Positions 1 to 33,418 of a DNA stretch of 33,418 bases are shown here, piece by piece. Below the pieces are notes generated by a model that worked only from the letters and a program-made list of their open reading frames with translations, ran no database searches and was not told the DNA's origin. Numbering within the stretch: the first letter of the stretch is position 1; each line of letters begins with the position of its first letter. The position numbers and the translations under genes were made by a program. The DNA comes from Methylocystis sp. (lineage in GTDB: Bacteria > Pseudomonadota > Alphaproteobacteria > Rhizobiales > Beijerinckiaceae), in NCBI GenBank assembly GCA_024506175.1, contig JAMBEQ010000039.1, forward strand, positions 1 to 33,418, given 5' to 3'.

Positions 1-370
1 CGCGCAGAACGCCGGTCGAAAACTGCCAGGCCGGAGCGAGCTTGCCCACGTTGTCAGCCGTGATCTGCTTGAGGGCCGAGTGGCGGAGATTGGCGTAGTC
101 GCCCGTCGGAGAAACCCACTGCTTGGGGTCTTGCGACAGCTTCAGCAGTTCGTCGTTAGCGGACGACGCGCTCGACGCGGCGGGAGCTTGCCACGTGGGG
201 GCGACAGGCGCCTCAGCTTTCGGAGCCGCAGGCGCCTCAGCCTTGGGCGCGGGCTTGGCCCCGTATTTCTCCGCCTCTTCGGGGGTCAATTTCCATGTTT
301 GGGCGAGCAACGGCCCCGACGTCAGTAGCACGATAATGCCTACAGAAGCTGATTGAAGCAGCTTGTGCAT
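1..370 (-). CDS. xoxF: PQQ-dependent methanol dehydrogenase, XoxF-like, N-terminal part
   Basis: This is the first 123 codons of a gene that runs off the left edge. It starts at ATG 370 with a strong GGGAGGAAACA Shine-Dalgarno. Residues 1-23 form a signal peptide ending LLAQ, which predicts a periplasmic enzyme. From about residue 71 the sequence matches the start of PQQ-type methanol dehydrogenases: NDELLKLSQDPKQW, then DYANLRHSALKQI and AWQFSTGVLR. The DYAN...LKQI and FSTGVLR segments resemble lanthanide-dependent XoxF more than MxaF. The family oxidises methanol (and some other alcohols) and passes electrons to a cytochrome c. Residues 24-70 are an Ala/Pro/Lys-rich linker with a duplicated PKAEAP motif, unusual in this family. 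The W-propeller, PQQ ligands and the lanthanide aspartate lie outside the window, so the subtype is not proven. Another quinoprotein alcohol dehydrogenase is the alternative. Confidence 0.72.
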   Translation of the reverse strand, partial: MHKLLQSASVGIIVLLTSGPLLAQTWKLTPEEAEKYGAKPAPKAEAPAAPKAEAPVAPTWQAPAASSASSANDELLKLSQDPKQWVSPTGDYANLRHSALKQITADNVGKLAPAWQFSTGVLR

Positions 371-470
371 TGTTTCCTCCCGAGGAAAGTCCGGATTAAA
401 TTTCGGCGCAGGACTTGGACCGAGGCACTCTTAATGCATTTCGGCGAGACCGACCAGCCAAGGATGACGC

Positions 471-503
471 AAAAAAAAGCCGCGCTCTTTCGGGCGCGGC
501 TTT
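471..503 (-). terminator. Rho-independent terminator after rpsF-rpsR
   Basis: A perfect 10-bp stem (AAAGCCGCGC / GCGCGGCTTT) encloses an 8-nt loop. Read on the minus strand it ends in a run of eight T (complement of the A-run at 471-478). It lies about 130 bp past the rpsR stop and before the xoxF-like gene, so it should insulate that gene from ribosomal-protein transcription. Confidence 0.82.
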
Positions 504-524
504 AGCATTGGAAAACGCGGGTCT

Positions 525-638
525 TGAGGCGCATTCCGCAAAAAGTGAGACTTTTGCGATGAAAATGCGCTCCGGGCGCTCGATCTGGCGCGATTTCTCG
601 CCGCTCGCATGATTCGATGCGAGCGGAAAGCGCGCTAG
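525..638 (+). repeat. 115-bp TIR repeat element, copy 1
   Basis: One of five copies of an element whose consensus starts TAGAGCGCATTCCG and ends CGGAAAGCGCGCTA. The two ends are imperfect inverted repeats of each other (12 of 14 positions). Internally it carries two potential stem-loops: GCGCATTC pairing with GAATGCGC (partly degenerate here) and CTCGCAT...ATGCGAG. In this copy the left end is degenerate (GAGGCGCATTCCG), while the right end is intact and its CTAG contains the stop codon of rpsR. It encodes nothing recognisable. It behaves like a small non-autonomous mobile element (MITE-like) or Rhizobiales intergenic palindrome. Confidence 0.85.
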
Positions 639-871
639 CGGATCACGTAAGGGAGCAGGCCCAGGAAGCGGGCGCGCTTGATGGCCTGGGCCAATTCGCG
701 CTGTTTCTTGGCCGAGACGGCCGTGATGCGCGACGGCACGATCTTGCCGCGCTCGGAGATGTAGCGCGACAGCAGGCGCGTGTCCTTGTAGTCGATCTTC
801 GGCGCGTTGGCGCCCGAGAAGGGGCAGGACTTGCGGCGACGAAAGAAGGGACGGCGGGGGGCGGTGCTCAT
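635..871 (-). CDS. rpsR: 30S ribosomal protein S18
   Basis: A 78-residue protein of the usual S18 length. It begins [18 protein letters not shown] and carries the S18 core [19 protein letters not shown], then [20 protein letters not shown] and the ending [10 protein letters not shown]. It binds the platform of the small subunit together with S6. Its ATG overlaps the rpsF stop by 4 nt (ATGA), so the two genes should be translationally coupled. The stop codon TAG lies in the terminal CTAG of repeat copy 1. The usual third gene, rplI (L9), is not downstream; a terminator follows instead. Confidence 0.97.
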
Positions 872-1311
872 TCCATCTCTCCTTCAGCTCGGCCTTCCTC
901 ACGGCGCGGACGGCGATCGCCACGATCGCCACGGTCGCCGCGCGGCGCGCCGCCGGGGCCGCCACGGCGCTCGCCGCGGTCGTCGTCGTCACGCTTGCGC
1001 AGCTGCGCGGACGGGCCTTCCTCCAGCTCCTCGACGCGCAGCGTCAGGATGCGGAGAATGTCTTCATTGATGCTCTGCTGGCGCTCCAGCTCGGCGATGG
1101 CCGCCGGCGGCGCATCGATGTTCATGAGCGTGAAATGCGCCTTGCGGTTCTTCTTGATCCGATAGGCGAGCGTCTTGACGCCCCAATATTCGGTCTTGCC
1201 GACCGTGCCGCCGAGCGATGTGACGACGTTTTTGAACTGCCCGGTCAGAGCCTCCACCTGCTGGGGAGAAACATCCTGACGGGCGAGATAGACATGCTCG
1301 TATAGAGCCAT
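868..1311 (-). CDS. rpsF: 30S ribosomal protein S6
   Basis: A 147-residue S6. Residues 1-100 hold the ferredoxin-like fold: [20 protein letters not shown], then [18 protein letters not shown], a hallmark of the family. The C-terminal 45 residues are a charged, low-complexity Asp/Arg/Gly tail ([11 protein letters not shown] and [10 protein letters not shown]), as in other Rhizobiales S6 proteins. It pairs with S18 on 16S rRNA. It is first in a two-gene operon with rpsR. The start at ATG 1311 follows an AAGGCGAAG purine stretch. Its promoter must lie in the repeat-rich gap between it and valS, but I cannot place it. Confidence 0.96.
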
Positions 1312-1462
1312 GATTTCTTCGCCTTTCCGTTGTCGCGAGCCGCTCCGGCGCCAAGCCCTTCGAGCGCTTCTTGAGGGCGATCGCCCCTGGGAAAGGCTCG
1401 AGAGGAAGTGAGTTCGAAGGCGGAGACACGGGAAGACGGGGGAAGCCCCTCGCCCTTGATCT
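1312..1462. other. Leader/promoter region of rpsF, no gene seen
   Basis: This is the rpsF-proximal part of the 491-bp gap between rpsF and valS (1312-1802). It holds no credible reading frame or tRNA. The rest of the gap is occupied by two palindromic 38-mers, an unassigned stretch at 1568-1691, and repeat copy 2. Confidence 0.4.
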
Positions 1463-1567
1463 GCGCATATTCATCTTCCGAAAATCGCTTGGCGCTTTTC
1501 GGGAATATGCGCTCCACGCTTATTCTTTATTCCGAAAACCGCTTCGCACTTTTCGGGAATATGCGCT
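1463..1567. repeat. Two tandem palindromic 38-bp repeats
   Basis: Two 38-bp units at 1476-1513 and 1530-1567 differ at three positions. Each has the dyad CCGAAAA...TTTTCGG followed by GAATATGCGCT. The first is extended on its left by GCGCATATTC (1463-1472), the inverse of GAATATGCGC, which makes a long imperfect hairpin. The sequence resembles the CGAAAA...TTTTCGG intergenic palindromes common in Rhizobiales. The location is upstream of rpsF, where such hairpins could affect transcription or mRNA ends, but no function is shown. Confidence 0.8.
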
Positions 1568-1691
1568 AGGGCGCTTCCGTTCAGCCCCCGGCCGGGAACG
1601 TCGCGATCCGCGCCTTATACGCGGGTTTTCGTTTGATGCAAGGCTCTATCTTCCGCGCCCTCGGCTTAAAAGGCCCCGGGGTCCCGCGGAC

Positions 1692-1805
1692 CTAGCGCAC
1701 CTCCGCTCGCATGGAACCACGCGAGCGGGGAGAATTCGCGCAAAATCGTAAATCTCGAGCGCGTTCTCATCGCAAAAGTCGTCAATTTTTGCGCAACGCC
1801 CTCTA
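1692..1805 (-). repeat. 115-bp TIR repeat element, copy 2
   Basis: This copy is in minus orientation and starts exactly at the valS stop codon: the TAG at 1803-1805 is the first three bases of the element (TAGAGGGCGTTGCGC on the minus strand). It ends at CTAG 1692-1695. It is the most diverged copy, but it keeps GCGCAAAA near the start, the CTCGCGTGG...CATGCGAG hairpin and both termini. It fills the space just downstream of valS. Confidence 0.8.
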
Positions 1806-4358
1806 CGCCGCGGCGCCGAACTCGAGCTGGATGACGAAGCGTGAATCCTGCGTATGGATGACCTCGCCTTCGAGCTTGTCCGCCCATTCCACAGAAGGAG
1901 CGCCAACGGTCGCGGCGAGGTCCGCGGCGAAGGAAGCGACGAGGTTTCTCGCCTCCGACGGGGCGCTCTCGCCCGGCGCAACGCGAATCCACAGCAAGGG
2001 CGTCTTCAGCGAAACCTGACGGTCGCTCTTCGCCTTCCGCACCGCCGTGACGATGCCCACACAGGCCGCGCCCGCCTCTTCCGCCTCGGGCGAGGCAATT
2101 TGCTCGCTCGCTCTCGGCCAGTTCCCCCGCATGTGGATCGACGGCGCGCGCCCCGGGAAGACCGATTGATAGATGGTCTCGGCCATGTAAGGCAGGGTCG
2201 GCGCGAACAGGCGCAGCATGGTCTCTAGGCAATGCCACAGCGTGTAATGCGCAGACAGGCGATCCGCCTCGGCCCCGACATCCGAATAAGCGCGCGCCTT
2301 GGACAACTCCAGATAGTTGTCGCAAAAGTCGTCCCAGAAGAAGCGCTCGATCAGGTGAAGGGCGTCCGCATATTCGTATTTTTCATAGCAAAGCGCCGAC
2401 TGTTTCACCACTTCAGACAGGCGGGCCAGGATCCACCGGTCCAGAACGCAGACGATGCGGCCCTGCCCCACGTCCTCCTTCGCCGTCGCAGGCGCGCCGT
2501 CGAAATGCTGCAGCTGCAGGGCGACGAAGCGCGAAGCGTTCCATAGCTTGGTGGTCAGGCGCTTGCCGACCTTGAGGACATCCTCGGACAGAGCAGTGTC
2601 CAGGCCCAGCCGCGAGGTGGCGGTCCAGTAACGGACGACGTCCGCGCCGTAGCGTTCGAGCAGGCTCTCCGGCGTCACCACATTGCCCTTGGATTTGGAC
2701 ATTTTCGAGCGGTCGTGCGCGAGGCACCAGCCGCTGACCGTGATGTCCTTCCAGGGCGCGCAATTCTCGTGCAGATGCGACTTGACGATCGTGTAGAACG
2801 CCCAGGTGCGGATAATCTCATGGGCCTGCGGGCGCATGGTCGCGGGGAAGAGCTTTTCGTGCCGCGCCTGGTCGATCATGAAGCCGGGGGCGATGCCGCG
2901 GCTGTTGAGCTGCGGCGAGACCGAGCTCGTCGCCCAGGTGTCCATCACGTCCGGGTCCGGCTCGACCTCATCCGCCGAATAGCCGCGCGGCAAGTCCGTC
3001 AAAGGATTGACCGGCAGATCGTCGACATGGGCCACGAGCACCTTGCCCTCCTCGCCCGGCCGCTTCGAATACCAGAACGGGAAAGGCACGCCGAAATAGC
3101 GCTGGCGTGAAATGCACCAGTCCCATTTCAGATTTTCCACCCAGCGGTCGAAGCGGACCTGCATGTAGGGCGGATACCACTGGATTTCGGCGCCGCGCCC
3201 GAGCAGCTCCTGCTTCTTGTCGAGGACGCGGACGAACCACTGCGGCGTCACCAATATTTCGAGCGGCGCGCCGGAGCGCTCCGCCGACGGGACCATGCGG
3301 TTGACGGCGACGCTGCCGCGCACCACGCCTGCGGCGCTCAGCAGCTCTACGATTTTGGCGCGGGCGCCGTTGACCTTGAGCCCGGTTAGCTCGGCCGCCG
3401 CCGCGCGGGCGGAGTCGACGTCCAAAGACGGCCAATCGGGGCCGCCGATGCGGTCGAGCCCCGTGAGGCGGCCGCCTTTATCCAGGATGACGCGCGTGGG
3501 CAGCTTGTGGTCGCGCCACCATTCGATGTCGGTCGTATCGCCGAAGGTGCAGCACATCACGACGCCGGTTCCCTTCTCGGGGTCGGCGCGTTCGTCGGCG
3601 AGGATCGGCACGGGAACATTGAAAAGCGGAGAAACCGCCGTGCGGCTCAAAAGCTCGCCCGCCCGCGGATGCTCGGGATGGACAAGCAGCGCGCAGCAGG
3701 CGCCGAGAAGCTCAGGCCGGGTGGTGGAGATGATGACCTCGCCGCCGCCCCCGATCCCGAAGGCCAGGTCCCACATGGAGCTGGCGGTTTCCTTGTCGAC
3801 AACCTCAGCCTGGGCCAGAGCGGTACGGTCCGCCGGGTCCCATAAGGTCGGCTCCAATGTTCGATAGAGGTGCCCTTTGTTGAACAGATCCAGCGCCGAC
3901 ATCTGCGACAGCTTCATGCTGGTCGGGCTGATGGTCTGGTATTCCTGAACCCAATCCACGCTCAAGCCGATCGAGCGGAAAAGCGCCCGGAAATCTTCCT
4001 CGGCCTCCTGTGCGACCTCATGGCAGATGCGCACGAACTCCTCACGCGACATATCGGCCGCGCGGATCTTGCGCGTGGCTTCGACCAGCCGCTCGGTGGG
4101 CAGTCCATTATCGTCGAAGCCGATCGGGTAGAACACGTTGCGGCCGGCCATCCGCATGTAGCGCGCGGTGAGGTCCGTCTGCGTGTAGCTGTAGATGTGC
4201 CCCATATGCAGGTAGCCGGACACGGTCGGGGGCGGCGTGTCGATGATGTACGACTCAGCTTTGGGCGAAGAGTCGTCCCAAGCGTAAACGTTGAGGCGTT
4301 TCCACAATTCCCGACACTGTTCCTCGGAAATTTTGAAGTCGTAACGATCAGCGATCAT
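1803..4358 (-). CDS. valS: Valyl-tRNA synthetase, archaeal/rickettsial type
   Basis: An 851-residue class I aminoacyl-tRNA synthetase that charges tRNA-Val. The HIGH motif is PPPTVSGYLHMGH (HMGH at 51-54), followed by FYPIGFDDNGLPTER. An editing (CP1) domain spans roughly 200-360. WDWCISRQRYFGVPFP lies near 412 and the KMSKS loop DRSKMSKSKGN at about 549-559. An anticodon-binding domain follows to about 770. The sequence lacks the C-terminal coiled-coil arm of the usual 900-950-residue bacterial ValRS, and its motifs match the shorter archaeal/Rickettsia form. The start ATG 4358 has a GGAAAAAG purine tract before it. The stop lies in the first bases of repeat copy 2. Whether a standard ValRS also exists elsewhere in the genome cannot be seen. 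No T-box leader was found. Confidence 0.93.
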   Translation of the reverse strand: MIADRYDFKISEEQCRELWKRLNVYAWDDSSPKAESYIIDTPPPTVSGYLHMGHIYSYTQTDLTARYMRMAGRNVFYPIGFDDNGLPTERLVEATRKIRAADMSREEFVRICHEVAQEAEEDFRALFRSIGLSVDWVQEYQTISPTSMKLSQMSALDLFNKGHLYRTLEPTLWDPADRTALAQAEVVDKETASSMWDLAFGIGGGGEVIISTTRPELLGACCALLVHPEHPRAGELLSRTAVSPLFNVPVPILADERADPEKGTGVVMCCTFGDTTDIEWWRDHKLPTRVILDKGGRLTGLDRIGGPDWPSLDVDSARAAAAELTGLKVNGARAKIVELLSAAGVVRGSVAVNRMVPSAERSGAPLEILVTPQWFVRVLDKKQELLGRGAEIQWYPPYMQVRFDRWVENLKWDWCISRQRYFGVPFPFWYSKRPGEEGKVLVAHVDDLPVNPLTDLPRGYSADEVEPDPDVMDTWATSSVSPQLNSRGIAPGFMIDQARHEKLFPATMRPQAHEIIRTWAFYTIVKSHLHENCAPWKDITVSGWCLAHDRSKMSKSKGNVVTPESLLERYGADVVRYWTATSRLGLDTALSEDVLKVGKRLTTKLWNASRFVALQLQHFDGAPATAKEDVGQGRIVCVLDRWILARLSEVVKQSALCYEKYEYADALHLIERFFWDDFCDNYLELSKARAYSDVGAEADRLSAHYTLWHCLETMLRLFAPTLPYMAETIYQSVFPGRAPSIHMRGNWPRASEQIASPEAEEAGAACVGIVTAVRKAKSDRQVSLKTPLLWIRVAPGESAPSEARNLVASFAADLAATVGAPSVEWADKLEGEVIHTQDSRFVIQLEFGAAA

Positions 4359-4531
4359 TCACTTTTTCCAGGCTGAGGTTGTTTCCGAGGCATGGTCTTT
4401 CTTGCGGAGCGCCGGGCTGCCCCGGTTTCCCTTCCCCGCAGGATCGAAAGAGTCCTGCCTTGTTACGCCGAAAGCGACGCGTTGCAAGCTGCCGCACATT
4501 CGAGAGGACGTAGCGACGAAATCGGGGGCGA

Positions 4532-4579
4532 CGATCGTGCGGCCGTCACGATCGCTTGGGGCAAGGTATAAGCCTTGCC
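4532..4579. other. Two small hairpins in valS/DUF6456 gap
   Basis: Two perfect 8-bp stems lie side by side: CGATCGTG/CACGATCG (4532-4554) and GGGCAAGG/CCTTGCCC with loop TATAAG (4558-4579). They sit about 80 bp past the stop of the DUF6456 gene on the minus strand and could end its transcript, but neither has a T-run. I see nothing else in 4359-4657. Confidence 0.4.
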
Positions 4580-4657
4580 CGACCGGCGTCCGTCAAGGGC
4601 CAAGGGGCCACGAACAGGAGGCCTCTCCACCCACGCATGAAGGTGGCCCGGCGACGC

Positions 4658-5503
4658 TCAAAGGCTTGGGCGGTAGTCCTCGGTCCCCCAATGCAGCGTC
4701 CCAATCGCCCGCGCCGGCCCGACGGCCGCTCCGGCCAGGCCGTAATGCTGGGCGAGCCGCCCGAGAGCGATCTTCAATACGACCTTGCCCGACCGCGCCG
4801 GCCAGCCGCGTTCGCTTTCGACCATCTCGAGCCCCTTGAGATAGCCGCAGACGTCGGTGAGAAGACCGGCAAGCTCGGGGCCGACGGCGTCACAGGCGCG
4901 CGCGAGCCGCTTGCGGGCGTCCATGGCGATCTCCGTCACGGCGACGCCGGCGTCCGCCCCGCGCCGCGGCGCCGAAACCGAGGCCTCCCAATTGGCGGTA
5001 ACGCGCTGGAGGATTTGCGCCTGCTCGACATCGCGCCTGAAACGCTCGCCCGCCTCGATATGCGCCTGTTCCAAGAAAGGCTTGCCATTAGCCCCTTTGC
5101 GCCTCGCCAGCCAGGCGAGCGGGCTTTCGGCCTCGTTGACGAAAGTCGGGGGCGCCCCTTTCTCTATCGCACGCTTTTCGACGTCGCCATGCTGGGCGCG
5201 AAAAGGATCGAGATCCGGCTCGTCCGCCGCCAGCCTGCGCAAGAAGGCGCGGCCGGGCTGTGAAAGGCGAAGGCGCCCCGCCTCGCCATCCCGCTCCACG
5301 AGGCCCTCGGCCAGGGCGGCGGAGCCGACCGCCGTCGGCAGGCGCGCGCGCACGACGGTGATCCCATTTCGAGGCGCCGACACGACGAGCATGCCGTCAT
5401 CGAGGTCGCTAGGCGCGGCGACGGCCCTGGGCTCGCCCAGGGCTTGCAGGAGACGCCGCAGCGCGCGCGCGGCCGTCTGGCTCTTGCGATCGGCCCCGCT
5501 CAT
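4658..5503 (-). CDS. DUF6456-like protein, partner of DnaA-domain gene
   Basis: A 281-residue protein starting MSGADRKSQTAARALRRLL. The longer reading frame upstream is rejected because it overlaps the neighbouring gene, while ATG 5503 overlaps that gene's stop by 4 nt (ATGA). Residues 55-110 look like a winged-helix segment (GLVERDGEAGRLRLSQPGRA). The C-terminal part carries ESPLAWLARRKGANGKPFLE, an AGERFRRDVEQAQ stretch, LTDVCGYLKGLEMVESER and SGKVVLKIALGRLAQHYG, with a helical, DNA-binding-like character. This matches what I recall as DUF6456 of Rhizobiales, of unknown function. Tight coupling to a DnaA domain IV-like protein suggests joint action on DNA; that is inference. Confidence 0.7.
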   Translation of the reverse strand: MSGADRKSQTAARALRRLLQALGEPRAVAAPSDLDDGMLVVSAPRNGITVVRARLPTAVGSAALAEGLVERDGEAGRLRLSQPGRAFLRRLAADEPDLDPFRAQHGDVEKRAIEKGAPPTFVNEAESPLAWLARRKGANGKPFLEQAHIEAGERFRRDVEQAQILQRVTANWEASVSAPRRGADAGVAVTEIAMDARKRLARACDAVGPELAGLLTDVCGYLKGLEMVESERGWPARSGKVVLKIALGRLAQHYGLAGAAVGPARAIGTLHWGTEDYRPSL

Positions 5504-5865
5504 TGCGCCGCTCCATCGCAGGCCGCGCACAGCGCCATCACCATTTCGCGCTGGGCGACGACCGCCCGTTCGAGATGCGCCGTCGAGCGATCGAAAAGCG
5601 GATTGTCGCGTAAATTTTCGATGACCGCGCAGGCGTGTCGCACCGTGGCGCGGTCCCGCCCGAAATGGCGCGCGCAAGCAGAAAGGCTCGCGCCGAACGC
5701 CACATGATGAAGGTAGACCGCAAGCTGCCGCGCCCGTGCGATTGGAGCGGCGCCTCTGAAGGGCGATGCAAGGGCGGCGACCGAAACGCCCGCGGCCGTT
5801 GCGGCGGCGGCGAAGCACAATCCTGCGACAGGGCGGGGCGTTCGGGCTGGAAAGGGAAAGGGCAT
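5500..5865 (-). CDS. Stand-alone DnaA domain IV-like HTH protein
   Basis: A 121-residue protein. Residues 40-95 (ARARQLAVYLHHVAFGASLS, ACARHFGRDRATVRHACAVI) follow the DnaA C-terminal DNA-binding domain pattern: an AR-Q-A-YL helix, a turn, then an FGRDRATVRHA recognition helix like the FGRDHTTVLHA signature of DnaA. The AAA+ ATPase part of DnaA is absent and the length rules out a truncated dnaA. Residues 10-35 are hydrophobic and Ala-rich. The ribosome-binding site is an ideal AAGGAGGT just before ATG 5865, predicting strong translation. It overlaps the DUF6456 gene by 4 nt and is transcribed first. It could bind DnaA-box-like DNA as a regulator; its biological role is not known to me. Confidence 0.75.
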   Translation of the reverse strand: MPFPFPARTPRPVAGLCFAAAATAAGVSVAALASPFRGAAPIARARQLAVYLHHVAFGASLSACARHFGRDRATVRHACAVIENLRDNPLFDRSTAHLERAVVAQREMVMALCAACDGAAQ

Positions 5866-5985
5866 GTAACCTCCTTCAAAATAGACGGCGGAAAGCTAGT
5901 CTGGATAATATTCCTATTCAAGAGGAAAAAAATCTATCCCCGGTCGCTCGCCGGCGGTCATGCTCTTCGCAAGGAGAAAAGAGCC
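5866..5985. promoter_or_regulatory. Divergent AT-rich intergenic region
   Basis: This 120-bp gap separates the DnaA-domain gene (minus) from a small plus-strand gene. Its AT-rich centre GGATAATATTCC (about 5902-5913) is a near palindrome and offers TATAAT-like boxes on both strands. A shared promoter or operator is plausible, but no clear -35 box was identified. Confidence 0.35.
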
Positions 5986-6306
5986 ATGTCCGCCGCCAAG
6001 TCCGACGCTTTCCAACGACTGAAAACCAACGCGCGCCCAGCCGTCGAGGCGGCGCTCGCGGCCTCTCTCGCCGGCTACGACCGCCTTGATGCGCTGTCGC
6101 GCTTTCACCGGCTTCCGCGGGAAACCATCATGGCTGAAACGCCTCAAGCCGCACGGGCGGTGCTGCGCGAGATCGAACGGGCGCTCCGAGTGGAACGCGC
6201 CAGGCGCGGCCATTGGACCTATGATCTCAATCGGCATATCGCGCTGCTCGTTGCGCACCGGGCCGAAAGCGCGCGTCTCGCGAGCTTCGGCAAAGGGCGC
6301 GCGTGA
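5986..6306 (+). CDS. Small hypothetical protein, DUF6477-like
   Basis: A 106-residue cytoplasmic protein. The start ATG 5986 is chosen for AAGGAG at 5971-5976; the upstream extension has no ribosome-binding site. It is predicted to be all helical: RPAVEAALAASLAGYDRLDA, RFHRLPRETIMAETPQAARA and the ending TYDLNRHIALLVAHRAE. The overall layout recalls DUF6477 proteins of alphaproteobacteria, which end in a similar basic helix, but I am not certain. There are no signal peptide, cysteines or catalytic motif. It is divergent from the DnaA-domain gene, and the next plus-strand gene starts 70 bp later, so the two may share a transcript. Confidence 0.6.
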   Translation: MSAAKSDAFQRLKTNARPAVEAALAASLAGYDRLDALSRFHRLPRETIMAETPQAARAVLREIERALRVERARRGHWTYDLNRHIALLVAHRAESARLASFGKGRA

Positions 6307-6375
6307 GGAACCTTTTCACGAAGGCGCGCTTTGCTTAAGTTACGGCTTCCCATTTCGCCGCGACAAGGGCTGAAT

Positions 6376-7182
6376 ATGCTGATCGAACGAATTCTGGCCC
6401 TCGCCGCCGCCGCCGTCGTGGCGATCGCCCTTGGGGTCGGCCTGATGATCATGGCCGCCTCGCCGCCCCCGCCAGGAAGCGGGCCCATCGCCGCCCTGGC
6501 GCCAGCGCCCGACAAGGGAACGGCGCGCCAGATGGTCGAGACGACCATCGCGCGAGCGCCGGAATATGCGCGTTTCTTCGCCAAACTGCGCGAAACCTTC
6601 ACGCAGGATTACGAGGAAACGATCAAGGAATTCGCTGCGCGCCTGTCTGACACAAAGGCGGAGCAGAGCCCCGACTACTACCTCTCGGAAGCGATGCGCC
6701 GTCTGCGTCAGTCGCATGGCGCGCTCGCCGCCAAGGCCGAGTCCCAGGCCATGTCGCGCGTTTTCGCCAAGCAGCTGGAGGTCTTGCAGGCCATTGCGCG
6801 CGAGGACCAGAAATTGTGCGTGGCGTTCCTCTATGGCGCGAATAATCTCGACTTCCAGCGCTTCGCCTCCACGAAGCGCGCGCTCGTCGCCGATATGTCG
6901 AGCGCGAGCCTCGACGCCATGTTGAGCGGCCAGGCCAAGAACATCGCGCGCGACCAACCGACCGAGGCCGATTTCAAGGCGCTGGAGACGGCGCTCGCCG
7001 CGCGCGGCCTGAACAAGGCGGAGATCGACGCGCTGCTCGACGGCAAGATGCCCGACCCGCCGCTGGAAGACGCCAAAATGTGCGCGGCGGGGCAAAGCTA
7101 TCTCGAAGTGCTGCGCACATTGCCGGAGGCTTCACGCACACGGATTTATGGCCTGGCGCTGGAGCTGATGGCGAAGTCGTAA
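6376..7182 (+). CDS. Hypothetical membrane-anchored helical protein
   Basis: A 268-residue protein of no family I recognise. ATG 6376 is preferred over an upstream in-frame start at 6331 because AAGGG sits just before it and the protein then begins with a membrane segment (MLIERILALAAAAVVAIALG, about residues 1-27). After a Pro-rich stretch (SPPPPGSGP) the rest (55-268) is mainly amphipathic helices rich in Ala, Glu and Arg, with two cysteines (KLCVAF and KMCAAG). It is likely tethered to the inner membrane with the bulk in the periplasm. It converges on yidD, with 10 bp between the two ends. Confidence 0.7.
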   Translation: MLIERILALAAAAVVAIALGVGLMIMAASPPPPGSGPIAALAPAPDKGTARQMVETTIARAPEYARFFAKLRETFTQDYEETIKEFAARLSDTKAEQSPDYYLSEAMRRLRQSHGALAAKAESQAMSRVFAKQLEVLQAIAREDQKLCVAFLYGANNLDFQRFASTKRALVADMSSASLDAMLSGQAKNIARDQPTEADFKALETALAARGLNKAEIDALLDGKMPDPPLEDAKMCAAGQSYLEVLRTLPEASRTRIYGLALELMAKS

Positions 7183-7192
7183 CGACGGCGAG

Positions 7193-7507
7193 CTAGCCCT
7201 CGTCCTTTATCTCCTCGCAGCGAAACGGCCCGCGCCAGCGGGCGTAGCGCCAGGGGGTCACCGGGCTGGCGTTCTCCGGCAACTTCTCCGGCGCGGGGTC
7301 GAAACCCTCGCCGCCGCCGGGTCGGCAGCGGCAGATGCGCGCGACGCCCATCCAGCCGCCGGCCCAGAAGCCATGGCGGGCGATCGCTTCGTCCGTATAT
7401 TCGGAGCAGGTCGGCGCGTAGCGGCAGCTTCGCCCCGCGAAGGCCGAGAAGGTCACGCGGTAGAGAAAGATCAGGCCTCGGGCGGCCAAGGCGAGGGGCG
7501 AGTTCAT
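7193..7507 (-). CDS. yidD: YidD, membrane protein insertion efficiency factor
   Basis: A 104-residue protein with the DUF37/YidD core. It has an N-terminal amphipathic segment (LALAARGLIFLYRVTFSAF), then RSCRYAPTCSEYTDEAIARHG and a W-G-ARICRCRPGG motif. The conserved cysteines at about 28, 34, 59 and 61 are present. The family helps the YidC insertase place inner-membrane proteins. It is normally found beside rnpA and yidC; here it is the last gene of a lemA-cysE-yidD run, 7 nt after cysE. The C-terminal tail (PFRCEEIKDEG) is a short extension. Confidence 0.93.
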   Translation of the reverse strand: MNSPLALAARGLIFLYRVTFSAFAGRSCRYAPTCSEYTDEAIARHGFWAGGWMGVARICRCRPGGGEGFDPAPEKLPENASPVTPWRYARWRGPFRCEEIKDEG

Positions 7508-7514
7508 CGGCGCC

Positions 7515-8363
7515 TCAGATCACATAATCGAAGGAGTCGTAGGCGAGGCCGCGTAGGAGCTGATCCATATCCCGCGCCGGCAAGGCCCTGGGCTCGACCC
7601 CTACCACTTTGGCGGGCGCGCCCGCCACCACGGAATTGGGCGGCACGGCGTGCAGCACGACGGAGCCAGCGGAAATGCGCGAACAGGCGCCGATCTCGAT
7701 GTTGCCTAAAATCTTCGCGTCCGCGCCGATCATGACGCCCCGTCTAACCTTGGGATGCCGGTCGCCGGCGACCTTGCCAGTGCCGCCGAGCGTCACGCCA
7801 TGGAGGATGGAGACTTCGTCCTCCACCACCGCGGTCTCGCCGACGACGAAGCCGGTCGCGTGATCCAGAAATATGCCTTTGCCGAACTGCGCGGCCGGAT
7901 GGATGTCGGCGGCGAGCGCATCCGATGTTCGGCTCTGGATATAAAAGGCGAAGTCGCGCTTGCCCGCGCGCCATAGCGCATGGGCGAGCCGCGAGGCCTG
8001 TATGGCGTGATAGCCCTTGAAATACAGCAACGGCTCGATGAGCCGGCTGCAAGCGGGATCCCGTTCCACATAGGCGGCGAGGTCGAGGCGGAACGCCTCG
8101 CCGATCTCCGGCTCTCGTTCGAGCGCGGCCAGAAAAGCGTCGGCGATGGCGGCGGCGTCGAGCGCGGAGGCCCCGAGACGCCCGCTGACGCGATGGACCA
8201 CCGCCTCTTCGAGGCTGTGCCGGTTCAAAAGCTCGCCGATAAAGAGCGGCGCGAGCGCCGGATCAAGGCGGAGCCCATCCTCCGCTTCCTGCCGCATATG
8301 CGCCCACATGGCGTCGCTGCGCGCGCAAAGCGCGGAAAGCTCCTGAGGCGCGCGCAGGGTCAT
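7515..8363 (-). CDS. cysE: Serine O-acetyltransferase
   Basis: A 282-residue CysE that transfers acetyl from acetyl-CoA to L-serine, the first step of cysteine synthesis. The helical N-terminal domain covers about residues 1-145 (DPACSRLIEPLLYFKGYHAI). The left-handed beta-helix of hexapeptide repeats follows: DIHPAAQFGKGIFLDHATG, VVGETAVVEDEVSILHGVTL, GADAKILGNIEIGACSRISA, and VPPNSVVAGAPAK. The catalytic Asp/His pair of the DHATG and HGVTLGG segments is present. The start ATG 8363 lies 1 nt after the lemA stop, so translation is probably coupled. The C-terminus ends in Ile, the residue many CysE proteins use to dock into CysK. Confidence 0.95.
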   Translation of the reverse strand: MTLRAPQELSALCARSDAMWAHMRQEAEDGLRLDPALAPLFIGELLNRHSLEEAVVHRVSGRLGASALDAAAIADAFLAALEREPEIGEAFRLDLAAYVERDPACSRLIEPLLYFKGYHAIQASRLAHALWRAGKRDFAFYIQSRTSDALAADIHPAAQFGKGIFLDHATGFVVGETAVVEDEVSILHGVTLGGTGKVAGDRHPKVRRGVMIGADAKILGNIEIGACSRISAGSVVLHAVPPNSVVAGAPAKVVGVEPRALPARDMDQLLRGLAYDSFDYVI

Positions 8364-8364
8364 T

Positions 8365-8961
8365 TTAGAACTTTACCTGCGGCGCCTGCTGGGCCGCCTC
8401 GCTTGCCGTGAATTCCGCCATGGGTTTCGTCCCCGCAAAGAAGGTCTTCGCCCAAAGTAGCGTCGGGAAAGTGCGCAGCGAGAGGTTGAACTCGCGCGCC
8501 GCCTCGATGTAGTCGCGCCGGGCGACATTGATGCGGTTTTCCGTGCCTTCGAGCTGCGACTGCAGCGCCAGGAAGTTCTGATTGGCTTTCAGGTCCGGAT
8601 AGGCCTCCGTCACCATCATCAGCCGGCCCAGCGCGCCGGTGAGTTGCGCCTGCGCCTCCTGAAACTGCTTCATCTTCTCCGAATCGGTGACGGTCGAGGC
8701 GTCGACCTTGACCGAGGTCGCCTTCGCCCGCGCTTCCACCACCGAGGTGAGCACGTCCTTTTCATGCCTGGCGTAGCCCTGCACGGTCGCGACGAGGTTC
8801 GGGATGAGGTCGGCGCGGCGCTGGTACTGGGATTGCACCTCCGACCACTTGGCTTTGGCGTTTTCCTCCAAAGTCGGGATTGTGTTGTAGCCACAGCCCG
8901 AAAGCGACAGGGCGGCGGCGATCGCGACGGCGAGGGCCCGCCACCGGGACATGAGGCTCAT
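8365..8961 (-). CDS. lemA: LemA family lipoprotein
   Basis: A 198-residue protein with a lipoprotein signal: basic N-terminus, hydrophobic stretch, and lipobox LSGC. The cysteine would be acylated and the protein anchored facing the periplasm. The LemA core is clear: YQRRADLIPNLVATVQGYA, HEKDVLTSVVEARAKA, TENRINVARRDYIEAAREFN and RTFPTLLW. Start ATG 8961 was chosen because GGAG lies 6 nt upstream and it puts the signal peptide first; an upstream in-frame start would add 16 non-signal residues. LemA is usually paired with TPM-domain (YgcG-type) or M48 peptidase genes; here it heads a transcript with cysE and yidD. Its molecular role is poorly defined. Confidence 0.93.
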   Translation of the reverse strand: MSLMSRWRALAVAIAAALSLSGCGYNTIPTLEENAKAKWSEVQSQYQRRADLIPNLVATVQGYARHEKDVLTSVVEARAKATSVKVDASTVTDSEKMKQFQEAQAQLTGALGRLMMVTEAYPDLKANQNFLALQSQLEGTENRINVARRDYIEAAREFNLSLRTFPTLLWAKTFFAGTKPMAEFTASEAAQQAPQVKF

Positions 8962-9085
8962 ATCAATCTCCGTTAACTCGGGCGCGCGCGCCCGCGCGGG
9001 TTTCGACAAGGCGGAAACTTAAGGGCTCGCCAAACGCATGAAAAGAGCGCGCGTCTGGTATAAAATGGCCGAAAAGGAAACAGCC

Positions 9086-9508
9086 ATGGTCATCGACGAC
9101 ATCATCGGCAATTTTGAGCTGCTCGACGAGTGGGAGGATCGCTACCGCTATCTCATCGAGCTCGGCCGCACGCTCGAACCGCTGCCGAAGGAGGCCTACA
9201 AGGAAGAAAACAAGGTGCGGGGCTGCGCCAGCCAGGTGTGGCTGGAGACGACGCGCGGCGAGGACGCCGCCGGCGCGCCGACTTTGACCTTCCGCGGCGA
9301 CAGCGACGCCCATATCGTGCGTGGCCTGGTGGCGCTGGTGCTGGCGCTCTACTCGGGGCGCCGGGCCCGGGAGATCATCGACACCGACGCCGCGCCGCTC
9401 TTCAAGCAGCTAGGCCTCGCCGAGCATTTGACGCCGCAGCGCGCCAATGGCCTGCGCTCCATGGTCGAGCGGATCAAGAAGGAAGCCCGCGACGCGGCGG
9501 CGGCGTAG
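9086..9508 (+). CDS. sufE: Cysteine desulfuration protein SufE
   Basis: A 140-residue SufE. It accepts persulfide sulfur from the cysteine desulfurase SufS and delivers it for iron-sulfur cluster assembly. MVIDDIIGNFELLDEWEDRY starts the fold. The acceptor cysteine is C47 in KVRGCASQVWL, and LGLAEHLTPQRANGL lies near the end. ATG 9086 is preferred over ATGs at 9038 and 9065 because AAGGAAA precedes it and it gives the standard family length. It is transcribed divergently from lemA. No other suf genes are in the window. Confidence 0.94.
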   Translation: MVIDDIIGNFELLDEWEDRYRYLIELGRTLEPLPKEAYKEENKVRGCASQVWLETTRGEDAAGAPTLTFRGDSDAHIVRGLVALVLALYSGRRAREIIDTDAAPLFKQLGLAEHLTPQRANGLRSMVERIKKEARDAAAA

Positions 9509-9524
9509 CAGTCGGTCCCCCGCC

Positions 9525-9731
9525 TCAAAAATCACTCGCGAGCCCTTTGACCTCCCAATCGCCATACCGCGCCGGATCGAGACCGCCTCGGCCGCCAATT
9601 TCTTCGGCCGCTCGCTGGCGCTCGACGCTCTTTCTGCGCGCCTCGGCTTCGGCGAGGGCGCGCCGCGCGGCCGGCGGCAGATCGTCCATCCTCCCGCCTG
9701 GCTTGGCTTCGAGTTTCTCATTCTCGGGCAT
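9525..9731 (-). CDS. DUF1674/SDHAF4-like protein
   Basis: A 68-residue protein with the family's C-terminal signature GGLDPARYGDWEVKGLASDF and a charged helical N-terminus (RALAEAEARRKSVERQRAAE). Eukaryotic SDHAF4 helps assemble succinate dehydrogenase by binding the flavinylated subunit; a like role in alphaproteobacteria is inferred from homology. GGGAG precedes ATG 9731. It sits between sufE (tail-to-tail) and rsmB (head-to-head). Confidence 0.85.
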   Translation of the reverse strand: MPENEKLEAKPGGRMDDLPPAARRALAEAEARRKSVERQRAAEEIGGRGGLDPARYGDWEVKGLASDF

Positions 9732-9809
9732 GTCGCGCTCCCGTAGCGTCTCGCCCCTTAGCTCCCCCTTGTGCTATGATTCGCGAGACGGGGGCAGCGG
9801 AGAGGCCGT

Positions 9810-11222
9810 TTGAGCGACAGTAGATCATTCCCCGGGCGTTCGAAAACCTCGCGTCAGTCCCCCCGCCAGGGTTTTGTGCCGGCAGAGGCGGCGCGCGAGG
9901 CCGAGGCGGCAAGAACCCCCGGGCTCCCGGCGCGTCTCGCCGCCGCCAGTATTATTGGGGACGTGGTCCAGGGCGGCCACCGGCTCGACGAATGTTTCGC
10001 GCCGCAAGCCGTGCCCAACCGCCTTACAGGTCTCGAGCCCCGCGACGTGGCGCTCGCCCGCTCGATCGCGACGGTCACGCTGCGCCGATTGGGCATCATC
10101 CGCCACGCGCTGGGCGAGCTGCTCGAAAAAGGCCTGCCACGCCAGGCCGGGCGGCTGGAATACACGCTGATCGCCGCCGCTGCGCAACTCCTTTTCCTCG
10201 ACGCCGCCGACCATGCGGCGATCGACCTCGCCGTGCGCGCGACAAAGCTCGAGCCGAAAACCAGCGCCTTTGCCGGCCTGGTGAACGGCGTGCTGCGGAA
10301 TCTCCTTCGCCGGCGCGACGAATTTCTGGAGATCGCCGCCAGCGGCGACTATGACGCGCCGCCCTGGCTCGCGCAGCGCTGGCGCAAGACCTATGGCGAC
10401 GACGCCGCGCGCGCGATCATTGCAGCGCACATGATGGAGCCGCCGCTCGACCTCTCTGTGAAAGCGGACCCTCAGGATTGGGCCGAGCGGCTGGACGGCG
10501 TTGTGACGCCCACTGGCTCCGTAAGGCTGAAGACGCGTGCGCCCATCGCGGAGCTTGCCGGTTACAAGGATGGCGAATGGTGGGTGCAGGACGCCGCCGC
10601 CGCTCTGCCCGCCCGGCTCCTTTCAGCAAAGCCCGACGAGCGCGTGCTCGACATGTGCGCGGCCCCGGGCGGCAAGACGGCGCAATTGGCGCTGGCCCGC
10701 GCCCATGTGGTGGCGCTCGACCGCTCGGCCGAACGGCTGAAGCTCTTGACCGCCAATCTCTCCCGGCTCGATCTTCGCGTGGATGTCGCGGTCGCCGACG
10801 CGACCGGCTATCAGGCGCCGCCCTTCGACGCCATTTTGATCGACGCGCCCTGCTCGGCGACCGGCACGGCGCGCAGGCACCCTGACGTGCCCTGGACTAA
10901 AAAGCCTGGCGACATAGAGACGCTCGCGGCGCTTCAGGCCAGAATGCTCGCCCGCGCGGCGCTGCTGACGAAAGCCGGCGGGCGCATTGTCTATTGCACC
11001 TGTTCGCTCGAGCCCGAGGAAGGCGAGCAGCAGATTGCGTCCTTTCTGCGCCGCAACCCCGACTTCCGCCGCGAGCCCATAAGAGTTGAAGAAGGCATAC
11101 CCTCCGAGTTCATCAACCGCGACGGCGACCTGCGCACGCTCCCCTGCTTCTGGCCCAACGAGGATTCGCGCCTGGCGGGAATCGACGGCTTTTTCGCGGC
11201 GCGATTGATCAGGCAAGAGTAG
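9810..11222 (+). CDS. rsmB: 16S rRNA (cytosine-C5) methyltransferase RsmB
   Basis: A 470-residue RsmB/Sun family enzyme that methylates a cytosine (C967 in E. coli numbering) of 16S rRNA using S-adenosylmethionine. Residues about 38-175 are the NusB-like RNA-binding domain (AAASIIGDVVQGGHRLDECF). The methyltransferase domain has the SAM motif DMCAAPGGKTAQLA, DAPCSATGTARRHPD with C348, and YCTCSLEPEEGE with C398. By family knowledge C398 is the likely nucleophile and C348 assists product release. The start appears to be TTG 9810 after AGAGG; the first 35 residues are variable, so a later start is possible. Confidence 0.94.
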   Translation: MSDSRSFPGRSKTSRQSPRQGFVPAEAAREAEAARTPGLPARLAAASIIGDVVQGGHRLDECFAPQAVPNRLTGLEPRDVALARSIATVTLRRLGIIRHALGELLEKGLPRQAGRLEYTLIAAAAQLLFLDAADHAAIDLAVRATKLEPKTSAFAGLVNGVLRNLLRRRDEFLEIAASGDYDAPPWLAQRWRKTYGDDAARAIIAAHMMEPPLDLSVKADPQDWAERLDGVVTPTGSVRLKTRAPIAELAGYKDGEWWVQDAAAALPARLLSAKPDERVLDMCAAPGGKTAQLALARAHVVALDRSAERLKLLTANLSRLDLRVDVAVADATGYQAPPFDAILIDAPCSATGTARRHPDVPWTKKPGDIETLAALQARMLARAALLTKAGGRIVYCTCSLEPEEGEQQIASFLRRNPDFRREPIRVEEGIPSEFINRDGDLRTLPCFWPNEDSRLAGIDGFFAARLIRQE

Positions 11223-11364
11223 GCGGGCGGCGCTTTCCGAATCGGCGAAGGACTGCGCCCAGCACGGGCCATCGGGGCGCGAAACCGTTTTCCTCGTCCT
11301 GCGAGACGCCGCCTTCGGCGGCTCCAAGTCCTTCCCGTTCGCCCCGGCCGCCCGGCCCCCCGCC

Positions 11365-11391
11365 TTGACCATATAGTCAAATCACTATAGC
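11365..11391 (+). promoter_or_regulatory. Promoter with palindromic operator for XRE gene
   Basis: TATAGT (11372-11377) and ACTATA (11384-11389) form a perfect 6-bp inverted repeat with a 6-bp centre. It overlaps a possible promoter: -35 TTGACC 11365-11370 and -10 TATAGC 11386-11391, with a short 15-bp spacer. It lies 33 bp before the XRE gene in an otherwise very GC-rich gap. Antitoxin-type XRE proteins commonly repress themselves at such sites, so autoregulation is likely but inferred. Confidence 0.55.
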
Positions 11392-11421
11392 TGAACGCTG
11401 ATCCATGAGCGTAGCCGGAAC

Positions 11422-11721
11422 ATGATGACGATGGACGAAGGCCAGCCAACGCACAGGCATGCGGAAGATCGCATCCTCAAGGCGCAGCTCGTCCATAAGA
11501 TCGAGGCTTTGCTGAAGGAGCGCGGCCTCAAGCAGGTTGACGCCGCGCGGCTTTTCGGGGTCAGGCAGCCTGACATTTCAAAAATGCTGCACGGCGACCT
11601 TCGACAGTTTTCCCTGGAGCGACTCCTGCGCTTCCTCGTTGCGCTGGGGCAGGATGTCGAAATTGTCGTGAAGCCCCGCGGACCCAACGCGGCGGAAACC
11701 GCGACGCTTCGCATCGCTTAG
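11422..11721 (+). CDS. Solo XRE-family regulator, HigA-like antitoxin
   Basis: A 99-residue helix-turn-helix protein. ERGLKQVDAARLFGVRQPDI followed by SKMLHGDLRQFSLERLLRFL is the XRE/HTH core (about 33-75), and LGQDVEIVVKPR is the typical C-terminal strand of antitoxins that pair with HigB/RelE-like or Gp49-like toxins. In such pairs the toxin gene lies directly upstream; here 11223-11421 holds only GC-rich non-coding DNA, so the toxin is missing. It ends 29 bp before shc. It may be a domesticated antitoxin acting as a transcription regulator of itself and perhaps of shc; there is no direct evidence for the latter. Confidence 0.85.
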   Translation: MMTMDEGQPTHRHAEDRILKAQLVHKIEALLKERGLKQVDAARLFGVRQPDISKMLHGDLRQFSLERLLRFLVALGQDVEIVVKPRGPNAAETATLRIA

Positions 11722-11750
11722 ACCGTAGAGTTTTGGAAAAAGGACGAACC

Positions 11751-13715
11751 ATGACCGCAGCCGCTTGCGCCAATTACGCCCCGCCTGCAGATGCGCTCGA
11801 AAAAAGCATCCAGAGCGCCAAGAATGCGCTTCTCGACCTCGGCAAAGCGGACGGCCATTGGTGTTTCGAGCTCGAGGCCGATACGACGATCCCTGCCGAA
11901 TATGTGCTGATGCGTCACTTCCGCGCCGAGCCTGTCGAGGCTGAGCTCGAGCGCAAGATCGTGGTTTATCTCCGACGCATGCAGGGCGACCATGGCGGCT
12001 GGCCGCTCTTTCAGGATGGGGCCCTCAACATCTCGGCGAGCGTGAAGGCCTATTTCGCGCTCAAAATGATCGGTGACGACATCGACGCCCCGCATATGGC
12101 CCGCGCCCGCGAAGCGATCCTCTCCCATGGCGGCGCGGCGACGTCGAATGTCTTCACGCGCTCGTTGCTTGCGCTCTACGGCGAAATCCCCTGGCGCGGG
12201 GTGCCGGTGATGCCGGTCGAGATCATGCTGCTGCCGAGGTGGTTTCCCTTCCATCTCGACAAGATTTCCTACTGGGGCCGCACGGTCCTCGTGCCGCTTC
12301 TCGTGCTGATGACCTATAAGCCGCGCGCCAGGAACCCAAAGGGCGTGCATATACCGGAACTCTTTACGACGCCGCCGGAAGAGGTGAAGGTCTGGCCGAA
12401 GGGCGAGCATCAAACCTGGCCCTGGGCGCATATTTTCGGCGAGATCGACAAGCTGCTGCGCCTCGCCGAACCCTACATGCCCAAGCGTTCGCGGGAATAT
12501 TCGATAAAGCTCGCCGAGCGCTGGACAACCGAGCGTTTGAACGGCGTCGATGGGCTCGGCGCCATCTTCCCGGCCATGGTCAACAGCCTGCTGATGTACG
12601 ACGTGCTCGGCGTCCCTGAGACCGACCGGCGCGTGAAGGATGCGCGCGAATCGATCGAGCGGCTCCTCGTCGTCAATGAGACTGAAGCCTATTGCCAACC
12701 CTGCGTCTCGCCCGTGTGGGACACCTCGCTCGTCGCCCATGCTCTGCTCGAGACCGGCGACGACGACGCCCGTGAGAAGGCGCGCGCCGCCTGCGATTGG
12801 CTCGCCCCGCTGCAAGTGTTGGACGTGCAGGGCGACTGGGCGGCTCAACGCCCAAATCTACGGCCGGGCGGCTGGGCGTTCCAATACGCCAACGCCCATT
12901 ACCCCGATGTCGACGACACGGCCGTGGTCGCGACGGCCATGGACCGGCTGACCAGCGGCGAAGAGGGGAAGCCGTACGCCGAACGCATCGCCCGCGCGAA
13001 GGAGTGGATCGTGGGCATGCAGTCGAAGAACGGCGGGTGGGGCGCCTTCGACGCCGATAACGTCTACCACTACCTCAACCACATTCCGTTCGCGGACCAC
13101 GGCGCCCTGCTCGATCCGCCCACGGTGGACGTTTCGGCGCGTTGCGTCTCCATGCTCGCGCAGCTCGGCGATACGGTGGAATCGAGCGAATGCCTTCGGC
13201 GCGGCGTCGAATATCTCTTGAAGGAGCAGGAGAAGGACGGCTCCTGGTTCGGCCGCTGGGGCGCCAATTACATCTATGGCGCCTGGTCGGCGCTCTGCGC
13301 GCTCAACGCCGCCGGCCTGCCGCACGAGCATGAGTCCTATCGCCGCGCCGTGAATTGGCTCGTCTCGATTCAGAACCCGGACGGCGGCTGGGGGGAAGAT
13401 CTGTCGAGCTACAAGCTCGACTACAGGGGCTATGAGCAGGCGCCCTCGACCTCATCGCAGACTGCCTGGGCGCTGCTGGGGCTGATGGCCGCGGGCGACG
13501 TCGATCATCCGGCGGTCGCGCGCGGGGTCGCCTATCTGCAGACGACGCAGGGCCAGGATGGGCTTTGGGAAGAGGCGCGCTTCACGGCGACCGGGTTCCC
13601 GCGCGTCTTCTATCTGCGCTACCACGGCTACCGGAGATTCTTCCCGCTCTGGGCGCTCGCGCGCTACCGCAACCTACTGCAGACGAACAGCAAGCGGGTG
13701 CAGGTGGGGTTGTAA
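11751..13715 (+). CDS. shc: Squalene-hopene cyclase
   Basis: A 654-residue class II terpene cyclase that folds squalene into hopene/hopanol, the core of hopanoid membrane lipids. The catalytic acid motif is DVDD at residues 386-389 (YPDVDDTAVV). QW repeats are present: QGDHGGWPLF, QSKNGGWGAF, QEKDGSWFGRW, QNPDGGWGE and QGQDGLWEE. GYRRFFPLWALARYRN ends the fold. The enzyme is a monotopic inner-membrane protein. ATG 11751 is preferred over TTG 11733 because AAGGA lies 6 nt upstream. hpnG follows after a 381-bp gap with a repeat; squalene synthesis genes (hpnCDE) are not in the window. Confidence 0.97.
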   Translation: MTAAACANYAPPADALEKSIQSAKNALLDLGKADGHWCFELEADTTIPAEYVLMRHFRAEPVEAELERKIVVYLRRMQGDHGGWPLFQDGALNISASVKAYFALKMIGDDIDAPHMARAREAILSHGGAATSNVFTRSLLALYGEIPWRGVPVMPVEIMLLPRWFPFHLDKISYWGRTVLVPLLVLMTYKPRARNPKGVHIPELFTTPPEEVKVWPKGEHQTWPWAHIFGEIDKLLRLAEPYMPKRSREYSIKLAERWTTERLNGVDGLGAIFPAMVNSLLMYDVLGVPETDRRVKDARESIERLLVVNETEAYCQPCVSPVWDTSLVAHALLETGDDDAREKARAACDWLAPLQVLDVQGDWAAQRPNLRPGGWAFQYANAHYPDVDDTAVVATAMDRLTSGEEGKPYAERIARAKEWIVGMQSKNGGWGAFDADNVYHYLNHIPFADHGALLDPPTVDVSARCVSMLAQLGDTVESSECLRRGVEYLLKEQEKDGSWFGRWGANYIYGAWSALCALNAAGLPHEHESYRRAVNWLVSIQNPDGGWGEDLSSYKLDYRGYEQAPSTSSQTAWALLGLMAAGDVDHPAVARGVAYLQTTQGQDGLWEEARFTATGFPRVFYLRYHGYRRFFPLWALARYRNLLQTNSKRVQVGL

Positions 13716-13898
13716 GGCGCTTTCCCCGGTAATCTCGGTTCGTCCGCTTCCTCCCCTGGCCCCGCGACAGCGGGGTCGGGCGGGGCCCAACGGCGAACAC
13801 GCCAAAGATTGTCGACCCACATCCCCGCCCCTCCCCTCAAGGCGCGGGCGAGAGACGGCCAACGCTGTGGATCGCTTCCTTTACGCCTGTCGCTGCCC
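13716..13898. other. shc-hpnG gap, GC-rich hairpin
   Basis: No gene is visible. CCCCGC-GACA-GCGGGG (13760-13775) and the alternative longer pairing GGCCCCGC/GCGGGGCC (13758-13787) form strong stem-loops 45-70 bp after the shc stop. There is no T-run, so this is at best a weak terminator or attenuator between shc and hpnG. Repeat copy 3 follows. Confidence 0.4.
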
Positions 13899-14014
13899 TT
13901 CGCGCGCTTTCCGCTCGCATGGAATCATGCGAGCGATAAGAAATCGCGCAAAATCTAAGATCTCAACGCATTCTTATCGCAAGAGTCTGTCAGCTTTTGC
14001 GGAATGCGCTCTAG
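13899..14014 (-). repeat. 115-bp TIR repeat element, copy 3
   Basis: Minus orientation. It starts (minus strand) CTAGAGCGCATTCCGC near 14014 and ends GCGAGCGGAAAGCGCGC near 13902; the terminal CTAG on that side is lost. Both internal hairpins are kept (GCATTC/GAATGC and CTCGCATG/CATGCGAG). It lies in the shc-hpnG gap, 82 bp before hpnG. Confidence 0.85.
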
Positions 14015-14096
14015 CCCCTGCCCGCTTCCCTGTTTACCGTTGACTTCGCCTTCCGAAACATTGGAGGTAGATGGCGGTTGGTAGCAGGGAGGCGCT

Positions 14097-14831
14097 ATGA
14101 CGCTCGTTCAGAGCCGACGCAGGGAAGCGGTCAGGTGGGAAGCGCCTGGTCCCGTGCTTGTCGTCACCGGCATGAAGCGCGAGGCCGCCTGCGTCGCGGG
14201 CGAAGGCGTTGTCGCCATCTGCAGCGGCGCGAGCGTGACGAGGTTGCGCGCAGAGCTCGGCCGGCTCCAGGAAAAGCGTTTCTCCGCGGTCGTGAGCTTT
14301 GGCCTCGCCGGCGGGCTCGATTACGCCCTGCGTCCGGGCGACATTATCGTTGCGGATACGGTCGTTTCCGCGAAAGCGCGACACGAGACGCATGGCCGCC
14401 TCTCCGACGCACTGGCCGAAGCTGCAGCCGCCAAAGGCTGCAGGGCTGTGCCGGGCGCAATCGTAGGCGTCGACGCGCCCGCGTTGGATACAAAAACCAA
14501 GGCCTCGCTGCGCGAATCGGCGGGGGCGCACGCGGTCGACATGGAGTCACATCTCGCGGCCGAGTTCGCCCGCTCGCGCGCCCTGCCCTTCGTGGCGCTG
14601 CGCGCCATCAGCGATCCTGCCGCCCGCGCCCTGCCGCCGCTCGCCGCCAAGGCGCTGACGCCGGAGGGCGGCGTGGATGGAAAATACGTGGCGCGCGAAC
14701 TTCTCCGCGCGCCGCAGCAAATCGGCGAGTTGCTTCTGGCGGGAATCGATTCCCGCGCGGCATTCGGCTCTTTAGGCCGCTGTGGACCGCTTCTCGGCCC
14801 GCTCGCGCGCCTCATGCTCGCGGATCTCTGA
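14097..14831 (+). CDS. hpnG: Hopanoid phosphorylase/nucleosidase HpnG
   Basis: A 244-residue protein of the purine-nucleoside phosphorylase fold. Features are PVLVVTGMKREAACV at the start, VSFGLAGGLDYALRPGDII, and AHAVDMESHLAAEFA with the conserved Met-Glu of the nucleoside pocket, then LPFVALRAISDPA. In hopanoid producers it removes adenine from adenosylhopane to give ribosylhopane on the way to bacteriohopanetetrol. GGGAGG precedes ATG 14097. Its last 60 bp overlap the end of hpnH on the opposite strand. Confidence 0.92.
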   Translation: MTLVQSRRREAVRWEAPGPVLVVTGMKREAACVAGEGVVAICSGASVTRLRAELGRLQEKRFSAVVSFGLAGGLDYALRPGDIIVADTVVSAKARHETHGRLSDALAEAAAAKGCRAVPGAIVGVDAPALDTKTKASLRESAGAHAVDMESHLAAEFARSRALPFVALRAISDPAARALPPLAAKALTPEGGVDGKYVARELLRAPQQIGELLLAGIDSRAAFGSLGRCGPLLGPLARLMLADL

Positions 14832-15923
14832 GAGCCGGGCGACGTTCTCGTCATAGACATATTCGGCCGGGCGCTGGTTCTCGAGCGAAATGTCAGCCGC
14901 CATAGGGCCGTCGGTGCGCACGCCGAAAAGCGCCACGGCGGCCGCCTTCCATGGGCGCTTCACAGTGTCGGCGACGGCGCTGGGCTCGAAGCCCGAATGC
15001 ACCATGCAGTCGGCGCATTTCTCGTAATTGCCGACGCCATAAGCGTCCCAATTCGTCTCTTCCATCAGCTGCTTGAAGGTCGGCACATAGCCTTCGCCGA
15101 GAAGATAGCAGGGACGCTGCCAGCCGAAGACGGTACGCAGCGGATTGCCCCAGGGCGTGCAGGCGTAGCTCTCATTGCCAGCCAGGAAGTTCATGAACAG
15201 GCCGGACTGCTGGAACTGCCAAGCACGCCCGCCGCGGCCGCGGCGCAGAATGTCTCTAAACAGCTCCTTGGTCTTCTGGCGGTTCAGGAAGTGGGTCTGG
15301 TCGGGCGCGCGCTCATAGGCGTAGCCGGGCGAAACCGTCATGCCGTCGACGCCGAGCGCCGTCGTCTCGTCGAGGAACTTCGCCACCAGCGCCGGATCGG
15401 CGTCGGCGAAGAAGGTGCTGTTCGTCGTGACGCGAAAGCCTTTGGATTTGGCGAGCTTGATCGCCTCGACCGCGCGCTCGTAGACGCCCTCCTGGCTCAC
15501 GGCGCGGTCGTGCATTTCCTTGTCGCCGTCGAGATGGATCGACCAGGTAAAATAGGGCGAGGGCTTGTACTGGTCTATTTTCTTGGCGAGCAGCAGCGCG
15601 TTGGTGCAGACGATGGCGAATTTGCCACGCTTCGTGATGCCTTCGACGATCTGCGGCAGATCCTTGTGCAGCAGCGGCTCGCCGCCGGCGATGACCGCGA
15701 CGGGCGCGCCGCATTCCTCGACGGAGGCCAGGCATTCCTCGACCGAAAGCCGCTTGTTCAGAATATGGTCGGGATAGTCGATCTTGCCGCAGCCCGAGCA
15801 GGCGAGATTGCACCGGAAGAGGGGCTCGAGCATCAAGACGAGCGGATAGCGCTTTCTGCCCAAAAGATGCTGCTTGACGATATAAGCGCCGATCTTCGCA
15901 ACATAACGAAAAGGTATGGACAC
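14772..15923 (-). CDS. hpnH: Radical SAM adenosylhopane synthase HpnH
   Basis: A 383-residue radical SAM enzyme that joins the 5'-deoxyadenosyl group to hopene (diploptene), the first step of hopanoid side-chain formation. The 4Fe-4S motif CNLACSGC places cysteines at 38, 42 and 45; VIAGGEPLLH is the GGE segment. A C-terminal cysteine set (ACTPWG, QRPCYLL, KCADCMVHSGFEPSA) fits HpnH. The likely start is GTG 15923, behind AGGAAC; the upstream in-frame extension looks non-native. hpnG and hpnH usually lie in the same direction; here they converge and overlap by 60 bp. Confidence 0.95.
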   Translation of the reverse strand: MSIPFRYVAKIGAYIVKQHLLGRKRYPLVLMLEPLFRCNLACSGCGKIDYPDHILNKRLSVEECLASVEECGAPVAVIAGGEPLLHKDLPQIVEGITKRGKFAIVCTNALLLAKKIDQYKPSPYFTWSIHLDGDKEMHDRAVSQEGVYERAVEAIKLAKSKGFRVTTNSTFFADADPALVAKFLDETTALGVDGMTVSPGYAYERAPDQTHFLNRQKTKELFRDILRRGRGGRAWQFQQSGLFMNFLAGNESYACTPWGNPLRTVFGWQRPCYLLGEGYVPTFKQLMEETNWDAYGVGNYEKCADCMVHSGFEPSAVADTVKRPWKAAAVALFGVRTDGPMAADISLENQRPAEYVYDENVARLSEIREHEARERAEKRSTAA

Positions 15924-16205
15924 GGCTTGTTCCTGCTGTGGTGCGCGAACCTTCAAGGGGCCGCGAGACAAGAGGCGCCGGCGCGCATCCTGCCGCGATC
16001 GTCGCGCCGGTCTGGCCGTCTAGCACGAAAAGGCGGAAGAGGAAAACCCGTCCCGCCCTGGCGCTCCGGCCAGCGGCAGCCCCAGATTCCGGGCTACCCG
16101 ATCGACCTCCCAAGCCGCAGGCCGATTGCTTTGTATCCGGCTTGCCAAGCAGCAAAAATAGGTCTCAATTCCATCGCAACAAGCATTGCGGTGTGGGGGG
16201 ACTCA
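15924..16205. other. Gap upstream of hpnH, nothing identified
   Basis: This is the divergent gap between hpnH (minus) and the 736-residue protein gene (plus). It must carry the hpnH promoter, but no convincing boxes, RNA or reading frame were found. Repeat copy 4 fills its right end. Confidence 0.4.
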
Positions 16206-16320
16206 TAGAGCGCATTCCGTAAAGTTGACAGACTTTTGTCATCAGAATGCGCTCCAGGCTTTTGATTTGGCGCGATTTCTTCTCGCTCGCATGAAGCCAT
16301 GCGAGCGGAAAGCGCGCTAG
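16206..16320 (+). repeat. 115-bp TIR repeat element, copy 4
   Basis: A complete copy running from TAGAGCGCATTCCG to CGGAAAGCGCGCTAG. The first hairpin pairs GCGCATTC (16209-16216) with GAATGCGC; the second pairs CTCGCATG with CATGCGAG. Its last two bases (AG) are the first bases of the AGGAGGAG ribosome-binding site of the next gene, so the element lies directly in that gene's 5' leader. Confidence 0.9.
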
Positions 16321-16335
16321 GAGGAGCGCTTTTTG

Positions 16336-18546
16336 ATGACAGTTGCGAGCCCGCCCGCCAGGCCGGCCGAAATCCAGGCTCCGCGCCGCTTCGCCGCGCT
16401 CAACGCGCTCTCCGCGCCGCTCAGGCGCTTCTGGGCGGGAGAGATAGACCTCGGCCGCATCGGAATGGCGGTGACTCTCCCCGTCCTCGCCTGGGTATTT
16501 TACACCACGTCCTCGGGCATGATCGACATCATGCAGAAGGAGCAGGGCGATGTGGTGGGCGTCGCGGGCACGCTTGTCGCCACCACAGCCGTGCTGGTGA
16601 TGCTAGCCTCGACCTCGTGGTCGCTGGGCGCCGATCTCGCGGCGCTGATCGCCCGCCGCCGCATGGCGCGCGAGCGCATGGTGGTGAAAACGCTCGTCAC
16701 TGCGGCTGTGTTCGGTTTTGTCTTCTCGATCTCGGCGTTTTTCTCTTTTACTTATTACTACAATAACATATTCAAACTTTCCTCCCGCAAGATCGCCGCC
16801 GAGCTGCAGCCCATGGAGCTTGCGGCTGAGGTCGTTCTGCCGGCGACGAAACAGATTGGCGCCGCCTATGAAGCCCAGTCGGCGAAGATTGTGGCCGATC
16901 CCGCGTTCAAGGGCTATCTGGATTCGCTCGATGGGCTGATCGACACGGCGCGGACCGCGGGCCCTGCCTTGCGCGAGGCGATTCGCAAGGGCCAGGAGGC
17001 CCAGCAAGCGACGCTGGCGAAAGCGGCGCAGCAGGCGGCGGCTGAGCTGGAAAGCGCCGAGGCGGCGGGTCGCCAATATGACGAGACCCGCGCGGAAATC
17101 GAAACAATCGAAAAAAATGTCGAGAATCTCGATCAGATCATAAAATCCAAGCAGGAAGAGATGGCCGCGCTCGGGGTGAAGGCGCGGCAGGAGGAGCAGC
17201 TCGCCGTCGACGCCGAGCACGGGCTGGATAATAAAGGCGCCGTTTGCGGGCCGAATTGCCATGCGCATCGACTCAAGGCCGAGGAAGCAAGTCGTCGCGC
17301 TACAGCCATCCGCCAGACGCTCGCGGGCCCCATGGCCGAGCGCGCCGCCGCGTTGAAGAAACGCGAGACGCTCGCCGGTCAGGCGGTTTCGTACAAACAC
17401 AAGGCCGAGCTCGCAGGCGCCGCCGCCAAGCGCCCGATGCCAAAAGCGGAAGCGTCCGTCGATTTCGACGCTGCGCTGCGCGACCTCACGGCGCTGCGCG
17501 ATCAGCTTCGCGTGGAGCCGACATGGGCGCGCGTCCATGAGGCCAAGCCGCTCTGCGAGCCGATCTTCGCCGCCGCGCGCCAGTCCAGCGCTCTGCCCGC
17601 CAATGTGGCCCAGGACTTCGCTTGCGAGCCGCAGGGCGAGGCGCGCGATCTGCTCTCGGCGCGCGACGAGGCGATCGCCGCCCGCGCGAGCTTCGACAAG
17701 AAATGCGGGCTGGAGACCGGGCTGCGGGACGAGCTGAGCGCGATCGTCGTCAAGATTCGCGCCGCCCCGAGCTCGGACAAAACGGCCGCCGCCGATGGCT
17801 TCAACGCGGCGAAGGGCCTCGTCGACGCCTGCGTCGTCGCCGGCAAGGCGGTCGGCCTCAGCGAAGACAAGGTGCGCGAACTGCTGAAGAAGAGCGACGA
17901 ATACGTCCGCGCGCATTCCAGCGAGCGCAACAAATTCGAGCTGGCTCGGGAAGCGTTCTGGAGCTTTACGCCGGATTCGACCATGGCGATCTGCGTGGCC
18001 ATGGCGCAGGACGCTTTCCTTTTCATCATGAAATTCCTCTCGGAAATCTTCAAACGCGGCTTCGAGGCGCGCGAGCGGCGCCAGTTCATGACGCCGATGG
18101 ATCTAACGGACGACGAGGAGGAGCCCGCCGAGATCCGCGCCATGAAGGCCATGCTGCGCACCGCCAAGCCCTTGCGCGGCGATATGAGCGCCATCGACCC
18201 ACAAGACCCGGCGCTGCGAACGCTTCCGCAAAATGTGCAGGACAATCTCATCGCCACTCTCAACCGCCTGGTGCGCGACGAGATCGCCCATGTCGACCGG
18301 AAGGGCGCCTATGTCGTTGACAACGTCACCGTCTCGCAAGTCGAGTCGCGCCTCTTCGCAGCGATCAAGCCGAGGGCCCGCGCCGCACGCTATGGGCTCG
18401 AGGGCTTAGCGGCGAGCGGCGGGCCGCGAGGCTTTTATAGCGACGCCGTGCTCGCCAATGCGCGGCGCCGCCGACCATCGGCGCTCGAGCGGTATCTGAC
18501 CTCGGAAGCCGAGCGGAGCGAGCAGAAAGGCGCGCCGCCGGCTTAA
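16336..18546 (+). CDS. Unrecognised four-TM coiled-coil protein with periplasmic Cys
   Basis: A 736-residue protein, family not recognised. ATG 16336 follows AGGAGGAG at 16319-16326. Membrane segments lie at about 42-60, 73-95, 117-140 and 546-568. The basic stretches before TM1 and between TM2 and TM3 (IARRRMARERMVVK) put those parts in the cytoplasm, so residues 141-545 should be periplasmic. That domain is mostly Ala/Glu/Lys-rich helix with coiled-coil character (about 210-290 and 310-365). It contains six cysteines (304, 308, 407, 430, 457, 499), against none in the cytoplasmic parts; the first two form CGPNCHAHR. The C-terminal 165 residues are charged and cytoplasmic, with an acidic patch (TDDEEEPAE). 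It is followed by an L,D-transpeptidase gene, so an envelope role is a reasonable guess. The length and good ribosome-binding site support a real gene. Confidence 0.85.
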   Translation: MTVASPPARPAEIQAPRRFAALNALSAPLRRFWAGEIDLGRIGMAVTLPVLAWVFYTTSSGMIDIMQKEQGDVVGVAGTLVATTAVLVMLASTSWSLGADLAALIARRRMARERMVVKTLVTAAVFGFVFSISAFFSFTYYYNNIFKLSSRKIAAELQPMELAAEVVLPATKQIGAAYEAQSAKIVADPAFKGYLDSLDGLIDTARTAGPALREAIRKGQEAQQATLAKAAQQAAAELESAEAAGRQYDETRAEIETIEKNVENLDQIIKSKQEEMAALGVKARQEEQLAVDAEHGLDNKGAVCGPNCHAHRLKAEEASRRATAIRQTLAGPMAERAAALKKRETLAGQAVSYKHKAELAGAAAKRPMPKAEASVDFDAALRDLTALRDQLRVEPTWARVHEAKPLCEPIFAAARQSSALPANVAQDFACEPQGEARDLLSARDEAIAARASFDKKCGLETGLRDELSAIVVKIRAAPSSDKTAAADGFNAAKGLVDACVVAGKAVGLSEDKVRELLKKSDEYVRAHSSERNKFELAREAFWSFTPDSTMAICVAMAQDAFLFIMKFLSEIFKRGFEARERRQFMTPMDLTDDEEEPAEIRAMKAMLRTAKPLRGDMSAIDPQDPALRTLPQNVQDNLIATLNRLVRDEIAHVDRKGAYVVDNVTVSQVESRLFAAIKPRARAARYGLEGLAASGGPRGFYSDAVLANARRRRPSALERYLTSEAERSEQKGAPPA

Positions 18547-18675
18547 CTCGTCCAGCCAAGTTGGACGCGGCCCGACTGGGCCATATGAAAATTGGCTTCC
18601 AGGCGGGCGGCTCCTTGCCTGCTTGCGCGGGGGCGTCGGCGTCCAAAGCGTGTTTTGCCTGCGTGGGAGGCTCCC

Positions 18676-19089
18676 TTGCGCCTTTTGACCTTGCTCCTCG
18701 CCCTGCCCCTTGCCGCCGCGCCTGAAGCGGCGCGGGCCGCCGTGCACGTGCATATCGATCTCGCGAGCCAGCGGATGCATGTGACGTCATCCTACGGAAG
18801 CTATAGCTGGCTGGTCTCGACGGCGCGGCGCGGCTACCGGACCCCACAGGGAAGCTTCTCCGCCAAGTCGCTGCAGCTCATGCATTACTCCAAGAAATAC
18901 GACGACGCGCCCATGCCGCATTCCATTTTCTTTGCCGGCGGCTACGCCATCCACGGCACTTATCAGACCCATTCCCTGGGGCGCCCAGCGTCGCATGGCT
19001 GCGTGCGCCTTTCGCCGGGCCATGCGGCGGCGCTTTATGACATGGTGCGGCGGGAGGGAGCGCTGATCTCAATCAGCGCTGGCCGATAG
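18676..19089 (+). CDS. L,D-transpeptidase (YkuD fold)
   Basis: A 137-residue exported enzyme of the YkuD family, which forms 3-3 peptidoglycan crosslinks or attaches proteins to peptidoglycan. The active site is HGTYQTHSLGRPASHGCVRL, with H93, H107 and nucleophile C109. The N-terminal signal is LRLLTLLLALPLAAAPEAAR followed by A-A. The start is best read as TTG 18676, since GGGAGG lies 5 nt upstream and the signal peptide begins right there; the longer frame to 18592 has no such site. It is a minimal single-domain enzyme without LysM or PG-binding domains. It lies 129 bp after the large membrane-protein gene. Confidence 0.9.
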   Translation: MRLLTLLLALPLAAAPEAARAAVHVHIDLASQRMHVTSSYGSYSWLVSTARRGYRTPQGSFSAKSLQLMHYSKKYDDAPMPHSIFFAGGYAIHGTYQTHSLGRPASHGCVRLSPGHAAALYDMVRREGALISISAGR

Positions 19090-19180
19090 GGAAGGCCCCG
19101 CAGGGCGCGCCGTGTCTTTCTTCTTGTGTTGATAGGGAACGGCGGCCACTATGTCGCAAAAGCATAAGAGGGAGGAGATC

Positions 19181-19561
19181 GTGAAGAAATTTATTTGGGC
19201 GGCGGCGGCCGTCCTGGCCTTGAGCGGCCCCGCCTTAGCTGGCACTTGGCTCGTCACCGAGGAAAACATTGGCGGCGTCAAGGGCGCCCAGGGCTCCTGG
19301 ACCGTCAAGACGGAAGGGAACAAGATCAACGGCGACGCCTCGATGCAATTGGATAATGGCGCCATGCTGACCTACAAGCTCGACGGCTCGGTCGAGGGCG
19401 TCAACTACACTGTCACAATGACAAACCGCTCCGATGGCAAGAAGAACTGCGTGTGGAAGGGGCATCCGCCGGCCGGCAGCGGCACGCAGAGCCAGGGCCT
19501 GATCGGCTACGCCGAATGCGACGGCGCAAAGCTGATCGTGCGCGCGAGCATCGTGCAGTAA
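19181..19561 (+). CDS. Small secreted hypothetical protein
   Basis: A 126-residue protein of no recognised family. GTG 19181 is chosen because GGAGGA lies 5 nt upstream and gives a clean signal peptide (KKFIWAAAAVLALSGPALA, cut after residue 20). The mature 106 residues are rich in beta-type sequence (GTWLVTEENIGGVKGAQGSW, YKLDGSVEGVNYTVTMTN) with two cysteines, NCVWKG and AECDG, that could form a disulfide. The pattern suggests a small periplasmic beta-barrel or sandwich. It runs in the same direction as the L,D-transpeptidase, 91 bp downstream. Confidence 0.75.
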   Translation: MKKFIWAAAAVLALSGPALAGTWLVTEENIGGVKGAQGSWTVKTEGNKINGDASMQLDNGAMLTYKLDGSVEGVNYTVTMTNRSDGKKNCVWKGHPPAGSGTQSQGLIGYAECDGAKLIVRASIVQ

Positions 19562-19604
19562 GAGTGGCGCCCTGAACTAAGGGCTCCTCGATGAGGTCGC
19601 GATC

Positions 19605-19639
19605 GTTCCCGACGCTCGCCTGAGCGAGCGATCGGGAAC
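19605..19639. terminator. Hairpin after secreted-protein gene, repeat-like
   Basis: GTTCCCGACGCTCGC (19605-19619) pairs with GCGAGCGATCGGGAAC (19624-19639) around loop CTGA, with a single bulge. It lies between two converging genes and may terminate both, though there is no T-run. It is closely related in sequence to the hairpin at 22108-22143, so it is also a repeat. Confidence 0.55.
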
Positions 19640-19708
19640 CACGAGGAACGGCGCCAGTTGGCGCAAAAATCCGCACGCTGAGGTTCGCTGGGCCCCTCAA
19701 TTACCGTT

Positions 19709-20383
19709 TCAAACCACCCGCCCCTCGAGCACCGCCATCGGGCCCCTTGACCCCTTCACCCCCCTGATCAATATCCGCACCGCCGGCGCGCCGAAGCGCG
19801 CGTAAACCGGCTGCACCGTCACGCCCCCGAGTCGCCCCTCGACCGCGGCAAGGCATTCATACAAGGCGTCGGCCCGGTGGATCATGGCGAAGGCGCCACC
19901 GGGAGCGAGCAAGGCCAAAGCGCCGCGAATCCATTCCGACAGCGGCGCGGCGGCGACATGGGCGCGGGCCTTTTCCGGGTCGGGTGTCACGCGCACGCGT
20001 CCCTGCTCGTAAAAGGGCGGATTGGTGAGGACGAGCGCGGCTTTTTCATCCACCAAACCCGCCTCGCGGCGCGACTTGGCCAGGATCACGTCGCAGCAGT
20101 GAACCGAAACCCGCTCGGAGAGCCCGTTCAGCGCGACATTTCCCTGGGCCAGGGCGCAGCTCTCGGGGTCGATTTCGACGAGGCCGATCGTCGCGGCGGG
20201 CGCCAGCGTCGCCGCCATCAGCCCCACAGCCCCCGCCCCCGCGCCGATGTCGAGAATCAGGCCGGTCTGGTCCGGGGGCGTGAGGGAGGCGAGCAGCACG
20301 GCGTCATGGCCGGCGCGATGACCGCGTCCCTGCCTGATCCGCACCCGCCCGTCCAGAAACCCGTCCGCCAATTCGCCGCTCAT
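19709..20383 (-). CDS. trmN6: tRNA1(Val) adenine-N6 methyltransferase-like
   Basis: A 224-residue SAM-dependent methyltransferase of the YfiC/TrmN6 group (COG4123), which methylates A37 of tRNA1-Val in E. coli. Features are the N-terminal GFLDGRVRIRQGRGHRAGHD segment, SAM motif LILDIGAGAGAVGL, acidic motif LVEIDPESCALAQGN, and the amino-methylase motif LTNPPFYEQG. ATG 20383 is preferred over TTG 20398. The ribosome-binding site is weak. The exact substrate is not proven, as the group includes other N6-adenine methylases. Confidence 0.82.
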   Translation of the reverse strand: MSGELADGFLDGRVRIRQGRGHRAGHDAVLLASLTPPDQTGLILDIGAGAGAVGLMAATLAPAATIGLVEIDPESCALAQGNVALNGLSERVSVHCCDVILAKSRREAGLVDEKAALVLTNPPFYEQGRVRVTPDPEKARAHVAAAPLSEWIRGALALLAPGGAFAMIHRADALYECLAAVEGRLGGVTVQPVYARFGAPAVRILIRGVKGSRGPMAVLEGRVV

Positions 20384-20398
20384 CCGCGCTGTCCACAA

Positions 20399-20554
20399 TC
20401 ATGAAACACGTTTAACTGCCGCCATTTTCCGATTTTTGCCAAAGGATTTTAGGCGCTTGCGTCGAAATCCGCGCGGCGACGTTCAAGCGGCCGGTCAAAT
20501 TTTAGCCATCCGATTAACTCTACGCTGGCCCCCTTGTGGCAAGACGCCGCATGC
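20399..20554. other. Gap upstream of trmN6-like gene, nothing identified
   Basis: The part of the gap between the trmN6-like gene (minus) and repeat copy 5 is slightly AT-richer (TTTTCCGATTTTTGCC, CAAATTTTAGCC). It probably holds promoters for both flanking genes, but no confident boxes were found. Confidence 0.35.
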
Positions 20555-20671
20555 CTAGAGCGCATTCCGCAAAAGTTGACAGGCTCTTGCGACAAGAATG
20601 CGCTCCAAAATTTTGTTTCTGCGCGATTTTCTATCGCTCGCATGATTCCACGCGAGCGGAAAGCGCGCTAG
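20555..20671 (+). repeat. 115-bp TIR repeat element, copy 5
   Basis: A complete copy, CTAGAGCGCATTCCGC to GGAAAGCGCGCTAG, followed by AG so that CTAGAG stands at both ends. The internal pairing GCGCATTC/GAATGCGC and CGCAAAAG/CTCTTGCG is well kept, and CTCGCATG faces the slightly altered ACGCGAG. It sits in the leader of the small gene at 20703. Confidence 0.9.
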
Positions 20672-20702
20672 AGGCCAGCCCCAAGAAAACAAAGGCCTGA
20701 CC

Positions 20703-20945
20703 ATGACGATCAGCCTATACGGCAATGTTAAAGACAAGGGCCCAGTCGCCCCGGCGGAGCTCTCCTCGCGGCTGAACCAGTTAGCCGTTTGCTGCCGCGG
20801 TCTGGAATTGGCGATCGGCGATTTCTGCGGCGCAGCCGAGAATGACGCGGCCCGCCGCCTGACCAGGGTCGCCGCGCGGCTTGCCAACCAGAGCGAGCGG
20901 CTGGCCCGGGCGATGGCCGCCCAAACCGAAGAGCCGGTGAAATAA
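20703..20945 (+). CDS. Small hypothetical protein
   Basis: An 80-residue protein, not recognised. AAAGG precedes ATG 20703. It is helical: LSSRLNQLAVCCRGLELAIG, then DAARRLTRVAARLANQSERL, with one cysteine pair (CC) and no signal peptide. It starts 31 bp after repeat copy 5 and is followed after 96 bp by the polyprenyl synthase gene. It is short and could be spurious, but its amino-acid make-up is protein-like and it has a good start. Confidence 0.5.
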   Translation: MTISLYGNVKDKGPVAPAELSSRLNQLAVCCRGLELAIGDFCGAAENDAARRLTRVAARLANQSERLARAMAAQTEEPVK

Positions 20946-20976
20946 CGCCGGACAGCCAGCCGCGCGCGCGCTCGAC

Positions 20977-21005
20977 TTGCCGGTAGGCACGCAAGGACGT
21001 AAATT
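20977..21005 (+). promoter_or_regulatory. Possible promoter of polyprenyl synthase gene
   Basis: TTGCCG (20977-20982), a 17-bp spacer and TAAATT (21000-21005) fit a sigma-70 type promoter 36 bp before the GTG start at 21042. This is sequence match only. Confidence 0.4.
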
Positions 21006-21041
21006 CGCGCGCAACTAGCTGCTTAGGCCGTAGGGGGGTTC

Positions 21042-22052
21042 GTGGGTATCGTTATTCCGCTCGAAGAGAAGAAAGCTGCGGGCCTCGAGAATCTTCTCGA
21101 GCTGATCCGCCCGGACCTCGAGCGCACCAATCAGCTCATCATCCAACGCATGGGCTCCGACGTCACGACGATCCCGGAGGTCGCCAATCATCTCATCTCG
21201 GCGGGCGGAAAGCGCCTGCGGCCCATGCTCGTCCTCGCGACGGCCGGCATGTGCGGCTATGAGGGCGATGGCCATCTCAAATTCGCCGCCGGGATCGAGT
21301 TCATGCACACGGCGACGCTTCTGCACGACGACGTCGTGGACGAGTCCGACATGCGCCGGGGCAAGATCGCCGCGCGCATGCTCTGGGGCAACCAGACCTG
21401 CGTGCTCGTCGGCGACTTCCTGCTTGGCCACGCCTTCAAGATGATGGTGGAGCCGGGGATGATCCCGCCGCTCACCGTCGTCTCCCAGGCGGCCGCCGTC
21501 ATCGCCGAAGGCGAGATCCTGCAGCTCAACGCCGCCAAGGATACGACCACGACCGAGGATGCCTATATGGGCGTCATCCGCCGCAAGACGGCCGAGCTTT
21601 TCGCAGCCGCGGCCGAAGTCGGCGTCATGCTCGCCGGCAAGCCCAGGGCCGACGAAGCCGCCGCGCGCAGCTACGGCATGAATCTCGGCATCGCCTTCCA
21701 GCTCATCGACGATGCGCTGGATTACGGCGGCTCATCAGTCAAGCTCGGCAAGAATGTCGGCGACGACTTCCGCGAGGGCAAGATCACTCTGCCCGTGGTG
21801 CTGGCGTTCCGCCGCGGCAGCGAGAAAGAGCGCGACTTCTGGCGGCGCACCTTGGAGAAGGGCGAGATCAACGACGGAGACGTCGAGACCGCCTGCGGTC
21901 TCATGAAAAAGCACAAGGCGCTTGACGACACGATCGAGCGGGCCGCCCATTACGGCGCGATCGCGCGTGACGCGATGGAGATTTTCCCTCAGTCGTCCTG
22001 GAAAGACGCGCTGCTCGAGGTGGTGGATTTCTGCATCGAGCGCGTCTACTGA
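21042..22052 (+). CDS. ispB: Octaprenyl/decaprenyl diphosphate synthase
   Basis: A 336-residue trans-isoprenyl diphosphate synthase. The two aspartate motifs are DDVVD (residues 96-100, in LLHDDVVDESDMRRG) and DDALD (223-227, in QLIDDALDYGG); SAGGKRLRPMLVL carries the IPP-binding basic residues. It condenses farnesyl or geranyl diphosphate with isopentenyl diphosphate to make the long side chain of ubiquinone; alphaproteobacteria often make C50 or C40 chains and the length cannot be told here. The start is GTG 21042 after TAGGGGGG. A strong hairpin follows the stop. Confidence 0.95.
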   Translation: MGIVIPLEEKKAAGLENLLELIRPDLERTNQLIIQRMGSDVTTIPEVANHLISAGGKRLRPMLVLATAGMCGYEGDGHLKFAAGIEFMHTATLLHDDVVDESDMRRGKIAARMLWGNQTCVLVGDFLLGHAFKMMVEPGMIPPLTVVSQAAAVIAEGEILQLNAAKDTTTTEDAYMGVIRRKTAELFAAAAEVGVMLAGKPRADEAAARSYGMNLGIAFQLIDDALDYGGSSVKLGKNVGDDFREGKITLPVVLAFRRGSEKERDFWRRTLEKGEINDGDVETACGLMKKHKALDDTIERAAHYGAIARDAMEIFPQSSWKDALLEVVDFCIERVY

Positions 22053-22107
22053 CCGGTCGCAACCGCCCCCGCGCTGCGGGGCGTTCAAGTTTTCATGGAT
22101 GATCGTC

Positions 22108-22143
22108 ATTCCCAATCGCTCCTGCGAGCGAGCGATTGGGAAT
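22108..22143. terminator. Perfect 14-bp hairpin after ispB
   Basis: ATTCCCAATCGCTC (22108-22121) and GAGCGATTGGGAAT (22130-22143) pair perfectly around an 8-nt loop. It lies 56 bp after the ispB stop, between converging genes. There is no T-run. It shares sequence with the hairpin at 19605-19639, so it belongs to a repeated intergenic family as well as possibly ending transcription. Confidence 0.6.
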
Positions 22144-22234
22144 CTAGGGTAAAACCAGCGCTACTTTGGCGCTGGGTTCCCGGTCGGCTTGCGGCCCGCG
22201 GGAATGACCCACTCGAGCCGTTCTAGCGAACCAT

Positions 22235-22525
22235 TCAGGATTTCAAGCACTCGGCCTTGAACTGCTTTTTGGCCTTGCCCTTGAGGCCTTTGGCTGCGGC
22301 CTGCTCGTTGCAGCTCTTTTCCTTGTCCGCTTTGGATTGAGCCGCGGCCGGCGCAGCAGCGGTGGGAGCGGGAGCCGCAGGCGCCGCGGTCTCCGTCGCG
22401 ACGGCGTCGCTGGCCTTCTGGATTTCGAGCGGGGGCTTCCACGCCGTCTCGGCATGGGCGGCCGCGCCCGTAAGCAGCGCGACGCAGGCGCCGACAATGG
22501 AAAAGATCTTGGTGCTCTGGTACAT
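22235..22525 (-). CDS. PsiF-repeat-like secreted protein
   Basis: A 96-residue protein with signal peptide (IVGACVALLTGAAAHAE), an Ala/Pro/Thr-rich linker (ETAAPAAPAPTAAAPAAA) and one PsiF-type repeat at the C-terminus: CNEQAAAKGLKGKAKKQF followed by KAECLKS. The two cysteines of the repeat are present. PsiF in E. coli is a phosphate-starvation-inducible periplasmic protein of unknown activity; E. coli PsiF has two repeats, this one has one. The ribosome-binding site is only a purine stretch. Confidence 0.8.
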   Translation of the reverse strand: MYQSTKIFSIVGACVALLTGAAAHAETAWKPPLEIQKASDAVATETAAPAAPAPTAAAPAAAQSKADKEKSCNEQAAAKGLKGKAKKQFKAECLKS

Positions 22526-22693
22526 GATGATCTCTTTTCTTCGTGATTGCAGAAGCCGGCCGCGCGGCTTCGTGACTCTCCCTGGCCCGACGCTTGCGCG
22601 AATGAACCGGGATCCAGATTATGACATTTCCTGGAAAATGTCGTGGCCTGGCTGTCGTGTTTTCCAGGCAGGCTTAAGAGCGCGAGAGAGGGA

Positions 22694-24853
22694 ATGATCG
22701 AGAGACGAGAATTAGCGCAGTTCGATCTGACGGCGAAACCGCCGATCGCCCCCCAGCGCCCGAGCGGAAAGATCATTCATGGGCGCGTGCTGGACGATCC
22801 CTACGCCGGGCTCGCAGCGGATAATTGGCGCGAGATTCTGCGCGATCCGGCGGCGCTGCCAAAAGAGATCGCCGCTCTCGTGAAGGCGGAGAACGCTTAT
22901 TGCGCAAAGGTCGTCGCGCCGCTGAAGGAGCTGCGCAAGACGCTGCTGAAGGAGATGCGCGGCCGCATCAAGGAAGACGACGCCGACGTCCCCGACAAGG
23001 ACGGCCCTTACGCCTATTACGGGCGCTTTCGCGAGGGCGCCGAGCACCCGCTCTATTGCAGAATCCCGCGCGACGGCGGGCCAGAGACCGTGCTGCTCGA
23101 CGGCGAGCGGCTCGCGGAAGGCCAGGCGTTTTTCGATATCGGCGACACGGCGCATTCACCAGATCACGCCCAACTTGCCTGGAGCGTCGACGACAAGGGC
23201 TCCGAGCTTTACGCCATTCGCACGCGCGCGCTCTGCGACGACAAAGATCGCGACGACGTCGTGACCGACACGGATGGTTCCGTCGTCTGGAACGTCGATT
23301 CAGCGTCGTTCTATTATGTGCGGCTGGATGAGAACCATCGCACGGCGCAGGTCTTTCGCCATATCGTTGGCTCCGATCCAGCGACCGACAGCCTCATCCT
23401 GGAAGAGAAGGATGGGGCTTGGTTCGTGGAGCTCACGGAAAGCCGCTGCCGACGTTTCGCGATTGTTACGATCCGCGGCCACGACGCCTCCGAATGCTGG
23501 CTCGTCGATCTCGCCGACGCGAGCGCGCCGCCGCGCCTTGTCGCGAAGCGGGAGCCCAAATTGCGCTATGAGGTCGAGCCGCAGGGAGATTTTCTTTTTA
23601 TCCACAACAATGCAGACGGCGCTGATGATTTCCGTATCTCCATCGCGCCGCTTGCTGCGCCGCAGCGCCCAAATTGGGCGGATGTCATTCCTCATCGCGC
23701 CGGCGCGATGATCGTCACCTTTACTGTCTATCGGCGCTATCTCGTGTGGATGCTGCGAGAGAATTCGCTGCCGCGCATCGTCGTGCGCGATCTTTCGACC
23801 AATGAAGATCACGCGGTCGGATTCGAGGAAGAAGCCTATGCGCTCGAGCTCGACGCGGGGCTGGAGTTCGACACGACGCAATTGCGTTTCGTCTATTCCT
23901 CCATGACGACGCCGGATGAAACCTACGATTACGACATGGCCGCGCGCACGCGCGTGCTGCGCAAACGACAGGAAATACCTTCGGGGCACGATCCGAAGAA
24001 ATACGTCACGCGCCGACTTTACGTCCCCGCCCCGGATGGCGAGAGCATACCGATCACGCTGCTGCATGGCGCGGCGTTTTCGCCCAGCGGCGACGGGGCG
24101 CCGCTGTTGCTTTACGGCTATGGCGCCTATGGGTGTTCGCTTTCGGCGGATTTCAACGAGGATGTTCTCTCCCTCGTGGACGGCGGTTTCGTTTATGCAA
24201 TTGCTCATGTGCGCGGCGGAACCGACAAGGGCTGGCGCTGGTACGAGAACGGCAAGCTCGAGAAGAAAACCAACACCTTCTCCGATTTCATCTCCTGCGC
24301 GCGCAGCCTCATCGCCAGCGGCTATACACACGAAGGCGCCATCGTCGCGCAGGGGGCGTCAGCTGGCGGCATGCTCATGGGCGTGATCGCCAATGAGGCG
24401 CCCGAGCTTTTCTCGGGCATTATCGCGGGTGTGCCGTTCGTCGATGTGCTCAACACCATGCTGCGCGACGAGCTGCCGCTGACCCCGCCCGAATGGCTTG
24501 AATGGGGCAATCCTATCGTGGACCCGGAAGTCTACGACCGCATCGCCGCCTATTCTCCCTACGACAACGTTCGCGCCCAAAATTATCCGCCCCTCCTTTG
24601 CATCGCCGGCGTCGCCGATCCGCGCGTAACCTATTGGGAGCCGCTGAAATGGGTCTCGAAGCTTCGCGCGACGATGCGCGGCGGTGGACCTGTGCTGCTT
24701 CATACGCATATGGGCGCGGGCCACGCCGGCGCATCGGGACGTTTCGAGGCGCTGGAGGATACGGCGCTGGAATACGCCTTCGCCATCGCCTGCGCCGCGA
24801 GCAGAACGGCCGCGTCCGTCCAGCAGCGCACAAGCCAACATGTTGCAACATAA
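22694..24853 (+). CDS. ptrB: Oligopeptidase B, S9A prolyl oligopeptidase family
   Basis: A 719-residue serine peptidase that cuts short peptides after Arg or Lys. The N-terminal beta-propeller spans about residues 75-410, and the alpha/beta-hydrolase domain follows. The catalytic triad is visible: S556 in QGASAGGMLMG, D642 in AGVADPRVTYWEP and H677 in MGAGHAGASGRF. Upstream are LLYGYGAYG and AHVRGGTDKGWRWYENGK, hallmarks of the family. ATG 22694 follows GAGAGGGA; a longer frame to 22643 lacks a site. There is no signal peptide, so it is cytoplasmic. The Arg/Lys specificity is inferred from overall similarity. Confidence 0.93.
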   Translation: MIERRELAQFDLTAKPPIAPQRPSGKIIHGRVLDDPYAGLAADNWREILRDPAALPKEIAALVKAENAYCAKVVAPLKELRKTLLKEMRGRIKEDDADVPDKDGPYAYYGRFREGAEHPLYCRIPRDGGPETVLLDGERLAEGQAFFDIGDTAHSPDHAQLAWSVDDKGSELYAIRTRALCDDKDRDDVVTDTDGSVVWNVDSASFYYVRLDENHRTAQVFRHIVGSDPATDSLILEEKDGAWFVELTESRCRRFAIVTIRGHDASECWLVDLADASAPPRLVAKREPKLRYEVEPQGDFLFIHNNADGADDFRISIAPLAAPQRPNWADVIPHRAGAMIVTFTVYRRYLVWMLRENSLPRIVVRDLSTNEDHAVGFEEEAYALELDAGLEFDTTQLRFVYSSMTTPDETYDYDMAARTRVLRKRQEIPSGHDPKKYVTRRLYVPAPDGESIPITLLHGAAFSPSGDGAPLLLYGYGAYGCSLSADFNEDVLSLVDGGFVYAIAHVRGGTDKGWRWYENGKLEKKTNTFSDFISCARSLIASGYTHEGAIVAQGASAGGMLMGVIANEAPELFSGIIAGVPFVDVLNTMLRDELPLTPPEWLEWGNPIVDPEVYDRIAAYSPYDNVRAQNYPPLLCIAGVADPRVTYWEPLKWVSKLRATMRGGGPVLLHTHMGAGHAGASGRFEALEDTALEYAFAIACAASRTAASVQQRTSQHVAT
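24836..24851. promoter_or_regulatory. Overlapping palindromes at ptrB end
   Basis: CAACATGTTG (24836-24845) and ATGTTGCAACAT (24840-24851) are overlapping perfect palindromes that also make a direct CAACAT repeat. They lie in the last ptrB codons, 128 bp before the histidine kinase, next to an AT-rich stretch. This could be a regulator site, but the coding position makes chance possible. Confidence 0.25.
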
Positions 24854-24978
24854 GTATTTATACCAGTTGTTCTACCCGCATGAGTTTGCGCTATTGGTTG
24901 GTTCTTTGGATGGAAAAGAGATGCGCCGAAGACTGGCGGCGACGCCACCTCGCTCCTTTCCCGTGAAAAGGCCAGGCA

Positions 24979-26643
24979 ATGGATCGGCACGTATTCGAGC
25001 ACTTGGTCGGCAACAGCAGCGAATTCATGGGCTTCTTCGACCCATTGTTTTCTCCGCTCTACCTCAACCGGGCCGGGTTGAGCATGGTGGGGCTCGATAG
25101 CCTCGACGAGCTCCAAGAGCTGGATATCAGCGCGTTTTTCTTCGTCGAAGATCATCCTTTTGTTCTGGGACACTTTCTGCCCAAGGTCGTCAGGGATGCT
25201 CGCGGCGAAATGGAAATCCGCCTGCGCCATTTTCGAACCGGCGCCGGCTTGCTGCTGCGGCATTTTTTCTCTGCGCTGACCAATCTGGACGGCGTTCTCC
25301 TCGGCTACGCTGTCGTCAGCCACAGCGTCACGCGAGCGGGGTGGGACAAAGAAGCGCTGCTGGAAGCCCTCGGCCCCCCAGCTTACCTCGACAGCGCCGA
25401 GCGCAGCCATGCGAAAGAGGAGGCTTTGAAATTAGGCGCGCGCCGGAATGCGTTTCTGTCCGAGGCCGCCGGCCAGCTTTTGCAAGTCGAGGACCCGCAA
25501 ACGGTCATCGAAACCCTTTGCCGCAAGGCGATGAACGACCTCAGTTGCCAGTTTTTTTTCAATTTTCTCGTAGACGAGCAGACAAACGGACTCCGGCTGA
25601 ATGCGTTCGCCGGACTGTCCGAAGAGGAGGCTCGCCAATTCGAGAGCCTCGATTACCGAACCGCCAGGCGGGGCTGTCTTATCTGCCAATGCGGGGGCGC
25701 GTGCGCAGCGCAGGATCTCCGCAAGCAATTGGCGAGCGCCCACGGCCTTACCGCCTATTGTTGTTATCCGCTCCTCACCCAAGGCCAGGTTATCGGCATG
25801 CTTTCCTTTGGTTCCCGGACGCGTGGGGCGTTTACGGAATCCGAGGTCGAGACAATCGAGACGCTAAGTCACTTCGTGTCGATCGCCATTGCGCGGTCCC
25901 GGATGGAACGGACCCTACGCGAATGCCTGAGGCACAAGGACGAATTCATTGCCATGCTTGCTCATGAATTACGCAATCCGCTGGCTGCGATCTGCAACGG
26001 TTTTCAGGCCATCGCCAGGACAGGCGGCGCCGCCGCGCCCGCACTGCGGCCAATCGTTGGGCGGCAGCTCAAACAATTGACTCGCTTGGTCGATGATCTG
26101 CTGGAAACCGGACGCATCGCGACAGGGAAGATTGAAATTAAGAAAGAGATTCTCGATTTGAGAGGCGTTGTCGAGCAATCGATCGAAGCAAGTGAGTTTT
26201 GCTTGGGCAGCTACAAAGTGACAACGTCTATTTCTGCGGATTCGCTATTCGTGAAAGGCGATCCCGCACGGTTGATCCAAGTTGTCGCCAACCTGATCGA
26301 CAACGCCACGAAATACACCCCCGATGGCGGCCGAATCGATGTGACCGCATTGCGTATCAGCGCGGAAGCGGTCGTATCGGTGCGCGATAACGGCGTCGGA
26401 ATCCCGGAAGATCGGCTCGACTCGATTTTCGAAATGTTCGAACAAGTCGACCCTTTTCGGGAGCGCTCTAACGGGGGGCTCGGCATTGGCTTGAACCTTG
26501 CGCGCCGCATTGCCGAGAAACACGGCGGCAGGCTGGAAGCGAAGAGCGAAGGGCTTGGTCGCGGCAGCACATTTTCCCTCCGGCTGCCGTTGCTCCGCGA
26601 AAGGAACGCGGAAAGCGAGAGACGCCTCAAATGGGAAGGATGA
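24979..26643 (+). CDS. PAS-GAF sensor histidine kinase with cysteine cluster
   Basis: A 554-residue soluble kinase without membrane segments. A PAS-like domain covers about residues 5-115, and a GAF domain about 155-308. The dimerisation domain has H329 in AMLAHELRNPL, and the ATPase domain has NLIDNATKYTPDGG, VRDNGVGIPEDRL and GGLGIGLNLARRIAEKHGG. The kinase should autophosphorylate H329 in response to a signal. The GAF domain carries C-x2-C-x-C-x3-C at 233-242 (GCLICQCGGAC), plus C181, C190, C261 and C262, suggesting a metal, iron-sulfur or redox sensor. No response regulator lies nearby, so it is an orphan. AAAGG precedes ATG 24979. Its last two codons and stop lie in a 29-bp inverted repeat. 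Confidence 0.92.
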   Translation: MDRHVFEHLVGNSSEFMGFFDPLFSPLYLNRAGLSMVGLDSLDELQELDISAFFFVEDHPFVLGHFLPKVVRDARGEMEIRLRHFRTGAGLLLRHFFSALTNLDGVLLGYAVVSHSVTRAGWDKEALLEALGPPAYLDSAERSHAKEEALKLGARRNAFLSEAAGQLLQVEDPQTVIETLCRKAMNDLSCQFFFNFLVDEQTNGLRLNAFAGLSEEEARQFESLDYRTARRGCLICQCGGACAAQDLRKQLASAHGLTAYCCYPLLTQGQVIGMLSFGSRTRGAFTESEVETIETLSHFVSIAIARSRMERTLRECLRHKDEFIAMLAHELRNPLAAICNGFQAIARTGGAAAPALRPIVGRQLKQLTRLVDDLLETGRIATGKIEIKKEILDLRGVVEQSIEASEFCLGSYKVTTSISADSLFVKGDPARLIQVVANLIDNATKYTPDGGRIDVTALRISAEAVVSVRDNGVGIPEDRLDSIFEMFEQVDPFRERSNGGLGIGLNLARRIAEKHGGRLEAKSEGLGRGSTFSLRLPLLRERNAESERRLKWEG

Positions 26644-26705
26644 GCGCGACCTTCCTGTGGGGCGGCATATTGTTGGCGCCCCACAGGAAGGTCGCGCTCA
26701 TCCTT
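26636..26705. repeat. Perfect 29-bp inverted repeat over kinase stop
   Basis: The left arm 26636-26664 and right arm 26677-26705 are exact reverse complements, separated by a 12-nt loop (GCATATTGTTGG). The left arm includes the last codons and the TGA of the histidine kinase. The hairpin would be extremely stable in RNA. There is no T-run after it. It may act as a terminator or 3'-end protector, or be a recent fold-back duplication. Confidence 0.9.
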
Positions 26706-26736
26706 GTTGCTCTAGATTCCGGCGGCGCTTCCACCC

Positions 26737-26760
26737 CGCCGGGGATGACCAGCCCCGGCG
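26737..26760. terminator. GC-rich hairpin between converging genes
   Basis: CGCCGGGG (26737-26744) and CCCCGGCG (26753-26760) pair perfectly around ATGACCAG. It is placed between the kinase gene and the converging secreted-protein gene. There is no T-run, so a terminator role is tentative. Confidence 0.45.
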
Positions 26761-26784
26761 CGGGCTATTCAGGCGGAAACCGTC

Positions 26785-27174
26785 TTACATAGAGGGCTTC
26801 TTGCGCTGAATCTCCTCAGGCGGCAGCCACTCTCTTCCGCCCTGCGTGCCGCGCTTTGCTTCAATGCCAGGCGACCCAGCAGCCGTTCCACTCGGCCCCG
26901 CGACGCCCTCCGGCGAGGCATATTTCATTGCCTCCCGATTCTCCTTCTGCACCACCGTTGGCGGTTGCACGTTCGAGCCAGCCGCGGGCCCTGATGTGTC
27001 GCCGGTTGCCTCAGAGACAACGGTCGGCCTTGTCTGGCCGGCCCCCTGGTTCATTGCGGGCTTTTTCAGCGGGCCAGGGATGGCTGGCGGATTGGGATCT
27101 CCCTGATCCTGCGCCAGCGCTGGCGCGAACGCGCCCGCCGCCAGGAAGGCGGAGATCACGAAAAATGATTTCAT
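26785..27174 (-). CDS. Secreted hypothetical protein, Pro/Gly-rich
   Basis: A 129-residue protein of no recognised family. The signal peptide is MKSFFVISAFLAAGAFAPAL followed by AQ. The mature part is disordered in character: rich in Pro, Gly, Thr and Gln (DPNPPAIPGPLKKPAMNQ, TGDTSGPAAGSNVQPP), no cysteine, and a basic end (EEIQRKKPSM). AGGAG lies 10 nt before ATG 27174. It is divergent from metY. Exported to the periplasm or outside; role unknown. Confidence 0.75.
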   Translation of the reverse strand: MKSFFVISAFLAAGAFAPALAQDQGDPNPPAIPGPLKKPAMNQGAGQTRPTVVSEATGDTSGPAAGSNVQPPTVVQKENREAMKYASPEGVAGPSGTAAGSPGIEAKRGTQGGREWLPPEEIQRKKPSM

Positions 27175-27317
27175 GGCGTTTCGACTCCTGCCGTCTCCCC
27201 CACGACGACGATCGCGAGCCCCTTGAGGAGCTAAGATGGGCGGTCAAACCGCGCCGGCAAGAAAATATCGCCTCATGAACGCTTTTCGTTTACTCAGCCC
27301 TCTGGGAGGAACCCGTC

Positions 27318-28616
27318 ATGGCGATAGAGACAAAACACGCTGAAACGCTTGCGCTTCATGCCGGCTGGCGCGCAGATAAATCTACTGGCGCCGTCGCGGT
27401 CCCAATTTACCAGACAACCTCCTACCAGTTCCGTGACACGGAGCACGCCGCAAATCTCTTCGCGCTTAAAGAGCTGGGGCCGATTTACACGCGCATCGGC
27501 AATCCCACGACTGGCGTTCTGGAAGAGCGCCTCGCCGCGATCGAGGGCGGCGCCGCGGCGCTGGCGCTGTCATCTGGTCAGGCGGCATCGGCCTTCGCAC
27601 TTCAAAATATTGCGCGCGCCGGCGACAATATTGTTTCCTCGACTGATCTCTATGGCGGCACCTGGAATCTCTTCGCCAATACGCTGAAAGACCAGGGCTT
27701 GGAGGTGCGCTTCGTCGATCCCTCCGACCCAGAGAATTTCCGCCGCGCGACGGACGACCGCACGCGCGCCTATTACGCCGAAACCCTGCCCAATCCAAAG
27801 CTCCAAGTGTTTCCGATTTCGGAAGTCGCGGCGATCGGGCGTAAATATGGCATTCCCCTGATCATCGATAACACGGCGGCGCCGATCATCTCGCGTCCAT
27901 TCGACCATGGCGCGGCGATCGTCGTCTATTCCACCACGAAATATCTCGGCGGTCACGGCGCCGCGATCGGCGGCGCCATCGTCGATGGCGGCAACTTCGA
28001 CTGGGAGAAATTTCCCGCCCGCCAGCCTGCGCTCAACACACCCGACCCGAGCTATCACGGCACCGTCTGGGTGGAGGCGGTGAAGCCGCTGGGCCCGATC
28101 GCTTACATCATCAAGGCGCGGACGACGCTGCTACGCGATCTCGGCTCGGCGCCCTCGCCGTTCAATGCCTTCCTCACGCTGCAAGGAATAGAGACCCTGA
28201 CGCTACGCATGGAGCGCCATGTGGCGAACGCGCAGAAGGTCGCGGACTTCCTGGCCGAGCGCAGCGAAGTGTCTAAGGTGATTTATCCTTCACATCAAAC
28301 CGGCCAAGCGCGCGCTCGCGCCGATAAATATCTGAAAGGTGGTTATGGCGCGCTTATCGGCTTCGAGCTCGAGGGCGGGGCGGCGGCGGGGCGGCGCTTC
28401 ATCGACGCGCTCGAGATGTTCTATCACGTCGCCAATATCGGCGATGCGCGCAGCCTCGCGATCCATCCCGCGACAACGACCCATTCGCAGCTCGGCGAGG
28501 AAGCGCAGCTCGCGAGCGGCGTGACGCCGGGCTATGTTCGGCTGTCGATCGGATTGGAGCATATCGACGACATTCTCGCCGATCTGGAAAAAGGGCTGAA
28601 AGCGGCGCGGGCTTGA
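27318..28616 (+). CDS. metY: O-acetylhomoserine sulfhydrylase
   Basis: A 432-residue PLP enzyme of the Cys/Met metabolism family. It makes homocysteine (or methionine) from O-acetylhomoserine and sulfide (or methanethiol). The PLP lysine is K208 in VYSTTKYLGGHG. Also present are PIYQTTSYQFRDTEHAANLF, YTRIGNPTTGVLEERLA, SSGQAASAFA and the C-terminal NIGDARSLAIHPATTTHSQL, which together with the 430-residue length point to MetY rather than MetB, MetC or MetZ. GGGAGGA precedes ATG 27318. No SAM riboswitch was recognised in the 143-bp upstream gap. Confidence 0.94.
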   Translation: MAIETKHAETLALHAGWRADKSTGAVAVPIYQTTSYQFRDTEHAANLFALKELGPIYTRIGNPTTGVLEERLAAIEGGAAALALSSGQAASAFALQNIARAGDNIVSSTDLYGGTWNLFANTLKDQGLEVRFVDPSDPENFRRATDDRTRAYYAETLPNPKLQVFPISEVAAIGRKYGIPLIIDNTAAPIISRPFDHGAAIVVYSTTKYLGGHGAAIGGAIVDGGNFDWEKFPARQPALNTPDPSYHGTVWVEAVKPLGPIAYIIKARTTLLRDLGSAPSPFNAFLTLQGIETLTLRMERHVANAQKVADFLAERSEVSKVIYPSHQTGQARARADKYLKGGYGALIGFELEGGAAAGRRFIDALEMFYHVANIGDARSLAIHPATTTHSQLGEEAQLASGVTPGYVRLSIGLEHIDDILADLEKGLKAARA

Positions 28617-28685
28617 GCCCCCTCCCCCACTTCGCAGGAGAGGGAGCAGGCGCGGGCCTCATGGCGTTGCTGATCGTGAATCGCC

Positions 28686-28709
28686 GCCTCTCCCGCGTTA
28701 GCGGGGGAG
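28686..28709. terminator. Hairpin between metY and cobU ends
   Basis: CCTCTCCCGC (28686-28695) pairs with GCGGGGGAGG (28700-28709) around GTTA, with one G-T pair. A second, looser version (CCTCCCCC...GGAGAGGG) lies at about 28621-28647. This resembles the CTCTCCCGC palindromes frequent in Rhizobiales intergenic DNA. It sits between converging metY and cobU. Confidence 0.55.
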
Positions 28710-28744
28710 GGACAGGGAGGGGGGTGCATAACGCGTTTGCGCCC

Positions 28745-29263
28745 TCACTTCACCTTCACCGGATAACCCGCCACCACCAGGGCCACATGCGCGGAAATCT
28801 TCGCGACCTCCTGATGCAGCAGACCGGCGGCGTCGCGAAAGGCGCGGGCGAGCGGGTTCTCGGGCACGATCGACAGTCCGACCTCCGGCGAGACAACGAC
28901 GGTAGGCGCGCCGCGCTTCGATAAGGCGCAAATCAGGGCTGCGCGGTCCGCGATCAAATTCGCCTCGACGAACATTCTGTTGGAAAGCCAGATGGCAAGG
29001 CAATCGACCAGGAGGGGCGCCTCCGCGGGCGCCTCCATGATTGTTTCCGGCAGCGCCTGTGGCGCCTCCACCGTACGCCAATCGCCGCCACGCCTCTCGC
29101 GATGCGTGTCGATGCGCGCACGCATTTCATCGTCGAAGGCCTGTGCGGTCGCGATGTAAATCCACGGCGGCGCATGGGCCATGATCAGTCTCTCGGCATA
29201 GGCGCTTTTGCCCGAGCGCGCGCCGCCGAGGACGAAAGTGAGATGGGGGTTTTCCTTGTTCAT
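28745..29263 (-). CDS. cobU: Adenosylcobinamide kinase/guanylyltransferase
   Basis: A 172-residue CobU/CobP enzyme that phosphorylates adenosylcobinamide and adds GMP, activating it for nucleotide-loop assembly of vitamin B12. Visible features are the P-loop GGARSGKS (13-20), YIATAQAFDDEMRARIDTHR with the guanylylated-type histidine H54, WRTVEAP, LLVDCLAIWLSN and VSPEVGLSIVPENPLAR. ATG 29263 is preferred over an upstream frame to 29308 because GGGGAG lies before it and the protein starts right at the P-loop strand. It lies downstream of cbiD on the same strand, with a palindromic repeat between them. Confidence 0.95.
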   Translation of the reverse strand: MNKENPHLTFVLGGARSGKSAYAERLIMAHAPPWIYIATAQAFDDEMRARIDTHRERRGGDWRTVEAPQALPETIMEAPAEAPLLVDCLAIWLSNRMFVEANLIADRAALICALSKRGAPTVVVSPEVGLSIVPENPLARAFRDAAGLLHQEVAKISAHVALVVAGYPVKVK

Positions 29264-29274
29264 GGCGCCCGCTC

Positions 29275-29361
29275 CCCGTCTTTGCGAGAGGCGTAAGCGA
29301 CGGCGCAATCTGAAGCCACGACGCGGCGTCTGGATTGCCTCGCTTCACTCGCAAAGACGGG
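29275..29361. repeat. Palindromic repeat between cbiD and cobU
   Basis: CCCGTCTTTGCGAG (29275-29288) and CTCGCAAAGACGGG (29348-29361) are perfect inverse copies closing an 87-bp unit. Its inside contains GCGCAATC and GGATTGC plus GCGTAAGCG and CGCTTCAC, a weaker continuation of the palindrome. It is the same family as 31151-31232. It fills nearly the whole cbiD-cobU gap and could shape their shared transcript. Confidence 0.8.
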
Positions 29362-29371
29362 CGTTATCCAT

Positions 29372-30484
29372 TCACACATCGTGCGGTCTCATGAGTTTTG
29401 TTTGCGCTAACAGGCCGCCCTGCCTGTCAAAGACAATGATTTCCAGTTTCGTCTCGCAAGCGCCGAGCGCCCGCGCCGCGGTCTCCCACGCGCCCCGCGC
29501 GACAGGGGCCGCGAGATCGACGCCCGCCCCGCGCGCAATCAGAAAGGCGTCGAGCGCGCTGTTGGCCTGAGCGATGCGCGAGGCTGTTTCTTCATCGGAG
29601 CCGGCGCGCCGGGCCGTTTCGGCAAGTTGGGCAAGATCCAGGCTCGAGCGCCCCGAATGCAGATCGAGCCGCCCCTGCGCAAGCTTGGTCATCTTGGCGA
29701 AACCGCCGCCGATGGTGACGCGCTCGACGGGATGCGTGCGAAGATATTTGAGAAAGCCGCCGACGAAATCGCCCATCTCGATGAGAGCGGCGTCGGGCAG
29801 GCCATAAAGCTTCTGCACGGCGGCCTCGGAGATCGAGCCGGTCGCGCCAGCAATATGCGTCAACCCGCTTGCGCGCGCGACATCGACGCCGCGATGAATG
29901 CTGTCGATCCATGCGGCGCAGGAGAACGGCGTCACAATGCCGGTAGTGCCGAGAATTGAGAGCCCGCCCAAGATGCCGAGGCGGCCGTTGAGCGTATGTT
30001 TGGCCATCTCCTCGCCGCCGGGAACGGAAATTTCAACGACCGCGTCCGCGCCAACGCCGAGCTTTGCGGCGGCCTCTTCGATCGTCTGGCGCATCATCTG
30101 GCGCGGCACCGGATTGATGGCCGGCTCCCCCGGCGGCAGCGGCAGGCCGGGGCGCGTGATCGTGCCCACGCCCTCGCCGGCCTCGAAGGAGACGCCCGCG
30201 CCCGGCGCCGCGCGGCGCACCGTGGCGCGGATGAGCGCGCCATGGGTGACGTCCGGGTCGTCGCCTGCATCCTTAACCACGCTCGCGCGAGCATAATCAG
30301 CGCCGCGCCGGAATTCCGCTAGAGCGAAGGCTGCGCGCTTACCGGAGGGCAGACCGATCTCCACGGGGTCCGGCGGCGGCGCGCCAGTGACGAGCGCCTC
30401 AAAAGCCGCGCGCGCGGCCGCAGTGGCGCAGGCCCCGGTGGTCCAGCCCCGGCGCAGCGGGCGGTCTTTTGGCGGTTCCGTCAT
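29372..30484 (-). CDS. cbiD: Cobalt-precorrin-5B C1-methyltransferase
   Basis: A 370-residue CbiD, which methylates C1 of the corrin ring with S-adenosylmethionine. Features are LRRGWTTGACATAAARAAFE at the start, SVVKDAGDDPDVTHGALI, GEGVGTITRPGLPLPPGEPA with INPVPRQMM, ISVPGGEEMAKHTLNGRLGI, GGLSILGTTGIVTPFS and VTIGGGFAKMTKLAQG. ATG 30484 is preferred over GTG 30556 because AAGGA precedes it and TTGACAT-type family starts lie close behind. CbiD belongs to the early-cobalt (anaerobic) route; the aerobic alphaproteobacterial route normally uses CobF for this carbon, so a hybrid pathway is possible. Confidence 0.95.
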   Translation of the reverse strand: MTEPPKDRPLRRGWTTGACATAAARAAFEALVTGAPPPDPVEIGLPSGKRAAFALAEFRRGADYARASVVKDAGDDPDVTHGALIRATVRRAAPGAGVSFEAGEGVGTITRPGLPLPPGEPAINPVPRQMMRQTIEEAAAKLGVGADAVVEISVPGGEEMAKHTLNGRLGILGGLSILGTTGIVTPFSCAAWIDSIHRGVDVARASGLTHIAGATGSISEAAVQKLYGLPDAALIEMGDFVGGFLKYLRTHPVERVTIGGGFAKMTKLAQGRLDLHSGRSSLDLAQLAETARRAGSDEETASRIAQANSALDAFLIARGAGVDLAAPVARGAWETAARALGACETKLEIIVFDRQGGLLAQTKLMRPHDV

Positions 30485-30575
30485 ACGCTTCCTTATCAAT
30501 TCGCGACCCGGCGCGACACCGGCCGCGCGATCCGCTAAAAGAGGCGCCGCACTCACCGACAGGGAGCTTGGCTAA

Positions 30576-31133
30576 ATGAAACGCAGCCTTTCGTCCTTCT
30601 TCGCCTTTGCGGCGCTCGCGGCGGCGGACGCCGGCGGCGCCCAGGCCTTCGAGCTGAAAAGCCCGGACATCGCCGATGGCAAGACCATCGACATGAAGCA
30701 TGTCTATAACTCCTTCGGCTGCACGGGCGGCAATCTGTCGCCGGAGCTCACCTGGAGCGACCCGCCGGCCGGCACGAAGAGTTTCGCCGTGCTCGCGCAC
30801 GATCCGGACGCGCCGACGGGCGGCGCCGGCTTCTGGCACTGGCTCGTCGTCGATATTCCGCCGAACGTGCGCGGGCTCAAGCAGGGCGCGGGCGACGCCT
30901 CGGGCAAAAATCTGCCGCCCGGCGCCCATCAGCTCGAAAACGATTTCGGCGACAAGTCCTATGGCGGCCCTTGCCCGCCGCCCGGCAAGCCGCATCGCTA
31001 TGTTTTCACCGTCTATGCGCTGAAGATCGACAAGCTCGGCGACGCAGCCCATGGCCGCACCGCCACCGCCGGCTTCACGATCAACGGCAATGCGCTCGCC
31101 AAAGCGTCGATCACGGGCCTCTTCGGGCGGTGA
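30576..31133 (+). CDS. Secreted YbhB/YbcL (PEBP/RKIP-like) protein
   Basis: A 185-residue protein of the phosphatidylethanolamine-binding family, bacterial YbhB/YbcL branch. The signal peptide (SSFFAFAALAAADAGGAQA) makes it periplasmic. The ligand-site motifs are present: LSPELTWSDPPAGTKSFAVL, HDPDAPTGG, FWHWLVVDIPP, and GGPCPPPGKPHRYVFTVYAL. Function in bacteria is poorly known. AGGGAG lies before ATG 30576. It is divergent from cbiD and in the same direction as cobD; there is no evident link to B12. Confidence 0.92.
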   Translation: MKRSLSSFFAFAALAAADAGGAQAFELKSPDIADGKTIDMKHVYNSFGCTGGNLSPELTWSDPPAGTKSFAVLAHDPDAPTGGAGFWHWLVVDIPPNVRGLKQGAGDASGKNLPPGAHQLENDFGDKSYGGPCPPPGKPHRYVFTVYALKIDKLGDAAHGRTATAGFTINGNALAKASITGLFGR

Positions 31134-31150
31134 TCGGATGACGCCATCGT

Positions 31151-31232
31151 CGTCATTGCGAGGCGCGGAAGCGGCGAAGCAATCCAGGGCTGCTCTGGAT
31201 TGCTTCGCTTCGCTCGCGCTTTCGGCGTGACG
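31151..31232. repeat. Palindromic repeat reaching the cobD start
   Basis: GCGAAGCAATCCAG (31174-31187) and CTGGATTGCTTCGC (31195-31208) form a perfect 14-bp stem with a 7-nt loop. CGTCATTGCGAG (31151-31162) faces CGCTCGCGC...GTGACG on the right, where about 10 extra bases interrupt the arm. This is the common Rhizobiales type of repeat (TCATTGCGAGCGAAGC), related to 29275-29361. Its right end contains the likely GTG start of cobD. Confidence 0.8.
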
Positions 31233-32186
31233 AATTTTGGCGTCGCCGTCCTGGCGCTGGTGATCGAGGCGCTCGCGGGCTACCCCGACCGGGTCTTCGC
31301 GCGCGCCGGCCATCCTGTCACCTGGTTGGGCGCGCTCATCTCGGCGCTGGATAAACGCCTCAACCTGCAAGCGGACTCTTTTGCCTTGCGCCGCGCGAAG
31401 GGCCTCGCGGCGCTCGTCTTGCTCGCGACGACGGCGCTGGTTGTGGGAGCGATCGTCGAGCGAGCGACCCACTCCCTGCCTTATGGCTCGGTCGTGATCG
31501 CTATCGTGGCCTCGACCCTGCTCGCACAAAGAAGCCTTTATACGCATGTCGCCGCCGTGGCGCGCGGGCTTTGCATCTCCCTCGAAGAGGGGCGGCGGGA
31601 GGTTTCGAGGATCGTCGGCCGCGACGTGGCCCTTCTGGACGAAGCCGGCGTCGGCCGCGCAGCAATCGAAAGCCTGGCGGAAAATTTCTCCGACGGCGTC
31701 GTGGGGCCGGCTTTGTTCCTCGCCCTCTTCGGCCTTAAGGGCGCGCTGCTCTACAAGGCGGTCAACACCGCCGACAGCATGATCGGCCACAAATCCGAGC
31801 GTTACCTCGCCTTCGGATGGGCCGCCGCCCGCTTCGACGATCTCCTCAATCTCGTCCCCGCCCGCGTTACGGCGGGATTCATCGTCATCGCCGCCTGGGC
31901 GATAGGGGTGGACGCGCCCACCGCTTACGAGACGGCGCGGCGCGACGCCTCGAAACACGCCTCTCCCAACGCCGGCTGGCCGGAGGCGGCGATGGCCGGT
32001 TCCCTTGGGCTCTCGCTCGGCGGCCCGCGTCGCTATCAAGGGTCTTACGTCGACGGGGCAGCCTTGGGGGCCGGACGCAGAGAGGCCACGGCCGACGATA
32101 TTTTTCGCGCTTTAGCGATTTACAAGGCCGCGCTTGCCATGCTTTGGCTTATTATGCTCGCCGCAGCGCTCGCGGGCGTTAGTTAG
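31227..32186 (+). CDS. cobD: Adenosylcobinamide-phosphate synthase
   Basis: A 319-residue CobD/CbiB integral membrane protein that attaches the aminopropanol (phosphate) arm to adenosylcobyric acid. Signatures are HPVTWLGALISALDKRLN, ESLAENFSDGVVGPALF, VNTADSMIGHKSERYLAFGW, AARFDDLLNLVPAR and NAGWPEAAMAGSLGLSLGGP. Several hydrophobic helices are evident (for example 1-16, 66-85 and a C-terminal one). The best start is GTG 31227, giving VTNFGVAVLALVIEALAGYP; a TTG at 31200 would translate repeat DNA. No Shine-Dalgarno is visible, since the upstream DNA is the palindromic repeat. Confidence 0.93.
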   Translation: MTNFGVAVLALVIEALAGYPDRVFARAGHPVTWLGALISALDKRLNLQADSFALRRAKGLAALVLLATTALVVGAIVERATHSLPYGSVVIAIVASTLLAQRSLYTHVAAVARGLCISLEEGRREVSRIVGRDVALLDEAGVGRAAIESLAENFSDGVVGPALFLALFGLKGALLYKAVNTADSMIGHKSERYLAFGWAAARFDDLLNLVPARVTAGFIVIAAWAIGVDAPTAYETARRDASKHASPNAGWPEAAMAGSLGLSLGGPRRYQGSYVDGAALGAGRREATADDIFRALAIYKAALAMLWLIMLAAALAGVS

Positions 32187-32324
32187 TCAAGACATATTTC
32201 TTGGGTTTTGGCCGCCCCGGAGCGAGGTAGACCTTACCCTTTCATTTTTTCGGGTTTCGAAATATCTTAGGCGAGCGTTGTGCAGTGCAACATGGCAGCA
32301 AAAGCTGCCTGGAGACGCGTGAAT

Positions 32325-33418
32325 ATGGATCGGATGTCGTACCAGGTCTACGAGATGCTGCATTTGGCTTTCGCGCCCGCGCGCGCAGCCACCGACGCGC
32401 TGCTCCATACGATCAAGAGCCCCCTCAACCCGCTCTCGCACACCTCATTCGGCCGCAGCATCGCGGCTTCCGCGGAACTTTTCGAGCGCATGACGCGCCG
32501 CTACGGCAAGCCGATGTTTGGCCTCGACGCCACGAAGGTGGACGGAGCCGAGGTGGCCGTTGTCGAGGAACATGTCTGGATCAAACCGTTTTGCGGTCTG
32601 CTGCACTTCAATCGGCAGTTCGAGGGCGAGGCGCCTAAACAGTCCAAGCTCCTGATCGTGGCGCCCATGTCAGGGCATTACGCGACCCTCTTGCGCGGCA
32701 CGGTTGAAGCCTTTTTGCCGACCCACGACGTCTACATCACCGATTGGGCCGACGCGCGCACCGTGCCGCTGATCGAGGGCGCCTTCGAACTCGACGATTA
32801 CATAGACTATCTCGAAGAGATGCTTATCCATCTCTCGCAGGACGGAAGGCCGGTCCACACGCTGGGAGTCTGCCAGGCGTCCGTTCCGCTGATCTGCGCA
32901 ATCGCCTCCTTGGAGGCGGCAAACGACCCTGCTGTCCCTGAGTCGATGATTCTCATGGGCGGGCCGATCGACCCGCGCATCAATCCGACGGCCGTGAACA
33001 AGCTCGCCGAGAAACGCGGCATCGAATGGTTCCGCCGGCACTGCATTCATTCCGTGCCCTTCCCGCACGCTGGCATGGGCCGCGAGGTCTATCCGGGCTT
33101 TTTGCAGCTTTCAGGCTTCATGGCGATGAACATCGAGCGCCATGTCACGGCGCATCTCGAAATGTTCAATCATCTCGTCGAAGGCGACGGCGATTCAGCC
33201 GAAAAACACCGCGACTTCTATGATGAATATCTCGCAGTGATGGATTTGACCGCCGAGTTCTATCTGCAGACCGTCGAACGCATTTTCATCAAGCACGAAC
33301 TGCCGCTCGGATTGCTCCGCCACCGCGGCGAGCTGATCGAACTCGAGGCGATCCAGCGCACGGGGCTTTTCACGGTCGAAGGCGAGAAGGACGATATTTC
33401 CGGCGTCGGGCAGACCTA
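32325..33418 (+). CDS. phaZ: Intracellular polyhydroxybutyrate depolymerase, partial
   Basis: The first 364 codons of a gene that continues past the window. It matches intracellular PhaZ, which breaks down stored PHB granules. It starts MDRMSYQVYEMLHLAF, then KSPLNPLSHTSFGRSIAASA, RRYGKPMFG, LLIVAPMSGHYATLLRGTVE and VYITDWADARTVPL. LGVCQASVPL contains C183, at the same position as the reported nucleophilic cysteine of the Ralstonia enzyme; the Asp and His of the triad lie at or beyond the edge. ATG 32325 is chosen for GGAGA at 32311-32315; in-frame ATGs at 32292 and 32334 are alternatives. Presence implies PHB storage, common in type II methanotrophs. Confidence 0.92.
   Translation, partial: MDRMSYQVYEMLHLAFAPARAATDALLHTIKSPLNPLSHTSFGRSIAASAELFERMTRRYGKPMFGLDATKVDGAEVAVVEEHVWIKPFCGLLHFNRQFEGEAPKQSKLLIVAPMSGHYATLLRGTVEAFLPTHDVYITDWADARTVPLIEGAFELDDYIDYLEEMLIHLSQDGRPVHTLGVCQASVPLICAIASLEAANDPAVPESMILMGGPIDPRINPTAVNKLAEKRGIEWFRRHCIHSVPFPHAGMGREVYPGFLQLSGFMAMNIERHVTAHLEMFNHLVEGDGDSAEKHRDFYDEYLAVMDLTAEFYLQTVERIFIKHELPLGLLRHRGELIELEAIQRTGLFTVEGEKDDISGVGQT

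Follow-up and report, generated by a model that had tools for sequence, protein, structure and literature searches.

Kaur et al. (2020, PMC7159879) described GTPase-centric systems of biological conflict, in which, according to the accessible text of that paper, the GAP1 gene typically lies downstream of the DO-GTPase gene and 67% of the systems include transmembrane (TM) components. In the available part of another paper (PMC11237479), DO-GTPase proteins are predicted to act in membrane-related stress. In the present study, we analyzed a 33,418-nucleotide stretch of DNA from Methylocystis sp. (hereafter, the window), which contains a gene for a large membrane protein designated BIG. Two genes that recur near BIG in related genomes are c1, encoding a P-loop NTPase of about 325 aa, and c5, encoding a GAP1-N2-like protein of about 270 aa. 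In another branch, BIG is linked instead to c23, which encodes a 670-aa protein without detectable relatives.

As in the DO-GTPase/GAP1-N2 systems outlined in the accessible text of PMC7159879, the gene for a P-loop NTPase is located upstream of a GAP1-N2-like gene and a multi-TM protein is linked to them. However, both profile matches (GAP1-N2 and DO-GTPase2) fall below the Pfam cut-offs, c5 is short and has no GAP1-M or GAP1-C match, and BIG is near-universal in its genus, unlike the variable GTPase-centric systems. No BIG-type component was found among the systems covered in that same text. Based on sequence comparisons and this analogy, we tentatively propose, at somewhat below even chances, that Methylocystis and some Methylosinus possess a small NTPase-switch system, laid out like the DO-GTPase/GAP1-N2 systems, in which BIG is the component that spans the membrane.

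Architecture and family of BIG

The three open reading frames originally noted in this region, from inspection of the sequence only, are present as described (BIG, LDT, and SEC in Table 1). BIG is a true gene; its reading frame is open over most of its length in homologues at 49–84% identity, and two listed copies (G180 and G159) contain one in-frame TAA each. A promoter scan found none, and terminator-like sites numbered 6 versus 3.7 expected. Hairpins are predicted 3′ of the BIG stop codon, without a shuffle control.

Table 1. Features of BIG and its neighbors in the window.
Feature	Position	Strand	Details
hpnH (adenosyl-hopene transferase)	14772..15971	−	TIGR03470
BIG, 736-aa four-TM coiled-coil protein	16336..18546	+	ATG 16336
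BIG TM1, residues about 44–63	16465..16524	+	Hydropathy; conserved FYTTSSGMIDIM region
BIG TM2, residues about 75–99	16558..16632	+	Hydropathy
BIG TM3, residues about 117–141	16684..16758	+	Hydropathy; positive loop 101–119 precedes
BIG long helical hairpin, residues about 171–364, predicted periplasmic	16846..17427	+	AlphaFold2 model
BIG hairpin tip, invariant C304/C308 (window: CGPNC)	17221..17271	+	10/17 positions invariant
BIG helical region, predicted periplasmic, four invariant Cys (407, 430, 457, 499)	17440..17919	+	
BIG TM4, residues about 548–572	17977..18051	+	Hydropathy
BIG winged-helix-like cytoplasmic domain, residues about 598–682	18127..18381	+	AlphaFold2 pLDDT 82
LDT, YkuD L,D-transpeptidase	18592..19089	+	PF03734 E 1.8e-16, 61.4 against 23.4 bits
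SEC, secreted two-Cys protein	19151..19561	+	

Hydropathy identified three N-terminal hydrophobic segments and a fourth one further along the protein. Since the loop at residues 101–119 is strongly positive (6+/1−), the predicted orientation is N-in and C-in, with about 405 residues in the periplasm. These predictions fit the four-TM topology and approximately 400 periplasmic residues of the sequence-only reading, which also placed six cysteines, all of them, on the periplasmic side. Six cysteines (304, 308, 407, 430, 457, and 499) are invariant across 20 aligned homologues and are predicted to be periplasmic; however, a seventh, Cys553, is variable and lies inside TM4. The tail, described in the same reading as charged, is predicted to be cytoplasmic and contains a predicted folded winged-helix-like domain. 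The segment at residues 529–575, comprising the juxtamembrane part and TM4, is the most conserved (mean pairwise identity 0.88). The mean identity of TM1–3 is 0.80 versus 0.61 and 0.62 for the coiled-coil helices, and that of the winged-helix-like domain (0.65) is no higher than that of the remaining soluble part.

Foldseek yielded no match at E ≤ 0.001 for the winged-helix-like domain (best E 0.041, TMq 0.44), and the best VIA-align Z was 7.8 (rmsd 4.5, 90 aligned). Among the matches listed by the two programs, most were CRP-, MarR-, and PadR-type regulators at middling scores, which we take to be winged-helix proteins, with some ribosomal proteins. Structural matches of the whole-protein model (pTM 0.41) were diverse proteins with long helices; the best PDB match had a Z of 13.3 at an rmsd of 23.0, and the single match at E ≤ 0.001 in a viral structure library was unnamed (TMq 0.15).

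The family was not recognized from the sequence, and profile searches likewise reached no named family. BIG had no match at or above a family cut-off in Pfam or NCBIfam, and PDB sequence searches with BIG, its C-terminal domain, c1, c5, and c23 gave E values of 0.17 or worse. The weak matches of BIG outside DUF4407, namely, NF045487 (E 5e-4, 18.8 against 300 bits) and phrog_15002 (E 1.4e-4), are coiled-coil stretches far under the cut-offs or have no assigned function. In the available portions of the literature on DUF4407, GAP1-N2, Methylocystis GTPases and coiled-coil proteins, and intracytoplasmic membrane or methanotroph scaffolds, we found no description of BIG.

DUF4407 (PF14362) was considered as a candidate family. 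Its profile matched 7 of 20 BIG members (best E 3.2e-5); however, AAA_13 matched 9 of the 20, a sign of coiled-coil noise. Two of eight members scanned singly matched DUF4407, at 20.8 and 17.4 against the gathering cut-off of 31.3 bits, and both located matches were in the coiled coil, outside the TM regions. Sub-cut-off matches to this profile are common: 25 of 101 genomes of the order had one at E ≤ 0.001 and none exceeded the cut-off, while 2 of 14 control genomes were also matched. A profile search of the window's genome gave no match, and hhalign of BIG against five divergent DUF4407-like proteins, using a thin and poor alignment, gave a probability of 4.8% over 33 columns. By eye, three DUF4407-like proteins (L103, L104, and L105) show a similar layout, with hydrophobic segments near the N terminus, then a coiled coil, and then a further hydrophobic segment. 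The order of TM helices, coiled coil, TM helix, and cytoplasmic tail was derived from hydropathy and the model for BIG, but only by eye from the sequence for these proteins. The assignment of BIG to DUF4407 is not established.

Distribution and gene neighborhood

BIG was found in 37 of 39 genomes of the genus that contains Methylocystis, including all 30 of good quality, and is patchy in Methylosinus. In the family sample, 8 of 149 genomes have BIG, and the c1 profile matched the same eight. Among 398 phylum and 297 order genomes, in which at most two or three candidates were scored per genome so that distant relatives were possibly missed, a BIG profile detected only G000 and G017. A contig scan that required an exact peptide pattern gave 27 loci; those named to genus were Methylocystis or Methylosinus, and some carried names at the family, class, or order level only.

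The window itself suggested a different association. The sequence-only reading regarded BIG as a possible periplasm-spanning scaffold that would form a module with LDT and SEC and shape or anchor the envelope, perhaps the intracytoplasmic membranes of a methanotroph. LDT, read there as a minimal L,D-transpeptidase, is a member of the YkuD family (PF03734) by profile and by its HG...SHGCVR motif at residue 121, and we take HG...SHGCxR to be a mark of these enzymes. The topology of BIG is also compatible with a scaffold, as is the adjacency of LDT and SEC, which is seen in the window and in the three relatives closest to it. However, these are the only 4 of 40 distinct loci with this arrangement, and neighbor variation was the refutation test that the reading itself had named. 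Both families are multicopy, with six LDT-family and two SEC-family matches in the window's genome, and in G154 an LDT-SEC pair is located about 1.85 Mb away from BIG. LDT and SEC are adjacent only in the window's clade and are outside the conserved association; we thus rejected the three-gene module. The hairpins predicted after the BIG stop codon, without a shuffle control, also count against it. A link to methane oxidation or intracytoplasmic membranes was unsupported by the pmoA comparison in the family sample: 4 of 11 pmoA-positive genomes (G042, G078, G105, and G126) had neither BIG nor c1, and G057 has BIG with no pmoA seen. We consider the scaffold explanation to be very improbable.

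The recurrent neighbors are c1 and c5. At 34 of the 40 loci, one or both (c1 at 31, c5 at 27) are located downstream of BIG, at a midpoint distance of no more than about 3.5 kb; M. rosea SV97 (L069) is among the strains with the linked set. The window, its three closest relatives, and two Methylosinus loci (L052 and L079) lack this linkage. In the window's genome, c1 and c5 are on another contig (C70), unlinked from BIG; therefore, the genes beside BIG here are bystanders, and gene neighbors in this one window mislead. hpnH is the divergent upstream neighbor in 33 of 40 loci, and the hpn setting is the context of BIG in most Methylocystis; hpnH is a genomic setting outside the proposed system.

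The c1/c5 linkage may also have another origin. BIG may serve a structural role in the envelope and be functionally unrelated to c1 and c5, the linkage being inherited gene order and the co-presence a few regional gain or loss events. Most of the linkage occurs in one genus with an otherwise conserved order (hpn upstream; c7 and c6 beyond c1), and BIG and c1/c5 are mostly convergent and do not form a single operon. Much of the BIG-c1 co-occurrence is shared ancestry within that genus, and the independent contrast lies within g42, taken to be Methylosinus (two of five pmoA-positive genomes), and in G126. However, BIG and c1 are linked in several unrelated contexts; a BIG-c1-c23 block is found in three surroundings without another common clustered gene (L051, L053, and L078). 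Furthermore, c1 is kept in three sampled genomes (G000, G089, and G146) in which it is not adjacent to BIG. We regard this structural explanation as rather unlikely, but as the leading competitor of the NTPase-switch proposal.

The putative NTPase and its GAP1-like neighbor

The c1 proteins share a GPxxxGK P-loop and a DxxG motif, both invariant. DO-GTPase2 (PF19993) weakly matched 4 of 12 c1 members (best E 0.028), and in the members with rows examined the match covered the P-loop only, under the 27-bit cut-off. AAA_25 matched 7 of 12 (best E 0.017) and AAA_16 matched 2 of 12 (best E 2.8e-4). Since c1 fits AAA profiles at least as well, the label GTPase is not established. GAP1-N2 (PF20013) matched 3 of 15 c5 members, the best (E 2.7e-4, 21.4 against 24 bits) aligning residues 23–147 with positions 4–128 of the 139 in the profile. 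The possibility that c5 and c23 are homologues was rejected because hhalign detected no similarity. FNIII had no match among 10 scanned proteins of BIG neighborhoods. c1 and c5 are on the same strand, with c1 directly upstream, in L045, L181, and L185.

A GAP1-N2-like gene beside those of a P-loop NTPase and a membrane protein, in the layout given in the accessible text of PMC7159879, may also indicate an anti-phage or anti-competitor device similar to the systems of Kaur et al. However, almost every genome of the genus carries BIG, which, unlike variable effectors, is conserved there. Searches of plasmids gave no match for BIG, c1, or c23, and BIG was not confirmed in viral contigs by a pattern-limited scan. 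We consider a role in conflict to be improbable.

A putative envelope-sensing switch

The linkage of BIG to c1 and to c5 (or c23 in the other branch), and the co-presence of BIG and c1 in the family sample, are shown at the level of gene content and order. As a component of an NTPase switch, BIG would respond, through its periplasmic hairpin and cysteine-rich region, to a redox, mechanical, or wall-derived condition of the envelope. The signal may then reach the winged-helix-like domain by way of the juxtamembrane part and TM4, which are highly conserved; this domain would recruit or regulate c1, and c5 or c23 may act as a co-regulator. We also speculate, more doubtfully, that BIG represents a new class of transmembrane receptor, in which a periplasmic helical hairpin, presumably disulfide-bonded, is coupled to a P-loop NTPase of its own and to a regulator resembling GAP1, as an alphaproteobacterial envelope-sensing switch that would be near-universal in Methylocystis. 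No such switch was described in the available portions of the literature searched.

Important consumers of methane include Methylocystis and Methylosinus. An unnamed, near-universal membrane protein with a putative dedicated NTPase may offer a testable route to how these organisms monitor their envelope. If the proposal is true, systems of the GTPase/GAP1 type would be known in a conserved, non-variable role as well.

Architecture and family of the large membrane protein

No profile in Pfam or NCBIfam matched BIG, the large membrane protein of the window, over cut-off, in agreement with the sequence-only reading, which had not recognized its family. The best match among PDB sequences had an E-value of 0.27, and weak profile matches fell on the coiled coil. 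We found no paper describing BIG, as judged by titles or the beginnings of abstracts. DUF4407 proteins resemble BIG in topology, and their profile matched 7 of 20 BIG members, all below cut-off (AAA_13 matched 9/20). Both DUF4407 matches located in BIG lay on the coiled coil. The DUF4407 profile also gave sub-cut-off matches in 25/101 order genomes. A profile-profile comparison of BIG with a thin alignment of five DUF4407-like proteins, all divergent, gave no significant similarity. We do not claim membership. Among proteins annotated as DUF4407, one is encoded between NYN-domain and PP2C genes on a plasmid of Rhodococcus that was classed as conjugative, and its C-terminal part matches Ser/Thr kinases. 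Loci L103 and L106 (G317:C201) hold three neighboring ORFs (448, 352, and 465 aa), two of which exceed the DUF4407 cut-off.

Hydropathy analysis of the 736 encoded residues predicted four membrane segments, and the loop at 101–119 was strongly positive; these features suggest an N-in/C-in topology with approximately 405 residues in the periplasm. This is close to the 400 helical residues originally proposed, and the region was helical in an AlphaFold2 model (20 sequences; mean pLDDT 71.8, pTM 0.41). In the model, a long hairpin (~150–294 and 306–364) bears the C304/C308 pair on its tip and is followed by a helical region with the remaining four cysteines, TM4, and a cytoplasmic domain. Six cysteines lie in the predicted periplasmic part, as proposed, and were invariant among 20 aligned homologues; the statement that all cysteines lie there did not extend to a seventh, the variable Cys553 inside TM4. 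The charged tail, predicted to be cytoplasmic as proposed, is also predicted to contain a folded domain; residues 592–690 reached a pLDDT of 82 when modeled alone with AlphaFold2. Comparison of this domain with PDB folds gave zero rows at E ≤ 0.001, with middling scores, mostly to what we take to be winged-helix regulators. Mean pairwise identity was 0.80 in TM1–3, 0.88 in the juxtamembrane/TM4 stretch, 0.65 in the winged-helix-like domain, and lower, at 0.61 and 0.62, in the coiled-coil helices. Much less probably, the long predicted periplasmic helices are those of a scaffold, as the sequence-only reading had it.

Distribution and the proposed envelope module

A BIG match was present in 37 of the 39 genomes of the window's genus and in 30/30 of those of good quality; the match in G178 was a fragment. 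One in-frame TAA interrupts the copies in G180 (L033) and G159 (C132), which may be an assembly error or decay. In the family sample, BIG occurred in 8/149 genomes, in genera g1 and g42 (taken as Methylosinus) only; relatives with a genus name were Methylocystis and Methylosinus. Searches with the BIG profile covered 398 genomes of the phylum and 297 of the order, with few candidates scored per genome, and gave no match outside G000 and G017. Among 11 pmoA-bearing family genomes, four lacked BIG (G042, G078, G105, and G126), and in G057 BIG was present and pmoA was not found. Therefore, the suggested link to methane oxidation or intracytoplasmic membranes is unsupported. The abstract of PMC9445010 states that the function and biogenesis of these membranes are not known.

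We compared 81 BIG loci (the window, L001–L053, and L056–L082), leaving out L082 (a 60-residue fragment) before collapsing them by sequence to 40 distinct loci; flanks were 1.5 kb on each side in groups 11 and 14 and were also cut in groups 28, 32, 33, and 37. The L,D-transpeptidase (LDT) and secreted protein (SEC) genes, previously suggested as possibly forming a module with BIG, were beside it in only 4/40 loci: that of the window and those of the three relatives closest to it. LDT and SEC each belong to a multicopy family, with six and two matches, respectively, in the window's genome. Homologues of the two stand side by side in G154, ~1.85 Mb from BIG, and LDT and SEC may thus be linked to each other. 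Hairpins are predicted just after the stop codon of BIG (69 nt, −35.6 kcal/mol, without a shuffle control). The LDT-BIG adjacency thus looks like a recent rearrangement.

Linkage and co-occurrence with candidate partners

Coordinates of BIG and other features
Feature	Location	Position	Remark
BIG	window	16336–18546	+ strand
LDT	window	18592–19089	
SEC	window	19151–19561	
hpn genes	window	11733–15971	precede BIG
c1	C70 (L181), window's genome	1638–2627	
c5	C70, window's genome	ends 3466	start unsure
c1	L053	9434–10387	tblastn
c8	L052	9444–10037	immediately upstream of BIG
c8	L079	7038–7631	immediately upstream of BIG
LDT-SEC pair	G154:C1	3601854–3602792	
DUF4407-annotated	L108	2917–5403	

The P-loop NTPase c1 and/or the GAP1-N2-like protein c5 were encoded within ~3.5 kb (midpoints) downstream of BIG in 34/40 loci (c1 in 31, c5 in 27). 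They lie on the strand opposite BIG, except in groups 2, 13, and 14, in which the block is inverted and still linked. L051 (G149), L078, and Methylosinus sp. Ce-a6 (L053/L080) carry a block of BIG, c1, and c23, a protein without detectable relatives, and these three surroundings have no other clustered gene in common. Neither c1 nor c5 was near BIG in Methylosinus loci L052 and L079; G146, the genome of L052, has c1 and c23 together elsewhere. In the window's own genome, c1 and c5 are together on a different contig, C70. An extra stretch of G167 (L184), one of the window's three closest relatives, contained neither c1 nor c5.

BIG was divergent to hpnH in 33/40 loci. In the window, hpnG and hpnH exceeded the TIGR03468 and TIGR03470 cut-offs, respectively, and the 660-aa ORF at 11733 is presumably hpnF. 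Many Methylocystis loci also have c8 (~200 aa), whose product we take from its sequence to be PAP2-like, at a distance of several kb on the downstream side of BIG; the c8 cluster includes 25 ORFs.

With the same settings as for BIG, the c1 profile matched the same eight of the 149 family genomes (G000, G017, G057, G089, G114, G135, G128, and G146), with the two genes non-adjacent in G000, G089, and G146. Profile searches did not find c1 in the four pmoA-positive genomes lacking BIG. By plain counting, with kinship ignored, c1 and BIG would agree perfectly across the 11 pmoA genomes with a chance of 1 in 330. Relatedness weakens this evidence; what is informative is the comparison among g42 genomes and with G126. 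Inherited gene order, without a functional tie between BIG and its partners, is the corresponding alternative.

Likeness to GTPase-centric systems and a possible mechanism

In c1 (~325 aa), the P-loop GPxxxGK and DxxG are invariant. Its family matches were all weak (AAA_25 in 7/12 members, DO-GTPase2 in 4/12, MMR_HSR1 in 3/12, and AAA_16 in 2/12; the best was AAA_16, E 2.8e-4); c1 is a putative NTPase that may use GTP. GAP1-N2 matched 3/15 members of c5 (~270 aa), best in L038 (profile positions 4–128 of 139; 21.4 bits vs a cut-off of 24), and no other family recurred in a profile scan of these members. The ~670-aa c23 matched nothing significantly and did not resemble c5.

In the systems described in the excerpted text of Kaur et al. 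(2020; PMC7159879), GAP1 typically comes next after the gene for a DO-GTPase, and TM components are present in many; the layout of BIG, c1, and c5 resembles these. However, the DO-GTPase2 and GAP1-N2 matches were both below cut-offs; therefore, we provisionally suggest that the set may work like these systems and do not claim membership. Alternatively, but less probably, the set may be a defense device.

The predicted topology of BIG, its invariant cysteines and conservation pattern, and its linkage and co-occurrence with c1 come from the sequence analysis itself. We propose that BIG may act in signaling: its periplasmic part would sense the state of the envelope, TM4 would relay the signal, and the winged-helix-like domain would engage c1 and c5 or c23, with the NTPase state setting the output.
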